Shown here: one piece after another, positions 1-64,000 of the stretch
How the letters are laid out: every line of letters begins with the position of its first letter
How positions within the stretch are numbered: position 1 is the stretch's first letter
Source: a virus
Reading direction: 5' to 3' (one strand)
DNA: 64,000 bases
IMG/VR virus record: IMGVR_UViG_3300010885_050098
Coordinates: 1-64,000 of that record
The notes under the pieces: model-generated
The model's input: only the letters and a program-made list of their open reading frames with translations
Database searches by the model: none
Told to the model about the DNA's origin: nothing
Translations under genes and position numbers: made by a program

Positions 1-1048
1 TGTTTGAATCAATAAAGCCATCTACAAGAGTAACCTTTACGGCTGTTCCGCCAGTGTTGTAAGCGTTTTCGTTCTCTACAAGTTCTACGGTCCAAGAGAC
101 GTTGTGTGAAGCGTTATCTGAACCTGTTACGCTAATTGTGTCTCCAACGGTAGGTATAAATGTTCGACCAACTATATACATAATTGATTGGTCGCCATTT
201 AATGACCACCCAGGTAATGTAGCTGTACGGTTAAACCCAGAAATAGGACCTGTTGTACAAACCCCAACATAAGCGTACTTAACAAGGTTTACAGAAGAAC
301 CTGTGTTAACAGTTGTTCCTGCTGCAATTGATTGAGTCTTAATCTTGCCATCGTTAATGGCTGTTGCGCCAGCAGCGTTACCTGCTGTGGTTACTACACC
401 CAGAAGAAGACCTGCGTTATTAAGATCGTATGTAGCCGCTGCTTCTGTTAGGCCTACTACGTTAGGTACTTCTGGAGCGTTATAAGTTTGAACTTGAATA
501 TTAACTTCAACTGAAACTTTTGCACCCGCAGTATTGTTTTGGGCTTGAATTGTTCCATCATTTACAGTAGTTGCACCAGCTCTAGTGGTGTTTACTACTG
601 ATACGGTATTTAAAAACCCTAATGGGCTAAGAATGGCGTTTGCTGCCGTAGTTGTAAGACCTACAATATTTGGCATTATTGCAAAAGTTTCAATACCAGT
701 ATCCCCATCACCAGCGTAGTTAGGCTCGTATGCTGGGTAGTTCTGGTATCCAGTCAATGCTGTGCTGTGGTTGTCTGCTGGAACTGAAACTGTGCGATAA
801 CTTACATCGTCCCAGTTCTTATTAATGCTTTGATCTCCTACTGAAAGGCGTTGTTCAACTGCTGAGTAAAGACCTTCGCTTGGGTAAATGAACGTTGCAT
901 CCCAACCAAAGTTACCTTCGCCGTTAGCGGGGTATAAAAGTTCTGAGCCAGATGTAATAACATCACGTTGGTCATCAGGCTGCATAGCCATGTTGCCCCA
1001 TACAAAATCTACACGTGGGTTCCCTAAGTCATCTACTGGATAGGTCAT
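1..1048 (-). CDS. Virion-associated protein with PASTA-like repeats (partial)
   Basis: The reading frame starts at the ATG at 1048 and runs open to the left edge, so the C-terminus is missing. About 349 residues are visible. The middle holds two PASTA-like units that begin with PNIVGL and PNVVGL, a fold known in bacteria for binding peptidoglycan or acting as a surface spacer. The N-terminus carries a GNMAMQP motif that recurs as GNMPLQP in the gene at 1215-1913, so the two probably share an N-terminal domain. It is last in a minus-strand chain and its start overlaps the stop of the 54-residue gene upstream (TAATG). A tail-fibre or host-binding role is inferred. Confidence 0.7.
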   Translation of the reverse strand, partial: MTYPVDDLGNPRVDFVWGNMAMQPDDQRDVITSGSELLYPANGEGNFGWDATFIYPSEGLYSAVEQRLSVGDQSINKNWDDVSYRTVSVPADNHSTALTGYQNYPAYEPNYAGDGDTGIETFAIMPNIVGLTTTAANAILSPLGFLNTVSVVNTTRAGATTVNDGTIQAQNNTAGAKVSVEVNIQVQTYNAPEVPNVVGLTEAAATYDLNNAGLLLGVVTTAGNAAGATAINDGKIKTQSIAAGTTVNTGSSVNLVKYAYVGVCTTGPISGFNRTATLPGWSLNGDQSIMYIVGRTFIPTVGDTISVTGSDNASHNVSWTVELVENENAYNTGGTAVKVTLVDGFIDSN

Positions 1049-1212
1049 TATTTGCCGCCTTTTTGAAAGTTAACTGAAATTACATAATCTTTGCCGCACT
1101 CTTTGCAACCGTTGAAGGCCGCTTTAACAGCGTCAACTGGGGATACGGTCTTGATGTCATCGCTACAAGCGCATGAGATTTTTATTCCTGGGTGTTCGTT
1201 ATATGCTTTCAT
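1048..1212 (-). CDS. Small four-cysteine protein, 54 aa
   Basis: Short frame from ATG to TAA, coupled to the downstream gene by a TAATG overlap and lying only two bases after the upstream stop. It has two cysteine pairs, C-A-C near residue 15 and C-K-E-C near residue 37, which look like a small zinc ribbon. No family is recognised. The tight packing argues that it is real. Confidence 0.6.
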   Translation of the reverse strand: MKAYNEHPGIKISCACSDDIKTVSPVDAVKAAFNGCKECGKDYVISVNFQKGGK

Positions 1213-1214
1213 AA

Positions 1215-1913
1215 TTACAACCAATCTGCTGTTTCAAAGCCTAAGGTGTGTGACTGGAAAACTACAAGGTAGAAGTCGTTCTTATCCGCACTTTGATTAC
1301 CACTCTTATAATTAGGGCTTTCAGAACCATACATTATGGTGCCATCAAAATCTGCTCCGTAATACTTAACGTTATTTGCGTCGTATCCCATATCGCTGCT
1401 TGGATCAATGTAGTAGTAGAAAATTCGACCGCTGTTAGTATCGTAAGTTCCTGTTTCATCATCGTATGAGTTTGCTCCGCCAGTCCACTGTGCATCAGTT
1501 AGCCATGATGCTGGAACACCGCAAGCAATAAGTTCTTTCTTAACTGTCTCTAACTGGTTTTCGCCAAGGCCCCAAGTGTTGCAAAGACCAACAGCAGGCC
1601 AGTAAAAAGATTCCCCATCGTCAAGGGTGCGGCCATCATTAATAAGAATGTTAGTAACAGGATCAGCATCTGTAGTTGGGTATGCGTTCCACTCAGTAAG
1701 AGCAATTGCGTGGCTATCACCAGCGCTTAACTTATGGTAGCTTGACCGGTCTTCATTTGGTTGAAGTGGCATATTGCCAAAAACGTAATCAATTGCGACG
1801 TTTCCATCAACAAGGCCTTCACCAGTAGGGAAGTATCCAGAGCGTACGCTTCCGTCAATTTCAGTAATTACTTGGAAGGACTTCTCTTCCCATTGTTCTC
1901 TATCGTATGACAT
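1215..1913 (-). CDS. Minor virion protein, paralogous N-terminus
   Basis: A 232-residue protein without transmembrane segments, rich in Asp, Asn and Tyr as is usual for phage fibre and adhesin proteins. The motif DYVFGNMPLQP near residue 43 matches DFVWGNMAMQP at the N-terminus of the partial gene at 1-1048, so both may be attached to the virion by the same domain. It lies at the head of a short three-gene string. The exact function is unknown. Confidence 0.65.
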   Translation of the reverse strand: MSYDREQWEEKSFQVITEIDGSVRSGYFPTGEGLVDGNVAIDYVFGNMPLQPNEDRSSYHKLSAGDSHAIALTEWNAYPTTDADPVTNILINDGRTLDDGESFYWPAVGLCNTWGLGENQLETVKKELIACGVPASWLTDAQWTGGANSYDDETGTYDTNSGRIFYYYIDPSSDMGYDANNVKYYGADFDGTIMYGSESPNYKSGNQSADKNDFYLVVFQSHTLGFETADWL

Positions 1914-1972
1914 CGCTGCCCTCTCGTACTAGGTGTCTCTAGTATCCAAGAGGAAGCCAATAATGTCAGCGT

Positions 1973-2239
1973 TTATGCTTCGGCTTTATCCTTGCCCCAG
2001 TTACCAATTGGGCATTCAGCCTCAGCCAACTTAACCTTAAGGTGCATCAAGCAGCCGCACTTCTTACATTGCTGCGTGTACTTGGTCAGGAAAGGGCAGT
2101 CATTACACATGGTTAAACGGGCAGTGGCAACCTCATCAGAAACCCTTTGTTGATCGGTCTTAAACAAATCCCAAGGACGAACGTCCCCTAGATTTTGTTT
2201 ATACTTTTGCCAAAGAGATAGGTTTGATTCGCTATTCAT
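1973..2239 (-). CDS. Cysteine-rich zinc-ribbon protein (DUF6171-like)
   Basis: An 88-residue protein with C-x2-C-P, C-x2-C-G-C and a final C-P motif between residues 45 and 77, a layout resembling the phage-associated DUF6171 family. The spacing suggests bound zinc. It follows the gene at 2239-2964 with a one-base stop/start overlap and sits next to a glycosyltransferase. Its role is unknown. Confidence 0.65.
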   Translation of the reverse strand: MNSESNLSLWQKYKQNLGDVRPWDLFKTDQQRVSDEVATARLTMCNDCPFLTKYTQQCKKCGCLMHLKVKLAEAECPIGNWGKDKAEA

Positions 2240-2964
2240 TAGTTGTAATCTGGCCCAATCCTGTAGCCCTTTTTATAATGGGCAATATTTACGGTTTCTT
2301 TTTCTGCAGCCAAGTCTATTTTAGACTTAAAGAACTCTGGTGTCCGGTTTTCTATTCCAACCCAAGATTCTCTTTTGATTGGAATTATAGACATTAACGG
2401 AGTACCTGCATGGATTACTCCTTCAAAATTATCTTTAATATGAAAACTTACATTTCCCGGTAGCGGGTAAAGATCGTAATCAACATACCCAGAAACTGTA
2501 GAAAACGGAAGATCGTATCGATTAATCGGGTGAGTTAGAAGAACTCCGTAACCTTCTGGCGGTTGAATACCCCAGTACATCTGCCAAGACCAGTGAGATT
2601 GATAGTGACCGTGGGGAACGGGCATTTCAAATAAACCTCTAGGAGCCACTGGGTGCATGGGTGAATCCCATTTAATATCCGCTGATCCATCGTCTTTTCT
2701 GATGACCGTGATATCGGTGTGAAGTAGGTAGTGATAGCCGGTAGCCATTGCATCAAAATAAGGCATGCAATGTTTTAATCCTAAGTAGATGTTACTTCTG
2801 TCAGAGGTTCCGTTTTTTACGCGTTCTTCGTCGCCCTCACCGTGATAAAGGGGTAAGTCTTTCCAGTAAGGGGCAATATTTTTTTTAGCTGGTAGCGGGC
2901 CAATAGCCCCTTGTGCTGCGCCTTCGCCCCAAGGGTAAAACTCAAGAAGTTGTTTGCTGTCCAC
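2239..2964 (-). CDS. Conserved phage protein beside glycosyltransferase
   Basis: I place the start at the GTG at 2964, which has a GGAG element about seven bases upstream. A longer frame begins at 3087 but would overlap the upstream gene by about 145 bases. The result is a 241-residue protein that begins LLEFYPWGEG a few residues in and is rich in Trp, Tyr, His and Pro. It loosely resembles DUF6065-type proteins found near phage glycosyltransferases. No catalytic residues can be assigned. It overlaps the glycosyltransferase gene by 23 bases, so the two may act together in modifying a glycan or virion protein. Confidence 0.55.
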   Translation of the reverse strand: MDSKQLLEFYPWGEGAAQGAIGPLPAKKNIAPYWKDLPLYHGEGDEERVKNGTSDRSNIYLGLKHCMPYFDAMATGYHYLLHTDITVIRKDDGSADIKWDSPMHPVAPRGLFEMPVPHGHYQSHWSWQMYWGIQPPEGYGVLLTHPINRYDLPFSTVSGYVDYDLYPLPGNVSFHIKDNFEGVIHAGTPLMSIIPIKRESWVGIENRTPEFFKSKIDLAAEKETVNIAHYKKGYRIGPDYN

Positions 2965-4015
2965 GTTTTTTCTCCAATTCGTATAGTTGATGGGCAGCAA
3001 AGTACTTGTCGCCCACCTCTTCCACCGTCTCGTACATTTTTCTATAAATTTCTTTGTAATTAATACCAGATGCTTTTTCGTACTCATCTAGTAGTTCTTG
3101 GTTTGGCGCTCCCCAAATACCTAGAACTTTTCCTGTCAAAATATCTTTATTGCGTAAAGTGCCTTGAATAACCTTATCTCTAAAAGATACCCCATTTTCA
3201 TCTTTTACTTCGTATGTGCTTTTCCAAGAGTTGGGGACATCTCTCCCTTGCGTATACATCTCTCGAGTCCAAAGAACGTGGTCTCGCATGTTAAATATCC
3301 TATACCCTCGAGTCCAAGCACGCAAAGGTGCGGTATTTTCTTCGTGGTAAGTGACTAGGGGATCAAAGGGAATTTCTTCTAAGTACTTAGCGGTTGTAAA
3401 CATAAAGTGACCAGCAAAAACATACTGTTCTTCGTAGTTTGAGTTTTCAAAATTTGCTACTGCTGCAGCGGGACTTTCAACAGCCTCTACCCCATAAACT
3501 AAATTTTTATAGTTTTCTTCATCCATATTTAAAGCCCGTAAGTTTCCTTTAGTTACCAATGACCATATGTGATCGCAAGAATAATTAAAATCGTCGGTAC
3601 CAAACATTGTCAGTGCCTGACCAGTTTTTCTGTCTCTAAACCAATAGGGAACATAAGTTGAGATAATTGGTTTTTCTGTTATTTTTTGTAGCTCTTTATA
3701 GTTTGATTTTAATATTTCATCCCAATTTTGTTTAAACATAGTGTGGGCATCAATTTGCAAATAGTAAGTTTCACCTTCATACAAAGAACACGCTAGATCC
3801 CTAGTAACGCTTGTTCCTAAACCAATGGTTTCTGATATAGCAATTACCTTAACATTTGGGTACATTTTTACATCTGGAAAATTACTTTTTGGGTAATGTA
3901 AAACAAGTCCTATATGAACATTTTGAGGTTGTTTTGCTTTACCAAGAGCCGTTCTTATTGTTTCGTGGATATCTTCTTCATTAAAAGCCGGTATACCGAT
4001 AAAAATAGTTTCCAC
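2942..4015 (-). CDS. GlcNAc-type glycosyltransferase (GT-A fold)
   Basis: A 357-residue protein that starts with a GT-A-like strand (IFIGIPAFNEE). The metal-binding region reads QIDAHTMF followed by NWD, which fits the D-x-H plus W-D pattern of the GlcNAc glycosyltransferase family (PF11397). It should transfer a sugar from a nucleotide donor in the cytoplasm. The target may be host glycan, DNA or a virion protein; the location among fibre genes favours the last. No signal peptide is seen. Confidence 0.7.
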   Translation of the reverse strand: METIFIGIPAFNEEDIHETIRTALGKAKQPQNVHIGLVLHYPKSNFPDVKMYPNVKVIAISETIGLGTSVTRDLACSLYEGETYYLQIDAHTMFKQNWDEILKSNYKELQKITEKPIISTYVPYWFRDRKTGQALTMFGTDDFNYSCDHIWSLVTKGNLRALNMDEENYKNLVYGVEAVESPAAAVANFENSNYEEQYVFAGHFMFTTAKYLEEIPFDPLVTYHEENTAPLRAWTRGYRIFNMRDHVLWTREMYTQGRDVPNSWKSTYEVKDENGVSFRDKVIQGTLRNKDILTGKVLGIWGAPNQELLDEYEKASGINYKEIYRKMYETVEEVGDKYFAAHQLYELEKKRGQQTTS

Positions 4016-4030
4016 GCAGTGCTCCCATAA

Positions 4031-5542
4031 TTACATCTTGAAGTTGTGGGTAATAATACCATCTGCTAGGAATAAGTCGTTATCCTCAACGTCAATGTCT
4101 ACAACCATGGTTGCATCGTTAACTTTTACTTTTTTAGTAATAAGGATTTCTTCGTCTGATCCATTCTTAAAGTAATCACCAACCTCAAGTTCGTCTACCT
4201 GAGCAAACTGCCAAGTAAGACCCTTTTTAACAAATACGTAGTGATCTCCAGTTACCTTAAACTGTTCATTTATGTGGTAGAAAGCGCTTTCAATAGTGTG
4301 ACGAACCTTAGTGACAATGGTGTCTTCATACTCAAGGTTTTGAATATTTTCTATAGACCACTTTGACGCTGGGTACCATTGAGAAATATCTTCGCCGTTA
4401 GGATATGTAGGAATAATTGGAGCTTTAAGTACGTCTCCGACTACAACATTTTCAATAGGTTTTGTTAAACCATTTGAAAGAGTAACCCTAGTTCCGTATA
4501 CCCAACAACCACCACCGCCACCATAGTAAGTAACAGAAGTACTAGGGCTGTAATAAATAGGAGCAGCGTAGTAAGTAGGAGCTCTGTAATAAGCAGGTGC
4601 TGCGTAGTAAGTAACAGAGGTGTTAGGGGAGTAATAAACAGGAGCAGCATAGTAAGTAGGAATATAACTATAATAAACTGGAGCAGCATAGTAAGTAGGA
4701 GCAGCGTAATAAGTTACAGATGTATTTGGTGCATAATAAACTGGAGCAGCATAGTAAGTAGGAATATAACTATAATAAACTGGAGCAGCATAGTAAGTAG
4801 GAGCAGCGTAATAAGTTACTGAAGTGTTTGGAGAATAATAAGTAGGAGTAGGTGCAGCGTAATAAGAAATTGTAGCGCCCGGACAATTGCCCGGAAACCC
4901 AGACGCAGGAACGCTATAGCCTAATGATGGACAGTAAGTAAGTGCTTGGGCACAACCGCAAGATGATGCGCAAGAAACTTCTTGAGTACCAGTACCATAA
5001 GAAGTAGAACACACGCTTCCATCTGAATCATAGTAAACGGTAACGGGTCTAGACCACAGCTGACCTCCTTGACAATATAACTCTGTAGTTGTGTTGCTTC
5101 CACCGCTACCGCATACAGGTGTTCCTCCACCCGCATATGCGTAGTAAGTAAAGGACACGCTTTGTTGACCTACGTAAAGTCCAGAACTCGGACTTTGTGA
5201 TGCAACCGTACCGTCTAAAGCAGCGTTAGTAGTAGAGGTACCGCTAGTCCCACCTATTAAATTGCCACTACCTGTAATTGAGTTTGTTGCTTGGGAAACA
5301 GTTAGCCCAACAACATTTGGCACTGTGTAATAACTAATTCCGCCTCCGCCACCATAATATTGCGGTGGTGTGTAGTAGGCGGGAGCAGCGTAATAAGAGG
5401 GCGCGGATGGAGTAAGGAATTGTTTCCACACACCATTAACTTTTACATAACCGTTAGTTACGTTTTTCCAAACGCCATTAACTTTTGTGTAATAGTTAGA
5501 TGTAGTTTTCCATACACCATTAACCTTAACGCTACCAGCCAT
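4031..5542 (-). CDS. Tyrosine-repeat surface protein with C-terminal Hint domain
   Basis: A 503-residue mosaic. Residues 1-45 hold three KVNGVWK repeats. A PASTA-like unit (VPNVVGL) follows near residue 75, then a cysteine-rich stretch around 140-215. Residues 225-345 are dozens of YYAAP and YY units, including two copies of a 34-residue repeat. From Cys346 to the end is an intein-like Hint domain: Cys at block A, T-G-D-H (431-434) at block B, and His499-Asn500 just before the end. After HN stand only Phe-Lys-Met, so there is no splicing nucleophile. Known Hint chemistry would allow cleavage at Gly345/Cys346 rather than splicing. It is probably an exposed tail or surface protein. Confidence 0.75.
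   Translation of the reverse strand: MAGSVKVNGVWKTTSNYYTKVNGVWKNVTNGYVKVNGVWKQFLTPSAPSYYAAPAYYTPPQYYGGGGGISYYTVPNVVGLTVSQATNSITGSGNLIGGTSGTSTTNAALDGTVASQSPSSGLYVGQQSVSFTYYAYAGGGTPVCGSGGSNTTTELYCQGGQLWSRPVTVYYDSDGSVCSTSYGTGTQEVSCASSCGCAQALTYCPSLGYSVPASGFPGNCPGATISYYAAPTPTYYSPNTSVTYYAAPTYYAAPVYYSYIPTYYAAPVYYAPNTSVTYYAAPTYYAAPVYYSYIPTYYAAPVYYSPNTSVTYYAAPAYYRAPTYYAAPIYYSPSTSVTYYGGGGGCWVYGTRVTLSNGLTKPIENVVVGDVLKAPIIPTYPNGEDISQWYPASKWSIENIQNLEYEDTIVTKVRHTIESAFYHINEQFKVTGDHYVFVKKGLTWQFAQVDELEVGDYFKNGSDEEILITKKVKVNDATMVVDIDVEDNDLFLADGIITHNFKM
4634..4819. repeat. 102-bp direct repeat in the Tyr-rich coding region
   Basis: The same run of about 59 bases begins at 4659 and again at 4761, a period of 102 bp or 34 codons. 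The repeat stays in frame inside the surface-protein gene and encodes the YYAAP-type units. Such repeats can expand or contract by slippage or recombination. Confidence 0.85.
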
Positions 5543-5555
5543 TTAAGGTCTCCGA

Positions 5556-5699
5556 CTACGCTGTATATTGAAGCCAGACGTCCCCGTCACGGCCTTGAGT
5601 GATTAGGGGGGCCGCTGTTGAAGTTATAATGTTGCGCTGACCCGAGGTGTTATCAACAAGAATAGTTGATCCGTATACGCGAAACGATTCTCTTCCCAT
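5556..5699 (-). CDS. Small hypothetical protein, 47 aa
   Basis: ATG to TAG frame whose start overlaps the stop of the upstream gene as TAATG and which ends 13 bases before the surface-protein start. It has a balanced beta-rich composition without membrane segment or cysteines. Its position between two structural genes suggests a small virion component, but nothing is recognised. Confidence 0.55.
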   Translation of the reverse strand: MGRESFRVYGSTILVDNTSGQRNIITSTAAPLITQGRDGDVWLQYTA

Positions 5700-6037
5700 T
5701 ACTGGACCTCGTATCCACTAACTACTACGTTAATTGCGGTTCCTGCAGAGGCTAATGCCCACAAAGAATCTCCTAAATTAAGTACCTGTGTTAGATCTAA
5801 AGTAATAGTTGAGTTTGCGGAAATAACAACCGCTGGAACAATAACGTTTGAATTTCCCGCAGTTCCCCCAGAAGGAACTAGGTAAAGAGTAATGCTAGCG
5901 CTACCTGCGCTGTAATTTGAAACAAGGATTTGTTTAGTAATTCCAGAGCTGGCTGGCGCTGTAACTGTGTAAAGAGCGGTTGCGGATGTTCCAAGGGTTG
6001 TTGGATCAGTAAAACGCTTTAAGTTGTAATTTGCCAC
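5699..6037 (-). CDS. Small beta-rich structural protein
   Basis: A 112-residue protein rich in Ser, Thr, Ala, Val and Gly, with alternating hydrophobic strands and no long helix. This composition is usual for small phage virion proteins with a beta-sandwich fold. It is followed directly by the 47-residue gene. I infer a minor virion or fibre-associated part. Confidence 0.6.
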   Translation of the reverse strand: MANYNLKRFTDPTTLGTSATALYTVTAPASSGITKQILVSNYSAGSASITLYLVPSGGTAGNSNVIVPAVVISANSTITLDLTQVLNLGDSLWALASAGTAINVVVSGYEVQ

Positions 6038-6073
6038 GGGTGTCCTTTCGAGAACTACTAGTCTATCCTTTAA

Positions 6074-6229
6074 TTAGTTTTGGTGCTCTCCTTGAACACC
6101 TCTACCTGGGTTTGCATATGTAAAAATACTAGGAGACTCTTTTGATGCCCATTTTCTTAAACCAAAACGAGAGTCGTTTTTTGCCGGTGGGGTTTTTGCA
6201 TCCTTTAGGCGAAATTCTTTCTTCCTCAT
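6074..6229 (-). CDS. Small basic protein, 51 aa
   Basis: ATG to TAA frame starting with MRKKEFRLKD and rich in Lys, Arg and Pro. Its start overlaps the stop of a 32-residue upstream frame (ATGA). It is probably disordered, and no function is recognised. Confidence 0.5.
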   Translation of the reverse strand: MRKKEFRLKDAKTPPAKNDSRFGLRKWASKESPSIFTYANPGRGVQGEHQN

Positions 6230-6324
6230 GGCGTCCAGCGATCCCACTGAATAGCGTTGGTTTGTTCACCTTCAACGGCTCCTTTCGCCCTTGTTAGTTC
6301 ATCTCTAAATTCTTTATCTCTCAC
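6226..6324 (-). CDS. Possible 32-aa coupled micro-protein
   Basis: A GTG-started frame whose start overlaps the TGA of the upstream gene (GTGA) and whose TGA overlaps the next ATG. The product is charged and ends near W-D-R-W. The double overlap on both sides is the main support, since this length could arise by chance. Confidence 0.4.
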   Translation of the reverse strand: MRDKEFRDELTRAKGAVEGEQTNAIQWDRWTP

Positions 6325-6860
6325 TTAATATTGTCCAAGTTTACCGCACCGTTGCTTGGTCGGTTATCTGGCGCTTTATCGTAGTTAATTGCCCCATTGG
6401 ACTGATTTGGAATTGGTTGACCAGCTCGAACACTAGTGAACTGTTTACCTACGTTTGTTCCACCATTTGCCGCAGCATTAGCCGCTGATTTTTTGCTGTA
6501 AGTTGTGCTTAGAGCAGCACTCTTGCCCCACTCGCCACCAGTAGCTTCTTCTGGAGTAATGTAACCAGCAGAAACGGCTTTTTCTACATCCGAAGTAGTT
6601 GCTTGTTTTCCTGTAACCGGTTTAGGTTTTGGACCATCTTGTACAGCAGCGGGTGTTTCCTCAGAATTACCTTTTGTTTTTTTAAACTGTTGACCTTTAG
6701 TTTTTTTACCAAAATTAAATGTGTAGGTTGCTTTTCCCGGAATACCAGAAAATCCCACGGCATCACCAGTGGATACATTAATTCCAAATGAGCCTTTAGA
6801 TTTACGTTCGTTTTTCCACGTAGCGTAATCTTTTGCTTCTTCGTTCATCGCAAATGCCAT
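6321..6860 (-). CDS. Low-complexity hypothetical protein
   Basis: I prefer the ATG at 6860 (179 residues); an upstream TTG at 6887 is also in frame, and neither has a convincing ribosome-binding site. The protein is rich in Lys, Gly, Ala, Asn and Thr, with the short repeats NGAINYD and NGAVNLD near the end. It looks largely disordered. It is the upstream gene of the coupled small-gene string at 6074-6324. Confidence 0.6.
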   Translation of the reverse strand: MAFAMNEEAKDYATWKNERKSKGSFGINVSTGDAVGFSGIPGKATYTFNFGKKTKGQQFKKTKGNSEETPAAVQDGPKPKPVTGKQATTSDVEKAVSAGYITPEEATGGEWGKSAALSTTYSKKSAANAAANGGTNVGKQFTSVRAGQPIPNQSNGAINYDKAPDNRPSNGAVNLDNIK

Positions 6861-6968
6861 ACTGCAATTATCCGTCAGAGAAGGCAAATAAACTTAGTAA
6901 AAGTGAGCCGTTTACATGGACAATGCTCAGGTCCCTTTGACAGGTAGCGAAACGCTGTCAGTTATATA

Positions 6969-7454
6969 TTACTTGATTTTGATGGTTTTTGCTTTGAGTT
7001 CTTCAGGGATCTCGCGCTCAACCTTAATGGTCAAAAGCCCATCTTTTAGGGTAGCGTCCTTTACCAACATCCACTCGCCCAACACAAACTGTTGAGTCCA
7101 TAGGCGCTTGGCAATTCCCTGATGTAGTACTTCAGAGTCCGTCTTGGTGTCTTTTTCAATGCTCTTAACGGTAAGAACATCTTTTTCTACAGTAACCTCG
7201 ATGTCTTCCTTAGTGTAGCCAGCCAAAGCGACTTCAATCACATAGTGATCATCATCAACCTTAGTTAAGTTATACGGAGGAAATGTTGCCACCTTCATGT
7301 TGGTTAAACCGTTCCAGCGAGAAATTTGATCTTGGAATCCTAAAAAGAATTGATCGCTTAGAACTTGATGAAGACTTGGTAACTTGAGAGGTTCTGGAAG
7401 GCCCTTAGGGTATTTTTCGTTGGGCCACTGAGTGTGTGTATAGCCTGATGCCAT
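6969..7454 (-). CDS. hsp20: Small heat-shock protein, Hsp20/alpha-crystallin
   Basis: A 161-residue protein with an alpha-crystallin domain over about residues 65-155: a strand with HYVIEVALAGYTKEDIEV, the typical inner segment ending in DGLLTIKVER, and a final I-K-I motif of the kind that docks between subunits. Known Hsp20 proteins hold unfolding proteins in a refoldable state without ATP. Phage copies, well known in cyanophages, are thought to help virion assembly. AGGAGAT before the ATG fits a ribosome-binding site. Confidence 0.9.
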   Translation of the reverse strand: MASGYTHTQWPNEKYPKGLPEPLKLPSLHQVLSDQFFLGFQDQISRWNGLTNMKVATFPPYNLTKVDDDHYVIEVALAGYTKEDIEVTVEKDVLTVKSIEKDTKTDSEVLHQGIAKRLWTQQFVLGEWMLVKDATLKDGLLTIKVEREIPEELKAKTIKIK

Positions 7455-7512
7455 AGTTATATCTCCTTAGACGATATAAGTTAATAGGTCCCGGTTGGCG
7501 ACCTGATAAAAG

Positions 7513-7546
7513 TATAGCCCACCAGCAAAAATGCTGATGGGCTATA
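7513..7546 (-). terminator. Hairpin terminator after the lysis operon
   Basis: A 12-bp stem TAGCCCAcCAGC / GCTGaTGGGCTA with a loop of five A or T lies between the lysis genes and hsp20. On the minus strand it is followed by ACTTTTATC, a weak U-run. Confidence 0.65.
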
Positions 7547-7558
7547 TCTCCCGCGTTT

Positions 7559-7651
7559 TTAGCGCTCTGACCACCAACATCCGAAGATGGTTAACGCGAC
7601 CAAAGAAGAAAGGAATATTCCCTGGAAAGTCACGTGGGTCAGAAAGTACAT
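7559..7651 (-). CDS. Tiny membrane protein of the lysis operon, 30 aa
   Basis: ATG to TAA frame whose start overlaps the endolysin stop (TAATG). The product has one hydrophobic stretch of about 18 residues ending in ALTIFGCWW, where LTIFGC is slightly like a lipobox, then a charged end. It could be an accessory holin or lysis regulator. It ends just before the operon terminator, which supports it as the last gene. Confidence 0.5.
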   Translation of the reverse strand: MYFLTHVTFQGIFLSSLVALTIFGCWWSER

Positions 7652-8397
7652 TACATAAGCCCCATTAGAGCGGCCCAAGTCTTAGGGCCAACTATTCCAT
7701 TGGAGTCTAGATTTGCATGGTTATCTTGAAACGCAACAACCGCTTTCTTTGTAGCTGGGCCAAAGTCACCATCCTCTAAAAGAGTAAGCGCATGCTGGAT
7801 TACCATTACTGCGTCACCTTTATCACCGGGCTTAACTGTTCCTGGAAATGCTGGGACAATTGGCTTCTCAACTACTGCGTTAACTTCGTTACCCTTGTAA
7901 TTAGGGCGACCAAAGCCTTCGATGAATACAGGAATGCCTTTAGCATTCTTCTTATACGCACGGATCTTTTTACAAGCTTCTCCGCCGTTACGTTCGCTAG
8001 TTGACTTTTTCTTTTCTCCAGCAGTATTACCTTCAACGGTAGTGACGGTTCCATCACCATTGTTCTTGATTACAAGGCCTACATGCTCAATTGGAGCACC
8101 GCCTGCCATGAAGTCAAAGTAAACGATATCGCCTGGCTGTGGATCAGCCTCAGTAGCGTCGGTCCAAGTGCCCATCTTCTTGTAAGAAGCCGCACCAGCC
8201 ATTGTGGAGACCGTATTAGGCATTTTAACGCCCGCTTCGTTTGCACAAAACATGATAAAACTTCCGCACCATGGCAAGAAGTTAGCCTTTGTAAAAGCGC
8301 CATACTTAGTTTCGTTGTCTTTTGGACCTTCTACGTAGCCCACCTCTTTGATTGCAATTTCAACCATCAAAGCGGCTGTGCCTTTTGCTGCTGCCAT
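7651..8397 (-). CDS. Endolysin: CHAP amidase/peptidase plus PG-binding domain
   Basis: A 248-residue lysin. The N-terminal half is a CHAP domain with the catalytic Cys44 in PWCGSF, His105 in IEHVGLV and Glu122 in VEGN. Residues 188-248 form a peptidoglycan-binding type 1 domain (KPGDKGDAV, DGDFGPATKKAV, GIVGPKTW). CHAP enzymes cut peptide cross-links or the amide bond of peptidoglycan. There is no signal peptide, so release must depend on the holin candidates encoded just upstream. Actinobacterial phages with mycolic-acid hosts often carry a lipase too; none is seen here. Confidence 0.9.
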   Translation of the reverse strand: MAAAKGTAALMVEIAIKEVGYVEGPKDNETKYGAFTKANFLPWCGSFIMFCANEAGVKMPNTVSTMAGAASYKKMGTWTDATEADPQPGDIVYFDFMAGGAPIEHVGLVIKNNGDGTVTTVEGNTAGEKKKSTSERNGGEACKKIRAYKKNAKGIPVFIEGFGRPNYKGNEVNAVVEKPIVPAFPGTVKPGDKGDAVMVIQHALTLLEDGDFGPATKKAVVAFQDNHANLDSNGIVGPKTWAALMGLM

Positions 8398-8405
8398 TTT
8401 AACTC

Positions 8406-8777
8406 CTAGTTGTAGTTTGGATCTGATTCAGCGCCTGCTGGAACTGGAACTTCTCCAGTTGCTGCTACCGCTACTGCTGTTGGTGCAATTGTAATTGCTG
8501 TACCTGATTGGTTAGCTTCAACCTGTAGGTCAGCGGCTGTCTTAGAGTTGACGTCAACTGCAGCAAATGCTGAATTGATTTCATCTAGTGATAATTTTCC
8601 GTCATTCATAAAACCACGAGCAAGTTTTTCTACTACGGCTGCAACTGCTGTAAGACCAGCAACCGTTACCGCTTTCATTACTGAGATACCAGCAATAGAG
8701 CCAGCACCGATTACGCCAAGACCGCTAGCTGCAAAAACAGCTACGATGCGAAGCAAAATATTTCCGAAAGTTTTCAT
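8406..8777 (-). CDS. Holin-like membrane protein
   Basis: A 123-residue protein with two hydrophobic segments near residues 8-35 and 36-50, a helix MNDGKLSLDEINSAF and a disordered Ala/Pro-rich tail. Its start overlaps the stop of the small membrane protein upstream (TAATG), and the endolysin follows nine bases later. Size, topology and place fit a holin. The DGKLS-type helix also recurs three times in the large secreted protein of the same operon, which is odd. Confidence 0.65.
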   Translation of the reverse strand: MKTFGNILLRIVAVFAASGLGVIGAGSIAGISVMKAVTVAGLTAVAAVVEKLARGFMNDGKLSLDEINSAFAAVDVNSKTAADLQVEANQSGTAITIAPTAVAVAATGEVPVPAGAESDPNYN

Positions 8778-8950
8778 TATTCATCATCCTTTGGGTTGCG
8801 AATCGGATAGGTAACGGCCCATGCAAATAGTGTTCCGACAATTGCGTAGCCAACAATGGTTTTTGCGGAACCATCAAGTACTACCCAAGCAATGAACATT
8901 CCTAGAAGTGTCCACAGTTGATCAATCATGTCTGTTAGTATTTTTTTCAA
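8777..8950 (-). CDS. Small two-TM holin candidate
   Basis: I choose the TTG at 8950 (57 residues, begins MKKILTD), because AGGAGAAGGAAG stands just upstream and TTG overlaps the stop of the preceding gene as TTGA. The ATG at 8929 would give 50 residues but has no ribosome-binding site. Two hydrophobic segments (MFIAWVVL and IVGYAIVGTLFAWAV) and a charged tail ending NPKDDE give the usual small-holin layout. Confidence 0.65.
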   Translation of the reverse strand: MKKILTDMIDQLWTLLGMFIAWVVLDGSAKTIVGYAIVGTLFAWAVTYPIRNPKDDE

Positions 8951-11610
8951 GGCTTCCTTCTCCTGACTCCTTTTGTTTCTCCAGACGCGCCTCCGCCTCC
9001 AGAATTTCCTCCACCACTTCCGCCAGAACGACTACCACCTGATGTGGATCCTCCAGCAGCTGCGGCTGCGGCACCAACTGCGTTGATTGCAGCATTACCT
9101 GCAATAACGGCAGCAACTACCATTTTTTGTGCTTCTTCACGTTCTTGTGGGGACATGTCTGCACCAATAGATCCGAGTGCTTGAAGTGCTTGTCCTGGGT
9201 CGCTAAATATTGCGCCAACTAATTCCGATGGGCTCTCTAGTAGAACTAGGGCCGCAGCAACGTCTGCTGTAATTATAACTTCGTTACCCTTTTCATCCTG
9301 CCTAACCTCGACTGGGGTCTCTGGTGGAAGGTCCCCATACTCAATACCAGCGTCTTTAATTTGTTCTTTAGTAAGGGTGTCACCCTCTGCAACAGACTGA
9401 ATAAGGGCTTCGGCTACAAGATCTTTTTCGGCAGCGGTAAGTTTTCCATCAGCCGCTAAAGCATCGGACAGAGAGTTAACTTCTTCTTTACTTACCTCTC
9501 CGTCAGCGTTTAGAGCATCAAGTAACTTCTCACCATCAGCGACAGAGAGTTTTCCGTCCGCTAACAAATCATCTACAGCAGCCGCAACTTCCTCTGCTAC
9601 ACTCGGGGCTTCTACAGGAGGTTCAGGTGAAGGATTTAATTCAGGCTCTGGAGCAGGCTCAGGAGCGGGTTCTTGTTCTGGCTCAGGAGCAGGTTCGGGT
9701 GCTGGGTCTTGCGGCTGCTCAGGTTGAGGCTCTACTACGGGATCAGGAGTAGGTGATGGATCAAGAGAGTCAGGATTTTCAGAAGGTATGGGATCTAGCG
9801 GTAGAGGAGGCTCGTCAGGCTGTGGATCAGTGGTTGGATCAGGGTTCAGAGGAACTTCTGGTGGAACAACTTCTGGAGCAGGAGGACTTGGAACGGGATC
9901 AACTACAGGAGTCGGTTCGCTCGGCTGTTGAGGTTGCTGTGCAGGCGCTGGGGGTGCTGGCGGCACATAAGCTTGAATCGCTTGAACTGCCTGAGACACC
10001 GCAAGAATAGCGTTATCCGCTGATTGATTTGCTGTTGATATTGTTGTTGTAGCAGTTGCTGTGGCAGTTTCTGCGTTGACTGTTGCTGTTGTTAGGTTTG
10101 TGTTGGCAACTGTTAGGTTTTCTTGTGCAACTGTTAAGTTTGCTTGAGCTGTTGTTAAATTTAGTTGTGCGGTTTCATACGCAGCCTGTGCAGCAGCAAT
10201 AGCCTGTGTACCCGCATTTGCAGCGCTCATAGCTGCTGTATAAGAGTCCCAAGCAGCGTTTCTTTCAGCTAGCTTTGAATCATATGCGGCCTGAGCATCT
10301 ACAGCAGCTTGAGCAGTTGTAGGGATAGCAGCTTGTGCGGCTGCTGCGGCAGCGACTAATACTGGGTCTTTAGTTGTAGTTGTTGCACTAAAAGCAGTAG
10401 TTCCCGGATTAGTCCAATAGCCAGTACCGTCAGATCGAGTAATACCCCAACCTAATGTTACGTTAGCGCCACCACCATGTTCGTAGTACCAAAGCACAAA
10501 GTCTTGTTGTTTATCTGTAGTGGTGTTATACGTAGGTGAGTATTGACTCCAAGTAGCGCCTTGGTCTCTCCAGTTATTAATAGCAAGAACACCATCTAAA
10601 TATAGTTTTGCGCCATCATCTGAGTAAACGGCGTATTTAACCGCAACTGCTTCTTCTGGGACAGTAATAGTTCCCTCATATTTAACAATTACATTGTCTA
10701 CTCGTCCTGAATTAAGAACTTGCCCACTTCCCCAGCTAGCTGATATGTAAGGAACTGTTGTTGTTGAAAGTGGTGTTGTTTCTGTTGTAGGTAGTGGTGT
10801 AGCTGTACTTCCACTATATGCGTACGTAGTTGCTTTGACGCCATTAGTTACAACGGTTACTTGAGACGCATCCGCTGCCGCTTGAGCAATGGGTGCTGCA
10901 ATAACTGCCGCATCTGCTGCTGCTTGGGCTGGAGCAATTTGGTCATGCAAAGGGCCTAGTTCAGCGTTTTTGTTATAAAAGTCAACGCAAGCAGATCCCT
11001 GTGTACAAGCAGCATTAGCATCTAAAGCAGGTTGAGCACTCTGTGCTGTAGTTAAAGAAGTTTGAGCATTAGTAACGCTATCCGTCGCTATTGAAACTAC
11101 ATTAGTTTTATCTGCCACTACGGCCGTAGCGCTATCTACAACCGCCTGTGCGGGCGCTACAAGCGCTGTAGCCGCTGTTGCAGCCTGTGCGGATGCTGTT
11201 GCTGTTTCTAATGCGGCAGAGGCTGTGGTAATGGCTGTTTGAGCCGCAGTAATCTGGGTTGCGGCAGAGGTTTCTTGAGCAGGACTCGCAACTTCAATTG
11301 CCGTGTTTAATGTTACAGTAGCCGTCTCAATTTTTTGTGCTACGGAGGTTACTGTTGGAACTACTACTATTGGTGCCGTTTCTGATGGGTTGGGCTGTTG
11401 GTTCGATCCAGTCGTATTATCCTGAGAAGGAGAAGTACCAGAAGTTGTACCAGAATTGGTTAAAGGATCAGGAGAAGATCCAATATCTTGAGTCGGGCCG
11501 CTGGAAACAGGAGTAACTTCATCTGCTTGTGCGGAGGTAGCCAAAGAGAGCGATAGGAATATAATTCCTCCGCTTATTATTAAGTGTAACTTTTTAAAAT
11601 ACCGTCTCAA
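8947..11610 (-). CDS. Large secreted protein with PA14-like domain
   Basis: An 887-residue protein. Residues 1-29 are a signal peptide with cleavage likely after AQA. Next come Ala/Thr-rich helical repeats, a PA14-like domain at about 250-410 (DDGAKLYLDG, then NNW), a further Ala-rich helical segment, a Pro/Glu-rich linker at about 550-680, four DGKLS or DGEVS helical units at about 680-790 and a Gly-rich basic tail. PA14 domains are known for carbohydrate binding. The start is a TTG without a clear ribosome-binding site. A leader hairpin GTTGTC/GACAAC lies at 11637-11657. The downstream lysis genes are coupled to it, so it may act outside the membrane during lysis or in host-surface masking. 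Confidence 0.75.
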   Translation of the reverse strand: MRRYFKKLHLIISGGIIFLSLSLATSAQADEVTPVSSGPTQDIGSSPDPLTNSGTTSGTSPSQDNTTGSNQQPNPSETAPIVVVPTVTSVAQKIETATVTLNTAIEVASPAQETSAATQITAAQTAITTASAALETATASAQAATAATALVAPAQAVVDSATAVVADKTNVVSIATDSVTNAQTSLTTAQSAQPALDANAACTQGSACVDFYNKNAELGPLHDQIAPAQAAADAAVIAAPIAQAAADASQVTVVTNGVKATTYAYSGSTATPLPTTETTPLSTTTVPYISASWGSGQVLNSGRVDNVIVKYEGTITVPEEAVAVKYAVYSDDGAKLYLDGVLAINNWRDQGATWSQYSPTYNTTTDKQQDFVLWYYEHGGGANVTLGWGITRSDGTGYWTNPGTTAFSATTTTKDPVLVAAAAAAQAAIPTTAQAAVDAQAAYDSKLAERNAAWDSYTAAMSAANAGTQAIAAAQAAYETAQLNLTTAQANLTVAQENLTVANTNLTTATVNAETATATATTTISTANQSADNAILAVSQAVQAIQAYVPPAPPAPAQQPQQPSEPTPVVDPVPSPPAPEVVPPEVPLNPDPTTDPQPDEPPLPLDPIPSENPDSLDPSPTPDPVVEPQPEQPQDPAPEPAPEPEQEPAPEPAPEPELNPSPEPPVEAPSVAEEVAAAVDDLLADGKLSVADGEKLLDALNADGEVSKEEVNSLSDALAADGKLTAAEKDLVAEALIQSVAEGDTLTKEQIKDAGIEYGDLPPETPVEVRQDEKGNEVIITADVAAALVLLESPSELVGAIFSDPGQALQALGSIGADMSPQEREEAQKMVVAAVIAGNAAINAVGAAAAAAGGSTSGGSRSGGSGGGNSGGGGASGETKGVRRRKP

Positions 11611-11671
11611 TACTACGAATGGACGTGAAGCGTTCAGTTGTCTTCTCCCTCGACAACTTTATTTTACTATA

Positions 11672-11896
11672 TTAGCTATGTTTTAAAGTACTAAAAATCA
11701 GTTCTTCCTCAGGATCATAAACTGAAGCTGATTTTGATTTTATTTCTAATCTTAATTTTCTAGCGTGGTGACCGCAAAACATCAGTTCACCGTTAAGAAA
11801 CGTTGCTACTACTTTTGCCGCAGCAGCGCATGAATCACATCGATCCTCCGCCGTCAGAACCCGATCCGGCTGTACTTCCAGCGTCTGTTCCTGCAT
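11672..11896 (-). CDS. DUF7455-like zinc protein
   Basis: A 74-residue protein with the motif LTAEDRCDSC, then a strand and FCGHHARKL near residue 57. This matches DUF7455, a small actinobacterial family that probably binds zinc through C-x2-C and C-x2-HH. I start at the internal Met at 11896. The longer frame to 11953 would overlap the upstream gene deeply. The overlap of about 60 bases that remains is unusual for this genome. Confidence 0.65.
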   Translation of the reverse strand: MQEQTLEVQPDRVLTAEDRCDSCAAAAKVVATFLNGELMFCGHHARKLRLEIKSKSASVYDPEEELIFSTLKHS

Positions 11897-12065
11897 GCTC
11901 AGCTCCCTCACTAGTTGTTGTATCAGCATTAGTTGTTCCAGAGCCCATGCCACCCCACATATACGCAGGATAGTAAGGTATTACAACCCCACCAATTCTA
12001 AGATGACCACGTTCGTTCATAGACACATTATCGTGCTGTCTATGACGTTTCTTTTTATTTTTCAT
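11835..12065 (-). CDS. Gly/Ser/Thr-rich small protein
   Basis: A 76-residue product from the ATG at 12065, which has GCAGGAAG nine bases upstream; an earlier ATG at 12074 sits too close to that element. A basic N-terminus (KNKKKRHRQ) is followed by IPYYPAYMWGGMG and a low-complexity tail. No family is recognised. Its end overlaps the DUF7455-like gene in another frame. Confidence 0.55.
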   Translation of the reverse strand: MKNKKKRHRQHDNVSMNERGHLRIGGVVIPYYPAYMWGGMGSGTTNADTTTSEGAEHAGTDAGSTAGSGSDGGGSM

Positions 12066-12180
12066 AATCGTCATCTTCCTGCAAATGTTTAAGTTCGCAA
12101 TCTCTGGCTAATCCTGGCACTACGTAAATTTTACCGCAGAACTCGCAAGTCCACCGCTTTATGCGTTCTTTATCGTCCAA
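12055..12180 (-). CDS. Small zinc-finger protein, 41 aa
   Basis: A TTG-started frame, preceded directly by an in-frame TAG, with the pattern WTCEFCGKIYV followed by a further Cys and His. This looks like a minimal C2HC zinc finger. It overlaps the next start by 11 bases. The start codon is uncertain because no ribosome-binding site is visible. Confidence 0.45.
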   Translation of the reverse strand: MDDKERIKRWTCEFCGKIYVVPGLARDCELKHLQEDDDYEK

Positions 12181-12187
12181 CTAAATA

Positions 12188-12388
12188 TTAGCTTTTCTTT
12201 TTCTTTTTTGTCTTGCCGTATTGATAGCCACCCTTATTGTAATACTCACTGAGGTCTTGAGTAAGTTTACGACCCGGTGCCATCATGTATTCACTAGTAT
12301 CAGGGCGCTCTGATGACATCTTTTCTTTTTTAACAGGTTCATCGCCCGGAAGTTGATACTCATCAAACTGGCTTGAATCCGATTTCAT
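12188..12388 (-). CDS. Charged disordered protein
   Basis: A 66-residue protein that starts MKSDSSQFDEY and ends in a lysine run. It overlaps the HNH gene upstream by four bases. The composition suggests disorder. It resembles other short proteins in this phage that begin with a Ser/Gln/Phe cluster. Confidence 0.6.
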   Translation of the reverse strand: MKSDSSQFDEYQLPGDEPVKKEKMSSERPDTSEYMMAPGRKLTQDLSEYYNKGGYQYGKTKKKKKS

Positions 12389-12678
12389 TTTTCGTTTTCT
12401 TTTTTACCAGCGCGACGTTTATTTTCTTTAGCGGTGTTTTTACTGCGTGAGATGGCACGAAGGTTGCTTGACTTGTCATTGCTGTGATTGTTGTCTTTGT
12501 GATCCACGGTAATGTCTTTAGATTTGATTTTTCCGTTTTTAGACTCGTAATCAGCGCGGGCTTTATTTTTTGAAGTAGTAACCCATTTACCATCTACTTT
12601 TTTCTTGTAGACATAAATAGGGCGTCCTCCATTAGCGTCAGAGCCCTTGTAAGGTCCAAACTTCTTTGTTTCAGCCAT
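12385..12678 (-). CDS. Small HNH endonuclease-like protein
   Basis: A 97-residue protein. Residues 58-90 contain VDHKDNNHSNDKSSNLRAIS followed by KNTAKEN, the DH...N...N layout of an HNH nuclease core. It is very basic, as expected for a DNA-binding enzyme. Such small HNH proteins may be free-standing homing endonucleases or DNA nicking enzymes. It is coupled on both sides (one-base and four-base overlaps), so it is integrated in the operon. Confidence 0.75.
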   Translation of the reverse strand: MAETKKFGPYKGSDANGGRPIYVYKKKVDGKWVTTSKNKARADYESKNGKIKSKDITVDHKDNNHSNDKSSNLRAISRSKNTAKENKRRAGKKENEK

Positions 12679-12956
12679 TATTCGTTTCCGTATCTGCTTT
12701 TCCGACTACGATCAAGCCAATGCTTAGCATCTGCTCCCATACGAAGTCCTTTAGCGCTTACTGGCATTTCGCCCATGGTCTTAACTTCATCTGTTGTCAT
12801 CTGTGGATTTAAACCAATAATGTATCCGCCACGATCGGCATCAGATTTTACATGTGATTGCTCTTGTTCTTTAGCGCGATTCCACAATGCTGTCTGGTCT
12901 TCACCTCTGCGAAATACTACTTGACGCTTAGGGTCATTTGCTCTGTCTTTAGCCAT
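12678..12956 (-). CDS. Hypothetical basic protein with NDPKR motif
   Basis: A 92-residue protein that begins MAKDRANDPKRQ. The N-terminal NDPKR motif recurs in the protein encoded at 37216-37419. It is rich in Arg, Lys and Asp without cysteines. No family is recognised. Confidence 0.65.
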   Translation of the reverse strand: MAKDRANDPKRQVVFRRGEDQTALWNRAKEQEQSHVKSDADRGGYIIGLNPQMTTDEVKTMGEMPVSAKGLRMGADAKHWLDRSRKSRYGNE

Positions 12957-12965
12957 GTTTAAACC

Positions 12966-13091
12966 TTACTTTGATTTTGGATAAGTATCAAGTACGGCAG
13001 CAATTCTACCGTCTTTACGAATACGAACAATCTTTCCATCTTTAATTTGGATTGGGTTAAAACGAACTTTAGGCTTAAGTCCCTTAGTCAT
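12966..13091 (-). CDS. Small basic beta-rich protein, 41 aa
   Basis: ATG to TAA frame whose start overlaps the upstream stop (TAATG). The sequence contains IKDGKIVRIRKDGRIAAVL, a pattern of two short strands with a turn, and 12 Lys or Arg residues. It may bind nucleic acid. No family is recognised. Confidence 0.55.
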   Translation of the reverse strand: MTKGLKPKVRFNPIQIKDGKIVRIRKDGRIAAVLDTYPKSK

Positions 13092-13303
13092 TATATTCCC
13101 CTTCCACTTTTGTTTAAAGCATCTGTTGCTTGAGTTGAAACTTGATATCTACCATAACTAGCACGAGGACCTGAGTACATGCCCTTCTCTACCTTGCGAG
13201 TTCCGTAAAACTCTTGAGCACGCTTGCTATTAGCATTTTTACCAAAAGCGCGTTCTTCGCGAGTTTTACCTAATGCTGGATCAAACATTTGACTTATCTT
13301 CAT
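13091..13303 (-). CDS. Basic hypothetical protein
   Basis: A 70-residue protein rich in Lys, Arg, Gly and Tyr, with MYSGPRASYGRY near residue 42. It overlaps the upstream gene by 23 bases and the downstream gene by a TAATG. It belongs to the run of short charged proteins between 12.2 and 13.8 kb. Confidence 0.6.
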   Translation of the reverse strand: MKISQMFDPALGKTREERAFGKNANSKRAQEFYGTRKVEKGMYSGPRASYGRYQVSTQATDALNKSGRGI

Positions 13304-13490
13304 CCATTTGAACTTCTTTTCCAGGATTAGCTAACGCACGATCTTCAGAAGGTGCTTCAGTAACTGGTTTTACAAGTTTAGATTGAATAGGACCAAAAGG
13401 AGATTTAGCCGCCATGGCGTCTTGATTTTTTCTTTCTTTCTTTTGTTCAAAACTAACTACGTTATCAAACTGCCCTTGTGATGGATTCAT
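13281..13490 (-). CDS. Disordered hypothetical protein
   Basis: A 69-residue protein that begins MNPSQGQFDNVV. A similar beginning (MNPSSSQFP) occurs in the protein at 35548-36039. It is charged, with no cysteines and no hydrophobic core, and is joined to its neighbour upstream by ATGA. Confidence 0.6.
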   Translation of the reverse strand: MNPSQGQFDNVVSFEQKKERKNQDAMAAKSPFGPIQSKLVKPVTEAPSEDRALANPGKEVQMDEDKSNV

Positions 13491-13831
13491 GACTTCTTCT
13501 TTGCACGACGAGCATTAGAGCCTTTATTAGGATTCCACTGTGCCCATGTAATAAAGTCTTTACGGCGCTTTTCTGCACCTTCAGCGCTATCGGCAACACC
13601 AGCTCCGCCTTGTGGCATATTAGCCCTCCACTTTGAAACAACCTCATCACGAGCTGGGGTGTTAGCGGAAGTTGCCGTAGTTGGTTCTGTATTAAATTCT
13701 TTTAGGCGTTCATTTGCATTTGCAATTCGATTAGGGTTTTGCTTAGCCCATGCCGCAAATTCAGCACTAGATGCACCCTCGGGTGGACGGGAGGCTTTCC
13801 AATCCTTATTATCTTTACGCTCTTTAGCCAT
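13487..13831 (-). CDS. Charged hypothetical protein with W/N/P repeats
   Basis: A 114-residue protein. Two related segments, FAAWAKQNPNR near residue 25 and FITWAQWNPNKGS near residue 93, suggest an internal duplication of a short helical unit. The ends are basic. No known family. Confidence 0.6.
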   Translation of the reverse strand: MAKERKDNKDWKASRPPEGASSAEFAAWAKQNPNRIANANERLKEFNTEPTTATSANTPARDEVVSKWRANMPQGGAGVADSAEGAEKRRKDFITWAQWNPNKGSNARRAKKKS

Positions 13832-13840
13832 AAGTAAAGT

Positions 13841-14062
13841 TTATATGTCTAAAGGCTGGTCGTATGTCTTAAGGGCTTTAGAAAACATACTTAGAACATC
13901 CCAATATACGGATTCGTGTTTTGTAAAGAAATGAAGCCCAATTACTTTTGTATCAGTTATAGAAGGTAAACAACCGTTATTGTAGTCTTTGTACAGCAGT
14001 TTTCTAAGGGCGCCGATTTCATCGTCCCTATCTTCTTGATCCATAAGCCAAACCATAAACAT
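13841..14062 (-). CDS. YozE-like SAM-fold small protein
   Basis: A 73-residue protein. VWLMDQEDRDDEIGALRKLLYKD resembles the YozE_SAM_like family in its W-L-x2-Q-x2-R-x-D-x-I-G pattern, although shown here only in part. I start at the Met at 14062; a longer frame to 14095 would run into the tRNA gene. YozE-like proteins are small helical proteins of unclear role. Confidence 0.55.
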   Translation of the reverse strand: MFMVWLMDQEDRDDEIGALRKLLYKDYNNGCLPSITDTKVIGLHFFTKHESVYWDVLSMFSKALKTYDQPLDI

Positions 14063-14084
14063 GGAATACAGGGTAGAGCATTTG

Positions 14085-14155
14085 CTCCCAGACATGGACT
14101 CGAACCACGATTAGATGCTCCAGAGGCACCCGTCCTGCCATTAGACGATCTGGGA
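14085..14155 (-). tRNA. tRNA-Gln (anticodon CTG)
   Basis: Folds as a full cloverleaf on the minus strand: acceptor TCCCAGA / TCTGGGA, D arm with TAATGGCA, anticodon stem GGTGC / GCATC with loop CTCTGGA, T arm CGTGG / CCATG with loop TTCGAGT. The discriminator base is G. The genome does not encode a full CCA end. It decodes CAG. Confidence 0.92.
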
Positions 14156-14159
14156 CTAT

Positions 14160-14732
14160 TTAGATGACTTTTTGCACTTTTTTCATATGACCAAGATGTA
14201 CCGTAGGGTCAAGCCAGATATCAAAACCCTGGTCAACTATTTTTTTACAAAACGCTGCATCTTCGCCCTCAATATCATCGAGCACGGTTGGGGTAAACTT
14301 TAGTTCAGTCATGTTTTTCATAACATGAGCCTTAACCGCAAAAAACCCCATACCCGCATATTTTATTTTAAATAAATCTTTTGTTACACAAACCGTGTAA
14401 CCCTCAACAAAGCCCTCGTAAGTTGCGGCAGCAATTTGTCCCTCCCTCATAAAATAACATCCAGATACAGCATCTTTATCAGATTCATAGAGTTTTACTA
14501 CATCTTCAGGTTTCCAAACAATATCGGAGTCAATCCAAAAATAAACCTTGCATTCTTCATCTTTGGCTATATCAAATGTAATCTCACGAGCAACGGCTAC
14601 GTGTGAAGAGAACTCTCCGTAAAAAGCCCAAGTAATCCCTTTACTCTCAAGAACTTGAATAGTTTTAAGCATGCTCTTTAGATAAAGCATCTCTACGTTA
14701 GGACCCGGTGTCAAGAACACGATATCTACCAT
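14160..14732 (-). CDS. GT-A-like glycosyltransferase
   Basis: A 190-residue protein. The centre has YFWIDSDIVWKPEDV, where D-S-D is the usual metal and nucleotide-sugar binding motif of GT-A enzymes, and the end has GEDAAFCKKIVDQGF, resembling the ED acceptor-side motif of family 2 enzymes. It is short for the family. It lies between two tRNA genes. The substrate is unknown; DNA, glycan or virion protein are all possible. Confidence 0.7.
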   Translation of the reverse strand: MVDIVFLTPGPNVEMLYLKSMLKTIQVLESKGITWAFYGEFSSHVAVAREITFDIAKDEECKVYFWIDSDIVWKPEDVVKLYESDKDAVSGCYFMREGQIAAATYEGFVEGYTVCVTKDLFKIKYAGMGFFAVKAHVMKNMTELKFTPTVLDDIEGEDAAFCKKIVDQGFDIWLDPTVHLGHMKKVQKVI

Positions 14733-14753
14733 TTACTTCTCCTTTTTCTTGGG

Positions 14754-14826
14754 CTGTCCCACTTGGGCTCGAACCAAGGACCTAGCGATTAACAGTCGCT
14801 CGCTCTGCCAACTGAGCTATGGGACA
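14754..14826 (-). tRNA. tRNA-Asn (anticodon GTT)
   Basis: Cloverleaf on the minus strand: acceptor TGTCCCA / TGGGACA, D arm GCTC / GAGC, anticodon stem AGCGA / TCGCT with loop CTGTTAA, T arm CTTGG / CCAAG with loop TTCGAGC. The discriminator is G. It decodes AAC and AAT. Confidence 0.94.
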
Positions 14827-14871
14827 TCAAGCACTTAGCTTAACGCGGGCAAATATAGGTGCGATACACCC

Positions 14872-14994
14872 TTAACTGATTCGGCAATCTTCGCAGACTC
14901 GTTCTGGTATTCCATAGACGATTACTGTCTTGCAATTGTCAGCCCAATTACCACAGGTACTGCAGTAGGCTTTCTCTGTCTTTGTTTGTTGCAT
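14872..14994 (-). CDS. Zinc-ribbon micro-protein, 40 aa
   Basis: ATG to TAA frame with CSTCGNWADNC and VCEDC, which give C-x2-C and C-x2-C knuckles about 20 residues apart plus one more Cys. The pattern is that of a small treble-clef or zinc ribbon. It lies in the gap between tRNA-Asn and the next gene. Confidence 0.6.
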   Translation of the reverse strand: MQQTKTEKAYCSTCGNWADNCKTVIVYGIPERVCEDCRIS

Positions 14995-15011
14995 ATTGGC
15001 CGCTTTGCAGA

Positions 15012-15215
15012 TTAAGCGTTACGAAGGATCGATGCAGCATCTTCATACGCTTCTGCAATGACCTCTAGTGCTTCTAATGCGGCTGGATGATTGTCATGCA
15101 AATTCCACTCAATGACTTTATACATCTCATCGGCAATTCCATCAAAATCTTCTGCTGTCATGTTAATGACATTGGTTGAACCGGCCTTAAGCCAATTCCT
15201 AAACTTATTCCACAT
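15012..15215 (-). CDS. Small acidic helical protein
   Basis: A 67-residue protein, mostly helical, rich in Ala, Glu and Asp in its second half. An AGGAGGAAC ribosome-binding element precedes the ATG. No family is recognised. Confidence 0.65.
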   Translation of the reverse strand: MWNKFRNWLKAGSTNVINMTAEDFDGIADEMYKVIEWNLHDNHPAALEALEVIAEAYEDAASILRNA

Positions 15216-15259
15216 AGTTCCTCCTAAGGATCTAAACGGAATAGTACTACAGAATGAAA

Positions 15260-15634
15260 CTAGTCGTTTTCATCAATCTTTGGGGTTTTAACTGACATCG
15301 GCTTGTTTCTTGCACGATCTTGCGCTGGGCTTATAACTCTGTCAAAAACAACTGATTCAGGCATGTCACTAGAGACTCGATTGAACTGACGAGACTGTGT
15401 CTTAATCTGACGAGGTTCAGCCTCACCGGGCGCAGTCTGCATCAATGCAGCCAACTCATCACGAGAAAAATCTTTAGTAGGGCGATTAGCAATCTTTTCT
15501 GAAGCGGCTAATCCTTCAGCAATTTCTGCAGGTTTTAATTTAGCTTCACGGCTTCCTCCACCTTTACCCATAGGGGCAACCTTCTTGCCTTTAAGGGGAG
15601 GGAGTTTCTTGTAGCGTTCCTGCTTTTTAGCCAT
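15260..15634 (-). CDS. Basic disordered hypothetical protein
   Basis: A 124-residue protein with a very basic N-terminus (KKQERYKKLPPLKGKK) and a short helical centre (LAASEKIANRPTKDFSRDEL). No cysteines or membrane segment. It may be a nucleic-acid binding or internal virion protein. No family recognised. Confidence 0.6.
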   Translation of the reverse strand: MAKKQERYKKLPPLKGKKVAPMGKGGGSREAKLKPAEIAEGLAASEKIANRPTKDFSRDELAALMQTAPGEAEPRQIKTQSRQFNRVSSDMPESVVFDRVISPAQDRARNKPMSVKTPKIDEND

Positions 15635-15646
15635 GTATAAAGAGTA

Positions 15647-15904
15647 CTAGAGAGGTTCCCCATTTTTGCACGATTCGCATGTGTACTGCTTAGATCCGCA
15701 AATTCTCATTCCGCAGTCGTAGTACCACTGACCCATATCTTCAACTTCTAGGGCTTTACCCATGGATTGAATTAAGTTTTGAAGTTGTATGGACATACCT
15801 GAATGGATCAACTTATCTTCAGGAAGTAGGGTTTGGTAATCCTCTGAATCAAGTTTGTCGTAAGCGGCAGAAAAGATTCCAGCAATTTTGTCTAAATCAA
15901 TCAT
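15647..15904 (-). CDS. Small protein with C-terminal zinc ribbon
   Basis: An 85-residue protein. The N-terminal 60 residues are helical; the end holds DCGMRICGSKQYTCESC, two cysteine pairs likely to bind zinc. Its start overlaps the stop of the cysteine-rich gene upstream by eight bases. Confidence 0.65.
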   Translation of the reverse strand: MIDLDKIAGIFSAAYDKLDSEDYQTLLPEDKLIHSGMSIQLQNLIQSMGKALEVEDMGQWYYDCGMRICGSKQYTCESCKNGEPL

Positions 15905-16049
15905 TAAGGGTATTCACATCTCGATAGGGGCAGAAGGTATCTGCAAGTTTACATTTCAGTTTAGGGTCACATACCTTGCAGACATTCTGCAAATCGTCAC
16001 AATAGCAAGTACAGCACTCTGGATCAGTACAACAATTACAATCTGCCAT
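15897..16049 (-). CDS. Cysteine-rich micro-protein, 11 Cys in 50 aa
   Basis: ATG to TGA frame. The N-terminal half reads CNCCTDPECCTCYC, followed by VCKVC and two more cysteines, a density similar to metallothioneins or cluster-binding peptides. It is the first gene of the left arm, facing the HNH gene across about 60 bases, and its end overlaps the next gene by eight bases. Function unknown; metal binding is inferred. Confidence 0.6.
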   Translation of the reverse strand: MADCNCCTDPECCTCYCDDLQNVCKVCDPKLKCKLADTFCPYRDVNTLND

Positions 16050-16109
16050 GGGGAGAACATAGCAGGCGGGCTACTGTGTGGCAAATTTCCCCATGTTAGT
16101 ATTCCCCCT

Positions 16110-16994
16110 ATGAGAGAAGTACAGCCATGTGGGACCGAGGCGGGCTATAAGCGCCATAAGTACTACAAGGAAGAAAAGTGTCAACCATGTAAGGATGCTC
16201 ACAACATCTACCGCAGAGCCCACTACAACAAGGATTCAAACGCGGTAGCGGGTAGAAAATACAAGGAAAAAACAAACGCGCCTAAAAAACTAAAGAAAGC
16301 TAGAAAAGCTCTCCTTATCGATCTTTACAAGTTAATCGAAGTCAAGAGGTACAAGGAGTACCTTCAAATTAAAGAACGAGCTAAGGCTGTTGGTTATCCT
16401 CCAATTATCATCACAGATCGCGAGCCTAAAGAATCTAGAGAAGAAATTACAGAAAGAGCCAATGCTAGACGTCAAGCGCAGATTGAGCGTTCAATTGCTA
16501 TCAAAACTAAACGAGCAATTGCTAGAGCAGAACAAGAAGAGATTTTAAAGCAAAAACGTGCTGAGCGAGTTAAAAAGAAAAACCAGCATGGTGTTGCCAT
16601 GGGTGACTACGATAGGTGTAGAAAATTAAACGGTATTGCGTGTGATCCGTGTAAAGCCTATGTTGCTAAATATATGCGAGAGTATGCTCGTAAGAATCCT
16701 GAGAAGACTCGTGAGTGGAGCAGGGGTCAAAACAGAAGACGTGATAAGCGAATTCAAGCAAATGGCTTTGAGTTTTACAATACTGATGATGTTCTTCGCA
16801 AATGGGGCTATGACTGCCACATCTGCAATGAGCCAATCGATTTCAAGGTTTCACGGCAATGCGGCGATCCCGGTTGGGAAAGAGGACTGCATTTGGATCA
16901 CGTATTGCCAATTAGTAAAGGTGGAGCTGACGTGCTCGAGAATGTAAAACCTGCACATGCCAAGTGCAATGTCTACAAACGCGATCTCGTGTAA
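16110..16994 (+). CDS. HNH endonuclease with N-terminal zinc repeats
   Basis: A 294-residue protein from the ATG at 16110; the frame can be read further upstream but this is the first sensible start. Two similar cysteine units lie near residues 7-27 (CGTEAGYKRHKYYKEEKCQPC) and 170-185, joined by a long basic helical stretch. The C-terminal HNH domain has C-H-I-C near residue 238, HLDHVLPISKGG from residue 261 and a final AKCN. It is probably a homing or DNA-processing nuclease. It stands alone on the plus strand at the point where the two arms diverge. Confidence 0.8.
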   Translation: MREVQPCGTEAGYKRHKYYKEEKCQPCKDAHNIYRRAHYNKDSNAVAGRKYKEKTNAPKKLKKARKALLIDLYKLIEVKRYKEYLQIKERAKAVGYPPIIITDREPKESREEITERANARRQAQIERSIAIKTKRAIARAEQEEILKQKRAERVKKKNQHGVAMGDYDRCRKLNGIACDPCKAYVAKYMREYARKNPEKTREWSRGQNRRRDKRIQANGFEFYNTDDVLRKWGYDCHICNEPIDFKVSRQCGDPGWERGLHLDHVLPISKGGADVLENVKPAHAKCNVYKRDLV

Positions 16995-17109
16995 CGATGC
17001 GCGGCTACTGTATAGACCAAAAATACGTCACCAGTTTTTGATACCTGGTGCCCCCCGCTCTCGGGCGTGTCGTTTAAGGGTGGGGGGGTCTGCTGGGGGG
17101 TAGACCAGC

Positions 17110-17125
17110 TCGAACACCTGTTCGA
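17110..17125. promoter_or_regulatory. LexA/SOS box 1
   Basis: TCGAACACCTGTTCGA is a perfect palindrome except for the central two bases and fits the Gram-positive and actinobacterial LexA site (CGAAC-N4-GTTCG). It ends exactly ten bases before the TGCAAACTC box of cassette promoter 1. Confidence 0.85.
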
Positions 17126-17134
17126 ATAACTATC

Positions 17135-17176
17135 TTGCAAACTCTATTGACCCGACCCTATGCGCTCGCGTATGTT
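17135..17176 (+). promoter_or_regulatory. Cassette promoter 1
   Basis: Shared box TTGCAAACTCTATTGACC; TTGACC is a candidate -35 and GTATGT or TATGTT a candidate -10 at 17-18 bases. The leader then forms hairpin TCGCAC-acaa-GTGCGA at 17184-17199, and GCAAAGGGGCTGT precedes the ATG. An alternative reading has TCTATT as the -10, which would place the SOS box on the -35. Confidence 0.65.
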
Positions 17177-17221
17177 TCTCCTATCGCACACAAGTGCGAA
17201 CGAACCGCAAAGGGGCTGTAT

Positions 17222-17395
17222 ATGACACGCAAGGACTTCGAGTTAATCGCTCAAGTAATCAAAGCACAACGCAAGCCACACAATGACACCGCAACACTCG
17301 ACGAATTAACTCGCGAGTTTGCCTACGCACTAGCCGACACTAACCCACGCTTCGACACTCACCGCTTCATCGAGGCTTGCAAGGTGAGCGCATGA
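17222..17395 (+). CDS. Small phage protein, cassette 1
   Basis: A 57-residue helical protein from the ATG just after the AAAGGGGCTGT motif. An earlier in-frame Met at 17135 lies within the promoter and is rejected. The pattern FAYALADTNPRFDTHRFIEAC resembles short conserved phage proteins that end in R-F-x-x-A-C. Function unknown. It is the first gene of a four-gene coupled set. Confidence 0.7.
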   Translation: MTRKDFELIAQVIKAQRKPHNDTATLDELTREFAYALADTNPRFDTHRFIEACKVSA

Positions 17396-17577
17396 AACTC
17401 AACCGACGAGGCGAGCGCGTTCTCGCGTTCTACATATTCTTCACAATGGCGCTGTTCGCTGGCGTTCTAGTAATGGGGGCAAACTTCCTACTTACTCATC
17501 ACCAAGTAATCGACCAATCAACCTGCCACCAAACGGAGGACGGGTTGTCTTGCAAATGGAATTGGGAGGCAAAATGA
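17392..17577 (+). CDS. Single-TM protein, cassette 1
   Basis: A 61-residue protein joined to the gene before by ATGA. A basic start (MKLNRRGER) is followed by one membrane segment at about residues 10-34 and a short outer part with two cysteines. Function unknown; it might alter the host membrane early in infection. Confidence 0.65.
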   Translation: MKLNRRGERVLAFYIFFTMALFAGVLVMGANFLLTHHQVIDQSTCHQTEDGLSCKWNWEAK

Positions 17578-17918
17578 CACAAGGAACCGAATTCAGAAAG
17601 GCGCAAGCCGAAGCACTAGCCAACCGCACCGCGTGTTGGATATGCAAGAACTACTTCGACCGCAAGGCAGGCGAGATGTCCTATCTCCTCGCTTATGTAT
17701 TCGTCGGCAAAGTGGGAACTCTTGAACAAGAGATAACCGCTTACAACTTCGACAAGGTAGAAGACACTCGCAAGCCCGTCTTCGAGAAGCAATCTCACCT
17801 TGTCTGTAATCTGTGCGAGGAGAACCATGTTCTCGCCTACGCTGTGGAGAATATCTACCCTAACGGCGGATACCACTCAACTCGCAAAGCAACCGACCTT
17901 CTATGGGATGAGGCGTAA
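17574..17918 (+). CDS. Zinc-binding hypothetical protein, cassette 1
   Basis: A 114-residue protein starting at the ATG in the ATGA overlap. C-W-I-C near residue 22 and C-N-L-C near residue 79 look like two halves of one zinc site. No family recognised. Confidence 0.65.
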   Translation: MTQGTEFRKAQAEALANRTACWICKNYFDRKAGEMSYLLAYVFVGKVGTLEQEITAYNFDKVEDTRKPVFEKQSHLVCNLCEENHVLAYAVENIYPNGGYHSTRKATDLLWDEA

Positions 17919-18181
17919 TGAAACGCGAGGACTTAGAGAAAATGATTCACTTCATGGCTGGCGGAGTAGAAACCGCAGACGAGATCAAATTCGTAGATAA
18001 ACACCTCGAAGGCTTTAACACCTTCCTACTGGATATGACTACTCACCGATTGGTTCAAGCTGGGATTGAGCTCGAGGAAGCTCAGTCCATGCTGCAAGGC
18101 CTGGTTCAAGTGAGCCGCATGCTCGGAGCTTCTCAGTTCCAAGAGTTCGTGCAGTTTCATCAAATCGTAGACCAAATATAA
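17918..18181 (+). CDS. Helical hypothetical protein, cassette 1
   Basis: An 87-residue, mostly helical protein coupled by TAATG. It ends six bases before the cassette terminator. No motif recognised. Confidence 0.65.
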   Translation: MKREDLEKMIHFMAGGVETADEIKFVDKHLEGFNTFLLDMTTHRLVQAGIELEEAQSMLQGLVQVSRMLGASQFQEFVQFHQIVDQI

Positions 18182-18187
18182 ATAGAA

Positions 18188-18222
18188 GGGCGTCCGCTGA
18201 TCCTGGCGGGCGCTCTTTTTTT
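18188..18222 (+). terminator. Terminator of cassette 1
   Basis: GC-rich stem GGGCGTCCGC / GCGGGCGCTC followed by seven T. The loop contains GATCCTGG, a sequence repeated in this region. Confidence 0.85.
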
Positions 18223-18244
18223 ATGCGCCGCGCCGGGGCGCCAA

Positions 18245-18271
18245 ATGTTTGTGTTGGAACCCGCCCTCCCT
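18245..18271 (+). repeat. Inter-cassette element, copy A
   Basis: ATGTTTGTGTTGG then CCGCCCTCCCT. A hairpin TCCCTaaAGGGA and a GGGAGAGA tract follow, and cassette promoter 2 starts about 50 bases later. Confidence 0.8.
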
Positions 18272-18320
18272 GTTCCTAATCCCTAAAGGGAAGGGGGAGA
18301 GACGCCGGGCAGAAATTGGT

Positions 18321-18360
18321 CTGCAAACTCTATTGAATATGTCGGTGGTAGATGATTGAG
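18321..18360 (+). promoter_or_regulatory. Cassette promoter 2
   Basis: CTGCAAACTCTATTGAAT gives the shared box plus candidate -35 TTGAAT. TAGATGATT, also found in promoter 3, stands in the -10 region. The leader hairpin is ATGGC/GCCAT and the start-associated motif ATTGGGGCTGTT abuts the ATG. Confidence 0.6.
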
Positions 18361-18408
18361 TTCTCTCATGGCAAGCAACAAGGCAAGCCATTATAGATTG
18401 GGGCTGTT

Positions 18409-18879
18409 ATGGGTCTTGATATGTATCTCCACGCTAAGAAGTATGTTAGCGGTTGGTCGCATGAGAAGGATACGAGCGAGTACCAAAGACTACGCGCTCT
18501 TTATCCTGAAGTCGAGATTGACGAGGGTTCTCCTTCGATTGAACTCGTCTTTACTGTTGGGTATTGGCGCAAGGCTAATGCCATTCATAGTTGGTTCGTT
18601 CAGAATGTCCAAGAAGGGCAAGATGATTGCAAGCCGTACTATGTTGAACCAACCGACTTAATGAAGTTGAAGGAAGCATGCAGTTTGGAACTTCTAGTTC
18701 CTGCTGGTGGTGCTGGTGGTGGTGTTCTTGAACCTACTGCTGGTTTCTTTTTTGGTAATGCCGAACGCGACGATTGGTATTACGAAAATCTTAATCGCAC
18801 AATTCAGATTGTGGATAAGTGCCTAGCACTTCCGCAAGACGGCTGGCATTGGTCTTTCGAATATCAGTCTAGTTGGTAA
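18409..18879 (+). CDS. Conserved phage protein (MGLDMYL family), cassette 2
   Basis: A 156-residue protein starting MGLDMYLHAKKYVSGW, with YWRKANAIHSWFVQNVQ and a later GFFFG. This arrangement is seen in hypothetical proteins from many phages and bacteria; the biochemical role is unknown. It is the only gene of the cassette. Confidence 0.75.
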   Translation: MGLDMYLHAKKYVSGWSHEKDTSEYQRLRALYPEVEIDEGSPSIELVFTVGYWRKANAIHSWFVQNVQEGQDDCKPYYVEPTDLMKLKEACSLELLVPAGGAGGGVLEPTAGFFFGNAERDDWYYENLNRTIQIVDKCLALPQDGWHWSFEYQSSW

Positions 18880-18891
18880 TCCGTCGAAGGG

Positions 18892-18920
18892 AAGCGCCTC
18901 AGAAATGGGGCGCTTTTCTT
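18892..18920 (+). terminator. Terminator of cassette 2
   Basis: AAGCGCC / GGGCGCTT stem with a T-rich tail (TTTTCTTTT). It directly abuts cassette promoter 3; there is no inter-cassette element here. Confidence 0.85.
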
Positions 18921-18960
18921 TTGCAAACTCTATTGTATTTATTCAGTAGATGATTTAAGT
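18921..18960 (+). promoter_or_regulatory. Cassette promoter 3
   Basis: TTGCAAACTCTATTGTAT, then TAGATGATTTAAG as in promoter 2. The leader hairpin is CAGCGC/GCGTTG and the start motif is the variant TTAGGGGGTTAGC before ATG 19008. Confidence 0.6.
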
Positions 18961-19007
18961 TTCTCTTATCAGCGCAAGTCGCGTTGATATTTTCTTAGGG
19001 GGTTAGC

Positions 19008-19259
19008 ATGGCAAACGATTTTTGGAATAAGTATTACGGCTCTTTCGTTGGAGCAAAGATTGTGAAGTTCGTTGGCATGAATACTGAGGACGATATGGGA
19101 GATGGTTTCCCTGAGTTCGAAGTCAAGTTCGCAGATGGCGAGATTGGGATTATCTCTATCTCACAAGACCCTGAAGGTAATGGTGGCGGATTTATATTCG
19201 GCTTAGCATTACCACAAGACCACCCACAAGGTGGGGAAGTGAGGACACTCAATGCCTAG
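19008..19259 (+). CDS. Hypothetical protein, cassette 3
   Basis: An 83-residue acidic beta-rich protein (GAKIVKFVG, FEVKFADGEIGIISIS). It overlaps the next gene by eight bases. No family recognised. Confidence 0.65.
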   Translation: MANDFWNKYYGSFVGAKIVKFVGMNTEDDMGDGFPEFEVKFADGEIGIISISQDPEGNGGGFIFGLALPQDHPQGGEVRTLNA

Positions 19260-19440
19260 ATTAGAAATCGGTGACAAGTATGTCACTCAGAAGTCGGGTG
19301 TCGAAGGGATTATCCTTGAGATAGTCCCGAACGATACTGGATCCGTTCGCTTGCGGTTGGTAACACCTGCCCTTGAAACTCGTTGGACAACCTATGTCCC
19401 CGAGCGATTGGGACAAGTAAAGGTTTCATCAGCCCCCTGA
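19252..19440 (+). CDS. Small beta-barrel-like protein, paralogue of 37216-37419
   Basis: A 62-residue protein. GDKYVTQKSGVEG, EIVPNDTGS and RWTTYVP match GDIYTTHSSGVKG, EIVPNKTGT and RWTTHIP in the right-arm gene, so the two are paralogues. The pattern suggests a small SH3- or KOW-like barrel. Function unknown. Confidence 0.7.
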   Translation: MPRLEIGDKYVTQKSGVEGIILEIVPNDTGSVRLRLVTPALETRWTTYVPERLGQVKVSSAP

Positions 19441-19477
19441 TTGAAAACTCCTGAGCATGAGTTAAAAGTGCTCAACC

Positions 19478-19527
19478 AAAAAGCTCGTGGATCCTGGCAC
19501 CGCGCCGGGAGCTGCGAGCTTTTTTGT
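19478..19527 (+). terminator. Terminator of cassette 3
   Basis: AAAAAGCTCG / CGAGCTTTTTT stem with a structured loop that contains GGATCCTGGC. Confidence 0.8.
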
Positions 19528-19550
19528 TTGTGTTGAGACCCACCCTCCCT
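19526..19550 (+). repeat. Inter-cassette element, copy B
   Basis: GTTTGTGTTG then CCACCCTCCCT; the first AT of the motif is replaced by the terminator T-run. A hairpin TTAC-ttc-GTAA and GGAGAGA follow. Confidence 0.8.
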
Positions 19551-19601
19551 GTCTCTGACTTACTTCGTAAGGGAGTTGTTGGAGAGATGCCGGGCGCAAG
19601 C

Positions 19602-19617
19602 TCGAACAGATGTTCGA
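19602..19617. promoter_or_regulatory. LexA/SOS box 2
   Basis: TCGAACAGATGTTCGA, a palindrome with the CGAAC-N4-GTTCG core. Its last base is ten bases before the TGCAAACTC box of promoter 4, the same spacing as SOS box 1. Confidence 0.85.
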
Positions 19618-19625
19618 AAAAATAG

Positions 19626-19667
19626 TTTGCAAACTCTATTGAAAGTAGGAGAGCGAGCGCATAATGT
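19626..19667 (+). promoter_or_regulatory. Cassette promoter 4
   Basis: TTTGCAAACTCTA followed by TTGAAA, 17 bases, then TAATGT, one of the clearest -35/-10 pairs of the set. The leader has hairpin GCGCA/TGCGT and GAAAGGGGCTGT (19697-19708). Confidence 0.75.
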
Positions 19668-19711
19668 TCTACCTATCAGCGCAAGGTGCGTTGATTGAAA
19701 GGGGCTGTAAA

Positions 19712-20167
19712 GTGCTAACGAATAAACAAGCACTTCAGGCTTATACGGAAATCGTAGAAGCCTACGCAAGCAACGAACCCTTGCCGACTACTTCGGTGAA
19801 TATGTTCGTTGAAAGTATCAAAGACTTACAAGTCCGCGATTATCTCCTAGGTCATGCTCCAACGACCTTCGGTGCTCAGGGTGCGATTGAATTCGTAACC
19901 TCTATCCTTCCGCTAGTAGATGAGGGCGCTCGCGCTCCCTTCTACACTGTATTGTCTGCCTTCTATTATGAGGCTGGCGATAGCGAACTCGCGTTCGTAT
20001 CATTAGTTCAAGCACAATTGCTTGACCCACAATATGCTCTAGCAAAATTGTTTGAGCGTGTTTACAAGGCTGGTTGGCCAGCCACCGCACTCGCGCAATT
20101 GCGCGTTGAACTTCACCCAAAGGTTGCAGAAACCTTTGAGGTTGAAACCGAGTTGGAGTTCGCGTAA
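19712..20167 (+). CDS. DUF4192-like protein, cassette 4
   Basis: A 151-residue helical protein. I start at the GTG three bases after GAAAGGGGCTGT; an in-frame ATG at 19664 lies inside the promoter. RDYLLGHAP followed by a helical part with YYEAGDSELAFVSLVQAQ and LDPQYALAKL resembles the C-terminal half of DUF4192, a family known mainly from actinobacteria and of unknown role. It is one of two units with an SOS box, so induction after DNA damage is plausible. Confidence 0.7.
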   Translation: MLTNKQALQAYTEIVEAYASNEPLPTTSVNMFVESIKDLQVRDYLLGHAPTTFGAQGAIEFVTSILPLVDEGARAPFYTVLSAFYYEAGDSELAFVSLVQAQLLDPQYALAKLFERVYKAGWPATALAQLRVELHPKVAETFEVETELEFA

Positions 20168-20177
20168 CTTCAGCCCC

Positions 20178-20213
20178 GAAGCCCCTCGGCAGAAATGCCG
20201 GGGGGCTTTTTTA
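20178..20213 (+). terminator. Terminator of cassette 4
   Basis: AAGCCCCTCGGC / GCCGGGGGGCTT stem with a T6 tail. A second hairpin CAGCTG / CAGCTG plus T7 at 20235-20262, next to another GGATCCTGGCG, may act as a backup. Confidence 0.88.
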
Positions 20214-20234
20214 ATTTCCGGATCCTGGCGCCGG

Positions 20235-20262
20235 CAGCTGAGATCCAGGCAGCTGTTTTTTT
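20235..20262 (+). terminator. Possible second terminator
   Basis: CAGCTG-agatccagg-CAGCTG followed by TTTTTTT. It lies about 25 bases after the first terminator. The short stem makes it less certain. Confidence 0.5.
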
Positions 20263-20292
20263 AGGGCGCCAAATAATATTTCCCGATGCCTA

Positions 20293-20320
20293 ATGTTTGT
20301 GTTGGACAGCCCTCCCACCC
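20293..20320 (+). repeat. Inter-cassette element, copy C
   Basis: ATGTTTGTGTTGG then CCCTCCCACCC, with the two pyrimidine blocks in swapped order compared with copies B and F. A hairpin CCCT-ttc-AGGG inside a longer stem and GGAGAGAG follow. Confidence 0.8.
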
Positions 20321-20370
20321 TGTCTAACCCTTTCAGGGAATTAGGAGGAGAGAGTTGCCCAGGAATAGTT

Positions 20371-20410
20371 CGCAAACTCTATTTACAAGTGGGTGCGCTG
20401 CGTGGGAGAG
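20371..20410 (+). promoter_or_regulatory. Cassette promoter 5
   Basis: CGCAAACTCTA followed by TTTACA. The -10 is not clear (GGAGAG at 17 bases). The leader has stem TGTTGGA/TCCGACA and GAAGGGCTGT before ATG 20457. Confidence 0.55.
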
Positions 20411-20456
20411 TTCATCTGTTGGAGAAGCCAAGTATCCGACAAGAAGGGCTGTTGAT

Positions 20457-20873
20457 ATGGCTAGGGCTATGTCTGTGAAAGTGCCAACCGCAAAAGTAAT
20501 TGCCGCGTTGGAAGCAAGACTCGTAAAGACTCAAACCGAGTGGGACAATCGGGGCGAGGCTGAAGCAAAGTTCCAAGATGAACACAAGGCTTGGAGTGAA
20601 GAAATGAAGAAGTGGGCTGTTGCTCGCATCTCTAAAGCAGAGAATCTTCGTGCTAATTATCGTTCGTGGAGTAATCAAGTCAATATCGACTTTGACCTCT
20701 CTACCAAAGATGGGGACTTCCCTATCGAGCCAAATCGCGAACACGAAAGTCGTGCGGAGTGGCAAGTCAAGGCTGAGGTTGAGGAAATCACCAACGCTCT
20801 AAATATCTTGCGTATGACTGACGAGGAATATGTAAATGCCTCGACTATGAAGTCAATCTCGCAATATCTATAA
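20457..20873 (+). CDS. Helical/coiled-coil protein, cassette 5
   Basis: A 138-residue protein from the ATG after GAAGGGCTGTTGAT. The N-terminal half is a charged helix (VIAALEARLVKTQTEWDNRGEAEAKF), likely a coiled coil. A longer frame from 20355 would include the promoter. No family recognised. Confidence 0.7.
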   Translation: MARAMSVKVPTAKVIAALEARLVKTQTEWDNRGEAEAKFQDEHKAWSEEMKKWAVARISKAENLRANYRSWSNQVNIDFDLSTKDGDFPIEPNREHESRAEWQVKAEVEEITNALNILRMTDEEYVNASTMKSISQYL

Positions 20874-20940
20874 GTAATCGAAACAGGGGCAGTTTGCGGG
20901 AGTTCTAGCCCAATGTCGTAAGTAAGAACCCGCACCTAGC

Positions 20941-20980
20941 AAGCGGCAGGGCCTGGGGCAACCCGGGCTCTGTCTGCCGC
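20941..20980. other. Strong hairpin after cassette 5
   Basis: AAGCGGCAG / CTGCCGCTg stem with a second inner stem (CCTGGGG...CCCGGG). There is no T-run, so it is not a standard terminator. CCCAGGATCC, the inverted form of the repeated GGATCCTGG, follows at once. Confidence 0.6.
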
Positions 20981-21012
20981 TGCCCAGGATCCAAGCGGCG
21001 CGGATCGCGCAA

Positions 21013-21036
21013 ATGTTTGTGTTGGCCCTCCCACCC
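21013..21036 (+). repeat. Inter-cassette element, copy D
   Basis: ATGTTTGTGTTGG joined directly to CCCTCCCACCCC, then CTCCC/GGGAG pairing and AAGAGAGA. Promoter 6 follows about 65 bases later. Confidence 0.8.
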
Positions 21037-21100
21037 CGTTTATAGGGAGTATGTATGTAAGAGAGACTCAGCTGCCCGGTGGATCCTGGCAAAACTAGTC

Positions 21101-21140
21101 TGCAAACTCTATTTACACGAGCACGGCCAGCATGAGAGAG
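21101..21140 (+). promoter_or_regulatory. Cassette promoter 6
   Basis: TGCAAACTCTA followed by TTTACA; the -10 is poor. The leader has TTCG/CGAA hairpin and GAAAGGGGCTGT at 21157-21168 before ATG 21175. GGATCCTGGC stands just upstream. Confidence 0.55.
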
Positions 21141-21174
21141 TTCGCCTACACCTCACGAAAGGGGCTGTTTACAT

Positions 21175-21717
21175 ATGGGTTATTACATTGACCTAACTGA
21201 TGCCGATTGGGAAATTCCCGAAACCGCAGAAGTGCTAGAGGCGTTGAAAGAAATGCCTACCAAATATCACGCCATTAAACGTGGCGGTTCATCTAATGGA
21301 GAATCTTGGTTCTCATGGATGAGCGACGAAAGTATCCTCAACGCAGAGAGTGCGGAGAGAATATTCAACGACCTAGGGTTCGAGACTACGTCAACCGACG
21401 GTAGTTTTAAACTCGATGGTTACTCCAGCAAAACGGGCCAAGAAGATTTATTCTTGGCGGTCGTTGCCCCATTCTGCAAAACAGGTTCATACGTGGAATT
21501 CCGCGGTGAAGATGGAGCCGAATGGCAATACTCAGTACGTGATGGTGTCATGCAATATTCAGAAGTTGCTCGTCACTTTCCCGAACCGCATCCGTGGCGC
21601 TACTCCCACTTCCAATTCGATGACGGTAAGACTCAGTCTTTCGCAATCGATATCACAAAACCTCTTCCAGAAGGGGTCCATAACGGCCACGATAAATACA
21701 TCAAGGCCACAGTTTAA
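21175..21717 (+). CDS. Conserved hypothetical protein, cassette 6
   Basis: A 180-residue acidic protein beginning MGYYIDLTDADWEIPE, with RGGSSNGESWFSWM near residue 37. The pattern occurs in hypothetical proteins of actinobacteria and their phages. It has no membrane segment, and its function is unknown. A single-gene cassette. Confidence 0.7.
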   Translation: MGYYIDLTDADWEIPETAEVLEALKEMPTKYHAIKRGGSSNGESWFSWMSDESILNAESAERIFNDLGFETTSTDGSFKLDGYSSKTGQEDLFLAVVAPFCKTGSYVEFRGEDGAEWQYSVRDGVMQYSEVARHFPEPHPWRYSHFQFDDGKTQSFAIDITKPLPEGVHNGHDKYIKATV

Positions 21718-21735
21718 AAGCTGAAAAAGCTGAAT

Positions 21736-21782
21736 GCTCTCACCGGGATCACCCTAGCGGATCCTGGTGGGAGCTTTTTTTA
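21736..21782 (+). terminator. Terminator of cassette 6
   Basis: GCTCTCACC / GGTGGGAGC stem, T7 tail, with GGATCCTGGTGG forming part of the right arm. Confidence 0.88.
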
Positions 21783-21803
21783 TTTAATAAATATCCCAAA
21801 GAG

Positions 21804-21827
21804 GGGAGGGTGGGCCGACACAAACAT
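21804..21827 (-). repeat. Inter-cassette element, copy E (inverted)
   Basis: The only inverted copy: read on the minus strand it is ATGTTTGTGTCGG then CCCACCCTCCCC. The GGAGAGAGAG tract that follows at 21861 keeps the forward orientation. Confidence 0.75.
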
Positions 21828-21885
21828 CTGGCTTTGGGTAATAAAGGCAAACGGAGCCCTCGGAGAGAGAGCGCGAAAAAATTCT

Positions 21886-21926
21886 TTGCAAACTCTATTT
21901 ACACGGAGAGACTGAGCACGTAATGT
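21886..21926 (+). promoter_or_regulatory. Cassette promoter 7
   Basis: TTGCAAACTCTA followed by TTTACA, 17 bases, TAATGT: the best match to a sigma-70-type promoter in the array. The leader hairpin is TGTAAgCGG/CCGaTTACA and the start motif is GAAGGGCTG before ATG 21968. Confidence 0.78.
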
Positions 21927-21967
21927 TCTCCTTGTAAGCGGAAGTACCGATTACAGAAGGGCTGAAA

Positions 21968-22213
21968 ATGCGTTCTCTAAGAGAGATTGCAATTGAAATT
22001 GAAAGAGAGTGTGCTGATAAGCAATGGTATTACTATGCCGAAGCCTACGTCACTCCAATGAAGTCGCTTGAATCGCTGAGCGAGCGCTACTACGAAGATA
22101 GTGCTGAATCTATCGTCATGTATGCACTTGCTAATCTCACCTCATGGCGGGGTGATACAGCTCGCCGAATCAAGGCCGAGCTCAACGCAATGCTGAAGGG
22201 GGTAAGCGCATGA
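21968..22213 (+). CDS. Conserved actinobacterial-type small protein, cassette 7
   Basis: An 81-residue helical protein with DSAESIVMYALANLTSWRGDTARRIKAEL split over two helices; the segment W-R-G-x-T-A-R-R-I-K-A-E-L is typical of small proteins in actinobacteria and their phages. Function unknown. It is coupled to the next gene by ATGA. Confidence 0.7.
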   Translation: MRSLREIAIEIERECADKQWYYYAEAYVTPMKSLESLSERYYEDSAESIVMYALANLTSWRGDTARRIKAELNAMLKGVSA

Positions 22214-22584
22214 GCGAATTAACCACGCTCAGCTGCACCGAGCTTATAGCTCGTATCGAATCACTTGAGAATGGCATAACTAACTATAGTCGCCAGCTCT
22301 CACGTATTACCGAAGGCCTAACCGCCGATAGTTGGTACCGCTCTGAGGTGGAAAAATCCACCGTGCTATCAGAGCTCTGCGAGATCCTGGGTGTTCAACC
22401 TACTCAGACCGTCTCCATCACCGCAACCCTTACGGTTTGCATGTCACACGAAGTGCCGCTCGATGAGCTGGAAGACTTCGATGCAGACCAATTGGTCTCA
22501 GACCAACTTTCTATCGATGTCTACGGTGGAGATACCACCCTCGACGATTGGTCGGTAGAGAGCGCTGATTGGGAAGAGCAATGA
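22210..22584 (+). CDS. Acidic hypothetical protein, cassette 7
   Basis: A 124-residue acidic protein, helical at the N-terminus, with a C-terminal half rich in Asp and Glu. ATGA couplings on both sides. GATCCTGGG occurs inside the coding region. No family recognised. Confidence 0.65.
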   Translation: MSELTTLSCTELIARIESLENGITNYSRQLSRITEGLTADSWYRSEVEKSTVLSELCEILGVQPTQTVSITATLTVCMSHEVPLDELEDFDADQLVSDQLSIDVYGGDTTLDDWSVESADWEEQ

Positions 22585-22817
22585 ACGTAGCTCCATCCCA
22601 AGACCTCATGACTCGCTTCAAGGTTCAGGCGGCCATCACGGCCGCTTGGACTGAGTATGGCGAGCTGTACGAAGCTGAAGAGGCCGGTGGCTTCTCCGAC
22701 GCTATGGAATCGATGGAGAGAAAATATGCAGAAGGTGTAGCTGAAGGGCTCAGCTCTGCATACTTCATGATTTATAACGAATCGTTCCCACCATCGGAGG
22801 ATGAAAGTGCCATATAA
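22581..22817 (+). CDS. Helical hypothetical protein, cassette 7
   Basis: A 78-residue acidic helical protein; the start is the ATG of the ATGA overlap rather than the in-frame Met at 22569. No motif recognised. Confidence 0.65.
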   Translation: MNVAPSQDLMTRFKVQAAITAAWTEYGELYEAEEAGGFSDAMESMERKYAEGVAEGLSSAYFMIYNESFPPSEDESAI

Positions 22818-23094
22818 CCCAAGAGCTGAAAGAGAAGCGGCGATCCTGGCATACACGGATGAAGACCGGGATGCGATGGACGATACCAACCCGGTTACTC
22901 ATGCAGAGACTGGCCCTAACCGATTCCATCTCATGTCTCTATTCTTCTCAGATACTGACGGTGTTCAGATTCAAGAGGATATGGAGCTCAATGAGATAAC
23001 CGTTACCTACTTCAATGACGCATTAGTTAGCGAGGAGATTACGGAAGGCCCGATGTATGACTGGGCCATCGAGCAATACAACGGCTGGATTTAA
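22801..23094 (+). CDS. Acidic hypothetical protein, cassette 7
   Basis: A 97-residue protein with a TCGGAGG element before the ATG, which itself lies inside the end of the previous gene. Rich in Asp and Glu. GATCCTGGC occurs at 22842. No family recognised. Confidence 0.65.
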   Translation: MKVPYNPRAEREAAILAYTDEDRDAMDDTNPVTHAETGPNRFHLMSLFFSDTDGVQIQEDMELNEITVTYFNDALVSEEITEGPMYDWAIEQYNGWI

Positions 23095-23097
23095 ACG

Positions 23098-23130
23098 AGG
23101 CCCCTGCTGCGCTTGCGCGGTGGGGGTTTT
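23098..23130 (+). terminator. Terminator of cassette 7
   Basis: GGCCCC-tGC-tGCGC / GCGC-gG-tGGGGG stem and TTTT. Confidence 0.8.
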
Positions 23131-23142
23131 GCCATGCCCGAA

Positions 23143-23169
23143 ATGTTTGTGTTGAAGCCCACCCTCCCT
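23143..23169 (+). repeat. Inter-cassette element, copy F
   Basis: ATGTTTGTGTTG then CCCACCCTCCCT, hairpin TCCCT/GGGA and AAGAGAGA. Promoter 8 follows about 60 bases later. Confidence 0.8.
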
Positions 23170-23232
23170 CATTATGGGAAATATATATAAAGAGAGATCC
23201 CTGGCCGTGTGACGTAGCTCACAAGAGAGAGT

Positions 23233-23273
23233 CTGCAGACTCTATATACATTCGACGGTTGACGTGTCAATAT
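23233..23273 (+). promoter_or_regulatory. Cassette promoter 8 (variant)
   Basis: CTGCAGACTCTA is a variant of the shared box, then TATACA, 17 bases, CAATAT. The palindrome TTGACGTGTCAA lies in the spacer. GAAAGGGCTGT precedes ATG 23302. Confidence 0.65.
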
Positions 23274-23301
23274 ACGGTTAGCAATAAAAGAAAGGGCTGT
23301 C

Positions 23302-24000
23302 ATGAAATTAAAACGTAGTAAGGACCGCAAGGTTGCGAATTCACTCACCGCGGGTGGAAACGTACGTATTGCGAATTCTTTCGGGCTACCGTCCGGGAGA
23401 GAGTACTCATGTCCGGGCGCCACTAGTATATGCGAACGCATATGTTATGCGGGCAAGCTTGAGAAGCTATATCCAGGCGTTAGAGAGAATCTCACACACA
23501 ATTGGGATTTACTTAAGAATGCAGACCATGACACTATGGAGAATCTCCTAATGGAGATGATCGAGGAATTCAAGGCCGAATGCGATAAGTGGAATGCGCC
23601 TAAGTCATTCCGTATCCATTGGGACGGGGATTTCTTTAATGGTGAGTACGCATTCGCGTGGAAACACGTCATCCTTAATAACCCGGATGTTAAATTTTGG
23701 GTATACACACGGGTAGAATCGGCCGCGTACATGCTTAAGGGCATGGAGAATCTTTCTCTCTATTTCTCCGGAGATAGCGAGAATTTCGAGGCCGCAGCAC
23801 GGTTGAAAGAGCACGGGATATTAATCGCTAGTCTCGATGAGACTTTCGATCGGGCCCGTGGAGCGCTTAAACTTATTGGAGAGAAGTCTGCAATATGCCC
23901 TGAGCAACGTAAGCAAATACCTCTAAACGGAGCCTGCATTGCATGCGGGATTTGCGTAGAGGGTAAAGTCAATATATCGTTCTCGATATCTAAGAAATAA
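23302..24000 (+). CDS. GP88-like phage protein, cassette 8
   Basis: A 232-residue protein. CPGATSICERICYAGK near residue 37 and a C-terminal CIACGIC are typical of the GP88 family found in mycobacteriophages and other phages. The cysteines suggest a metal or cluster site; the biochemical role of the family is not known to me. It is followed nine bases later by a second gene in the same cassette. Confidence 0.8.
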   Translation: MKLKRSKDRKVANSLTAGGNVRIANSFGLPSGREYSCPGATSICERICYAGKLEKLYPGVRENLTHNWDLLKNADHDTMENLLMEMIEEFKAECDKWNAPKSFRIHWDGDFFNGEYAFAWKHVILNNPDVKFWVYTRVESAAYMLKGMENLSLYFSGDSENFEAAARLKEHGILIASLDETFDRARGALKLIGEKSAICPEQRKQIPLNGACIACGICVEGKVNISFSISKK

Positions 24001-24009
24001 GGAGCAAGA

Positions 24010-24285
24010 ATGGGATCAACACTAGCAAGAGAGCTAGCGGGAGGAGATTTGGGCTTAGATCTACGGGCCCAGATCACCATCCAGCTACGTAGTAATCATT
24101 ACCCACCGGTACCGTATGAGATGGTGGATCCATGCATGGATGCCATCGTGGCATATAACGATGGAGACACCGATCTATTGATCGCGCTACCATCGCCGAT
24201 TAAGTGGAAAGGCCAGGATCACGCACCGGCCTATGCAATAATTGAGTCGCATCACCTTAATGATTGGATCTCATATGAAGAGTAA
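24010..24285 (+). CDS. Hypothetical protein, cassette 8
   Basis: A 91-residue protein with AGGAGCAAG before the ATG. Its coding DNA is unusually full of six- and eight-base palindromes (for example CTACGTAG, CGGTACCG, TGGATCCA). No family recognised. Confidence 0.65.
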   Translation: MGSTLARELAGGDLGLDLRAQITIQLRSNHYPPVPYEMVDPCMDAIVAYNDGDTDLLIALPSPIKWKGQDHAPAYAIIESHHLNDWISYEE

Positions 24286-24367
24286 CCTGCAGATTAAGCT
24301 TGATGCGGCCGCTAAGGCCCTAGAGCCCATCCTATGGGAGACATTGGATGAGATTGATGAAGAATGA
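24275..24367 (+). CDS. Micro-protein 1 of cassette 8, 30 aa
   Basis: ATG to TGA frame overlapping the preceding stop. The product is one amphipathic helix ending LDEIDEE. It overlaps the second micro-protein by 11 bases. Support comes from context only. Confidence 0.45.
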   Translation: MKSNLQIKLDAAAKALEPILWETLDEIDEE

Positions 24368-24449
24368 ATTTCAAGAGCTGATGGATCGGGTCCTTAAGGA
24401 GGGGCTCGATCGCATCGATCAGCTAACTGAAGAAGAGTTGCTCTCCTAA
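24357..24449 (+). CDS. Micro-protein 2 of cassette 8, 30 aa
   Basis: ATG to TAA frame, same length as its neighbour and likewise one charged helix (MKNEFQELMDRVLKEGLDRI). Last gene before the terminator. Confidence 0.45.
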   Translation: MKNEFQELMDRVLKEGLDRIDQLTEEELLS

Positions 24450-24464
24450 CGGATCGAGCATCAC

Positions 24465-24508
24465 GGCGTCCATCCCCACACAGCCCGGGGTTGGGCGCCT
24501 TTTCTTTT
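24465..24508 (+). terminator. Terminator ending the cassette array
   Basis: GGCGTCCATCCCC / CGGGGTTGGGCGCC stem with TTTTCTTTT. A second weaker stem GGCGCC...GGCG overlaps it. Confidence 0.82.
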
Positions 24509-24558
24509 GGCGAGCGCCCATTTATTGTTTGGTTGTTTGCCTACACCCATATTTCCAA

Positions 24559-24583
24559 ATGTTTGTGTTGACCCACCCTCCCC
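24559..24583 (+). repeat. Inter-cassette element, copy G
   Basis: ATGTTTGTGTTG then CCCACCCTCCCC and the best hairpin of the family, CCCTTATCCC-ttc-GGGATAGGG, followed by TAAGAGAGA. No cassette gene follows. Confidence 0.82.
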
Positions 24584-24595
24584 TTATCCCTTCGG

Positions 24596-24633
24596 GATAG
24601 GGTAAGAGAGACATCGATGTCAATAGAGTCTGC
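24596..24633 (-). promoter_or_regulatory. Inverted cassette-type promoter box
   Basis: Read on the minus strand: GCAGACTCTA, TTGACA, 17 bases, CCTATC. The -35 is perfect but the -10 is weak. It points back into element G and the array terminator, with no gene to transcribe. Confidence 0.45.
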
Positions 24634-24849
24634 TGTGATGGCCATCACATGGAGAGAGTTGAGTCGGATCGACTCAAGTTTTATGAGCCGGAATGAGCAA
24701 TCTCGAAGAGAGAGAGAGGATCGAAGATCCTGGCACATTCATGCAGAGAGAGAGAGAAGAGAGAGAGGCATGCAAGCTCCGAAGGAGCTGGCTAGGCTAC
24801 TGTCTCAGCATGCGAGACGATGAGCAGTCGTGCCACCAGGTCAAATGCT

Positions 24850-24865
24850 TGTTTCACGTGAAACT
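24850..24865. promoter_or_regulatory. parS-like ParB-binding site
   Basis: TGTTTCACGTGAAACT matches the bacterial chromosomal parS consensus TGTTTCACGTGAAACA in 15 of 16 positions, including the full 14-bp palindrome. No parA or parB gene is seen in the window, so it could be read by host ParB. Confidence 0.75.
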
Positions 24866-25134
24866 ATGCGTATATCTTCGATATTGCATATATCTTTGAT
24901 CGCCATCTCAGGCTGTGGAGAGATTAAGGAAGCAGAGATAAGTAATTGGATATCTATCTCTCTTATATCTCTCTCTTGAATATGCTCTCTCTAATTAAAA
25001 CAAGGAAATGTAAAGGGCCGTATTTCCACAGGGCGCTGTGTTGTAAGTCACATGGTAAATGTATGCAAACTCACTTGCGCTAGATACTAGCTGAGGAGTA
25101 GGTTGGCCTCCTAAGCCAAACAAGGGAGAAAACT

Positions 25135-25383
25135 ATGGCTATAGATGCTAGAGAGAAAGTCCTATTGGATCTTCTTGAGAAAGGCTATGTACCCGGTATC
25201 AATGGTGAAGGCAGTGCAACATTAACCGTTAAGGGCTTTGTTGGTGCCAATATTGTCGCTGCTCGGGTTGCTCTACGAGAGTTACCTCGTCCATTGAGTG
25301 AGCAAGATATTGTTGAAATTATCGAGTTCCTGCAAACGGCAGAATCCTCACTAACTTACCTAACTGATCCTGAGGATGACTAA
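25135..25383 (+). CDS. Hypothetical protein
   Basis: An 82-residue protein with an AAGGGAG ribosome-binding site. The end is acidic and helical (LSEQDIVEIIEFLQTAESS). A GGAG...CTCC hairpin precedes the gene. No family recognised. First gene of the second plus-strand operon. Confidence 0.65.
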   Translation: MAIDAREKVLLDLLEKGYVPGINGEGSATLTVKGFVGANIVAARVALRELPRPLSEQDIVEIIEFLQTAESSLTYLTDPEDD

Positions 25384-25556
25384 TGGCTTGGTGGATGAAT
25401 TATATGAATACCACAATGGTATGTATTAACGGCTGTGGTGTATCGCGTTCATACGTCGGAGAAGAATTTGAATTAGCGGAATCATGTCCACAATGTAAAA
25501 AAGAAATGGAAGGGTTACGCATCCTAAAGAAGGGGATTACAAATGACACACAATGA
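25383..25556 (+). CDS. Zinc-ribbon protein, 57 aa
   Basis: ATG to TGA frame, coupled upstream by TAATG and overlapping the next gene by 14 bases. CINGC and CPQC about 20 residues apart give a zinc ribbon. Function unknown. Confidence 0.6.
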   Translation: MAWWMNYMNTTMVCINGCGVSRSYVGEEFELAESCPQCKKEMEGLRILKKGITNDTQ

Positions 25557-25755
25557 ATTAATAGAGGCTGTAAATAGTCCAACGTATATGAGTAGTAGAA
25601 CTTTAGAGCATCCGTATATTGCACTTCGTGCAGTGTTGGAAATACACGCTCCTTTTGAAAGCGGTGTATGCGGATGTGAAATTGATAATCCAGTTCTTTC
25701 TTACATGTATCCATGTGCAACCGTTCGCGCTATTGAAAAGGAGTTGTCAATATGA
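25543..25755 (+). CDS. Small phage protein
   Basis: A 70-residue protein with CGC near residue 43 and YPCATVRAIEKEL at the end, a pattern seen in short actinophage proteins. Coupled to the WhiB gene by ATGA. Function unknown. Confidence 0.6.
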   Translation: MTHNELIEAVNSPTYMSSRTLEHPYIALRAVLEIHAPFESGVCGCEIDNPVLSYMYPCATVRAIEKELSI

Positions 25756-26042
25756 CAATAAACACATATGAAAAACTAAGACCAATTGCGGATGTATGGG
25801 CGTGGCAACATAAAGGAAACTGCGTTGGTAAAAACACTGAATTGTTCTTTTTAGAAACAAGTGTCCGAGGGCCAAATAAAACTAGACAAGAAAACGAAGC
25901 AAAGGCAATTTGTAAAGGTTGCCCAGTTAAAAATGAATGTTTAAACCACGCTTTAACTACTCCTGAATACTACGGTGTATGGGGCGGTTTAAGCGCCGAT
26001 GAACGTTCTTTTTATAGCGCAAACCGAAGGGAAATTGCATGA
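25752..26042 (+). CDS. WhiB-family iron-sulfur regulator
   Basis: A 96-residue protein with the four WhiB cysteines: Cys24, then Cys54-x2-Cys57-x5-Cys63. The family G-V-W-G-G turn follows (YYGVWGGLSADER). WhiB proteins are confined to actinobacteria and their phages, bind a 4Fe-4S cluster and act with the primary sigma factor. A phage copy may redirect host transcription or block a host WhiB. It is coupled to the methyltransferase gene by ATGA. Confidence 0.92.
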   Translation: MTINTYEKLRPIADVWAWQHKGNCVGKNTELFFLETSVRGPNKTRQENEAKAICKGCPVKNECLNHALTTPEYYGVWGGLSADERSFYSANRREIA

Positions 26043-26908
26043 AAGCAGTATCGTTATTTGCAGGTGTAGGCGGGTTTGATCTCGCACTAGAACGAGCTGG
26101 TGTAACTGTTGTTGCATCATGTGAAATTGATAAGTACGCACAAAAGGTGTTGGCACAACACTTTCCTAATTCAACAATAATCAACGATGTAAAGGATGTA
26201 ACAGGTGATCAACTTAAACAACTCGGATTCGACGGTAGTGACGGAATTATTGTCGGAGGATTTCCATGCCAAGACTTGTCCGTTGCGGGAAAGCGAGCAG
26301 GACTCGCTGGATCTAGGTCAGGACTCTTCTGGGAAATCTGTCGCATCCTCGACGAAACGAAAGCGAAGTGGTTCGTCCTCGAAAACGTCCCCGGTTTGCT
26401 GTCATCTAACGACGGACGAGATATGGGAACCGTCATCCAAGCGTTGGTTGAGCGCGGGTACGGGGTCAGTTACAGGATTTTGGACGCTCAGTACTTCGGA
26501 GTCGCCCAAAGACGTCGCAGAGTCTTCATTGTCGGATGTCTTGGAGATGACGGGCGAGCATCTGCAGAAGTACTCGCTCTCGTTGAAGGCATGCGAGGGC
26601 ATCTTGAGACGAGCAACACGAAGAGGGAAAAAACTTCCCGAGGCTCTTCATCAAGCACTGGAGAATCAGACAAGAAAATAGCACGCATGCGTGGCTTTGG
26701 TGACTACGAGTTAGATCATAAAGCAGGCGCATTAAAAGCACGTGATTGGAAAGATGCTACCGATCTTGTGTATCCCGAAGGAAATGTAGGAACTATAACT
26801 ACAGCCTTTGGCGCAAAGAACTATTCAAATCACCAAGAACTCATGGAAGGAAGCGTGGTTGTATATGACGAACTGGTTCGTGAAAAGTCGCAGAGCGCAA
26901 AACGTTGA
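26039..26908 (+). CDS. C5 cytosine DNA methyltransferase, N-terminal part (frameshifted)
   Basis: 289 residues with motif I (SLFAGVGGFDLAL), motif IV with catalytic Cys77 (GGFPCQDLS), motif VI ENV at 115-117 and motif VIII (QRRRRVF). The frame ends at 26908, while motifs IX-X lie in another frame just downstream. A single +1 step near 26875-26905 would join the two parts. A Ser/Lys-rich segment lies in the middle. It may be a pseudogene, a sequencing error, a programmed frameshift or a split enzyme. The DNA target is unknown. Confidence 0.85.
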   Translation: MKAVSLFAGVGGFDLALERAGVTVVASCEIDKYAQKVLAQHFPNSTIINDVKDVTGDQLKQLGFDGSDGIIVGGFPCQDLSVAGKRAGLAGSRSGLFWEICRILDETKAKWFVLENVPGLLSSNDGRDMGTVIQALVERGYGVSYRILDAQYFGVAQRRRRVFIVGCLGDDGRASAEVLALVEGMRGHLETSNTKREKTSRGSSSSTGESDKKIARMRGFGDYELDHKAGALKARDWKDATDLVYPEGNVGTITTAFGAKNYSNHQELMEGSVVVYDELVREKSQSAKR

Positions 26909-27416
26909 TGACTTTGAAACATGGGTTGAGGGGGCGGTTACTCCTACATTGAACGCATTCGAAAACAATGGTGATACTCGCGCCACAGTTCTTATCTTCT
27001 ACGGCAATCGTGTTGATGATATAAGAATGCAAGGCGCCGTAATCAATACATTACAAGCCCGCATGGGCACAGGTGGAAACAACATGCCTATGGTGGCAGT
27101 TACAGAACAGGATCAAGATATGGCACAAGCAGGTAACTTTGAGTTGTATGACTTTCCCAAGGAAGAAGTTGCTCCAAGTCTTAACGCTCTTCGTGCTAAA
27201 GACACACTTACATACGAAGAAGGAACTGTTGTAAGGCGGTTAACTCCACGTGAGTGCGAGCGCCTACAAGGATTCCCCGATGATTGGACTGCATCACAGT
27301 CTGATTCACAACGATATAAGCAAATGGGTAATGCTGTTGCAGTGCCTGTTGTTCAATGGATAATAAGTGGATTGGTGGAAGTAAATGCAAGACTTAATGA
27401 AGAATCTAAAGGATAA
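26865..27416 (+). CDS. C5 cytosine DNA methyltransferase, C-terminal part
   Basis: 183 residues if it starts at the ATG at 26865, which has GAAGGAAG 12 bases upstream. It carries RRLTPRECERLQGFPDDW (motif IX region) and RYKQMGNAVAVPV (motif X), both needed with the N-terminal part for activity. The two ORFs overlap by about 44 bases, so separate translation of two subunits is possible. Confidence 0.75.
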   Translation: MTNWFVKSRRAQNVDDFETWVEGAVTPTLNAFENNGDTRATVLIFYGNRVDDIRMQGAVINTLQARMGTGGNNMPMVAVTEQDQDMAQAGNFELYDFPKEEVAPSLNALRAKDTLTYEEGTVVRRLTPRECERLQGFPDDWTASQSDSQRYKQMGNAVAVPVVQWIISGLVEVNARLNEESKG

Positions 27417-27585
27417 GTGCATTGAGATTCATAATGCTGGTGGTATGGATGCTGTTGATCGCTATCTTGATGAACACCACCGCTTAATTCCATGGGAGTC
27501 GTGCTTTGAGTGCGACGCCATAACGCCACGTGATCCACAGACACTTAAATGTTTCTTTGAGGAGGAACTACATGAAGAAGGATAA
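27385..27585 (+). CDS. Small hypothetical protein
   Basis: A 66-residue protein beginning MQDLMKNLKDKCIEIH, with ESCFECD near residue 38. It overlaps the methyltransferase end by 32 bases and the next gene by 14. No function recognised. Confidence 0.6.
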   Translation: MQDLMKNLKDKCIEIHNAGGMDAVDRYLDEHHRLIPWESCFECDAITPRDPQTLKCFFEEELHEEG

Positions 27586-27979
27586 GGTGAACCCATACGA
27601 TTTTTGTTTTTGGGATCGTAATGGCAAAGCTATAACCATGAAACAATGGTGCATTGAATCTAGTAGTAAGTATGCGTTTGCTAAAGAAAAACATACAAAC
27701 GGTTTACGTATTCTTACAAAGTGGACAGGCGTTGACATGCCTGAATACGACTGGATGGTTAAAAACAGTTTCAGCGTGGTCAAATGGAAACCAAATTTTA
27801 GGCCTAAAGTTTTTGTTTCATATGTTTGGAACGAGGACGAGGAAATTGTTATCTCTAAACGATACGGAACAATCGAGCAAGCGTACGAAGGTCATCACAA
27901 GTTGATAGCGCAAGTTGAGGCTATGGACTTTGGGGTGTACCATTTTCCAGCAAACCAATTGGAGGAAGTAAATGGCTAA
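27572..27979 (+). CDS. Hypothetical protein
   Basis: A 135-residue protein. I start at the ATG at 27572, which has GGAGGA about five bases upstream; an in-frame Met at 27530 lacks one. Rich in Trp, Tyr and Phe. No family recognised. Confidence 0.68.
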   Translation: MKKDKVNPYDFCFWDRNGKAITMKQWCIESSSKYAFAKEKHTNGLRILTKWTGVDMPEYDWMVKNSFSVVKWKPNFRPKVFVSYVWNEDEEIVISKRYGTIEQAYEGHHKLIAQVEAMDFGVYHFPANQLEEVNG

Positions 27980-28271
27980 AAAAGTTACACAGACGCTCAC
28001 TGCTCACCTAGCAAAGAACACCATCTTTGATAAAGGCGGGGCTTGGCTTCTTAATATCTCTATTCAAACTGAAGGTCATAACATTTATGATCTAAATACA
28101 AACACAGCATGGTCTAACCCATCAGCTGCAAAACGTTATCTTAAGTCAGTTGTACTTGATAACACCCCGCGCAAGTCAATTAAGATGGTTGTAACCACAA
28201 AGGATGCAACTACTGATAAGCCGATCACTATTGACGGCGAACTTACATACAAGGTTGACGCGGGACTCTAA
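27972..28271 (+). CDS. Hypothetical beta-rich protein
   Basis: A 99-residue basic protein with SWS- and NPS-type strands and no cysteine. It has a good GGAGGAAG element in the end of the gene before. Function unknown. Confidence 0.65.
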   Translation: MAKKVTQTLTAHLAKNTIFDKGGAWLLNISIQTEGHNIYDLNTNTAWSNPSAAKRYLKSVVLDNTPRKSIKMVVTTKDATTDKPITIDGELTYKVDAGL

Positions 28272-28396
28272 TGGTATTAGACCTAGGAACAATGATTGCA
28301 ATCATCATTGCATTGTCTACATCATGTTTTGTAATGGTTCTATCTCTTTTAGAAAATACGCGTTTGCGTAAAATCATTAAACAGTTAACTAAATAA
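28271..28396 (+). CDS. Single-TM micro-protein, 41 aa
   Basis: ATG to TAA frame coupled by TAATG. One membrane segment (MIAIIIALSTSCFVMVLSLL) and a basic tail (RLRKIIKQLTK). Last gene before the convergent terminator. Confidence 0.6.
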   Translation: MVLDLGTMIAIIIALSTSCFVMVLSLLENTRLRKIIKQLTK

Positions 28397-28435
28397 AAAA
28401 TACCCCCAGTCCGCAATATGGCTGGGGGTATTTTT
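28395..28435. terminator. Bidirectional terminator between convergent arms
   Basis: AAAAAATACCCCCAG / CTGGGGGTATTTTT stem with A-run and T-run flanks, so it can stop transcription from either side. Confidence 0.93.
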
Positions 28436-28443
28436 ATGCCTAT

Positions 28444-30480
28444 TTACTGGTTGTCTTTAATCAACCTAACTTCACATGCATCAGTTGTGCAATACATTTC
28501 ACCAATAGCGTCCGCTGCCATGCCTGCGTACACTCCACTAAAATCGATCGGCATCAATTTCATAGTTGCGTCTTCATACTTTTTTTCTGTAATTTGAGTG
28601 TAAGGCATTTGCGGATAAGTCTCGTTCCCCATTGGTAGGAAGGAAACGGTTTTGAGTTGTCCGTCAAACATATGTAGGACTGTTCCTACATCATCCTTTT
28701 CAGTCTCTGCGTTAAAGGATACGGTCACAGATACTGAGTTGTCTGACCAATGTCGTTGAGCTGTAGCGGCTAACGATACTTTCTCATAGATTGATACATC
28801 TTTTTCAGATCGTTTAGCCACGGATTTAATTGGGAAAAATACCACTGACGTAGTCTTTGGTGACTCACTTGCTTTCTCCACTCGGTAGTTTGCCATTCTA
28901 AATAATGGAAGCATTGGATCTTCATTACTAAATCGAATAGCACGATCAAAGTATTCTCCTCCCGGTGTCCAGTGAACGCCAGGGCTTTCACCGGCTAGGA
29001 TTGAAACTGTTCCTGATGGCTTAACTGTTGTGGTCTTGATTGATTCACGAATACCAAGCCATTCTGAATAGGTAGTGTCGTACTTTTTAATGATTGCGTA
29101 ACCTTCGTCCATCCAGTTACGTAAAACGGGTAATCCGTTGATATCCGCAAAGTTAGCTACGCCTGACATTGATGTTCCAATGCGACGGTTGCGCTGCATG
29201 ATCGCGTTGGTCTCTTCCCAATGTGTTGGGAGCAGGGTTACAGTCTTGGCATATAAGTAAGCAAACTTAAGTGTGCGCTTGTAATCCTCTAGGTTGTCGT
29301 GACGATTAAGGTAGGTTTCTACCAGCGTACACATTTCAAATGACTCTAGTGATTGTTCAGCGCATGGGTTGTAACCAGATACACGCCAATCTTTATCGTT
29401 AGCGGGATCAATCAAACGGCCATACTTACGGCTCATGTCCATCCACACAACGCCTGGCTCACCATTGCTGGCAATACCATCGACAATTCCTGATAGATCA
29501 GCACCTACTGATGCTTCTACTGAGTTGTTACTCATCCAAGCCCAACCGGGGCTGGCTGGATCGTATGAGTTGCGCTCTGGGTATACAGATGCGTTCTTTA
29601 AATTTAGGAAATCTTTGTCATCAAGGCGACCAATCAAAAGTTCTGCAGAACGACGAACGTTTCCGCTTACAACGCAAACGCCAATCATGTTGCCAATATC
29701 AGCAATATCTCGTCGAGTTAACGTTTGACCAGCACGGCCTTTAAACAGTTTATGAATATGGTTATGAAGTTTTAAAAGCGGTTCGTGTCCTGCTGCTGTT
29801 CCGCCGAAAGTTTTGATTGGTGTGCCTGACGGGCGGATTTGGCTGTAATCAAAGCCTGCAATCTTCTGATCTGGCCGTAGGTAAGAGCTGATGACGGTTG
29901 TGAGGGAGTCGACCCAACCTTCTCTGGTGTCTGGGATGACTGTAAGTGTTTCTGGTTCTCTTGGTTCATAGATGGTAAATTCCTTATCTGCACCTTTATC
30001 ATCAAAGCCAACGCCTACTCCAAGCATTGATGCTTCCATGAGGAAGGCAAATGGTTTTGCGGGGTCGTTCTTCGTCATTGACGATGTGCTTACGAAAGCA
30101 CAATTCTGTAGGGCGGCAGAATTCTTCTGCTCATTAACAATTGGGGTGCCCATTACCCAAAGCCCACGTCCCGGTGGTGTCCACTTCAAGTTAAACAATC
30201 GGTCATATGCTTCCTTAGCAGAAGCCTGAGCTCGTGAATCATTCCATGGAAGTCTGTTGGACTTGCAATGATCTTTCTGCAATGAATACATGCCGTTGAT
30301 AACGCGCTCGCACACATCAACCCAAGTCTCTTTGGTGCCATCCTCTTTGAGACGGGAATAGGTACGAAGGAAAGTAATCTCTCCCACCGAGTTTCCTGCT
30401 GCATCTTTATAACCCCAAGGAACGGTCTTGCCCTTGTATCCAGCTATAAATTCATCTGCTAGGCGGAAACTCAAATTCAT
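28444..30480 (-). CDS. nrdJ: Class II (B12-dependent) ribonucleotide reductase
   Basis: A 678-residue enzyme from the ATG at 30480, preceded by AGAGGA; an upstream in-frame Met at 30498 is less likely. It shows the active-site segment NPCAEQSLESFEMCTLVE, near residue 380, a nucleotide-site helix with CVVSGNVRRSAEL, KPSGTVSILAG near residue 500 and a C-terminal C-x4-C (YCTTDACEV) that passes reducing power. It resembles the monomeric RTPR type. It makes dNTPs using adenosylcobalamin and needs no oxygen-dependent radical subunit. It is the last gene of the long minus-strand operon. Confidence 0.93.
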   Translation of the reverse strand: MNLSFRLADEFIAGYKGKTVPWGYKDAAGNSVGEITFLRTYSRLKEDGTKETWVDVCERVINGMYSLQKDHCKSNRLPWNDSRAQASAKEAYDRLFNLKWTPPGRGLWVMGTPIVNEQKNSAALQNCAFVSTSSMTKNDPAKPFAFLMEASMLGVGVGFDDKGADKEFTIYEPREPETLTVIPDTREGWVDSLTTVISSYLRPDQKIAGFDYSQIRPSGTPIKTFGGTAAGHEPLLKLHNHIHKLFKGRAGQTLTRRDIADIGNMIGVCVVSGNVRRSAELLIGRLDDKDFLNLKNASVYPERNSYDPASPGWAWMSNNSVEASVGADLSGIVDGIASNGEPGVVWMDMSRKYGRLIDPANDKDWRVSGYNPCAEQSLESFEMCTLVETYLNRHDNLEDYKRTLKFAYLYAKTVTLLPTHWEETNAIMQRNRRIGTSMSGVANFADINGLPVLRNWMDEGYAIIKKYDTTYSEWLGIRESIKTTTVKPSGTVSILAGESPGVHWTPGGEYFDRAIRFSNEDPMLPLFRMANYRVEKASESPKTTSVVFFPIKSVAKRSEKDVSIYEKVSLAATAQRHWSDNSVSVTVSFNAETEKDDVGTVLHMFDGQLKTVSFLPMGNETYPQMPYTQITEKKYEDATMKLMPIDFSGVYAGMAADAIGEMYCTTDACEVRLIKDNQ

Positions 30481-30619
30481 TTTCAATCCTCTTCTCATCG
30501 TGGGAAACAGTAATTTTACTCAAGCGGACCATACACTTCATGGGGTGCTGCGGCAACTTTTATGCTTGTTTAGCAAAGGTATAGATTCATGTCTAAAAAC
30601 ACGAACATATACGATATGT

Positions 30620-32080
30620 TTATTCTTCGATTGCTTGCTTAATTATCTTCGTAGTGTCATCTTCGCTAATCCCACCATTTGGGATTTCTTTTAAAATTTG
30701 AGCTTTCTCACCAAAAATTTGAGACAGCACTCCAGCGTTTCCTTGGCGTTCAACGGTCATTCTAATGAACTCCCGTGAGTCATCCAATTCCTTGGTTGTT
30801 TTAATCAATTTAAACAATCTATCAATCTCTTGTGAAACGTTTGGATCAGAGTATCCGCCGTTCATTTCTTCAGCAAAACGCATAAAAGCGACTCTTTGAC
30901 CCTGCATTTCAATAACTGCATTGATCAAACTCTTAAGTTGTTCTTTAGTCTTTACCTCAATTGGTAGCTTAAATGCACAAGTGTTTTGTGGTTTAAAAGC
31001 TGGGCAATTTGATGCAATAAAACATGTATCGCACTGACGTAAACTGGTGTCATGTGATCGAATAACGGGTACATCTTTGAGGACATCATTACCATCCTCA
31101 TCGCGTTCAACAATCGTCTTAACATCGAATCCAAAGACGGGTAAGTTGCCCATTTCCTCTGGATTTCGAGGCTGAACTTTCCGCATCTCTACCCCCAACC
31201 TATCCGATACAACGGGGGTTGTTTCCGCGTAATCATCACCGGCTGGATCTTCGAACATATCGGATATGTTGCCCATTTTACTTAACCTTATCTCTAGTTC
31301 ATTGAACGACCATACGGCCAATTTACAAACTTCTTGTGCATCATCATTTACAATCTTGTCGAACTCTAACCCAGCTTTTTCATAAATTGCTTTATGCCTA
31401 GATCGAGCTTGTTCTTTCATACTCTTGGGGTATCGAACTAGCCTAGTTCCATCCCAAACAATCGTTTCGCCTCTAGTCATTGGGGAAAGCCACGCTAGGG
31501 TTGAGGCGGTCTCCACGGGCACTTGACGAAGGTTATCGGGTCTAGCCGTACCCATGGCATGAAACCTAGTTCCGTTGGTCCGTATGAGCCCCTGAGCGGT
31601 TCCAGGGAGCCACACAGCGTCTTCCAAAGCCTCTCCGGGAAGGGCAATGTCTAAATACCTATCGGTAAGCTCTTGCAGTCCTTTCTTACCAGACTCGTGT
31701 GACCAGACTGGAAGGAACTTGGCTGGGGGCATTGCCGCCCAAACTGTCTCCCTCTGATCTCTAACAAAGTCAGGGCTAACCTGAAAATGGTTAATCTCAG
31801 TGAACTGGGTAATTCTCTCAATATTGTTCATTATAAACTCTTCATAATCTGCGGCAAATTCTTCAAGTTCGGTTCTAGTAATTTCTTGGGTTCTTGGGAT
31901 GCCTGGGTGAACCAGTATTTCCATATCCTCAGGAAAATAATTCTTCAATAGGTACAGTTTAGTTTTGGGAAGACCGCGTTTAGTTAACCGCCAGTAGCTG
32001 ACACCAACGTATTTAGCACCCGCTGATCCTAAAAGGACGCGGTTGCTAGGGACCTCAGCCCCTAGGTAAATTATCTTCAC
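30620..32080 (-). CDS. Candidate TGT/DpdA-like protein with cysteine cluster
   Basis: A 486-residue protein. Segments FLPVWSHESGKKGLQELTDR, LPGEAL and RFHAMGTARPDNLRQVPV appear in the order of TIM-barrel tRNA-guanine transglycosylases (search site, G-G-L-like turn, H-x-L-G strand). STLAWL after them resembles the DSTSWL site of DNA-type relatives. A C-x2-C-x5-C-x6-C cluster near residue 360 could bind metal. If right, it would insert a 7-deazaguanine base in DNA or RNA, but no queuosine-pathway genes are seen here. The call is tentative. Confidence 0.4.
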   Translation of the reverse strand: MKIIYLGAEVPSNRVLLGSAGAKYVGVSYWRLTKRGLPKTKLYLLKNYFPEDMEILVHPGIPRTQEITRTELEEFAADYEEFIMNNIERITQFTEINHFQVSPDFVRDQRETVWAAMPPAKFLPVWSHESGKKGLQELTDRYLDIALPGEALEDAVWLPGTAQGLIRTNGTRFHAMGTARPDNLRQVPVETASTLAWLSPMTRGETIVWDGTRLVRYPKSMKEQARSRHKAIYEKAGLEFDKIVNDDAQEVCKLAVWSFNELEIRLSKMGNISDMFEDPAGDDYAETTPVVSDRLGVEMRKVQPRNPEEMGNLPVFGFDVKTIVERDEDGNDVLKDVPVIRSHDTSLRQCDTCFIASNCPAFKPQNTCAFKLPIEVKTKEQLKSLINAVIEMQGQRVAFMRFAEEMNGGYSDPNVSQEIDRLFKLIKTTKELDDSREFIRMTVERQGNAGVLSQIFGEKAQILKEIPNGGISEDDTTKIIKQAIEE

Positions 32081-32523
32081 TTACGTTCGTCTTCCAAGTA
32101 CATGTCGGCCTGTTTATTAAGTTCATTTGTTATATCAGTCCAACTCTTGCGACCTTCAATGCTATCTGGTCGAAACTTGTGGTCTATATAAACTGGATCT
32201 AAGAACAACATAACCCTAAATCCATGCTCTAAAAGTTTGGCGGATAGTGTTGGATCAGAAGTTATTACGTAATCAATAGGGCCTTGGGCTCTGCACCATT
32301 CAGCCTGTCTAAACGGGTCTACTCCACCAGCGGGAACCTCAGCAATTAAGTTATCAACTTTCAACATGTTATTGCTTTTAAGCCAATGGGTCGCTTTATC
32401 TTTATCGTGGCACAAGATAACAACAGCCATAGTTTGCTGCAGGGTGCGTACAAGGCGCATGCCTTCGCTAATTGGCACATGATTTTTTGCCAAAATGCCG
32501 TCTAAATAAACTAAAACTGCCAC
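32077..32523 (-). CDS. HAD-like small protein
   Basis: A 148-residue protein starting MAVLVYLDGILAKN, similar to the D-x-D-G-T/I-L start of HAD phosphatases but with the first Asp replaced by Tyr, so hydrolase activity is doubtful. VITSDP and VMLFLDP strands follow. It overlaps the TGT-like gene by ATGA. Confidence 0.5.
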   Translation of the reverse strand: MAVLVYLDGILAKNHVPISEGMRLVRTLQQTMAVVILCHDKDKATHWLKSNNMLKVDNLIAEVPAGGVDPFRQAEWCRAQGPIDYVITSDPTLSAKLLEHGFRVMLFLDPVYIDHKFRPDSIEGRKSWTDITNELNKQADMYLEDERK

Positions 32524-32547
32524 AGTTTATGCTCCGTATCTTACTAA

Positions 32548-33480
32548 TTAATTATTGTATGTAGCGGCTCTGCGTATCAAAGTCGAAACATTTGGTAACT
32601 CTATACCATAAGTAGCAGCAGCAAAATCTCTTGCGGACATGTCCGAAATTTCCTTTAATCTACCTAAAGCTTGAACAATTCCTGATTCTTTTCCCGCTTG
32701 CCAACGGTAGTTGTTATAGTCAAGGTAGCCCTGACCTTCTTCGCTAAACGCTAACTTTCGTCCTTGATGTATATCTTCGTACAAAGCGGCCGCTTGATCA
32801 ACCGCAAGTTTTAAAGCACGTTCGGAGTTAATACGCATTGCTGGATTAGTTGAAGAATTAATTGCCGTTAAAGCGGTTGCGTATCTAGCAATAATTTCAG
32901 AAGCCGTACCTTTATCTCTTTCTAAACCTAAAGACCAGTCTTTACCAATTATTGGTTCTGTAATCGTTGGTTCAACTACCCAATTGTCATCAATAAGTGA
33001 GTATGCTGCGTAAGGTTTGATCTTTGTAATGTCTGTCTGAACGTTTACATAAAAAGTAAGTTCAAAAGAATCCATAAAGTTTGCCGTGTTTGGCCAAAGT
33101 TCTGTTCTAAATTCATCGTTAAACATGCTAGAAATTTCTTTATCGCTTAATCCAGAATACTTTTGATTTGATTGTCTAAACTGGTTGTACTGAATACCTA
33201 CTAAACAGTCTAAATCACCGGGATCTCTTTTAGCCGCCCACTGATGAGAAACGCCTGATCCAGCAAGCCATACGTAAGTCCAGTCATAAGGGCTTTGGTA
33301 TTTGCTAGATAAATGATTAAACAACGCTGTTAATACAGAGTTACGAACTGATGGGATTAACTTTCCATCTCTAAATAAACGAGGATCTAAACCAATATCG
33401 GGTTTACTAAAATACGAGGTCTGCGCTGGCTCGATGTTCACGGGAACTGCCTTTGCAGCCAACGCCTCGTAAAAATCCAT
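32548..33480 (-). CDS. Nucleotidyltransferase-fold protein
   Basis: A 310-residue protein. LAGSGVSHQWAAKRDPGDLDCLVGI near residue 72 gives the G-S...D-x-D pattern of the pol-beta nucleotidyltransferase fold. Phage proteins of this class are common but their substrates are unknown. It stands next to the proteasome-like gene. Confidence 0.65.
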   Translation of the reverse strand: MDFYEALAAKAVPVNIEPAQTSYFSKPDIGLDPRLFRDGKLIPSVRNSVLTALFNHLSSKYQSPYDWTYVWLAGSGVSHQWAAKRDPGDLDCLVGIQYNQFRQSNQKYSGLSDKEISSMFNDEFRTELWPNTANFMDSFELTFYVNVQTDITKIKPYAAYSLIDDNWVVEPTITEPIIGKDWSLGLERDKGTASEIIARYATALTAINSSTNPAMRINSERALKLAVDQAAALYEDIHQGRKLAFSEEGQGYLDYNNYRWQAGKESGIVQALGRLKEISDMSARDFAAATYGIELPNVSTLIRRAATYNN

Positions 33481-33494
33481 AGTCTTATTCTAGG

Positions 33495-34061
33495 CTATTC
33501 GTACTGAATATGGGTGTGTATCTTCCCGCCAGAATAGATATCGTGTTTGCAAGCAATCTCAATAGCCTTGCGTAATAGTTTTTCAACCGCTTCTGGTGAC
33601 TTTGCTTTCTTGTACTCAAGGGCTTCAAGGGCTCCAAGAGCTACATCTCCACCACTACCCGCGTAGTAAATACCGCGTTCTTCTCGATCCCATGAGTAAT
33701 CATTAAAAATTGGATAAATTACTCCGCGCAAAGCAACGAGCAAATTGGAATCTTGAAACGCTGCATCACCATCATCTTTAGCGTCATAACCGGCTTTAAT
33801 AAAAGCCTCACGCATTGATGGAATAAATTTTTTAGTCATAAATGTATCTAAGTCTTCTGCGGCACGAGGTTTTGGGGGTTTCCACCCAAATTGAGTTATG
33901 TTTCCACCACGTGATGCACCAGATACGGCGATTAGGACATTGTTATTATTAACAATTTTTGAGGTGGCCAATTCCATAAAACGTCCATCTTCGTCAGAAG
34001 CACGGCTGTCGCAACCTATTACGGCCCAACCATCTCCTTGAACGGCAACAAGTGTTGTCAT
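33495..34061 (-). CDS. Proteasome beta/HslV-like Ntn hydrolase
   Basis: A 188-residue protein that begins M-T-T-L-V-A-V. After removal of Met the N-terminal Thr is in place as nucleophile; GCDSRAS gives the Asp17-x-Arg19 pair, Lys34 lies in TSKIV, and GSGGDVALGAL near residue 135 matches the Ser-Gly-Gly loop. The Thr/Asp/Lys set of the T1 peptidase family is therefore kept. There is no propeptide, as in HslV. No alpha subunit or HslU-like ATPase gene is seen, so it may form its own ring or join a host complex. Confidence 0.75.
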   Translation of the reverse strand: MTTLVAVQGDGWAVIGCDSRASDEDGRFMELATSKIVNNNNVLIAVSGASRGGNITQFGWKPPKPRAAEDLDTFMTKKFIPSMREAFIKAGYDAKDDGDAAFQDSNLLVALRGVIYPIFNDYSWDREERGIYYAGSGGDVALGALEALEYKKAKSPEAVEKLLRKAIEIACKHDIYSGGKIHTHIQYE

Positions 34062-34079
34062 TCAAATCCCTCTCTGTAG

Positions 34080-34412
34080 TTACATCAAGTTTCGGTCTTG
34101 CAAAGCCTGTCGCATAGCCTCTGATGTTACTTGGCTTTCTGCTTTATTACTTTCGGAAAGCTTTGTTAACAGCATGTTTACTAGTTCATCTTTCTCAATA
34201 AAACGCGAAAGTTCACCTAAACCATATTTTACGTCACCTCGGTTAGCATCTCTACCCACGCTAAAAGCTATAGATAAATCTGTAATTACACGCCATCCGC
34301 CATCCCAGTCTTTAACAACAATAAATGCGGTTTCAGCATCTGGGCGTGGTTCTTCGTTTGTTTCTTTAGGCGCTTCGTTAATAACTTCCGCGTCTTCAAT
34401 CCAGTCTGTCAT
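34080..34412 (-). CDS. Hypothetical protein
   Basis: A 110-residue acidic protein with a strand-rich centre (AFIVVKDWDGGWRVITDLSI) and a helical end. Coupled to the zinc-finger gene upstream by ATGA. No family recognised. Confidence 0.65.
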   Translation of the reverse strand: MTDWIEDAEVINEAPKETNEEPRPDAETAFIVVKDWDGGWRVITDLSIAFSVGRDANRGDVKYGLGELSRFIEKDELVNMLLTKLSESNKAESQVTSEAMRQALQDRNLM

Positions 34413-34951
34413 TTGTATAGTCCTCTCTCTTTGTTGCTTTTCATCATGTTAAAACTTTTAACTGGGCAAAAATCGCATAAGAAAAACGATGGAAGTTTTT
34501 CATCCGATAGTCCTGCATCACGGCGTTCACGTTTCATTATGTCAACTTTAATGACCTTTGATCCAGATTTATAATCAGGACATTGTCCTTCTGGTCGCAA
34601 ATGAACCTGAAAACATTTCATAGCGTCTGCTGAATAATTATCTTTAGCGGCATAAATTTCTTTACCAAGACCTTCGCCGCCAAGACCGTTTAAAACTTGT
34701 GCGTGGATCTGTTTACGCCCAGTGTCGCTATTCCAAACCGCAAAATCAACGTCAAACAAAACGCCTAGATGAGGTTGTGGGCGCTGGTGTTTTTCTAAAG
34801 CAAGCGCAAGAAAAGGGTTATCTTGTTGATGTTTAATTGGATAACGCTCATCAACTGGAACTTCTTCCATTGTAGAACAGTCTTTGCATGCCAAAATAAG
34901 GATGCGATGTTCGTCTTTTTTATTGGCTAACTCGCCTAGGTCAATTACCAT
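34409..34951 (-). CDS. Zinc-binding hypothetical protein
   Basis: A 180-residue protein with ACKDC near residue 22, further Cys at about 112 and 124, and FFLCDFC near residue 157, which together may form one or two zinc sites. Conserved-looking but with no known fold. Function unknown. Confidence 0.65.
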   Translation of the reverse strand: MVIDLGELANKKDEHRILILACKDCSTMEEVPVDERYPIKHQQDNPFLALALEKHQRPQPHLGVLFDVDFAVWNSDTGRKQIHAQVLNGLGGEGLGKEIYAAKDNYSADAMKCFQVHLRPEGQCPDYKSGSKVIKVDIMKRERRDAGLSDEKLPSFFLCDFCPVKSFNMMKSNKERGLYK

Positions 34952-34966
34952 GACCCGAATACTACA

Positions 34967-35548
34967 CTACCCGCGAGGGCGACCTACATTCACGCTTGAT
35001 GAGGCTGTAGAACAACCACCTTCACCACACTCAGTAACACCGTTACCTTGTGTTTTATTACAGCTTGGCCCCGTGCATGGAGTTTCCATACCTTTAGGAG
35101 TTCCGCGGTTCTGTCCGCGTAATGCGTGAAATCCTGCTCTAGCGGCCTCTAGACCAGCGCGGTTCTTACCAGTTTTTCCGTGATCAATGTAATCAGCAAG
35201 GTGTTTTGCCATGCCCGCATGAAGTGGGTTATCTGATTTTTGATATGGGGCTTCAAACGCAGTTGCGTTGTTGCGTCCACCGGGAAGAACGGTGTTCTTT
35301 TCAATATCTGTTACTGCCGCACGAGTTCTAAGTATATTAGTATCTTCTGGTGCTGGGCTAGATTTAGGCTCAGACATAGCCCCAGAAATAGCGCTTGCTT
35401 GTTCTGGTCCTACGTTGCTTTTACGGCTAATTGCTTCATCCGCTGCGGCACGACGAGCGGCTTTTGTGCGTGAGTTTCCAGCACGAATAGTCGATAGTTC
35501 AGCAGCGCTTGGGCCCTTGCTAACTCCAAGGTCAATTTTCTTTGTCAT
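34967..35548 (-). CDS. Disordered hypothetical protein
   Basis: A 193-residue Ala/Gly/Asn-rich protein, basic at the N-terminus, with four cysteines near the end (PCTGPSC, ECGEGGC). First of a run of short charged proteins in the 35-38 kb stretch. Confidence 0.6.
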   Translation of the reverse strand: MTKKIDLGVSKGPSAAELSTIRAGNSRTKAARRAAADEAISRKSNVGPEQASAISGAMSEPKSSPAPEDTNILRTRAAVTDIEKNTVLPGGRNNATAFEAPYQKSDNPLHAGMAKHLADYIDHGKTGKNRAGLEAARAGFHALRGQNRGTPKGMETPCTGPSCNKTQGNGVTECGEGGCSTASSSVNVGRPRG

Positions 35549-36039
35549 TATTTAGCCTTTCCGCTGTCAATCTTAATAACTTCTGCTTTGTTATAGCCAA
35601 GCTTTTTGTTATATCCTATTTGACGATCAGCGCTTGCCATTTGAGCTGGGACGTTTTGAGTTCTTTTCATGCGTAGATCAGAAGCATTGTTAAATGATTT
35701 ATTACGCGCTTCTTCTACGGTCTTTCCTTCACCAATAGCTGAAACCTTTTTAGGCCCAGATTTTTTTGCTGGGGAAATTACGGTTTGAGCGCGGTAAGTA
35801 TCATTCTTTCCGTCGTCTGAATCGTCTGCAATACGCTGTACCCAAGCCGATGATTGGTTAGGGGTTCCGTTGTTGCGATGCTTTAATTGAACCGATTCGC
35901 GATCAACTGGGTTTTCTGAGTCGTAGTCAGTATCGTTATCATTTGATTTGTAAACGCGTTCCATTTTAGATGTGTCAACGCCTTCCTTAGGAAGGACGCG
36001 CACATTACTTGTAGGAAACTGACTAGAACTTGGATTCAT
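35548..36039 (-). CDS. Charged hypothetical protein
   Basis: A 163-residue protein starting MNPSSSQFP, like the left-arm protein at 13281-13490. Rich in Asp, Asn, Ser and Lys and without cysteine. It shares one base with each neighbour. Confidence 0.6.
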   Translation of the reverse strand: MNPSSSQFPTSNVRVLPKEGVDTSKMERVYKSNDNDTDYDSENPVDRESVQLKHRNNGTPNQSSAWVQRIADDSDDGKNDTYRAQTVISPAKKSGPKKVSAIGEGKTVEEARNKSFNNASDLRMKRTQNVPAQMASADRQIGYNKKLGYNKAEVIKIDSGKAK

Positions 36040-36248
36040 TAGTTTGAACCTGGGTTAACCTTTGCGGCTTCTTCTGAGTTAATAAATCCGTAGTTCATGT
36101 ATGGATGTAATCCAGCGCGGTTCTTAACCACAATCTGGTCACCCATGCCTGCTGCTACTTCTGTGTTTGGGCGGCGCTGGCGGTATTTACCTTCAGTTGC
36201 GCCCTTATCAAGTGATGCGTTCTGTGAACGAGCTACACGTACTGTCAT
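36039..36248 (-). CDS. Basic hypothetical protein
   Basis: A 69-residue protein with KYRQRRPNTEV and a Gly/Met/Tyr-rich end. KNRAGLHPYM is similar to KNRAGLEAAR in the gene at 34967-35548, which hints at a common short motif. Confidence 0.6.
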   Translation of the reverse strand: MTVRVARSQNASLDKGATEGKYRQRRPNTEVAAGMGDQIVVKNRAGLHPYMNYGFINSEEAAKVNPGSN

Positions 36249-36250
36249 AG

Positions 36251-36463
36251 TTATTTGTACCTTCTCTTTTTTGGAGGATTTGCGTTTTGAACATCAGAAC
36301 CAGATGCTACAACTCTACTGTGCTTTGGGTCGTTAACAAAGGTTTCCATAGCCTCATTAGTATCTGGTGCTGTGTGAATCATTGATCCGCGATATCCGCC
36401 ACGTTTACCGTAGGCGTCAAAAATAACACGATTAGGATTATTTGATTGATCCTTTGCACTCAT
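36251..36463 (-). CDS. Basic hypothetical protein
   Basis: A 70-residue protein. I start at the ATG at 36463 (ATGA overlap); a longer frame to 36574 would bury in the upstream gene. It ends NPPKKRRYK. No family recognised. Confidence 0.6.
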   Translation of the reverse strand: MSAKDQSNNPNRVIFDAYGKRGGYRGSMIHTAPDTNEAMETFVNDPKHSRVVASGSDVQNANPPKKRRYK

Positions 36464-36693
36464 GCCATTCTGCCCTTCACTAAGTTTGCACTTTTGCGAC
36501 GTTTGCATTGTGGGCATAGTCCATTTGAGTGCATTGCCTCGACAGGGTTCATGGTGAGCCCGCATTCGATGCATGGTTTAGACCCATTGTAGTAGGTTTT
36601 CTTCAAATCTTGTTGCGTTTCTAACGATACATCTGACATTCCTGACATACCTTCGCCAGTTGAGTCGGTCAATAGACCAGGATCTTTAGACAT
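36460..36693 (-). CDS. Zinc-ribbon protein
   Basis: A 77-residue protein with C-I-E-C near residue 42 and C-P-Q-C near residue 61, then a basic tail, a typical small zinc ribbon. Function unknown. Confidence 0.65.
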   Translation of the reverse strand: MSKDPGLLTDSTGEGMSGMSDVSLETQQDLKKTYYNGSKPCIECGLTMNPVEAMHSNGLCPQCKRRKSANLVKGRMA

Positions 36694-36887
36694 TAATCTG
36701 TCTCCTTGCTTAATCCAGCTCTACGATGAGTTAAAGATTCATCTTTTAAAGACGAGGAGCCGGGCCATGAACCGTAACCTAAATCATCGGCTTCATTTTT
36801 TGTAATTTTTCCTGTTACATAGGCTTTAAGAACGTCAACCTGTGCTGGACGAATTCCAAGGTTAAAATCACTTTTATTACGTGGCAT
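36693..36887 (-). CDS. Small hypothetical protein
   Basis: A 64-residue protein with a short helical core (PAQVDVLKAYVTGKITKNEA) that might be a helix-turn-helix fragment. One-base overlaps on both sides. Confidence 0.6.
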   Translation of the reverse strand: MPRNKSDFNLGIRPAQVDVLKAYVTGKITKNEADDLGYGSWPGSSSLKDESLTHRRAGLSKETD

Positions 36888-37216
36888 TAGACCTGTCCTA
36901 ACGTATTACGGCTAGTTGACTCTGTTGTAGTCGCTTCGCCTGAAAAATCTTTACGGGTAGCCGCTCTACCAGTAAGTTCAATAATATCTTCAATCCCGTA
37001 CTCTGTTTGGGTGTAACCATACTTATCTGGAAACATCTCAATTTGAGGCAAGTTTGGGCGAACCCAGAGCTGTATATCCTCAGAACTCATAGTAATTGAG
37101 GCTACGGCTTGATGAATTAAACGTGAGTGGTTGCTTTCAAAAGGTCCAATGTAATCTTGTGGCTGTTCATTCCAAGGTTTACGGCCATAAACGCCATCTG
37201 CAAATTTACCTGACAT
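36887..37216 (-). CDS. Hypothetical protein
   Basis: A 109-residue protein with aromatic and proline residues (DIQLWVRPNLPQIEMFPDKYGY). The end is Thr/Ser-rich and disordered. No family recognised. Confidence 0.6.
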   Translation of the reverse strand: MSGKFADGVYGRKPWNEQPQDYIGPFESNHSRLIHQAVASITMSSEDIQLWVRPNLPQIEMFPDKYGYTQTEYGIEDIIELTGRAATRKDFSGEATTTESTSRNTLGQV

Positions 37217-37419
37217 TATTCATCCTTTGATGGAATGTGGGTTGTCCAACGATCTTTTCCGTCGTCTAACTTTAATCTAATTCTGCTGGTACCAGTTTTA
37301 TTTGGAACAATTTCTTCAATTTTTCCTTTAACACCAGAACTGTGTGTTGTGTATATGTCACCCAATTTAGGTGGTGTATATTTTCTTTTAGGATCGTTAG
37401 ATCTATCTGGTGCGGGCAT
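37216..37419 (-). CDS. Small beta-barrel-like protein, paralogue of 19252-19440
   Basis: A 67-residue protein. After a basic start with NDPKRK, the core GDIYTTHSSGVKG...EIVPNKTGT...RWTTHIP matches the cassette-3 protein closely. The duplication links the right arm with the cassette region. Fold probably SH3/KOW-like; function unknown. Confidence 0.7.
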   Translation of the reverse strand: MPAPDRSNDPKRKYTPPKLGDIYTTHSSGVKGKIEEIVPNKTGTSRIRLKLDDGKDRWTTHIPSKDE

Positions 37420-37420
37420 A

Positions 37421-37960
37421 TTATTTCCAAGCTGGTCTCATGCGACCCCATTGATCAGCGCGTTTTCTATTTATTACGCCAGGGGAATCACTTTTTACAG
37501 TTGGTCCCGCTTTTCCATCATTAGGTAGATGTGGTGCTGGAACTAATTCAACTTCATCACGATTCTTTTTAGTTTGAATAACACTACCAACTTGAACGCC
37601 TTTCATTTGGCGTTTAATTCCGCGATCAGGTTCAAATCCTGATGGGTAATAGTAATCACTTGGATCAACACGTTCACCGCGGTGAACACCACGCTGGTAA
37701 GATTTTTGCCCAATACGATTTTTCATTCCATCTAACACACGATCAGATGTTGAACTTGGACGCCCACGATCATCACGACGTGAACGAATTGTTCCTAAAT
37801 AACCATCTGGGTATTCTGCGGAAGGTTGTCGACCAACGCCCATGCGTGAAGTATCAAGCTCGGAACGAGCAACAGGTACGCCACCTCCACCGTATGTAGT
37901 GTTGGTGCCATACATGCCACCTGCGCCAAGTGATTGGACGTTTTGGTGAAGATTAGGCAT
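37421..37960 (-). CDS. Arg/Gly/Tyr-rich hypothetical protein
   Basis: A 179-residue basic protein rich in Gly, Arg, Ser and Asp, likely disordered. A perfect 16-bp palindrome lies in its coding DNA at 37672-37687. It ends RMRPAWK. Function unknown; an internal virion or DNA-condensing protein is one idea. Confidence 0.6.
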   Translation of the reverse strand: MPNLHQNVQSLGAGGMYGTNTTYGGGGVPVARSELDTSRMGVGRQPSAEYPDGYLGTIRSRRDDRGRPSSTSDRVLDGMKNRIGQKSYQRGVHRGERVDPSDYYYPSGFEPDRGIKRQMKGVQVGSVIQTKKNRDEVELVPAPHLPNDGKAGPTVKSDSPGVINRKRADQWGRMRPAWK

Positions 37961-37974
37961 ACGCTAAGTGTAAG

Positions 37975-39147
37975 TTAGCGAACCCCGCCAAGTACGGTTA
38001 ACTCCTTGCGAGGATCAAAACCTTCTCCAACAACCATTGAAATGATTCCGGGTGCTGACTCAAGTCCTGACTTATCTCTAAACCAAGCGGATCCGCCATC
38101 CATTGCTGGGTTTTGTACAAACAAACGTGGTCCAACGCTTTGTGCACGGTAATGGTGATAATGACCAACGTTAAGAATGTCAGCGTTTGCTACGGAACAA
38201 CGTCCCATAATTTGACCTGCCCACCATTTAACCATGTCTCTAGCTTGGTGTCCGTGAGCCATTCCATACATAGCACCGCTTAAGTTAACTGTAAGTGTGC
38301 TGTCATCTGAGGCTGGGAATCTAAACTCAACGCGATCTTTAAGAAAATCGTTCTCAGCGCAAATGTCTGCAACTGATGCAACAACCTCAATCTGCCATGA
38401 ATCTTCTGGGCGACCAACAAGGAATCGTTGAACCTCATCGTGGTTGCCCGGTACTACTGGAACAATAATTTTTTCTGCAAGTGGGGCCATTGCTTTGATC
38501 TGCGCCATAAGAACGCGACGTCCTACGCGCACCTGCTCTGATACACCAATGTCATGGCGACCCATTACTTTACCTTTTTGACTTGTCATACCTTCAATGC
38601 AATCGCCAAGTTGTGGCAATGCAATTTGGTTAATTCCATATTTAGTTGCTAAATACTTATGACGTTCTACTGACTCATCTAATGACTTAAGCATTCTGTC
38701 AATAATTGCGGGTGTGTCATCTTTACCGTATTGGGTATCACCAACGCTATACACGGCAGTTAAATCACCTTTAAAATGTTCAACCTTTTCTGGCTTCCAA
38801 TTATTTACTTGCTCTAAAAGTTTTTCTTGATCGTAATCCGCTTGACCGTGTGGGTGAACTGGAACTACGTTTACTCTGAATGACTCTAGCCAATCTCCGT
38901 CATATTTTTGCCAACGTGATCGACGATGTGAAATAACAGCCCACTCGGCTGGATCTAAGTTTGCTTCTCTTAAAATTTCTTCGGCTCCGGGAGTATTGCC
39001 ATCGGGCCTTGGCGTTGAAATAACAAAACCGCCGTCTGTTCCTATTTCAGAACGTGGTCTCCACGCATCTGGAATATCTTTTACTACGTTATCTGATCCT
39101 TCGTTTCCTGCTTTTATAAATTCGCTAAATTCATCCTTTAGAGCCAC
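37975..39147 (-). CDS. Calcineurin-like metallophosphoesterase (SbcD/Mre11-type)
   Basis: A 390-residue protein with the full set of metal motifs: GDTQYG near residue 136, GDCIEG near 183, PGNHDE near 237, HGHQ near 300 and GHYHHY near 327. This set is found in Mre11/SbcD nucleases and related phosphodiesterases. An SbcC partner is not visible. Work on DNA ends or on nucleotides are both possible. Confidence 0.82.
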   Translation of the reverse strand: MALKDEFSEFIKAGNEGSDNVVKDIPDAWRPRSEIGTDGGFVISTPRPDGNTPGAEEILREANLDPAEWAVISHRRSRWQKYDGDWLESFRVNVVPVHPHGQADYDQEKLLEQVNNWKPEKVEHFKGDLTAVYSVGDTQYGKDDTPAIIDRMLKSLDESVERHKYLATKYGINQIALPQLGDCIEGMTSQKGKVMGRHDIGVSEQVRVGRRVLMAQIKAMAPLAEKIIVPVVPGNHDEVQRFLVGRPEDSWQIEVVASVADICAENDFLKDRVEFRFPASDDSTLTVNLSGAMYGMAHGHQARDMVKWWAGQIMGRCSVANADILNVGHYHHYRAQSVGPRLFVQNPAMDGGSAWFRDKSGLESAPGIISMVVGEGFDPRKELTVLGGVR

Positions 39148-39355
39148 ATGAACACCATTTATTTCTGTGAGATTTGAATGCAGTTATTTTGGGAAATTTT
39201 TCATCTTTTCCATATAAAAATCTGTGCAAACTCGCTGTGGAGGCTGAATCATTTGCAAGCAGTAAATCAAAGTCTTTACGTAATTCTTCATCTTTGTCAG
39301 ACAACCAATTAGCAACAGAGCAATAATTTCTTGCGTTAGGCGGGGTTCTTTCCAC
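39131..39355 (-). CDS. Small conserved phage protein
   Basis: A 74-residue protein with ARNYCSVANWLSDKDEE and TAFKSHRNKWCSC. The helical centre and the final C-x-C recall short phage proteins that accompany metallophosphoesterases. It overlaps that gene by 17 bases. Confidence 0.65.
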   Translation of the reverse strand: MERTPPNARNYCSVANWLSDKDEELRKDFDLLLANDSASTASLHRFLYGKDEKFPKITAFKSHRNKWCSCGSKG

Positions 39356-39393
39356 AAGCCTATTTAATCACAACCGTGTAATTCCCACAAATG

Positions 39394-39420
39394 AGAAAGC
39401 CCCCCTTTACGTCGGGGGGC
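39394..39420 (-). terminator. Minus-strand terminator
   Basis: GCCCCCC / GGGGGGC stem followed on the minus strand by TTTCTC. It separates the Thr/Ala-rich gene from the downstream genes. Confidence 0.7.
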
Positions 39421-39437
39421 GGACGCCTAGTAACTAA

Positions 39438-39767
39438 CTAGGATTGGCTGTTAATGCCGTCGCGAAAGTTAGGCGCGGTTCTTTTAACAGCTGCCTGAAA
39501 CAAACGACCGTTACCCTGAGTTGCCCCAGCTTCTGGTGATTTATATGCAGGAATCTTTGCAGTGATGCCGTATGCGGCTCCACTTGTTGCTTTTACGTTT
39601 TTACGAGCGCCAGTTGTTCCGCCCGCTCCACCTGAAGCAGTGTTCTTCTTTTTTACAAGCGTACCCGTTGTTTCACCTGATGCATTGCGTGCTTTTGTTC
39701 CAACACCGTCTACCGGTGTTGTTGAAGCAGGCGCAATAGGCGCTGGGTTCTTTATTGAATCTGTCAT
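39438..39767 (-). CDS. Ala/Gly/Thr-rich disordered protein
   Basis: A 109-residue low-complexity basic protein (KKKNTASGGAGGTTGARKN). Set off by a terminator downstream and a 47-base gap upstream, so it may be expressed on its own. Function unknown. Confidence 0.6.
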   Translation of the reverse strand: MTDSIKNPAPIAPASTTPVDGVGTKARNASGETTGTLVKKKNTASGGAGGTTGARKNVKATSGAAYGITAKIPAYKSPEAGATQGNGRLFQAAVKRTAPNFRDGINSQS

Positions 39768-39814
39768 TTAGTTTCCTTTGGCCAAAGGGGTTGGTAAATT
39801 AAAATGTAGCACTA

Positions 39815-40090
39815 TTAACTAGTTTTTACTTCGAATACGATGGCTGAAATTTGACCATCATGGCTTTCAATACTGGCAAAACCGGGTACGCAAACTAGAT
39901 CGATACCTCGTGGCGCTGTATAACCACGTGCGATTGCAATAGCTTTTACGGCCTGATTAACGGCTCCAGCACCTACTGCACGGATCTTGCATCCACGAGT
40001 CTCATAGACGCTGTGGGCGATGGCTGAGGCCACCGACTGAGGGTTAGAACCTGCACCTACACGTAGGATGTTCTCTTCTTGCTCTGACAT
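39815..40090 (-). CDS. SpoVS-like protein
   Basis: A 91-residue protein that follows the SpoVS family over nearly its full length: RVGAGSNPQSVASAIA, IRAVGAGAVNQAVKAIAIARGY and GIDLVCVPGF. SpoVS is an Alba-like fold protein first found in sporulating bacteria and also present in non-sporulating ones. It probably binds nucleic acid. A phage copy could regulate or package DNA or RNA. Confidence 0.88.
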   Translation of the reverse strand: MSEQEENILRVGAGSNPQSVASAIAHSVYETRGCKIRAVGAGAVNQAVKAIAIARGYTAPRGIDLVCVPGFASIESHDGQISAIVFEVKTS

Positions 40091-40141
40091 ATTATGCTCC
40101 TAGGGTTACGAATTATGTTCTCCTAGGGAAAAGTATGGGGT

Positions 40142-40363
40142 CTAGACCAAGTTTGGTCTGTCCAAAGGGGTAGGAGCTTTGGCGTAAGTTCCGCACAAAG
40201 AGCACTCCATATCAAGCAAATATTGGGACAGTTCATAGTCCTGAAAACTGGCTTTAATGTTCCAAAGGGTGGATTCACATACAGGACATTCATGATGGAT
40301 CTCATCGGCATGATCCATATTGCCCGTGTAATCGGGTTTTAATTCCCTAACTGACCTAGCCAT
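40142..40363 (-). CDS. Zinc-ribbon protein
   Basis: A 73-residue protein with CPVC near residue 26 and CSLC near residue 54, a simple zinc ribbon. It overlaps the coiled-coil gene upstream by eight bases. Function unknown. Confidence 0.65.
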   Translation of the reverse strand: MARSVRELKPDYTGNMDHADEIHHECPVCESTLWNIKASFQDYELSQYLLDMECSLCGTYAKAPTPLDRPNLV

Positions 40364-40586
40364 TGGCTTCTTTACGAAGTTTCTCTAAGAGTTCTTCGTT
40401 AGTTTTCATTTCTTTTTCAATAAGGGAACGTTCTTCTTCAGACAACTTATCTTTATTAACCTCATAAAATTCGTTTCCGGCTTTAACCCCAGTCTCAAAA
40501 ATGGTTAACTGCATAATACGACGTTGCTGAATAAAATCTTGTTGTTCCGCAATCCTAAGAGCAATCTTTTCTTGTCGTTTACTCAT
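40356..40586 (-). CDS. Coiled-coil small protein
   Basis: A 76-residue charged, mainly helical protein (LSEEERSLIEKEMKTNEELLEKLRKE at the end split by Glu/Lys heptads). No cysteine. Function unknown. Confidence 0.65.
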   Translation of the reverse strand: MSKRQEKIALRIAEQQDFIQQRRIMQLTIFETGVKAGNEFYEVNKDKLSEEERSLIEKEMKTNEELLEKLRKEANG

Positions 40587-40719
40587 CTACGTTTTCCTTT
40601 GCCCAGTCTATCCACTCAAACATTAAGTCATTAACATCAATAGTTTCAGAAAAACCTAATTCATGTAAATGCTCAATAAAATCGTCATCCGCTACCAATA
40701 TCGGTAAGTTGTTAGTCAT
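40579..40719 (-). CDS. Acidic micro-protein, 46 aa
   Basis: ATG to TAA frame that overlaps both neighbours by four to eight bases. Acidic and helical (FIEHLHELGFSETIDVNDL). The chain of overlaps supports it. Confidence 0.55.
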   Translation of the reverse strand: MTNNLPILVADDDFIEHLHELGFSETIDVNDLMFEWIDWAKENVDE

Positions 40720-40880
40720 GCTTTACCGCCCCATCCTCCACCTTTAAAATGAATTGCAGGCGGTGTAAATACTTTGGTTAAAGTTACATTACATCTTTCA
40801 CATTTTGGAAACGGATTATCCGTAACCAAAATCTCTACAACCGTCTCACAGTTTACGCATTTAAAATCAAATCTTGGCAT
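40716..40880 (-). CDS. FmdB-like zinc-ribbon protein, 54 aa
   Basis: ATG to TGA frame. M-P-x-F-D-F-K-C-V-N-C near the start and KCERC near residue 27 followed by a Gly-rich end match the layout of FmdB-type zinc-ribbon proteins (MPxYxYxCxxC...CPxCG). Coupled by TAATG to the RuvC-like gene. Confidence 0.68.
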   Translation of the reverse strand: MPRFDFKCVNCETVVEILVTDNPFPKCERCNVTLTKVFTPPAIHFKGGGWGGKA

Positions 40881-41452
40881 TATTTTTCTCTACTATCTGC
40901 GGTCTGTAATTTGTCATAGATTTCTTTTTCATAAGCCATCTTACCCTTTCCTGAGGCAATGTGCGCTAAGCCATATGAATCAGCGGCATTATCATCAGAA
41001 AATTCTACATTCCATTTCTTAAACACGTTTAGAAGCATTTGATTTTTTTGAATGCCGTTACCGCGTCCAGTAACGTATTTCTTTAAAGAAGTGGGAGCAA
41101 CGATCAATGGGTAGTTTCCTTTACCAATGTTGTCCATTTCGTAAAGGGCAAGTTTTACAGCACCCCCTAGTTCTCCTGATTGGGCTACCCCAAATTCACG
41201 ACCATAAGCGTAACCTTCCATAGCAACATCTTTTACAACGCCCCTAACAACAGCATCAGAAAGTGTGCTCCTAAGATGTTCTTGTATTTCGGAAAGCCTT
41301 GAAACACCGCCACTATCAAATTTGGCAACTGTTGTTTCGTAAGAACTATCTGAACCTAAAATAGTTATAGCAAATCCACTATAGGACTGATCAATCCCAA
41401 CATACAAATCAACTTCATTTGAATAACCCGGACCAAAAGTTTTTAATCTCAT
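40880..41452 (-). CDS. RuvC-like Holliday-junction resolvase
   Basis: A 190-residue RNase H-fold protein with Asp21 in YVGIDQSYSG, Glu79 in MEGYAYG and Asp153/154/158 in DDNAADSYGLAH, the acidic residues needed for metal-dependent cleavage. Expected to resolve branched DNA before packaging. It lies with other recombination genes. Confidence 0.85.
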   Translation of the reverse strand: MRLKTFGPGYSNEVDLYVGIDQSYSGFAITILGSDSSYETTVAKFDSGGVSRLSEIQEHLRSTLSDAVVRGVVKDVAMEGYAYGREFGVAQSGELGGAVKLALYEMDNIGKGNYPLIVAPTSLKKYVTGRGNGIQKNQMLLNVFKKWNVEFSDDNAADSYGLAHIASGKGKMAYEKEIYDKLQTADSREK

Positions 41453-41946
41453 GGGAACATCCGAGTACTGCGATTTACCTGTCCGTTTGATGTTCGTCGG
41501 GTTAGTTCTCGGCTAGTCAATTGAGTGTTGCGCTCTACGTTACCAACCATAACTTCAATTAATTTTTTGTAAGCGTACTTGGCGTTTAATGCCTCACGTA
41601 AATGAATAATTTCTGGATCAGAAGCCATACGAGCTTTCATAATTGTTACAGTTTCTTTTTTATTAGCTTCGTACGCTGAAATATAATTTTTACTTTCCGC
41701 AAAATCTAATGCGTGATCAGCATTTTTTTCGTCTATCAAAGCGCAGGCGTATTGAGCTGATAAAAAGTTAGCGTAAGAAGTTAACTCACCAAATAAATGC
41801 ATGAGACCTTCGTCATCTAGCGTTGTTATATCTGTTGGCATATTAGGAACTTGCAATTCCATTTTTGTGTGGAATTGGAAACCCTGCAATTGCAGGTTAT
41901 CAATTACTGGTTGACTGGTACCAGCATTAATCGCTAACTCGCTCAT
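41449..41946 (-). CDS. Hypothetical helical protein
   Basis: A 165-residue protein from the ATG at 41946, which has AAGGAGG seven bases upstream; the longer frame to 42036 is rejected. Central helices are rich in Ala, Asp and Lys. No family recognised; it sits between a nuclease and a resolvase, so a role in recombination is possible. Confidence 0.68.
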   Translation of the reverse strand: MSELAINAGTSQPVIDNLQLQGFQFHTKMELQVPNMPTDITTLDDEGLMHLFGELTSYANFLSAQYACALIDEKNADHALDFAESKNYISAYEANKKETVTIMKARMASDPEIIHLREALNAKYAYKKLIEVMVGNVERNTQLTSRELTRRTSNGQVNRSTRMFP

Positions 41947-42805
41947 CCTTCTCCTCCTTGTAATCGCTGCATTTGCCACAGCCTGTAACACCGCTAATGT
42001 TACATATAGGAGGGGTACCTTTGTCAATTGCTGCAATTATGTTAGCCGCTGCTTCAAATAATTCGGAAATGCCCCAATCACTTTTTTGTATTACAAACTC
42101 TTTATGTTCATGCAAACCCTTTGCTTCATATAAAAGTAAAGCTTCTTGAGGAGCATCTGGCTGTCCCATAAGTTCTAACAATTTCATATAAATCTGCGCC
42201 TGGTGAATATGTTCTAAGAACGGAGCTTTAATTGCAGCCCACATTTTCTTAAAATCTCCGTTATGTTCATAAGCAATGTCCGGCGCGTACCACCGAATAC
42301 TTCCCTCGCCAATAGTCTTAACTTCTAAAAGTAATGGATCTCCAAAATTAACCAGCCAACCATCAGCTTTACCTGAAATTCGAAGCGGATCAAAAAATAC
42401 AGGAACCTCATTGTATTTAGTTCTACAACCACCTTGCACATGTTCGCTATGTAAACCAAACCATTCAAGATCGTGGGTGTAACAGTACCAAAGACCTTTT
42501 ATTTGATCCATTTCTTTAAACCAAGTTTGAAACATATCGTGAGTAGCGTGACCAGTTCCAAAAATTGAAGCGCGTCGAAGGCTCATTACATCTGGTTTTG
42601 GTGTTTCTCCCTTTAACCAAAAGTACTGTGCTCTATGACACCAACTAGCGGAAGCCATCTCTGATGGATGAATAACGGTTGTTGAACGAGGATCTTGAGG
42701 TTTAGAAATAAGGTGACGTTCTACCGCTCCTAAAACTCTGGTGCCTTTACCGGCATCTAAAAAGGCTTTCAATGCACCAGTTGGTTTCATTTCTTTTTTA
42801 CCCAT
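41927..42805 (-). CDS. Cas4/RecB-like PD-(D/E)XK exonuclease
   Basis: A 292-residue protein. SGKADGWL and LLLEVKTI give the D...E-x-K core, and a Cys near residue 56 plus CNISGVTGCGKC near the end give the four cysteines that hold an iron-sulfur cluster in Cas4/AddB-like nucleases. No CRISPR array or other cas gene is present, so this is a phage recombination exonuclease rather than a CRISPR part. Confidence 0.82.
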   Translation of the reverse strand: MGKKEMKPTGALKAFLDAGKGTRVLGAVERHLISKPQDPRSTTVIHPSEMASASWCHRAQYFWLKGETPKPDVMSLRRASIFGTGHATHDMFQTWFKEMDQIKGLWYCYTHDLEWFGLHSEHVQGGCRTKYNEVPVFFDPLRISGKADGWLVNFGDPLLLEVKTIGEGSIRWYAPDIAYEHNGDFKKMWAAIKAPFLEHIHQAQIYMKLLELMGQPDAPQEALLLYEAKGLHEHKEFVIQKSDWGISELFEAAANIIAAIDKGTPPICNISGVTGCGKCSDYKEEKDERVSD

Positions 42806-43113
42806 TCCTCTAATGTTTTTCCATGTTTAGTGGCTTTACGTTTAAGAGCGTTACGCTCTCTATGAGATAAGCCACCCCATATACCGTGTTGTTCGTCGTT
42901 CCCGTCAGCATAAAGTAAACACTCTAGGCGCACGGGACATTCTGCCTTACCATCCTTGCCAAAGCAAACTGCCTTAGCTTTATCAGCAATGGGTTTATAT
43001 AGTTTTTTATCTCGTGGCGGAAACCAATAATCTGTTTCTGGGTTTTCGCACATGCCACGACACTTGGCTTGATAGCGCCACTTTTCTACACCTTCGTCTT
43101 CGTACAAGAGCAC
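42787..43113 (-). CDS. Second WhiB-like protein
   Basis: A 108-residue protein with Cys18, CFG...CP near 50-59, C at about 65, then HGIWGGLSHRERN. These match the WhiB cysteine pattern with a longer loop between second and third Cys (extra C at 22). The start is a GTG at 43113; a TTG six bases on has the better ribosome-binding spacing. It is embedded among recombination genes, unlike the WhiB at 25752. Confidence 0.85.
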   Translation of the reverse strand: MLLYEDEGVEKWRYQAKCRGMCENPETDYWFPPRDKKLYKPIADKAKAVCFGKDGKAECPVRLECLLYADGNDEQHGIWGGLSHRERNALKRKATKHGKTLEEWVKKK

Positions 43114-43424
43114 TCCAATATGGATTGGCGCAGCTCCAGAAAATCATCTTCCGTTAGCATTATGTAGTTTTCACCGTTTAGATGAAACCCGAGGACTGGG
43201 GTACGGCCATCAATAATTGCTTCAGTAACAATTTTTTCTAAAACCGCAGCCTTAACGGATACGGAAGCTTTGCCCGTCCACTTATGCTCTATGAGCAAAT
43301 CTGCGGAACGAACATCGCCTTTACGACTCCAAAATGCTCCGCTGGCTGCTGTTCGTTTGCCACCGACTGCTTTTGCAAGTCTATCCTCGTGCTTCCTTGA
43401 CTCCTTTTGTCCTTTACTCTTCAT
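43086..43424 (-). CDS. PD-(D/E)XK endonuclease, Holliday-resolvase type
   Basis: A 112-residue protein: KHEDRLAKAVGG with a Glu at the N-terminal helix, then GDVRSADLLIEHKWT, which supplies the D and E-x-K of the nuclease core, and a following helix KAAVLEKIVTEA. Size and layout fit small archaeal-type or phage resolvases. Redundant with the RuvC-like gene. Confidence 0.72.
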   Translation of the reverse strand: MKSKGQKESRKHEDRLAKAVGGKRTAASGAFWSRKGDVRSADLLIEHKWTGKASVSVKAAVLEKIVTEAIIDGRTPVLGFHLNGENYIMLTEDDFLELRQSILECSCTKTKV

Positions 43425-44499
43425 CTTCGTCTGCGACTACTACGTACTTAGACCCAGCTCGGACTACTTCAAGAACATCCTTCTCCAGTGTTTCACGGAG
43501 GTCGATCTCCTCCTTGATGGAACTAACCATAGCATCAGATCCTTGCCACTGCCTTTGCTCACCATTGAAGGTGTAGCGGTAGTAAGCACCAGCTCGTGTA
43601 ATAACCTTATTAATAATGCCCATAGCCACAATTTCTTTGGCAAAATCGTATTCGCCAGCAGGAACAGTTCCGCCATCGGCAAAATAAAAGTCCATAAAAG
43701 CAACCTGTGATGGAGGGGCTGATTTATTCTTTAAAGTTCTAGCCTTAATAGTTTGACCTACACGGCGCTTAGAATCTCCTGTACCAACCTCAATCCACTC
43801 GTCGCGCTTAACTTCAACGCGGGTAAAGTAACTGTAGTTCTTTCCCTTACCGCCTGGGGTAGTGCGTGGATCTCCATACATAACTCCAACACGATCACGC
43901 CATTGATTAATCATAATTCCAATAAATGGACGTTCTTCTTCTGTAAGACTGCGCTTTGATGATTTGCCAACCTTACGAAAAAATTTATTGGTTAAGAGCG
44001 CCCCTCGTCCAACGGTGAATTCATCCATTTCTTTTTGATCTTCCGCGCTAGGAACGAGAGCAGGAAGGGAGTCGATAACAATACAATCAACAGACTTGCT
44101 TTCGATGAGTTGAATAACCGCTTCATAAACTTCCTCCATGATATTTGATTCAATGACAAACAGGCGGGATACGTCTACCCCACATAATTCAGCGTATGTA
44201 GGAACCCATTGCTCTGCAGCAACCCATACCGTTGTAAATTCAGGGTTCTTCTTTTGATTTGCTGCAATTGTTTTAAATGCAAGTGCAGTCTTACCGTTAG
44301 ATTCTTCTCCAACAATTTCATGCCATTGATTAATTGGCCAGCCACCACCAAGTGCAACGTCAAGTGAAAGTGAACCCGTGGGGAATCGTTCTGACAAGTC
44401 TCTAATATCTGATCCAAGAACAATAGTGTCTTGACCAAACTTCTTATTTAGTTTTGCAATTACTCGTAATACTTCCGTGTTATGCGCCATTGTTTTCAT
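43414..44499 (-). CDS. recA: RecA-type recombinase
   Basis: A 361-residue protein from the ATG in TAATG at 44499. Walker A is GEESNGKT at 64-71, and VDCIVIDSLPALVP near residue 135 is Walker B. The end is acidic as in RecA. It catalyses strand exchange and may also activate LexA cleavage, relevant to the two SOS boxes. Divergent from bacterial RecA. Confidence 0.92.
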   Translation of the reverse strand: MKTMAHNTEVLRVIAKLNKKFGQDTIVLGSDIRDLSERFPTGSLSLDVALGGGWPINQWHEIVGEESNGKTALAFKTIAANQKKNPEFTTVWVAAEQWVPTYAELCGVDVSRLFVIESNIMEEVYEAVIQLIESKSVDCIVIDSLPALVPSAEDQKEMDEFTVGRGALLTNKFFRKVGKSSKRSLTEEERPFIGIMINQWRDRVGVMYGDPRTTPGGKGKNYSYFTRVEVKRDEWIEVGTGDSKRRVGQTIKARTLKNKSAPPSQVAFMDFYFADGGTVPAGEYDFAKEIVAMGIINKVITRAGAYYRYTFNGEQRQWQGSDAMVSSIKEEIDLRETLEKDVLEVVRAGSKYVVVADEDEE

Positions 44500-44870
44500 T
44501 ATCCCAATTTCCCGATGATTGTTGTTGGATTCCATCCGCCTGTTGCTACTTGCACTGCTGGTACAGCAGGTCCTGAAGCCTGTGGGCCACCAGTAATTCC
44601 TTTACCTAAACCACTACCGCTTTGAACAATTGGATAACCGCAATCATAACAACGCGCTTTAGTTCCTTCAATTGATCCGTAGTTTCCACTTCCGCAACCG
44701 GGGCATCTTGATGCATTTGCTGATGCTGTTGGGCGAGCGCCTTGTTGTGGTTGAGACGGTGGTGTGTACGCCATTGGGATCTGCGACGGAGGTAAAGGCA
44801 TCTCTTGTCTTGGTTGCGGTGACTGTGGTGCCTGTCCTGCAAGTTTATTTGCCCACCAATTAGTGCTCAC
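44499..44870 (-). CDS. Pro-rich protein with zinc ribbon
   Basis: A 123-residue protein starting at a GTG with AGGAG six bases upstream. Pro/Gln-rich N-terminus, CPGCGSGNYG and CYDCG as a zinc ribbon near residues 56-76, then a low-complexity tail. Coupled to recA by TAATG. Function unknown. Confidence 0.7.
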   Translation of the reverse strand: MSTNWWANKLAGQAPQSPQPRQEMPLPPSQIPMAYTPPSQPQQGARPTASANASRCPGCGSGNYGSIEGTKARCYDCGYPIVQSGSGLGKGITGGPQASGPAVPAVQVATGGWNPTTIIGKLG

Positions 44871-45312
44871 GTAGTTCTCCTCTGATTGCGTTGGTGCTAA
44901 TAATACCTAATTCTAACGCGGATGCAAAAGCCGAGACTAAGGCTGAGTACCCTACCTGGCGGTACATCTCTTCAATATGTTCGCGTTCACTCTTAAGAGT
45001 TTCCTCATCAATTTGGTTAGTTTCAACATAATGATCAAATTGAAGGTTAGCTATTGATTGTGCATTTATATCCGTAATAGTTTCTAAAAATGGCATTAAA
45101 GGAAGTACGCGAGAAAGCCGAAGATCACTTGCTTCTTCTTCTAAATAATTACCCTCTTCGCTGACGGGAACCATGCCCGCGGACTCAGACAAAACGTTTG
45201 GCTCTTCAAGTCCAGCATCATAGAAATACCATCTTGCTAAAGCATTCAAAGGAATTTCTGTTATTCCATGTTCTGGGTGTGGTTTTTCTTTTTTCCAAAA
45301 TTTCCATGTCAT
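44860..45312 (-). CDS. Hypothetical acidic protein
   Basis: A 150-residue protein from the ATG that overlaps the polymerase stop (ATGA). It is acidic and helical with a basic start (MTWKFWKKEK). No family recognised. Confidence 0.65.
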   Translation of the reverse strand: MTWKFWKKEKPHPEHGITEIPLNALARWYFYDAGLEEPNVLSESAGMVPVSEEGNYLEEEASDLRLSRVLPLMPFLETITDINAQSIANLQFDHYVETNQIDEETLKSEREHIEEMYRQVGYSALVSAFASALELGIISTNAIRGELREH

Positions 45313-47264
45313 TTGGCCTCTCCCCATCGCTGAACGGTCTTAACGTCAGCAATCAATGGAACATCCAACATCTGAATACCTTCCATTGCTTCTTTAATGG
45401 CGTTCTCCGTCTCCTCAACTAAAGCGTCGGGGGTCAAGGTCACTAGTTCATCGTGAACTGTAAGTATTAGTTTAGCCCCTTTGGGGATTAGTGCATGGGC
45501 TCGAACCATGGCTAGTTTAATGATGTCCGCAGCCGATCCTTGGATCTTGGTATTAAACGCCTGGCGTTCCGCACCAGCCCTATCGTACTTATCTGCTGAG
45601 TTCATTTCTGGCAAATACCGACGTCTTCCCATGATAGTTGTTACATAAGGAACGGGCTTTTCTTTGTCACCAAGTTTCCTAGTAGATACAAGGACTTTAA
45701 ATTTGTAAGAGTTAATGGAGGGAAACCGCTCAGAAAATCGGTCAAGAAGATCTCTGGCCTCTTGTTTTGTGCAATCAATTGAACGAGCAATCTTGTCGGG
45801 ACCAACACCGTATGACATTGCAAGAACAAGAACCTTGCCAGCCTTACGGTCTACTCCCATTTCATTACCAACCGTTGTGTAAATATCTCCGCCGTCCATG
45901 TAGTTTTGCATCATAATTGGGTCTTTTGAAAATGAAGCAATAACTCGCGGTTCAATCTGTGAGTAATCGGCTACAACTAGTTTGTAACCTTCTGGCGCTT
46001 TGAATAAATTTCTGATGGATTTTCCGTGCGTTGTATGCGGAGCTGGGACGTTTTGTAAGTTTGGGTTACGACTTGAGAATCGGCCAGTCTCTGCACCATG
46101 CTGAATGAAATCTCCGTGTATGTGGCCGTTGATGAGTAAACTATTTTTGTGCTCACGTTTTACTTTACCTCCAGTAGTACGGGTTACCTCTCCACCTAGA
46201 TAAGGCACCACGTAAGTTGTATGTAGTTTATTTAAATCTGAATAAGTAAGCAAAGCGTCTACTAGCGGGTCGCTTCCCCTATGGGCTTCTAAAGCCTCAG
46301 CAGATACGGAATCTCCGCCTTTAGCGGTAGTTATCTTTGACTTAAGTCCTCTACCACCCTCTGATTTAGAACCGTAAAGGATCTGTTGTTTTTCTGGGTT
46401 TGAGTTAAGGTTAAATTGTTTTCCAGCAATTTTATAAATTTCAGCTTTGGCTGTTTCAATATCAGCCTTTAAAGTCTCGTCTAATTCTTCTAACGCTTCC
46501 ATGTCAATTGGTGCTCCGGACAATTTCATATCGCAAAGAACCTTTAGAACATCCATCTCAAGTTTCATAACGTTTGTTACTTTATTTTCTTCTAATTTAC
46601 CTATAAGGATTTTCCATAAAAGAAATGTGTATTTAGCGTCAAGGTAAGCGTAATTAGCAACCTCGGTAAATGAATATTTTTCCACCTCTGCCCCAACGCC
46701 CTTTTCCATCTCAAAGCCTAACTCGCGCTTTAAACACGCTGCTAAACCGCAATTATTTTTGTTTCTATTATCATAAAGAAAAGAGGCAATCATGGTGTCA
46801 AAGTAAGGGCCTACAGGATAATTGCCACCGTAATATTTAGCCACTGAAGTTAAATCAAATACCAAGTTGTGACCTATTTTTAGAATTTTGTCGTTAAACA
46901 TAAGAGGTTTAAGGGAAGTAAAAACCTCTGCTGGAAATAACTGTGTCGGTGGTTCAGCAAAAACTTTTGTTGCTTTTTTAGAATCTCGTGAGTAATCACT
47001 GGGCCTAGCTTGCAACCCTTGCTCTACGCGTTTTTCTCCTTGGCCAGTTAAAGGATAGAGCGTATCCACAAGGTCGCCATTAGGATGACCCATAGGAATG
47101 ACATCGCAACGACCGTGAGTAGAAAGACTAATCCAGAGTACTTCATTAACAGGCGTATCGCCTCTACGTTCTCCGACTGTTTCCACATCGTAAGCAAATG
47201 CATCTTGTTCAAGGTAGTAAGCAACCACTTCATCTAATTGATCTTGGGTTGTAATTATATTCAT
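45309..47264 (-). CDS. polA: Family A DNA polymerase with 3'-5' exonuclease
   Basis: A 651-residue polymerase. The exonuclease motif DVETVG is at residues 26-31; polymerase motif A is DYSQIEPR near residue 440, the motif B region reads KVLVLAMSYGVG, and motif C VHDEL is at 603-607. There is no 5' nuclease domain. It is the replicative enzyme of the phage. The following gene overlaps by ATGA, and a hairpin lies just upstream of its start. Confidence 0.95.
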   Translation of the reverse strand: MNIITTQDQLDEVVAYYLEQDAFAYDVETVGERRGDTPVNEVLWISLSTHGRCDVIPMGHPNGDLVDTLYPLTGQGEKRVEQGLQARPSDYSRDSKKATKVFAEPPTQLFPAEVFTSLKPLMFNDKILKIGHNLVFDLTSVAKYYGGNYPVGPYFDTMIASFLYDNRNKNNCGLAACLKRELGFEMEKGVGAEVEKYSFTEVANYAYLDAKYTFLLWKILIGKLEENKVTNVMKLEMDVLKVLCDMKLSGAPIDMEALEELDETLKADIETAKAEIYKIAGKQFNLNSNPEKQQILYGSKSEGGRGLKSKITTAKGGDSVSAEALEAHRGSDPLVDALLTYSDLNKLHTTYVVPYLGGEVTRTTGGKVKREHKNSLLINGHIHGDFIQHGAETGRFSSRNPNLQNVPAPHTTHGKSIRNLFKAPEGYKLVVADYSQIEPRVIASFSKDPIMMQNYMDGGDIYTTVGNEMGVDRKAGKVLVLAMSYGVGPDKIARSIDCTKQEARDLLDRFSERFPSINSYKFKVLVSTRKLGDKEKPVPYVTTIMGRRRYLPEMNSADKYDRAGAERQAFNTKIQGSAADIIKLAMVRAHALIPKGAKLILTVHDELVTLTPDALVEETENAIKEAMEGIQMLDVPLIADVKTVQRWGEAK

Positions 47265-47280
47265 AGTTATCCCCTAAAAG

Positions 47281-47320
47281 CCTAGGAAGTGCTGGGGGGA
47301 TCATCCAGCACCTCCTAGAC
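47281..47320 (-). terminator. Hairpin between SSB candidate and polymerase
   Basis: CTAGG-aa-GTGCTGG / CCAGCAC-ct-CCTAG stem; on the minus strand GGCTTTTAGG follows. It could be a partial terminator or an RNA-processing site that lowers polymerase expression. Confidence 0.65.
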
Positions 47321-47330
47321 ACCTATTTAG

Positions 47331-48005
47331 TTAAAGCAGGCTCTCTGCAATTTCAAGAAGTGCTGCGTGCGAATCCTCGCGGATTTCAGAACGCTCGAAC
47401 GGTTTGAAATTAACAAGTGCTCCTTCAACTTCGGCTTCGTTAAGTGCCCAATCTTCTGCAAGATCGCGACCCTTAACTGCCATGAGGTTGTACACAGTCT
47501 GTTGCTTTTGCCCTGTGCGACTTAACGCCCAGTAATTACGAGTCAATGGACCCTGAGGTGAAAACTCACCGGCATGCAACGTCTTGTACAAACGTGGGGT
47601 GGCAATTAACATCTGACGCTGGTATGGCTTAGCGGTCAGGTTAACAATAGTGAACGCACGCTTTGTTTCAGGCTTGTCACCAAGCTTTAAGCAAAGAGGG
47701 CAGTTGTCGCCAATGCAAACATAAGAACGACGTCCTTCTGTTTTTTCCTTAAGGAAATGCTGGCGGTAGTTAGCAAATGGTCCAGTTTGATCAATGAAAC
47801 GAACTAACTGAAAAGTTTCAGAATGCTTGTACTCGGTCGGAAATTCCGCCAAGTTTGTTACTAGTTTTTCAGCGGCATCCCAACCTGATTGAACGGCTGT
47901 TGATGTGCTTGTTGTTTGAACTGGACGAGCCTCAATAGTCGATGCTTCGTCTTCTACTTGACCGTATGCTGTTGCATCGGGTGCTTCTGTTTGGTTTACG
48001 CCCAT
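47331..48005 (-). CDS. Putative ssDNA-binding protein
   Basis: A 224-residue protein starting at the ATG at 48005 with GGAGAAAA upstream; the longer frame to 48071 is rejected. CIGDNCPLC near residue 108 looks like a zinc knuckle within a beta-rich body. Its position just before the polymerase and its acidic end are like phage single-strand binding proteins, but the fold is not proven. Confidence 0.5.
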   Translation of the reverse strand: MGVNQTEAPDATAYGQVEDEASTIEARPVQTTSTSTAVQSGWDAAEKLVTNLAEFPTEYKHSETFQLVRFIDQTGPFANYRQHFLKEKTEGRRSYVCIGDNCPLCLKLGDKPETKRAFTIVNLTAKPYQRQMLIATPRLYKTLHAGEFSPQGPLTRNYWALSRTGQKQQTVYNLMAVKGRDLAEDWALNEAEVEGALVNFKPFERSEIREDSHAALLEIAESLL

Positions 48006-48037
48006 GGGCGGTTTTCTCCTTTTCGCAGTTATGCAGT

Positions 48038-48490
48038 TTACGCAGTTTCCTCGGCACGGGCTTGTTCCCATGCTTCGGCTATTTCGTCAGTAATTCTACT
48101 GTACTTTACCCAGTCTATTCGCTTTGCGTGCAAAACGCCAAACTTAGTAAAGACTTTGATCGCCGAATCGATCATAGATCTACTGTACAAACGCCTTCCA
48201 GCTCGCTCTTTGCCGTTCTTATCCGTTTTAGTCGGTAAGCGGTAAGGAGATGTTGGAAGGTGTCCTTCATTCATCCATAACTTTAGTGTGATGATTGGAC
48301 GACCTAACGCCTCTGACAACGCACCTATGGTGAACAAATCTATTTCTTTTCCGTTTGGTAATAACGTACTTCGGGGATTTGAATCCCAAGTTGTAGATTT
48401 TGGTTCTACAACTTTTTCTTTACGTCGTTTTCTTTTACTACCGGGGTAATAAAGATCTCCAAACGTTTGCTCTATAAAATCTTCTGTCAT
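48038..48490 (-). CDS. MerR-like HTH DNA-binding protein
   Basis: A 150-residue protein. FTIGALSEALGRPIITLKLW is a winged-helix/MerR-like helix-turn-helix, with a basic wing ending in GRRLYSRSMI. The flanks are basic. It may be a regulator or a replication accessory factor. Coupled by ATGA to the gene upstream. Confidence 0.7.
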   Translation of the reverse strand: MTEDFIEQTFGDLYYPGSKRKRRKEKVVEPKSTTWDSNPRSTLLPNGKEIDLFTIGALSEALGRPIITLKLWMNEGHLPTSPYRLPTKTDKNGKERAGRRLYSRSMIDSAIKVFTKFGVLHAKRIDWVKYSRITDEIAEAWEQARAEETA

Positions 48491-48876
48491 AGTAGGAACG
48501 CGTAAGTTACCTTTGTTGGGAACATTTGGTCAACTTCAGCTTCTGTTATTTGATCTTTGTAAACAGCAGCCATGATTGCATCTTCTTGCAAAACTTCTAC
48601 AACTTTAATGCACTCTTGGTAAATGCCTTTTTCTTTAAGAAGGTTAATAGCAAATTCTTCATTAAGCGCTCTAGATTCTTTACGTTGATTTGTAATCTTT
48701 ATATCGTTACCAAGTTCAAGAACAATATGACCACGTCCGTCTACTTCACCGTTTTCGGCAACAGCAGACTTAAGTCTATTTTTGATTTCGGTTTGGCGTT
48801 CCGTTAGGAACTTGATTTGCTCTTTAAGAGCTATGTATTGCTGTGCCTCATTGGTAAGGCTTTTAATGTCTGGCAT
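48487..48876 (-). CDS. Coiled-coil hypothetical protein
   Basis: A 129-residue protein with a helical N-terminal part (YIALKEQIKFLTERQTEIKN) and a beta-rich centre (GRGHIVLELGNDIKIT). A clear promoter lies just upstream. No family recognised. Confidence 0.68.
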   Translation of the reverse strand: MPDIKSLTNEAQQYIALKEQIKFLTERQTEIKNRLKSAVAENGEVDGRGHIVLELGNDIKITNQRKESRALNEEFAINLLKEKGIYQECIKVVEVLQEDAIMAAVYKDQITEAEVDQMFPTKVTYAFLL

Positions 48877-48902
48877 GAGATCCCTCTCTGTAGTGGTTGG
48901 AA

Positions 48903-48930
48903 TCTATACCATACCCGAGGGGACTGACAA
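48903..48930 (-). promoter_or_regulatory. Promoter candidate for the HTH/SSB/polymerase operon
   Basis: On the minus strand TTGTCA, 16 bases, TATAGA. The leader shares 15 bases (ACTACAGAGAGGGAT) with the leader of the proteasome-like gene at 34061. Confidence 0.5.
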
Positions 48931-48946
48931 ATCTAGGAAAACACGC

Positions 48947-49093
48947 CTAGTCGGCTTTAGAGTATTCCTCTAGTGCGTTAATAATCACGCTTGTTACGGT
49001 TACGCCCTCTTTAGCCGCTTTGTACTGAACCTTTTTCCAAAGGTCATCGGCCACACGGATCGTACGTGTAGGGGTCTTAGGTGCGTTAGGCAT
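48947..49093 (-). CDS. Ribbon-helix-helix protein, 48 aa
   Basis: ATG to TAG frame. TRTIRVADDLWKKVQYKAAK followed by GVTVTSVIINALEEY is a full Arc/MetJ-type ribbon-helix-helix: one strand and two helices. Such proteins are dimeric DNA-binding repressors. It lies just upstream of a promoter candidate, which it may control. Confidence 0.75.
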   Translation of the reverse strand: MPNAPKTPTRTIRVADDLWKKVQYKAAKEGVTVTSVIINALEEYSKAD

Positions 49094-49102
49094 CCCTCAA
49101 TT

Positions 49103-50695
49103 TTAGACTGATTTGCTGAGCAAGAACTGGTTAAGGCTAGTCAAACTGAAGTCTATTCCTCCGGCCTCATTTATACCTTCTCCATCTAAAACAGCGCTTG
49201 CAACAGCGTTTTTATGCTGCAACATCTCATGCTGTCGAACTTCTATTGAACCCTCAACTAAAAAATCTTGAATAACAATGCTGGGCCATTTTGATGATGC
49301 TCGGACTATTCGTCCATTGCGTTGTGTTGCCCCGCCAGACGACCAAGGTAAGTCATAATTGACAAGAAGATTAGCAGCTGGGAGGTCAACGCCATACCCG
49401 CCAGCATCAGAACTAACGAGGACACGGACAGATGGGTCTGTGTTAAGGGCAATTTTATTTTCTTCTTTAGTTTTGGCATCAAGTCTCCCTGTATATGTTT
49501 TAGTTCCGTACTCCGACAGTGCTTCGGCAATCATGTCAGTCATATCTACATACGTTGCAAATATAACTACTTTGTTTTCTTCGTTTTGATCTAAAAATTC
49601 TTTAACGTATTGAATTAAAGCGTTTAGTTTAGGTGACTTGTCTACTCCTTCTAGGTAACCGCCCTCTACTAATTCATTTGCATAAGAAGATCCTTCACCC
49701 GAAACCGTATTGTATTTTTTGGCACTGGTTCTTAATAGATCTGGGTGGGAGCAAAGCATCTTTAAACACCCAACTTTAGACATAATCTTTCCGCGCCATT
49801 CGTTCTCTTGAGCGCTACCACTACCACTTTGAACCCCGTAGTGAGCAAAAATGTTAAAGTTATTACCAAACAGTGCGGTTGCTTCTACTAAATCGTCTAG
49901 TAAGTCTTTTCTAATTTTGTCGTATAACTTTGCGTTTCGTCGATCGAGCGGGATGAGAAACGGTTCATTATGGATGGAATCTGGTAGGTAAGGCGCAACG
50001 TCTGAATCTTTTTGTGACTTTCGGACACTTGCTTCTTTAAGGCGCTCATTAAGAGTAGGCAAATTACGATAACGCTGAACTCCGCCCCAATTATTACGAA
50101 CAATAAATGCTGAATCAAAGATATCAAACCTTCCTAATACGGAGTCATCAACAAATTGCATAATGCTAAATAACTCTTCGGGTTTACCATTTTCAATAGG
50201 TGTTCCAGTAAGGGCAAACTTAAAAGGGGCGTTTGCCATTTTCTTTACTGCTTTAGATCGTTTTGATCTAAAAGATTTAATTGCTGTTGCTTCATCGCAA
50301 ATAATAAAACCTCTTGGTAATTTTTTTACTAAATTCCAATCGTTGACAACTTGTTCATAGTTCATAATCACGTAATCAACTTTTGACTCTTTCCAATTAA
50401 AAGCCTCTTCATACTGCTCAAGTCTTTTTTTTGGTGTTCCATCAATAACTAATGCTTTTGAAGTTCCCCCAGTAAATTTTTCAATTTGATTAGCCCATTG
50501 ATATTTAAGGCTAGATAAACAAATGACCATGCCTGGTTCTTTAATATCACCGCTGTCCATGAGTTGTTCAATTGCAGCAATTGTAAGAACGGTTTTACCC
50601 AACCCAAGGTCATAAGCAACCAGCACCTTATGCCGGTCAACCATCTTGTTTACTGCTTCGGGTTGGTAAGGAAGCAAAGTTCCTTTAAAAGTCAT
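49103..50695 (-). CDS. SNF2-type DEAD/DEAH helicase
   Basis: A 530-residue protein. Walker A DLGLGKT at 29-35, motif II ICDEATA near residue 133, motif III ALTGTPIENG near 160, and the C-terminal domain with VLVSSDAGGYGVDL and RNGRIVRASSKW. It acts as a double-strand DNA translocase; in phages it may start replication or aid recombination. Confidence 0.9.
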   Translation of the reverse strand: MTFKGTLLPYQPEAVNKMVDRHKVLVAYDLGLGKTVLTIAAIEQLMDSGDIKEPGMVICLSSLKYQWANQIEKFTGGTSKALVIDGTPKKRLEQYEEAFNWKESKVDYVIMNYEQVVNDWNLVKKLPRGFIICDEATAIKSFRSKRSKAVKKMANAPFKFALTGTPIENGKPEELFSIMQFVDDSVLGRFDIFDSAFIVRNNWGGVQRYRNLPTLNERLKEASVRKSQKDSDVAPYLPDSIHNEPFLIPLDRRNAKLYDKIRKDLLDDLVEATALFGNNFNIFAHYGVQSGSGSAQENEWRGKIMSKVGCLKMLCSHPDLLRTSAKKYNTVSGEGSSYANELVEGGYLEGVDKSPKLNALIQYVKEFLDQNEENKVVIFATYVDMTDMIAEALSEYGTKTYTGRLDAKTKEENKIALNTDPSVRVLVSSDAGGYGVDLPAANLLVNYDLPWSSGGATQRNGRIVRASSKWPSIVIQDFLVEGSIEVRQHEMLQHKNAVASAVLDGEGINEAGGIDFSLTSLNQFLLSKSV

Positions 50696-51239
50696 ACGAA
50701 CTCATCCTAGTTTGTATAAGAACTTTAAGATCATCAAGGGAACCATTATTTACAAATATTTGATTTACGGGATAACCATCCATTTCAGATTCTGAAACGT
50801 GATCATTTGTAGCATCAGTTCCTAGGCGTTTAATGCGCCAAATTTGTCCGCTAAATTCTTGAATCCATTTAGCTTCATTTTCAAAACGTACATCAGATAC
50901 AACAACTTTGTCTTGTGGTGCTACATCTGATAATGCTTGATAAATCCAAAATTTATCACCAAACACTTTGCGAGCGCCTACGCCGGTGTCTTGAAGCAAA
51001 CGTCGGACTTCTGGAAACTCAACTTTTAACCTGTCCCAACCATAGGTGTCAACCATGTCTTGTAGTCGGTAATTAATTATGTTGTTTCCGTAGCCTTTGG
51101 GAATCAACGGATCCATTTCATAAATAAGATCACGAATAGGGTCTGCAAAAGCAATACGTTTATAACCATAGTTTTCAACAAGAATGTTGGCAACAGTATC
51201 TTTGCCTGACTGTGCATAACCAGAAAGTCCAATAATCAT
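50685..51239 (-). CDS. Deoxynucleoside monophosphate kinase
   Basis: A 184-residue protein from the ATG at 51239. GLSGYAQSGKDT near the start is the P-loop of T4 gp1-type dNMP kinases, and VVVSDVRFENEA is the conserved second motif. It turns dNMPs into dNDPs. The longer frame to 51305 is rejected because it overlaps the upstream gene. Confidence 0.85.
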   Translation of the reverse strand: MIIGLSGYAQSGKDTVANILVENYGYKRIAFADPIRDLIYEMDPLIPKGYGNNIINYRLQDMVDTYGWDRLKVEFPEVRRLLQDTGVGARKVFGDKFWIYQALSDVAPQDKVVVSDVRFENEAKWIQEFSGQIWRIKRLGTDATNDHVSESEMDGYPVNQIFVNNGSLDDLKVLIQTRMSSYDF

Positions 51240-51427
51240 TTGCAAACCGAACAATAAAAAGGAGTACGCATATGTTCTTCGGGAATAATTATATTTTGTG
51301 AACATTTACTGCACTTGGCGTGAATTAACCCGTGTTTTTCTAAATCGTAAAGACTTAACGTTATGGAACGTGTGTAATAAATTTTAGTTGCATACCACGT
51401 ACACAAAATTAAAAATATAGTCATCAT
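51236..51427 (-). CDS. TM plus zinc-ribbon micro-protein
   Basis: A 63-residue protein with a short N-terminal membrane segment (MTIFLILCTWYA) and a C-terminal C-x2-C...C-x2-C pair. ATGA overlaps on both sides. Function unknown. Confidence 0.6.
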   Translation of the reverse strand: MMTIFLILCTWYATKIYYTRSITLSLYDLEKHGLIHAKCSKCSQNIIIPEEHMRTPFYCSVCK

Positions 51428-52353
51428 GAAAGTGCCCTCTCCCCGTGCAACGCGTGTTTTGCGTGTTCTATTCCATAGACTATCTCAGCCTTGCTCATTC
51501 CGCCAATATCCTTGATTCCGGTACTGGCATAATCAAAAAACCAGCACTCAAACCACATATCCACAGATTTTTTAAGAAAATCTTGAGACGCGCTTCGCCC
51601 AGCTTCGTCATTATCCATGGCCACAATGATTCGATCCGCGCCTTTAATTACATTTAACTGCTCTTTAGACACTGCGGTGCCGTAAGTAGAAACGCCTCCC
51701 ATAACCCCTACAGAAGCCATACGAGCCACATCTAAAGGTGATTCAACTACTACCATCAAACCGCCTGTGTATTGCTGATAGCCGAACAATGAATGGCTTT
51801 TTTGAATACCTGTGGGGTAATTTCTAAAGTAACGGCCATGCGTTCCTTTTTCTTGCCACCCCATTAATTTTCCTGCCATATTACGAATAGGAAGAATCCA
51901 ACACTCTTTACGGGGGTCGTACAAGATTCCGTACAACTCGGCTGCCTCTGTTGTTATTCCACGACCAATAAGTAATTCTTTTGGTGGTGTTACATAAGCG
52001 GCAAGATTTGCTTCGGTGATATCACTTGATATCTCTTCTACTTTTGGCTTTGGATTAAGCGCTCGCTCTAAACGAATTGAAAGATCGCTAACAGTTGTTT
52101 TAACCCACTCATCAGCTTGATCCATGGGAATGCCGTTAACATATGAAACAAGGTACTGCAGTCCCCCACGGAATCCACAAGAGAAACAGTTATGCGCCCC
52201 GGTATCGGCGTTAATTGACCAAGATGGGTTGTGGTCTTCTTTACCAGTTCGATCTAAATGACCTGGGCATAACCCTTTTACCTCAGAACCGCGGGCTCCG
52301 TAAGTTTCGACACCAAGACCTTTAAGAAAATCTTCCATCTCTTCTACTGTCAT
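51424..52353 (-). CDS. DNA primase (CHC2 zinc finger and Toprim)
   Basis: A 309-residue protein. The zinc-binding part has Cys29, His32, Cys56 and Cys59. The Toprim part has VVVESPLDVARM and VAMDNDEAGR. It lays RNA primers at the fork. It lacks the helicase-binding C-terminal domain of DnaG, as its partner is the separate helicase upstream. Confidence 0.9.
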   Translation of the reverse strand: MTVEEMEDFLKGLGVETYGARGSEVKGLCPGHLDRTGKEDHNPSWSINADTGAHNCFSCGFRGGLQYLVSYVNGIPMDQADEWVKTTVSDLSIRLERALNPKPKVEEISSDITEANLAAYVTPPKELLIGRGITTEAAELYGILYDPRKECWILPIRNMAGKLMGWQEKGTHGRYFRNYPTGIQKSHSLFGYQQYTGGLMVVVESPLDVARMASVGVMGGVSTYGTAVSKEQLNVIKGADRIIVAMDNDEAGRSASQDFLKKSVDMWFECWFFDYASTGIKDIGGMSKAEIVYGIEHAKHALHGERALS

Positions 52354-53594
52354 GCATCTTCACCTGACATCTCACGGAAGGTACCTTCGTCCCATGCCCA
52401 TGTTAAGAATGTAGACCCTGGGCCTGAGTTACGGCTTGCAAGAACACTAAGGATACGAGTTTCATCAACACTGTCTTCTGGCTTCTCTAAACCAAACAAA
52501 ACGTCTGCATCTTGGAAGAATGAAGATGAGTAACCAATTGAGTTAGCGGTTAGTCGACCACCCTTGCCTTTTTTCCAATCAAGTGACTGTGTTGTAATAA
52601 TGATAGGAATTTTAAAACTTTGAGCCAAACGTTTAAAACCACGAGTTAAATTGGTTAATGCTTGTGGTGTGTTTTGCTCACCAGTTTGCTCATCTGTCAT
52701 CAAGTACATGCCGTCAATAAATAAAATGCTTGGGTGGTGTAACTGAAGTTTGGCAGTAACGCCGGACAAAGTTGATCCTGAAGATGAGTCAACAAGCCAA
52801 AACTTTTCTTTATCTTCTCTCATGCGGTTAACAACAAGTTTTTGATACCGCGCCTCTTCATCGGGACGTAAAGTTCCTGTGATTAAGCGCTGGTGCGAAA
52901 TACGAGCACGCATTGAGTCATATCGGTCTTCTTGCTCACGGTTGCTCATTTCAAATGAATAGAACATTGGTTTTACTTCAGACTGGGTGTGCACGTTAAT
53001 TGCAATCTGCATCGCAACAGTTGATTTACCTGTCTTTGGGGTTGCTGTAATAACAATTAATTGTTCGTTTTGCAATCCGTTAGTAACCTTATCAATTGTA
53101 GGAAAACCTGTTGGGTAACCAAGTAAACCGTCTGGCAATAACTTACGTTCTTGGTAACGCGCCCATCGTCGATCAAGTTCTTTGTCATTAGTAATATCAA
53201 TGTCGTTAGTTTCGCTAAAGCCAGCCTCGTCCATCTTAAGAACACCGGCTTGAAGAACTTGTAGAGCGCCTTCGTGATCTTGATCGTGGTCAATCTTTTC
53301 AATAGCGTCACGAATTATGTTAGTTGTATAAATCTTACGGCGAGCTGAGGAAAGAGAATCAATTAAGTAGTCAACGCTATCGCTTACCTGTATTACTTCA
53401 TAAGAAGGATAGTTATCTTTAACGGCCTCAAGACTTGGGCATTCGCCATAACGTGCGTAATGCTCTCGTACAAAAATCCAAATCTTTTTATCGGCTTCGT
53501 CTGAAAACCAAGACTGAGTAACGTTACGATCAAATAGGGGAGTTAAGTCGCGGTCAGTAAGGGCTTTACTAAGTAACTTCTTTTCATTGTTCAT
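52350..53594 (-). CDS. dnaB: DnaB-type replicative helicase
   Basis: A 414-residue protein with Walker A TATPKTGKST near residue 187, a Walker B strand SILFIDGMYLM near residue 295 and a Q-S motif, in the usual RecA-like helicase core. A helical N-terminal domain precedes it. ATGA couplings with primase and the upstream gene. It unwinds DNA at the fork and is probably loaded by the ATPase at 54311. Confidence 0.9.
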   Translation of the reverse strand: MNNEKKLLSKALTDRDLTPLFDRNVTQSWFSDEADKKIWIFVREHYARYGECPSLEAVKDNYPSYEVIQVSDSVDYLIDSLSSARRKIYTTNIIRDAIEKIDHDQDHEGALQVLQAGVLKMDEAGFSETNDIDITNDKELDRRWARYQERKLLPDGLLGYPTGFPTIDKVTNGLQNEQLIVITATPKTGKSTVAMQIAINVHTQSEVKPMFYSFEMSNREQEDRYDSMRARISHQRLITGTLRPDEEARYQKLVVNRMREDKEKFWLVDSSSGSTLSGVTAKLQLHHPSILFIDGMYLMTDEQTGEQNTPQALTNLTRGFKRLAQSFKIPIIITTQSLDWKKGKGGRLTANSIGYSSSFFQDADVLFGLEKPEDSVDETRILSVLASRNSGPGSTFLTWAWDEGTFREMSGEDA

Positions 53595-54001
53595 AGTCGC
53601 GCTAGATCCATTCCCCAGTGTCCGTATCGTAATATTCTTTCAGGCTTATCAATCACCCCGAGCAGTTCAGGTCGATATGGTAACTGACTAATCAAAAATT
53701 CCATAGATTCGTAAGCAACACAATGTCTAAATGGGTTAGTCCCGTATTTATCCATTGTTTCCATTACAACCTCTAATTCTTCCTGCTTAAGTTCAAAAGA
53801 TGCAAGTTCAAGAACATATGGGGTTTGAACTGCCCACAAAAACAGTCTGCTTAAAACTTCTTTTTTAAAAGAAACCTTTTTGCGTGTTCGTTTGATAAGT
53901 TTATACTTACGTGGCAGTTCTTCCAACTCGGTCATAATGAACACGTCAGTGGTCACTATTACCCGTTGAGGTATTGAGTTGCTTAAATCCCCGTATTGCA
54001 T
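53591..54001 (-). CDS. Hypothetical protein of the replication operon
   Basis: A 136-residue protein from the ATG at 54001. It is strand-rich at first and then helical. No catalytic motif is visible. Its place between the helicase and the SWIM protein suggests a role in replication. Confidence 0.65.
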   Translation of the reverse strand: MQYGDLSNSIPQRVIVTTDVFIMTELEELPRKYKLIKRTRKKVSFKKEVLSRLFLWAVQTPYVLELASFELKQEELEVVMETMDKYGTNPFRHCVAYESMEFLISQLPYRPELLGVIDKPERILRYGHWGMDLARL

Positions 54002-54002
54002 T

Positions 54003-54314
54003 TTAAAATACTTCAATCTTTGCAAATTTAATTACAAATTTCCGAAATTCTTCCGTAGATTCTTTTGCTCTTTCTGCATCTTCTTCTGTAGCTCGTTTAG
54101 ATATCTCCAATGGGTAATTGCCATTATTGGAATCTATGCGTGCTTTAACAAAACGTGTGTGTTTACAAAGGGATCTACCTTTAAACCCAGAACAATTGCA
54201 ATGCAAAGTTCCGTCGGCACTTGATGTTACTTCAAATATATTTGGCCCCGGGGAAGCCGTTGGACTCAAAAAAACTTGGATTAACCTAACTTCATCCACT
54301 GCTCCGCCTTTCAT
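54003..54314 (-). CDS. SWIM zinc-finger protein
   Basis: A 103-residue protein. LHCNCSGFKGRSLCKHTRFV is the C-x-C...C-x-H SWIM pattern. SWIM fingers occur in Rad51/RecA partner proteins and in nucleases. ATGA overlap with the loader gene. Confidence 0.72.
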   Translation of the reverse strand: MKGGAVDEVRLIQVFLSPTASPGPNIFEVTSSADGTLHCNCSGFKGRSLCKHTRFVKARIDSNNGNYPLEISKRATEEDAERAKESTEEFRKFVIKFAKIEVF

Positions 54315-54991
54315 TTTCTTAGGTCCCCTTCCGTAGATTGTAAATCAATGTTAAAGAACGCTTCATGGGCAAAACTACCAGTTGCTTCCCCATACCAAGT
54401 AGCCCAGTTTTCTAGGGGTATATTGGAGGTAACGATGGTTGGCAATCCATTATTAAACCTAGTCCTTAAAATGTGATGGAGCATGTTTTTATTCCAGCCA
54501 CTATTGCTGGTGTGCTCTCGACCCACATCGTCTAAAACCAATAGCTTAACATTTCTATTTTCGTCATTAGATTCGCCCATAATTCCTGCGTATAACAACT
54601 CCCGTGACTCTTCTACGTATTCGCCCATCATTTCTCCTTTAAGATCTAACAAACCTGCGTAGGTTATAAAGTAACAAGGTCGAACATCGTTTAATGAAAA
54701 TACATCAAGAGAAAAAGTTCTTAAAGCCTCTTGAATAACGGCCGCGACAAGAGTTGTTTTTCCGTGACCTGGCGCTCCATACAAAGCAAGACCTTTGCCA
54801 CAGTTACGGTTACCAATAGCGTTAATGACATCGCCTTTGCCAACCTTAGAAATCCATAATTGAATATCTTCAATATCCTCAGGAGAAATTGCTACGCAAT
54901 CTGAGAGTTCCCAACCAAGAAGATGTTTTGGAATACCAGCAGAACGTATCCAAGTGTTGCGCCGTAACTTTAACTCATCTAATTTAAACAT
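54311..54991 (-). CDS. DnaC/IstB-type helicase loader ATPase
   Basis: A 226-residue AAA+ protein. Walker A is GAPGHGKT at 72-79 and LLVLDDVGRE is Walker B near residue 150; ILRTRFNNGLPTIVTSN is sensor I. It overlaps the initiator-like gene and probably loads the DnaB-type helicase. Confidence 0.88.
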   Translation of the reverse strand: MFKLDELKLRRNTWIRSAGIPKHLLGWELSDCVAISPEDIEDIQLWISKVGKGDVINAIGNRNCGKGLALYGAPGHGKTTLVAAVIQEALRTFSLDVFSLNDVRPCYFITYAGLLDLKGEMMGEYVEESRELLYAGIMGESNDENRNVKLLVLDDVGREHTSNSGWNKNMLHHILRTRFNNGLPTIVTSNIPLENWATWYGEATGSFAHEAFFNIDLQSTEGDLRK

Positions 54992-55895
54992 CGTTCTCCT
55001 TCAATGCTTTACGGGCTTTGTCTCTAGCTTTGCGGGCAACCTCTTGGGACTGTTCTGTAGGAAGGGACATTACGACCTGCCCAACCAAACTGCCAAATCG
55101 GCTTACGTAAAGTCGCCACAGAACCTCGGCATCTTTGTATTCGCTTATAGAAATCTGTTTAAAAAACAAATCCATAACCGCAACTTCAATTTCTCCGTTA
55201 GTCCCAAGCCTATTGCGTAAACCGCCAAGTGCGCCAGAGAACTGACTCTGCGTAACTTTCCACGGCTCGATGTTCCAGTACTGCTCAATCCTGTCGGCAA
55301 ACTCAAAGCACACGTCTGGAACGGACCACTCCGACTTTAAAAGTTCGGATCTTCTACCAAAACGTTTTTTACCAAGGTCGCGTTTTTTATCTACATAGTC
55401 AGACGCTCTCTTTGCTTTAGCTTTTTCTTTATCAGCCTTAGCGTCGGCTTTGTAGTCTTCGTCCCCGGAACCCGGAGAAAACAATCCGCCCCATCCACTC
55501 ATGTTTTTAACCTCGAACTCTTCTGTCTCTAAGTTTACTTTCGACTTTGTCGAAACCATATTTTTACTTATAACAGTAGAAATAGTATTTCTGCTTATAT
55601 GCTCATTACTGATATCAGAAGTCACGTTATGTGACTCCACAAGTTGTGCCTTCACACTGCCAAAAAAAGCTCTGTTTGCTTTTTCTGTCAGGATTGAAAC
55701 AGTCATGATTCTGTTTCCAATGCGTTGTCTAGTGGTGCGAATGTACTCGTTTTCACGAAGTTCTTTCAGACCACTAAGCGCTGACCGACGACCCACTCTG
55801 AAATGAACCATCATTGATTCAGCTGATATGTTTATATCGTGTTGGTGGATTGCCAAAAGAAACCCATAGGCTTTTGCCGAAAGATCTCCCGTCAT
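54984..55895 (-). CDS. Replication-initiator-like winged-helix protein
   Basis: A 303-residue protein. The N-terminal 75 residues form a winged HTH (AESMMVHFRVGRRSALSGL, ELRENEYI); the middle is charged and flexible; the C-terminal part is helical. A DNA-binding initiator in front of loader and helicase is the usual order. The exact site is unknown. Confidence 0.65.
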   Translation of the reverse strand: MTGDLSAKAYGFLLAIHQHDINISAESMMVHFRVGRRSALSGLKELRENEYIRTTRQRIGNRIMTVSILTEKANRAFFGSVKAQLVESHNVTSDISNEHISRNTISTVISKNMVSTKSKVNLETEEFEVKNMSGWGGLFSPGSGDEDYKADAKADKEKAKAKRASDYVDKKRDLGKKRFGRRSELLKSEWSVPDVCFEFADRIEQYWNIEPWKVTQSQFSGALGGLRNRLGTNGEIEVAVMDLFFKQISISEYKDAEVLWRLYVSRFGSLVGQVVMSLPTEQSQEVARKARDKARKALKENDV

Positions 55896-56482
55896 CCTGA
55901 AATACCGTACTTCTCAAGAACCTCGGTCACGGCCTTGGCCACAGCCTTGCCTATAGCTTTAGAAAGATCTTCGCTTACTATGACTGGCAGGGTATTGGTT
56001 TCTTGCGGTGTCTCAACAACCTCAACGGGCTCCTTAGAAGCCTCCTGAGGGGTCTCAGGCAGGTTTCCAGCCGAGATCTCTAGTAATCCCTTACAAAGGT
56101 CGTATGACGGCACAGAAGCGTCTTTGAGGCTTGAATGCAAAGATGCTGTAAAAACATCTGCCTCATCCCAAAACATAAATGCCGTAGCCCACTCACCCGA
56201 AACCGCGTCAACGGTTGCCTTAATTGGATCGGGGTCGTTTACAAGACTCGAACTAGTGATGCTCATAAGAACCGCGCCCTCGGGGGCTATTACGGTTGTT
56301 GATATGTCTAATTCTGACGCAAGTTGATGCGCCCATACTTGCCCTTGACTTGGACGGTCTTTAAAAGGCAATAGCAAAATAAAATCTTTGCCGTTACCCC
56401 TAAAGTAATCTTCTAATAGTGCTTCTACGTTTACTCTTGTGGTTTCGCCGTTACCAGCTACAACCAAATGTTTTGATCCCAT
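55892..56482 (-). CDS. Hypothetical Rossmann-like protein
   Basis: A 196-residue protein with AGGAGGATTAC before the ATG. Alternating strands and helices (FILLLPFKD, VWAHQLASEL, VLMSITSS, FMFWDEAD) suggest a nucleotide- or ligand-binding Rossmann-like fold. A Pro/Glu linker and amphipathic helix end it. First gene of the replication operon. Confidence 0.65.
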   Translation of the reverse strand: MGSKHLVVAGNGETTRVNVEALLEDYFRGNGKDFILLLPFKDRPSQGQVWAHQLASELDISTTVIAPEGAVLMSITSSSLVNDPDPIKATVDAVSGEWATAFMFWDEADVFTASLHSSLKDASVPSYDLCKGLLEISAGNLPETPQEASKEPVEVVETPQETNTLPVIVSEDLSKAIGKAVAKAVTEVLEKYGISG

Positions 56483-56502
56483 GTAATCCTCCTAGGCGGG
56501 GG

Positions 56503-56532
56503 ATATTACACAGGTTTAAAAGTTTGCGGCAA
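56503..56532 (-). promoter_or_regulatory. Promoter candidate for the replication operon
   Basis: On the minus strand TTGCCG, 18 bases, TAATAT. A GCGG/CCGC hairpin after the baseplate operon overlaps its upstream edge. This is the only sizable gap between the baseplate and replication genes. Confidence 0.45.
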
Positions 56533-56539
56533 ATCCGCT

Positions 56540-58834
56540 CTATAAAGAGTCTGGGGAACCTAAAATTAAGTTAAAACTAGTCCCAATAGGAAGATATTTT
56601 GGCAAAGTGGCTATTAAACGTTTTTCTACCGCCACTCGATTTTTGTAATAATGGGCTCGGCTTTGAGCAACCGTTCCTTCCCACAAAAGGTCAGTCGATT
56701 CACTAAATCCCCTTGACCCATCAAAAAATGAACCCATTGAAGAAGATCTTTCAAATAAAACAGAGTCAATCCAAATATTTTGCCCAACAACCGGATTAGT
56801 CCATTCAAAAATTGCTTTTGCATAAACAGCGTTAGTTGGAGCCAACACTGTTGAATAAATTCTATTAAAATCTAATTTTAAATCTTGAATATACGGCTGT
56901 AAATTTAAATCGTTTCCTGAAGTTAGCGGAATATTATCTCCAGTAATTACAATTTGTATTTCATTTTCTAAAACAGCGGTTACTTGGTAAGAACCGTCAA
57001 AATTGTAAGTTACAGGTGCGCCGTTCTGATCAACACTATTAAACTGAAAATGAACTAACCGCATATTTTCACCAGCAACAATACTGGTTCTTTCTTCAAG
57101 AGTTACGTACAAAGTATTGTTTGTTCTATAAAAAGAAACTACTTTATAAAATTCAGTCAAGTTGGAATAGTTATCGTGCTCTGTTGATATTAACGTTTGA
57201 CTTGCGTCATACCACTCAACGTCAAAACCACCAATATAATCATTTTCAAAAGTTCCCGTAAAAGCTGTTCTTACATATCCGCTAAGTGTGTACCATTCAT
57301 CGCCAATTACTTTAATATAATCATTGTAGGTAAGCAGGATAGAAGAACCAGATCCTGAATAAGCCACTTTTGCGGCCCCTACGCTTCCAGTTGCTGTTTC
57401 TGTTAAAGAGTTATCAATCGTCACAGAAGAGTTTGTTGAAACCCACGGGGTTGTGGTTATTTCAAAACAAGGGTTTCCAAGTAAATTGATTCTATTTGCT
57501 TTAAGAATTACATCAATTCCTCTAGCATCCGCAAAATAGGTTGATCCTTCAGAACTTTGTTCAAATTGAGCAGCATCAAAATAATGAACTTCTCCACTTG
57601 AAGCACCTTCAATTCTTAAATACGGAACAGCAAACCAAGCATTTTCTGGAGATGTGCTTGATGCCTCTACACGCGTACCCCAAAGTGTTGTTGTATTTGT
57701 TTTAAATTCTTCACCGGCTCGCGATATTTCAACAGAATCTCGGTCATACCAAATAATGTCTGCGTAAATTTTTCTTCCCGTAGTTTCCGCTTTTGAAAAT
57801 ATGGAAAAAACATAAGACAAGTTTGGGCTAACTGGTATTCCTTTTGTTTTTGGATTTGTTTTTCCGCAAGCAAATTCAAGATCACCGGCACTAGAGGCTG
57901 TAACTTTTAAACTTCCATTTTCACTGTTTGCAAACCCCGAGGTTGCAAGAACAGGGCTTTCATAAGGAGTTATTACACTGTAGTTAACTTGTAAAAGTGT
58001 TGCTTTTGCAATGTTTAACCAAGAACCAACACTGTACTCAAAAGAAGAATCGTTAATGTTTAACATTATATTTTTGTTTGCCGCTACTTCAGAATCCCAG
58101 CCAGTAAACGATTTTACAAAATCTTTAATGCCTTGCAAAGATCCTTTTTTCTTATTAATTAAAGATGCATTTTTAAGAAGAATTCTTGTTTGTTGAACAC
58201 CAAGTTCAGGCTCATATTGAAGCCCAAATTGTTCAAGCATTAGAGGCAGTAATTCTACAGGTATGGTGGATGCGTCGTAAACATTTTTAACCAATTCCGC
58301 ATACGTCTTTGTAAAATCATAATAAGTCTCAAAAATAGATAAAAAGTTTTTTAAATCAGAGTTTTCATTTGCTTCAGTTAAAGTTTTATAATTATCTGTT
58401 TGGTATACAGCGGGCAAAAGTTGAAAAAAATCGTTACCGTTATCAAATTCTTTTGGAGAAATGGAAGAAGCATTTCCAGCTTTAATCCAATACTCCTCTT
58501 GAATTGAAAACACAAATATTGAATAAAAATAAACTATGCCTTCAACCAAACCAATATTTGAAGGAGTTTGCCCTTTATCAATATATTCATTTATTGCATT
58601 TTCTTTTAAAAGCTCAATTAAAATATCTCCATCATCTGAGGCAATGGGATACCCATATCTATTTCTTACTAAACGAACTTTGCTCCAATCACCAGTTGGG
58701 GTAGCCCAACTTAAATTAATAGCAGCATAGTTATATGGCTTAGCAATAAATGGGGTTGCGTCAAAATCAACAAGCGCTAATACTCCAGCGCCGTATCGTC
58801 CAATCCCATAAATGTCTGTGCCATAACGTGCCAT
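56540..58834 (-). CDS. Baseplate/tail protein, P2 gpI-like N-terminal part
   Basis: A 764-residue protein. Residues 140-270 have the tail protein I signature (FLSIFETYYDFTKTY, VELLPLMLEQFG, KNASLINKKKGSLQGI). Two beta-rich modules at about 290-430 and 480-700 resemble carbohydrate-binding jelly rolls. The N-terminus carries an Ig/FnIII-like unit. It may join the baseplate to the fibre or bind host polysaccharide. Confidence 0.82.
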   Translation of the reverse strand: MARYGTDIYGIGRYGAGVLALVDFDATPFIAKPYNYAAINLSWATPTGDWSKVRLVRNRYGYPIASDDGDILIELLKENAINEYIDKGQTPSNIGLVEGIVYFYSIFVFSIQEEYWIKAGNASSISPKEFDNGNDFFQLLPAVYQTDNYKTLTEANENSDLKNFLSIFETYYDFTKTYAELVKNVYDASTIPVELLPLMLEQFGLQYEPELGVQQTRILLKNASLINKKKGSLQGIKDFVKSFTGWDSEVAANKNIMLNINDSSFEYSVGSWLNIAKATLLQVNYSVITPYESPVLATSGFANSENGSLKVTASSAGDLEFACGKTNPKTKGIPVSPNLSYVFSIFSKAETTGRKIYADIIWYDRDSVEISRAGEEFKTNTTTLWGTRVEASSTSPENAWFAVPYLRIEGASSGEVHYFDAAQFEQSSEGSTYFADARGIDVILKANRINLLGNPCFEITTTPWVSTNSSVTIDNSLTETATGSVGAAKVAYSGSGSSILLTYNDYIKVIGDEWYTLSGYVRTAFTGTFENDYIGGFDVEWYDASQTLISTEHDNYSNLTEFYKVVSFYRTNNTLYVTLEERTSIVAGENMRLVHFQFNSVDQNGAPVTYNFDGSYQVTAVLENEIQIVITGDNIPLTSGNDLNLQPYIQDLKLDFNRIYSTVLAPTNAVYAKAIFEWTNPVVGQNIWIDSVLFERSSSMGSFFDGSRGFSESTDLLWEGTVAQSRAHYYKNRVAVEKRLIATLPKYLPIGTSFNLILGSPDSL

Positions 58835-58837
58835 TTT

Positions 58838-59311
58838 TTATCCAAAAATGCTTTCAATAATAAGGCGTGTAATTTCAGGTGAAGATACCGCGGATGCAGT
58901 CAATGTTCCATCTGAAGAAACATTAGCAACAATGGTTCCCGTTCCTGATTTCCAATTTTGAAGGTTTGCACTTTGTGATGTTGCGCCTCTGACGGTAAAC
59001 CCAACGTTTGTTGCAATTGCGTTAGTAATTGTTTCGTTTCCAGTACGTTTAATGTATTGAGTATGCGCGTCCGAAACAATTCCTGTTTCTATATTGGCTA
59101 AACGTGCAGTTAACGTGCTAAATGAGGTTGCGTTGGTAGCAAATGTTCCACTAGCGGAAGGAGAAGTAGAGAGCGCTGGACTTACACCAATAGCGCTTTG
59201 AATAGCAATAACTTCTTCTTGCAAACCATTTGGATCTGAAGCATCAATGATGTCAAGCGTATTTCTTTTGGTTGAAAACGATCTAACCGATGCTGGATAA
59301 CTTGCTGTCAT
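58838..59311 (-). CDS. Fibre-like tail protein
   Basis: A 157-residue protein rich in Thr, Ser and Ala. The helical segment LQEEVIAIQSAIGVSP and HTQYIKRTGNETITNAI recall trimeric fibre shafts. Located between the gpJ-like and gpI-like genes. Confidence 0.68.
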   Translation of the reverse strand: MTASYPASVRSFSTKRNTLDIIDASDPNGLQEEVIAIQSAIGVSPALSTSPSASGTFATNATSFSTLTARLANIETGIVSDAHTQYIKRTGNETITNAIATNVGFTVRGATSQSANLQNWKSGTGTIVANVSSDGTLTASAVSSPEITRLIIESIFG

Positions 59312-59319
59312 TTTTTCTC

Positions 59320-60786
59320 CTATGCAATTCCGCCGCTAACGGTTACAGTAATTGTACCCGCCTCAGGCAACTCGTCTACTGCGAATACCGCGTCTGAAGT
59401 ACCGCTTTGTGCCCCGTCTGCTCGGGCTAACAAAATTGGTGTTGCGTAAGAAACTCCCGGTGTTGCCGATAACGCACTTAAAACATAACTTAAAGAAATT
59501 CTTTCTTTAAAGCTAACGTTGTCAAACGCTAAAATTTCGTTGAGTGCTTTTACGGCGTTTATTTGTACAGTAGAGTTTTTCCATTGTGGAAGGGCAACAA
59601 CTACAACTTCAATATTTAAAGGAACAAATGTGGGTGGAAAAATTGTTACGGAAACTCCTGGTGGCATTTTAGGAGTTATAAATTCAATAATTTTATTTGA
59701 TAAAGCCGTAAAAACTTCTGTTAATTCGTTTTCAGAAGTAAGTCCTCTATCTCCAAAAGGAGCCACATATAAATTAATACTGTTTGAAACTTCGGCGTCT
59801 GCAATTGCTTTTGCAACACCAGATATTTGAACAGCAATGGCCGCATAATCGTCTAAAGAAACGGCTCTATTACCAGCAGACAACGTTAATGGAGCATTGG
59901 TTCTAATAGATTCAATAGATTCTGGATCAGTTCCGCCAGATGCGGCAGATACGTTAATCACACTTAACCCAGCTTGATAATTTGTTAAAATATTTTTAAT
60001 AGTTGTTGCTGCAACATTTCCAACAACCCCACCACCGACTCGATAAGTTGCGTAAATTTGAGCATTAGTTGCCGGAACTCGTCCGCCAACTCCGTCGCCA
60101 AATTCAATAAATGTATTTCCATTTGCGTCTGTATATGAAACAAAAACAGCGTCGCTATTTCCGTATTCAACTAGGTATTGAACATGTCGATAGGGCGTAT
60201 TGTTTACCTGAACAGAAATGCTGTCTTGAATAACTGGGGTTTCGTCTAACTGAAATATTTGATTTGCGGTTCCAGTAGATGTACCAACTAATTCAGAAGT
60301 AACTGTATATCCTTGAGTTGCTGTTACAGAAACTCCACTAGGACTAGTTGTATTTGGGGTTACAACAAGATCCTCATCTGTTTCAAAAATAACTTGAGTA
60401 GAAGTTCCATTAACAATGGTTGTGCTTCCAATTTGAGTTCCAGCAACCACCGTTATATTTGAAGAAGTTGAGTTTTTAAAAGTTAAAGTTACAGTAGACG
60501 GAGTTGTGTCTGTTGGTGTATAGCCCAACATTTTAGCAATTCTTAAAATGCTTTCTTTTTGACTAGCTGTGCTAATAAAAGCTTCGTTTGCGGCTCGATC
60601 TATGTAATAGTGCAAAACATCAGACGCATAAGAAAACGCTTCTAACATTGCAATACCTAAATCACCAGGATCTCGACTGGTCCATTTTGGGGCAAGTTGT
60701 GGAATAAGGTTAATTAAGTCTTCTCGAATAGACGCGTAATCTCTAGAGGTGTAATCAATTTGAGGAACGTAGTTAATATCAGCCAT
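59320..60786 (-). CDS. Baseplate wedge protein, gpJ/T4 gp6-like
   Basis: A 488-residue protein. DYTSRDYASIREDLINLIPQ, WTSRDPGDLGIAMLEAFSYASD and ESILRIAKMLGYTP are the classical N-terminal signature of baseplate J-like proteins. A central beta part and a C-terminal domain with PPGVSVTIFPP follow. It builds the baseplate wedge of a contractile tail. Confidence 0.92.
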   Translation of the reverse strand: MADINYVPQIDYTSRDYASIREDLINLIPQLAPKWTSRDPGDLGIAMLEAFSYASDVLHYYIDRAANEAFISTASQKESILRIAKMLGYTPTDTTPSTVTLTFKNSTSSNITVVAGTQIGSTTIVNGTSTQVIFETDEDLVVTPNTTSPSGVSVTATQGYTVTSELVGTSTGTANQIFQLDETPVIQDSISVQVNNTPYRHVQYLVEYGNSDAVFVSYTDANGNTFIEFGDGVGGRVPATNAQIYATYRVGGGVVGNVAATTIKNILTNYQAGLSVINVSAASGGTDPESIESIRTNAPLTLSAGNRAVSLDDYAAIAVQISGVAKAIADAEVSNSINLYVAPFGDRGLTSENELTEVFTALSNKIIEFITPKMPPGVSVTIFPPTFVPLNIEVVVVALPQWKNSTVQINAVKALNEILAFDNVSFKERISLSYVLSALSATPGVSYATPILLARADGAQSGTSDAVFAVDELPEAGTITVTVSGGIA

Positions 60787-60788
60787 TT

Positions 60789-61199
60789 TTATAACTCCTC
60801 AATTAGAACGCCTGTTCGGGTAAATGTCCCGCTTTTTACCCTAGCTACTGTAGTTGTTTTTTCTCCGCTTGGTAATACATAGTTTATCGAAATAACTAGC
60901 GCATTGTCTGTTAATTCGCCAGCTTCTATTGCCGATGTTACGGATAATAGTTTTAGATCAGGCAACCATTGGCCAAAGGCTGACGCTACGGTTAACTCTG
61001 CTTCTTTTAAAGCAACATCTTCTGGCTCAAAAACAAGGCCTGTTGCTCCACTACCATATGAATGACGCATAACTCTTTCGCTAGGTCTGGTAAAAATAGC
61101 ACTTAAAACCCTATCAGACCATATTTTTCTTTCATTAATCGTGGTGTTTACTCCACCAGATTCATTAAAGTTAAAAGGTAAAGAAATTGCTTGTCCCAT
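60789..61199 (-). CDS. Baseplate wedge protein, gp25/W-like
   Basis: A 136-residue protein with a lysozyme-like gp25 fold: RVLSAIFTRPSERVMRHSYG, then FEPEDVALKEAELTVASAF. It binds the gpJ-like protein and marks a contractile tail. Confidence 0.9.
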   Translation of the reverse strand: MGQAISLPFNFNESGGVNTTINERKIWSDRVLSAIFTRPSERVMRHSYGSGATGLVFEPEDVALKEAELTVASAFGQWLPDLKLLSVTSAIEAGELTDNALVISINYVLPSGEKTTTVARVKSGTFTRTGVLIEEL

Positions 61200-61712
61200 T
61201 TAAAACACTCCAATCCAAACAGGGAAATTAGGGTCTCCGCCTTCAAACATAGCCCAGACACCTTGTTCAAGTTTAGGGACTAGTCGGTGCGGAGTATGTT
61301 CTGCGGTCGTATTAACTTCTTGATTATCATTCCATTTTTCATTTTCATCAACGTCAAGAATGTGGTCGTGAAAAAGTTTGCCACTATTTCCTGAATGTGC
61401 TGCATGAGTTAGTGTTTGTGTTGCGCTAAAACTGTGGCTGTGTGCAGGAGAGCCACCACTGCCCGTAGACCCAGAAACTGAAACACTATGACTTGTGTGT
61501 GTATTTAGTAACGCAGCCACTTCTGAAGCCAAATGAGGTAGATGGTCTGGATGATTAGCGTTACTTAAAACAGGCAAACAAGGCCAAGCCCAATCACTAA
61601 GACCCTCACCCAAAACTTGAGGAACTTGTAAACGAATCCTATTTTTTTCCAAAGGATCGTCAACATCCATACAGATACCTCGGTATATACCAAAAAATTT
61701 ATTATCAGTCAT
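61200..61712 (-). CDS. Baseplate spike, gp5/VgrG OB-fold
   Basis: A 170-residue protein from the ATG at 61712. FGIYRGICMDVDDPLEKNRIRLQVPQ is the OB-fold start of gp5-like spike proteins, and the end GVWAMFEGGDPNFPVWIGVF is typical. A His-rich stretch in the middle (HSHSF, HDH) may bind metal as in spike tips. Confidence 0.88.
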   Translation of the reverse strand: MTDNKFFGIYRGICMDVDDPLEKNRIRLQVPQVLGEGLSDWAWPCLPVLSNANHPDHLPHLASEVAALLNTHTSHSVSVSGSTGSGGSPAHSHSFSATQTLTHAAHSGNSGKLFHDHILDVDENEKWNDNQEVNTTAEHTPHRLVPKLEQGVWAMFEGGDPNFPVWIGVF

Positions 61713-63045
61713 TTTTTGCGTTCCTTGCGTGCGACAAAACAACTGGCGATGGGGAAGATCTTTTTACCGTAGTTTTCATATCTTTAACAGAGTTTTTCCA
61801 TTTGTTAGGGACAATTACTTTTTTTGCAACCAATGGTCTAGGTCGGTTATTTACGGTTCCAAATCCTACAGGATTTTTACTTGACACGCCCACACCTTTT
61901 TTTAAAACAGTGACTGGTTTTTTATTGGTTTGTTTCACCCCTGGCGTAATTTTTCTTTTACCGGTGTTAGTTGGCGCACCAATTGCCGGGGAATTTGGGT
62001 GCGAAACGTCTTGTCCCAAAGAATCGGTTCCTAAATGTAAAATTGTTGTGTATTTATGGTTTAGCAAAGTGTCTAACGTTATTCTGTGTTCTGTTTTTAA
62101 AACAGTCCAAAACCCACTGTGTTCCGGCCCAACTCCGCCAAAATATACTGGCGCATCTGGGTGCAAATCTGGGGTTCCAAGAACCTCAGCAATAGCTTTA
62201 TACGGATAACGAACACGTTCATCAGCAGACTCAGATTCAGATTTTGCAATTTCATAATTATTTGCCACTGTAACTGCGTCAAAACGATCAAAAAATTCTG
62301 GTTCAAAATTACTTCTTGTTGCTTTAGGTCGTTTTTGGTTTGTTACTTGTATAAGTTGACCAGTAAATTTATCTACACCACTAACCGCAACGGCAGCTTT
62401 GTGCTCACCATCTTGATTTAAAGTTTCTCCAACAATAGGTGTAAAAGAGTACAAAGTAGATCCACTTGGGTTTGCTTGATCTCCCATAAAAAAAGACAAA
62501 GCGCTATCTTTAAGTTCGTTATATATTTTTGTAACGGGGTGAAAATATACCTCTGTGTTTTGAACCCTAAAGCTATAACCGCATTTACGCGCTAAATCTT
62601 TAATAAATTCAAGGTCGCTACGCCCCGCTTGAGAAATTTGATCAAAAATACGTGGATGATCTGTTACATCAAAAGCAAATCCATGAAAAGAGGCAATATC
62701 TTTAACAACATCTGAAGCGGAAACATTTCTATAAACTTTTTGTTTTTGTTGTTTTAAATGGTAAGAAGCGCCAATAATTCCAAGTTCAATAGATTTACTT
62801 CCCGGAGTATTGTAGTTTTTAACGTGATAAATGTACCCGTTAAAAGTTTTAGAAGAATTACTACCCGTTAAATTAAGTTCAACTGGAGTTCCTTGTTTTA
62901 ATGAATTATGGGCAACGTCCCAATCTTTAAATTTAACAATAGCTAATTCATGCGCCCCGCGTTCTTGATAAAAAACAAAATCAGAAACTCTTCCGACAGG
63001 GGAAGATTTAGATGCGGGAAAAGATACGTCAATAAAATCAAACAC
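61705..63045 (-). CDS. Baseplate hub protein, late-control gpD-like
   Basis: A 446-residue protein. The pattern of two barrel domains with SKSIELGIIG, NVSASDVVKDIASFHGF and QAGRSDLEFIKDLARKCGYSF is typical of gpD/gp27-type hubs. A long basic tail with KKP repeats follows. It joins tail tube and spike. Confidence 0.9.
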   Translation of the reverse strand: MFDFIDVSFPASKSSPVGRVSDFVFYQERGAHELAIVKFKDWDVAHNSLKQGTPVELNLTGSNSSKTFNGYIYHVKNYNTPGSKSIELGIIGASYHLKQQKQKVYRNVSASDVVKDIASFHGFAFDVTDHPRIFDQISQAGRSDLEFIKDLARKCGYSFRVQNTEVYFHPVTKIYNELKDSALSFFMGDQANPSGSTLYSFTPIVGETLNQDGEHKAAVAVSGVDKFTGQLIQVTNQKRPKATRSNFEPEFFDRFDAVTVANNYEIAKSESESADERVRYPYKAIAEVLGTPDLHPDAPVYFGGVGPEHSGFWTVLKTEHRITLDTLLNHKYTTILHLGTDSLGQDVSHPNSPAIGAPTNTGKRKITPGVKQTNKKPVTVLKKGVGVSSKNPVGFGTVNNRPRPLVAKKVIVPNKWKNSVKDMKTTVKRSSPSPVVLSHARNAKND

Positions 63046-63319
63046 GAGGTATCCTTAAAACAGTTCCAGCAGGTATATTTGATGGATCTTCAATTTCAGG
63101 GTTGTTGTCTAAAATATACCACCAAAGGTCTGTTTTTCTGTAAAAATTATACGAAACAAGGTCTAGTCGATCTTGTTCTTGCCAAATGTACTCGCTGTAT
63201 GTAATTGTTCCAATATTAGGAAATTCATAAAAAACAATTGGGTTTTCATCACCATCTGGATACACAGAGATAAAATCAATTGTTGAATACTCATACCTAG
63301 ATCCTTGGTAAATACTCAT
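63038..63319 (-). CDS. LysM-like baseplate protein (gp53-like)
   Basis: A 93-residue protein ending in WQEQDRLDLVSYNFYRKTDL, then WWYILDNNPEIEDPSNIPAGTVLRIPR, the LysM-like signature of gp53/gpX baseplate proteins. It overlaps the hub gene by eight bases. Confidence 0.88.
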   Translation of the reverse strand: MSIYQGSRYEYSTIDFISVYPDGDENPIVFYEFPNIGTITYSEYIWQEQDRLDLVSYNFYRKTDLWWYILDNNPEIEDPSNIPAGTVLRIPRV

Positions 63320-64000
63320 TGTGTAGCCCCCGGTGCATTATTTCCCGTGTTTGTAAAATCTTGTCCAGCAGAGGCCATTAAATTCATTGAAATAGAAACA
63401 TCTGTTCTAATTGGGGTCATATCTTGACTAAAACCAACATGATTTACGCTCAATGACAATATATATCCAATATATGACAAAGGACCAATGTCTACGCGCA
63501 AAAGGGTTGCCGCTAAATAACCAATATCGGAAGTTCTTCTTCCAGAGGCGTTGTGCCACCCATCCCCGTTAACCGCTTTGTACAAATACTCTAAATCTGC
63601 AACAGTTCCCAGCTCCATAAGATCTTTAATTTTTTTAACTTTCTCAGTGGCAGCGCTATCTCCTAGACCAGTTGCATAATAAGGAAGCAAATCAGTAAAG
63701 ACGTTTGGATCAGTAGTACTGGCTTTGTAAACACCTTTTCCAGTTTTGTCATTAAATGTTGGAAGAGCAGCGTAATCTTTTTTTAGTAAATGCCTAGCTG
63801 CCGCAAAATCATTTGTTCTATCTAATCGTAAATTAAAACTAATGGTTTCACCGCTAGGGAACGCTCCAGCAACACCCACAAATCGGTCATTTACGTTAGG
63901 AGTAACATCTGTGTTTAATGAAACCCCAGTTGTGTAACTATCAGGGTTCCAAATAAATTGAAAACCAAAAGTTCTATCAGCCAATTCTTTTCTAGGATCT
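63316..64000 (-). CDS. Tail-tip/baseplate protein (partial at its 5' end)
   Basis: The frame is open to the right edge; the TTG at 63984 is only an internal codon because DPRKEL can be read upstream. About 228 residues are visible, rich in Asp, Thr and Ser with beta character (ISFNLRLDR, YIGYILSLSVNHVGFS). Placement before the LysM-like gene fits a tube-terminal or baseplate initiator protein. Confidence 0.7.
   Translation of the reverse strand, partial: DPRKELADRTFGFQFIWNPDSYTTGVSLNTDVTPNVNDRFVGVAGAFPSGETISFNLRLDRTNDFAAARHLLKKDYAALPTFNDKTGKGVYKASTTDPNVFTDLLPYYATGLGDSAATEKVKKIKDLMELGTVADLEYLYKAVNGDGWHNASGRRTSDIGYLAATLLRVDIGPLSYIGYILSLSVNHVGFSQDMTPIRTDVSISMNLMASAGQDFTNTGNNAPGATQ

Follow-up and report, generated by a model that had tools for sequence, protein, structure and literature searches.

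Organization of the Array

The window, the whole stretch of 64,000 nucleotides that was analyzed, comprises bases 1-64000 of a virus record with a full length of 76,357 bases. It encodes a baseplate wedge protein of the myovirus type, a PolA-type DNA polymerase, a DnaB-like helicase, RecA, ribonucleotide reductase (RNR), queuine tRNA-ribosyltransferase, and two WhiB regulators. Because WhiB is an actinobacterial family and the closest isolates, judged from the baseplate wedge, are phages of Streptomyces, BRock among them (∼35% identity), the host of this phage is likely to belong to the freshwater actinobacteria. The DNA of the array described here matched none of the 50,697 phage records searched.

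Between 17.1 and 24.5 kb, eight units of one to four genes follow each other in tandem on the + strand, most of them bounded by a repeated element of ∼68 bp that is designated E. Open reading frames, promoter boxes, and hairpins confirm the eight cassette-like units of small genes proposed in the initial annotation and their placement within this interval, but the array extends further, since unit 8 is followed by one more copy of E and a noncoding region, to an end at ∼25.1 kb. The units and their terminators are as follows.

17222 to 18181, + strand: unit 1, four small genes (u1a-u1d) with homologues in relatives
18182 to 18222, + strand: terminator-like hairpin after unit 1; the 75 nt past the stop fold at −34.5 kcal/mol, with a T7 tail
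18409 to 18879, + strand: unit 2, gene u2 (156 aa), weak match to phrog_7971
18886 to 18921, + strand: terminator-like hairpin after unit 2, abutting the unit 3 box with no E between
19008 to 19440, + strand: unit 3, genes u3a and u3b (ORFs, comparison with relatives)
19712 to 20167, + strand: unit 4, DUF4192 protein with GTG start (E-value 8e-11)
20178 to 20212, + strand: terminator after unit 4 (fold/terminator scan)
20457 to 20873, + strand: unit 5, gene u5 (ORF, comparison with relatives)
21175 to 21717, + strand: unit 6, gene u6 (phrog_38862)
21730 to 21782, + strand: terminator after unit 6 (fold)
21968 to 23094, + strand: unit 7, genes u7a-u7d (ORFs, comparison with relatives)
23096 to 23131, + strand: terminator after unit 7 (fold)
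23302 to 24449, + strand: unit 8, GP88-family protein (PF17338, E-value 7e-48), u8b, and two very small ORFs
24460 to 24510, + strand: terminator-like hairpin after unit 8 (fold/terminator scan)

Terminator-like hairpins are thus predicted 3′ of seven of the eight units (1-4 and 6-8), that of unit 3 being followed directly by a copy of E, and no clear one is found 3′ of unit 5; this agrees with the earlier assignment of intrinsic terminators to most units. Matches of Rfam ctRNA_p42d at the terminators were far below threshold and were discarded. Leader hairpins, previously described as usual, are indeed present in units 1-5 and 7, but their stability as a set is only modest (mean z −1.4). The first gene is preceded by a ribosome-binding motif, AAGGGGCTG/AAGGGCTG or TTGGGGCTG, in seven units, as expected from the shared start-associated motif reported before, the exception being unit 3 with AGGGGGTTAG.

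Promoter Boxes

The box TGCAAACTCTATT occurs seven times in the 76,357-base record, six copies being exact and one, in unit 5, having a single mismatch (CGCAAACTCTATT, position 20371). All seven are on the + strand and inside the array (17136-21899); with at most one mismatch, none is found on the other strand of the whole record, and a control search of the whole record with the reversed pattern gave 0 matches. When up to three mismatches are allowed, the window contains 48 matches as compared with 28.7 in shuffled sequence, and 0 of 100 shuffles reach 48, so that the boxes are enriched over shuffled sequence. An eighth, degenerate box, TGCAGACTCTATA, is present in unit 8 at position 23234.

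17136 to 17148, + strand: box TGCAAACTCTATT, unit 1 (pattern search, as for all boxes listed)
18322 to 18334, + strand: box, unit 2
18922 to 18934, + strand: box, unit 3
19628 to 19640, + strand: box, unit 4; TTGAAA-17-TAATGT
20371 to 20383, + strand: box with 1 mismatch, unit 5
21101 to 21113, + strand: box, unit 6
21887 to 21899, + strand: box, unit 7; TTTACA-17-TAATGT
23234 to 23246, + strand: degenerate box, unit 8, within the perfect 16-bp palindrome AGAGTCTGCAGACTCT

Unit 4 agrees with this palindrome at 7 of 8 positions and the remaining units less well; the right half of the dyad is constant and the left half loose, an arrangement that would resemble an operator for a dimer adjoining the −35 region. 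The alignment of −35 and −10 elements proposed earlier for the two best cases is reproduced with exact spacing in units 4 and 7, and the spacing in the other units is weaker. Because a generic sigma-70 scan detects no excess of promoters (5 sites, 9.2 in shuffles), the assignment of promoters to the units rests on the common spacing and on the comparison with relatives. When the box of the window phage was searched for in viral contigs, only single copies were found, consistent with chance.

Element E and Adjacent Operator-like Sites

E consists of the 11-mer TGTTTGTGTTG, a hairpin with the loop CCCNCCCNCCC, a segment with GGGA and short tandem repeats, and a GAGAGAG tail. There are two types, one in which a variable stem closes the CCCNCCCNCCC loop and a second that has no such stem. 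Among 36 distinct sequences of the second type, the base that follows the C-run is identical to the one that follows GGGA in 35, as against at most 25 in any of 10,000 permutations. Units 1 and 3 of the window have no E, and that of unit 7 is reversed.

18246 to 18300, + strand: E copy 1, stem GGAAC/GTTCC
19525 to 19587, + strand: E copy 2, stem GAGAC/GTCTC
20294 to 20352, + strand: E copy 3, stem GACAG/CTGTC
21014 to 21068, + strand: E copy 4, of the type that lacks the first stem
21790 to 21835, − strand: E in reversed orientation, between CCCAAAG and CTTTGGG
23144 to 23198, + strand: E copy 6
24560 to 24612, + strand: last E of the array

Relatives were retrieved with a pattern of TGTTTGTGTTG plus a C-rich run. 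Counting only full elements, and leaving out window copies, chance hits, and hits without the tail, E is present in at least 36 viral contigs, 20 of which have three or more copies, for a total of 125 distinct copies. The longest ORF downstream of E is on the same strand as E in 91 of 97 cases. A sensitive DNA search of the 50,697 phage records with two E queries gave no match, and E was not seen among the repeats of the small-gene region of BRock, a distantly related Streptomyces phage. A loose E pattern applied to bacterial genomes was swamped by chance matches and is uninformative. Occurrences of TGTTTGTGTTG outside the arrays were rejected as E, having no C-run and lying in or beside genes of the opposite strand, and a role of E as a promoter was discarded, there being no constant −35/−10 around it.

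The region between E and the promoter contains sites that match the consensus of GlxR/Crp (TGTGA-N6-TCACA; PMC7999487) and, beside one gene family, that of LexA (tCGAAC-N4-GNNCGa, from ChIP-seq of Streptomyces LexA; PMC9380542). The density of GlxR-consensus sites is 1.84/kb downstream of E and 0.069/kb elsewhere in the same loci, a 27-fold difference, and in several phages they lie at a near-constant distance 5′ of the box. LexA-type boxes are found 5′ of the DUF4192 cassette in the window and in contigs G005, G024, and G025.

17110 to 17126: LexA/SOS-box-like palindrome TCGAACACCTGTTCGAA, upstream of unit 1 (consensus match)
19602 to 19618: LexA-like palindrome TCGAACAGATGTTCGAA, 5′ of the DUF4192 cassette
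23208 to 23223: GlxR/Crp-like site TGTGACGTAGCTCACA, upstream of the unit 8 box (consensus match)
24634 to 24649: GlxR/Crp-like site TGTGATGGCCATCACA, terminal noncoding region

Host proteins are the likelier readers of these sites, because neither Crp nor LexA nor any further classical DNA-binding repressor was found among the 64 window proteins scanned, the WhiB proteins excepted. Neither E nor the host-type operator sites figured in the initial annotation.

Cassette Order and Promoter Boxes among Relatives

Searches with the cassette proteins of the window as queries identified the same genes in other orders and groupings in ∼20 related viral contigs, with boundaries at E, as predicted for a cassette system. 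In the following orders each break (comma) in a relative corresponds to a copy of E.

Window: u1, u2, u3, u4, u5, u6, u7, u8
G024: u2, u4, u1d-u5, u3, u6, u7, u8
G005: u4, u5-u2, u3a, u6, u7, u8
G008: u3b, u4-u5, u6, u3a
G021: u3b, other, u5, u2, u4
G012: u2-u3a, u5, u4
G017: u7a-u1a, other, u4, other, u8b, other, GP88

The position of the array is often conserved: a leftward homologue of window positions 13841-14095 is upstream in most relatives whose upstream flank could be read, and the downstream flank in several of them contains d1, WhiB, and a cytosine methylase.

In most genomes with at least four cassettes one box is dominant, for example GCAAACTCTAT in the window (8/8), GGTGGCAGGTT in G014 (7/7), and GTGTAGGTTTG in G017 (9/9); G003, G006, and G027 have a box of the CGTTATCAAA type, G001, G008, and G012 one of the GGCGTGTCG type, and G015 has CACAGCAAATG. 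These boxes are mostly missing elsewhere, and some related genomes overlap in the boxes they use. When GP88, DUF4192, and u7a were compared, a single gene family was found under up to seven different boxes. As judged from these comparisons, the box tracks the genome and not the gene, and the finding of different boxes over the same family across genomes indicates that genes travel between genomes and the promoter code does not. The earlier suggestion of one regulon fits the observation that almost every cassette of a phage carries the box specific to its genome.

The array is probably a site at which early-gene cassettes are interchangeable, within a myovirus family whose hosts appear to be freshwater actinobacteria. 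The cassette reading of the initial annotation is thus supported, with comparative support from the sequences of relatives. Each unit would be transcribed independently by the RNA polymerase of the host, from a promoter whose phage-specific box overlaps or adjoins the −35 region. A short leader hairpin follows in most units, then a conserved ribosome-binding motif and one to four small accessory genes, and most units are closed by a predicted terminator. The box of the window phage, as half of a dyad, suggests that a dimeric regulator sets the regulon, and in several relatives a neighboring position holds sites that match the host GlxR/Crp consensus; LexA boxes lie beside the DUF4192 cassette. 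Cassettes would be gained, lost, and reordered at the repeated boundaries. Homologous recombination would be the simplest route, and a RecA is encoded by the phage; the boxes would remain uniform within a genome during this turnover. That the locus is instead a conventional early operon containing multiple internal promoters, its gene orders reflecting ancient unrelated gene gain rather than exchange, is improbable, given the terminators between units and the permuted order of the same families with matching intercassette DNA, although gene-dense early regions are common in phages and the closest phage pairs are collinear over the array, no breakpoint having been caught between near-identical phages.

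If the cassette reading is correct, genes would pass from phage to phage in this group of uncultured lake phages, and each phage would retain a promoter code of its own. Because the boundary is shared, a simple pattern is enough to find such arrays, and their accessory genes, including candidates for host takeover or counter-defense, could be mined across metagenomes. The GlxR and LexA consensus matches suggest that some of the phage genes listen to host cAMP and DNA-damage signals.

Possible Roles of Element E

Two further explanations concern E itself, and each is compatible with the cassette reading. In the first, E is a folded nucleic acid that has a function of its own at the ends of cassettes, either an RNA or a backup terminator or insulator; in the RNA version, its C-rich loop could pair with G-rich ribosome-binding sites in a manner reminiscent of the actinobacterial 6C sRNA. 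The stem of E has at least 4 bp in 43 of 55 copies, compared with 10.9 when the arms are shuffled, and its covariation score is 0.699 versus 0.238 (0 of 500 shuffles as high; 0.07-0.17 in slid controls). The association of loop and 11-mer does not depend on how E was found: in a search of array loci with the C-run alone, conducted to avoid the circularity of E-based discovery, 104 of 109 CCCNCCCNCCC runs come after TGTTTGTGTTG. The GC-rich sequence 5′ of E is strongly foldable (−33 versus −17 kcal/mol), but the foldability of E itself is not above average, counts of G-U pairs do not separate RNA from DNA folding, and an Rfam search that included the 6C RNA model gave no match at the gathering threshold or at an E-value of ≤1. 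Also, E lies between the preceding terminator and the next promoter and, because of this, outside every predicted main transcript. A folded element of this kind is somewhat unlikely.

In the second explanation, which we also view as rather doubtful, E is mainly a recombination module that moves cassettes, acting as a dedicated or homology-based exchange site or as a small non-autonomous mobile repeat. E alleles with 91-98% identity over ∼68 bp precede different, unrelated genes in different phages, and the alignments of shared alleles stop at about −8 and +60 of E; the reversed copy in the window lies between short inverted repeats, and paired, inverted copies of the 11-mer are present in a few contigs. 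However, two units of the window have no E, and, as previously observed, no dedicated recombinase is visible at the array; an HNH endonuclease, considered as a general driver of shuffling, is encoded upstream of the array in only some genomes. The similarity of copies within one genome is neither unusually high nor unusually low (12 similar pairs, 9.2 expected), so that the idea that they are kept different to avoid deletion is unsupported.

A bolder and unlikely proposal is that E represents a new family of structured boundary element, a short covarying hairpin whose C-rich loop is constant. Such an element would either designate the exchange points of a cassette system that does without a recombinase of the classical kind or be an RNA that controls the G-rich ribosome-binding sites of the cassettes, and the arrays would be an integron-like store of accessory genes.

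Comparison with Known Systems

Integron cassettes depend on an integrase and carry one promoterless gene each, whereas the units described here have their own promoters and up to four genes, and no integrase is present in the array nor any integrase family among the scanned window proteins. A moron is a gene with a promoter and terminator of its own that relatives lack at that place; the units fit this anatomy, but the array locus itself is conserved between phages. The moron label of the initial annotation is only an analogy: the record resembles a myovirus of lytic type in which the array has a fixed position, and not prophage late operons. The 6C RNA of Actinobacteria has hairpins with C-rich loops (PMC9569102), whereas E has one such loop, of the form CCCNCCCNCCC, lacks an Rfam match, and is outside the predicted transcripts.

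In cluster M mycobacteriophages, the CR3/CR4 repeats are stem-loops between many right-arm genes, and inserted genes arrive with a copy of the repeat (PMC7953290), a likeness by description only; those phages have integration cassettes and large tRNA sets, neither of which is seen in the window. In cluster K mycobacteriophages, the 13-bp SAS, GGGATAGGAGCCC, lies within 3-7 bp of start codons (PMC3203893). As in the present system, SAS/ESAS are short repeats that share one orientation and precede many non-structural genes belonging to different families, and in ESAS the inverted-repeat consensus varies between phage groups. The motif before starts is, however, AAGGGGCTG or similar here rather than GGGATAGGAGCCC, and the conserved parts are a boundary element, a promoter box, and another ribosome-binding motif, together with terminators.

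The closest parallel is with the PeSL (promoter early stem-loop) cassettes of T4-type phages (Arbiol 2010 and Comeau 2014, via PMC4503421). PeSLs are compact units of terminator and early promoter between small accessory genes in variable regions and are linked to gene shuffling among related myoviruses, as is suggested here by the permuted order in ∼20 contigs; the corresponding anatomy consists of predicted hairpins in seven of the eight units and a box-promoter block in all. The present phage differs in not being T4-type, its nearest isolates being Streptomyces phages and its polymerase of the PolA type, and in having the additional, covarying E and a box that varies by phage and occurs together with GlxR and LexA sites of the host type. 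The best reading is that the array is analogous to PeSL cassettes, apparently built of other parts in another phage lineage, and what is new with respect to PeSL, as far as can be judged from sequence comparison, is the combination of genome-specific promoter boxes and the structured boundary element E.

Noncoding Region 3' of the Cassette Array

The array of eight small-gene cassettes is followed by a long noncoding stretch that is possibly an origin or partition region.

Window 24620-25100: noncoding stretch with a GlxR-like site (a match to the actinobacterial GlxR/Crp consensus), a parS-like site, and AGAG repeats
Window 24851-24864: parS-like perfect palindrome, GTTTCACGTGAAAC

Of 33 related records, 7 carry the palindrome as a single genomic copy, which usually lies directly past the last E of the array (E being the ~68-bp element found at most cassette boundaries), and in every one of the 7 there is a copy of TGTTTGTGTTG, the 11-mer that opens E, within ~300 bp of it. 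No protein of the ParB family was found among the scanned window proteins. Two of the contigs with E, L128 and L145, have DnaA-box-like TTATCCACA repeats 3' of E, in place of the GlxR-like sites seen in other contigs.

E Elements and Short Repeated Motifs

Window 17073-17089: 17-mer TTTAAGGGTGGGGGGGT, 5' of unit 1
Window 21790-21850: reversed E, 5' of unit 7, between the short inverted repeats CCCAAAG and CTTTGGG
Record positions 61413, 67588, and 72622: TGTTTGTGTTG lacking the C-run (the C-rich hairpin loop of E), inside or adjoining opposite-strand genes

Similar copies of TGTTTGTGTTG without the C-run are present in the related contigs, and such copies are seemingly commoner than would be expected by chance for an 11-mer. 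The 17-mer or a near copy was found in several related arrays and also in other viral contigs, sometimes adjoining LexA-like or GlxR-like sites. Ten of the 12 genome copies of GATCCTGG fall within window 18199-24726, partly inside terminator hairpins, and the density of GATCCWGG in the related contigs is ~5 times higher around E than elsewhere. In E copies of the second type, which have no first stem (e.g. window 21014-21068), the base following the C-run is the same as that following GGGA in 35 of 36 distinct sequences. The E segment before unit 7 is arranged as if it had been flipped.

Follow-up and report, generated by a model that had tools for sequence, protein, structure and literature searches.

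Temperate phages that make use of host LexA are already known (PMC4551915; PMC9437464), and LexA control is familiar as an induction switch of such phages. In the temperate Bacillus phage GIL01, host LexA acts at the P1 promoter through dinBox1 and dinBox1b and the SOS state of the cell sets transcription; dinBox1 has its centre at +17 relative to P1, and the phage protein gp7 is needed for repression (PMC4551915). Phages of Alphaproteobacteria carry CtrA-binding sites in their promoters, an arrangement discussed as 'lytic deferment' and for which binding was shown in vitro (PMC9437464), and they set a precedent for phage use of host-regulator operators beyond classical lysogeny. Among actinobacteria, the LexA motif of Streptomyces venezuelae is tCGAAC-N4-GNNCGa (PMC9380542), and freshwater actinophages with whiB include the isolated Planktophila phages E7 and F5, of ~39 kb (PMC10202952). 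Here, LexA-type boxes were found to recur together with a second operator in many environmental actinophages.

The sequence analysed, referred to as the window, is a stretch of 64,000 nucleotides (positions 1 to 64,000) of the 76,357-base IMG/VR record IMGVR_UViG_3300010885_050098. Two LexA/SOS boxes (no strand assigned) are present in it, box 1, TCGAACACCTGTTCGA (17110..17125), at the head of a rightward cassette array and box 2, TCGAACAGATGTTCGA (19602..19617), 5' of the DUF4192-like cassette 4. A sequence-only reading had described these as perfect boxes placed at identical spacing from their promoters, and both 16-mers were confirmed at these coordinates with 0 mismatches, each ending exactly 10 nt before TGCAAACTC (at 17136 and 19628). 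This element or a one-base variant of it is found at eight cassette promoters (17136, 18322, 18922, 19628, 20371, 21101, 21887 and 23234), of which only the first and the fourth possess a box, the other six lacking it as had been claimed. The perfect pattern TCGAACNNNTGTTCGA occurs in the entire record only as box 1 and box 2, with 0 occurrences of the reversed control pattern, and both boxes display the palindrome TCGAAC-N4-GTTCGA of the actinobacterial LexA operator. When the record was scanned with a symmetric weight matrix derived from 26 SOS sites in genomes of acI (Nanopelagicales), box 1 scored 26.2 and box 2 27.4; the third-best site, located elsewhere, scored 12.9, and the best score across 200 Markov genomes matched to it in length and dinucleotide composition was 18.4. 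The two boxes are not chance occurrences.

Among the products encoded in the record are contractile-tail proteins (sheath, tube and baseplate wedge), RecA, PolA, a DnaB-type helicase, a Toprim primase, a class II ribonucleotide reductase, two WhiB proteins, a GP88 protein and a DUF4192-like protein. Since the GP88 matches among phage records were nearly all from mycobacteriophages and Streptomyces phages, the virus is an actinophage. Like the freshwater actinophages with whiB, it is low in GC and carries WhiB genes and glycosyltransferases; unlike E7 and F5, it is larger and possesses a contractile tail, RecA, PolA and a cassette array. Its GC content of 43% together with these freshwater actinophage features suggests acI (Nanopelagicales) as the host. 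A search of genome contigs with PolA for a host link gave no match, and the ribonucleotide reductase was uninformative as a host marker.

For comparison with the suggested host, a 16S probe retrieved 12 contigs, among them one with the label Omnitrophota, and ten acI genomes were taken, nine of which were found to encode LexA. TCGAACNNNTGTTCGA is present in 1-3 copies in all ten genomes (0.6-1.6 Mb), with 0 copies of the reversed control pattern. The copies that were inspected, with gene identities read from translations, precede recA, sit between lexA and a divergent LysM neighbour, or lie 5' of a small ORF and a dnaE2-like polymerase gene, and some of the dnaE2 boxes are the same 16-mer as box 2. 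A host with a different LexA motif is thus not what was encountered in acI, the choice of acI being itself a suggestion from GC content and gene content. The proposal that the boxes fit an actinobacterial LexA site held up on three counts, as they match the acI lexA, recA and dnaE2 sites, are kept at orthologous promoters and recur in environmental actinophages. These findings support their assignment as genuine actinobacterial LexA-type operators, and it is very likely that host LexA would bind them.

The position of the phage boxes differs from that of their acI counterparts, which overlap or abut the core promoter, those of dnaE2 lying directly 3' of a -10-like TATNTT. In cassette 1, box 1 is followed by an upstream element ending TGCAAACTCT (17130..17145, plus strand), which is operator-like and only half palindromic, and by a likely sigma-70-type promoter, predicted as TTGACC-N18-TATGTT (17147..17176, plus strand). 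In cassette 4, the corresponding element is ATAGTTTGCAAACTCT (19622..19637, plus strand), palindromic at 14/16 positions with a TTTGCAAA core, and is followed by a likely promoter read as TTGAAA-N17-TAATGT (19639..19667, plus strand) and by a 5'-UTR hairpin that is present in relatives too. As TGCAAACTC lies directly 5' of the likely -35 (TTGACC or TTGAAA), the box centres fall ~65 bp upstream of the predicted transcription start and 20 bp 5' of the midpoint of the TGCAAACTC element, and the boxes neither abut nor overlap the core promoter. In the relatives G013 and G003 the box centre is at about -77, and among relatives generally at -77 and beyond, again counted from predicted starts. Given these predicted starts, simple overlap with polymerase of the usual SOS type is excluded.

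The phage boxes thus share the palindrome of the actinobacterial SOS box, but are situated upstream of an activator-type site. As in GIL01, LexA-type sites lie within phage promoters; unlike in GIL01, they stand near -65 beside a second operator and 5' of the -35, and not where direct promoter repression would place them. Moreover, neither LexA (PF01726) nor a tyrosine integrase (PF00589) was found among the genes searched in the window virus, G013, G015 and G003, and the same search gave no Crp-type HTH (PF13545). As for the second operator, PrpR/RamB sites of actinobacteria resemble the TTTGCAAA core of the window element (PMC6765138; PMC4448153); most window promoters retain the right half alone of this type of element, and the likeness is therefore a lead only.

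Two relatives identified through PolA, G013 (87% identical) and G015 (69%), carry one perfect box each. In G013 the box is 5' of the DUF4192 orthologue (72% amino acid identity), and likewise in L118, while G003 and G002 (DUF4192 48% identical) have the form TCGAACAGATGTTCGG, with one mismatch, at the same place. GP88-based relatives had been considered box-free, the perfect pattern having given none, until these one-mismatch boxes were found in G003 and G002. A box 5' of DUF4192 is found in three lineages of phage, covering four phages of which G013 and L118 are close relatives. In an alignment of four promoters (window, G013, L118 and G003), AAGCTCGAACAGATGTTCG forms 19 consecutive invariant columns, the longest invariant run of the aligned DUF4192 promoter region. 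The operator beside it differs, being TGCAAACTC in the window and TGTGAN6TCACA or a one-mismatch form in the other three.

Boxes at the array head were found in four cases, namely the window virus, G015, the L215 group and L200. The HNH endonuclease gene (16071..16994, plus strand) immediately 5' of box 1 has a counterpart in G015, in which the box is likewise 3' of the HNH gene. The 22 nt AGCTCGAACACCTGTTCGAATA at box 1 recur in the L182/L215/L225 group with a CRP-like site downstream, the L200 box is flanked by CRP-like sequences, and in both the L215 group and L200 the box separates leftward genes from the rightward cassette array. Further boxes lie inside coding sequence (L104:403, L105:2511 and L005:2345) and were treated as chance or unclear.

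A scan of IMG/VR for CGAACANNTGTTCG followed after 3-33 nt by TGTGAN6TCACA returned 65 stretches, representing 33 non-redundant promoters, where by our base-count estimate fewer than one match would be expected even in 100 Gb. The exact combination of a LexA box with TGCAAACTC gave no match in IMG/VR, as the relatives use a different second operator. Module statistics were obtained from 606 kb of loci (L226-L288, 63 loci) against Markov shuffles. These loci hold 94 LexA boxes versus 0.0 expected, about two thirds of them preselected by the scan and the rest not, together with 131 CRP-like sites (0.6 expected) and nine DtxR/IdeR-like sites, TTAGGNTANCCTNA (0.1 expected). In 36 of the 50 cases with TTGAC[A/T] within 45 nt, the gap from the CRP-like site to this hexamer is exactly 10 nt, a fixed phasing as expected for an activator and a -35, and the gap between the box and the second operator varies from 3 to 33 nt. 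What emerges is a concrete promoter grammar of LexA box, CRP-like site, 10 nt and TTGACA. WhiB homologues in 18/63 loci support actinobacterial hosts. Perfect TGTGAN6TCACA occurs 0-1 times per acI genome, though acI encode a Crp-type regulator, and this near-absence leaves the binding factor and the exact host uncertain.

The operators are concentrated at promoters across several phage lineages, as would be expected of phage promoters under a host regulator. As with the CtrA phages, unrelated phages repeatedly carry sites of the type bound by a host master regulator in the promoters of uncharacterised genes; the differences are that the signal would be DNA damage rather than the cell cycle, that the regulator is another one and that binding in the window is deduced from sequence. 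The combination of LexA and CRP-like operators was undescribed in the literature searched (on LexA boxes in lytic and virulent phages, in mycobacteriophages and in connection with GlxR), the coverage of which was incomplete.

On balance, we consider it probable that the boxes are host-LexA operators which hold down the head and DUF4192/TPR cassettes until SOS. The module would comprise, in order, the LexA box, a further palindromic operator (CRP-like in the relatives, TTTGCAAA-type in the window phage), a sigma-70-type promoter and a small gene cassette. As long as the cell is undamaged, LexA already present would sit on the box and keep both cassettes low. The box being too distant for a direct polymerase block, LexA would probably do so by depriving the adjacent activator, or the alpha-CTD of RNA polymerase, of its upstream contact (anti-activation). 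Once SOS is on, through prior damage or infection itself, RecA-stimulated cleavage of LexA would free the cassettes, and the phage RecA, which is a real RecA, may contribute to this cleavage. We infer LexA binding, the direction of regulation, anti-activation and SOS induction alike from these arrangements, and simple SOS repression would be less certain, as the box lies near -65 with no overlap of the core promoter. That no LexA gene was found in the phage by PF01726, among the genes searched, counts for control by host LexA, and the acI DUF4192 homologue, which lies near lexA and was considered as an SOS gene but rejected because it has no LexA box, counts against it. The variable gap between box and operator weakens models with precise protein-protein contact. 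Control by host LexA would give one explanation of how phages of this kind might detect DNA damage in the host. More tentatively, and with some doubt, the cassette promoters of a large group of uncultivated actinophages might combine operators of several host global regulators, LexA, CRP/GlxR-like and, in some genomes, DtxR/IdeR-like (iron), the state of the cell selecting the cassettes without a lysogeny switch.

The distant position and variable spacing of the boxes would also fit a LexA decoy, in which replicating two-box genomes soak up LexA and host recA, dnaE2 and lexA rise to the benefit of the phage. With so few perfect boxes in each acI genome, the two on every copy of the phage genome might be enough to titrate LexA, and some relatives have several boxes per promoter, as in L226, where several LexA, DtxR-like and CRP-like sites are stacked 5' of one promoter. 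A decoy has no need of a promoter location, and the repeated placement of the boxes in front of DUF4192 and at the array head speaks against it; we regard this explanation as unlikely. Alternatively, LexA and a CRP-like factor could activate from upstream or have an architectural role, with the cassettes most active in healthy, SOS-off cells. The location of the box 5' of a CRP-like site fixed 10 nt from the -35 would agree with this, as would the DtxR/IdeR-like boxes that are also upstream in some relatives; LexA is a repressor in nearly all known cases and positive control is rare, and such a role therefore seems improbable.

Being a perfect inverted repeat with six bases per arm, the palindrome might be read by a different protein or function as an RNA or DNA hairpin, and the CRP-like sites are likewise without a known reader. 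This is very unlikely, however, as the central A..T preference and the variation of the outer bases match host LexA sites, the outer pair is broken in the G003 form, box 2 is situated past the terminator-like hairpin of cassette 3, and acI genomes carry the motif at SOS genes. That conservation merely reflects recent shuffling of cassettes with their upstream DNA among phages, with no present function, is scarcely credible, for although upstream repeats are common to several cassettes and the DUF4192 proteins of G013 and L118 are identical, the 19-nt invariant run stands against a mean column identity of 69% and a DUF4192 identity of only 48% between the window virus (G000) and G003, and the recurrence is seen in 33 non-redundant promoters.

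Control of the two cassettes by host LexA would open a new way to learn when small phage genes without a known function come into play. All cassette genes described here are on the plus strand. Cassette 1 begins with c1a (17222..17395; 57 aa, MTRKDFELIA family, phrog_19432), followed by a small protein with a predicted single membrane span (17392..17577), whose homologues in G013, G003, L118 and L200 are encoded at or near the array head, and by c1b (17574..17918; 114 aa, with CxxC pairs) and c1c (17918..18181; 87 aa, with a homologue in G013), both without a family match. The cassette 4 gene (19712..20167) encodes a protein resembling the C-terminal part of DUF4192 (PF13830, E 8e-11); its AlphaFold model is all-helical and TPR-like, with eight helices (pLDDT 81), and Foldseek returned TPR-type matches only, all weak (best E 0.016). 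The MTRKDY family, to which c1a belongs, also supplies the first gene behind some LexA-CRP promoters elsewhere, in loci preselected for boxes. A tie between this family and LexA boxes was rejected in spite of several cases, as among unselected loci the window alone is boxed. Kinship of the cassette 1 membrane protein with the SOS-controlled LysM/YneA-type protein beside acI lexA was likewise set aside as an unproven lead; LysM/YneA-type acI proteins rank first among 610 ORFs compared with it, at 6-10 bits only and within a biased set.

A repeated element was found upstream of most cassettes in the window (18244-18270, 19525-19550, 20293-20318, 21013-21038, 23143-23168 and 24559-24584), with the layout TGTTTGTGTTG-(short arm)-CCCRCCCWCCC-(complementary arm), and was also present in G013, L118 and G003, related phages that carry a LexA box upstream of a DUF4192 gene. 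The flanking arms appeared to covary (GGTAC/GTACC, GGAAC/GTTCC and GAGAC/GTCTC), which suggests that the element forms a conserved hairpin.

CRP/GlxR-like palindromes (TGTGAN6TCACA) were the operator type at most cassettes of the window's relatives, and two occur in the window itself, at 23208-23223 and 24634-24649. In the phage promoters of the IMG/VR loci L226, L238, L243 and L267 and their relatives, DtxR/IdeR-like iron-box palindromes, TTAGGTTAGCCTAACA, were located between the LexA boxes and the CRP-like sites. Within a long gene-poor stretch ahead of 25135, the site at 24850-24865, TGTTTCACGTGAAACT, agrees at 15 of 16 bases with the bacterial parS consensus, which may point to maintenance in the manner of a plasmid or to capture of ParB.

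The small predicted membrane protein encoded by the second gene of cassette 1 (17392-17577; MKLNRRGERVLAFY...) has an N-terminal span that bears a weak likeness to the LxRRGR membrane segment of an SOS-linked LysM protein that adjoins lexA in genomes of acI, the inferred host clade.

Elsewhere in the window, a C-5 cytosine methylase (26039-27416) is divided between two reading frames that overlap, one at 26039-26908 and the other at 26808-27416, which points to a frameshift or an error in the sequence. The minus strand encodes a protein (33495-34061) that matches the proteasome subunit family in its C-terminal part (PF00227, E = 6e-8) and a SpoVS homologue (39815-40090; PF04232, E = 6e-29).
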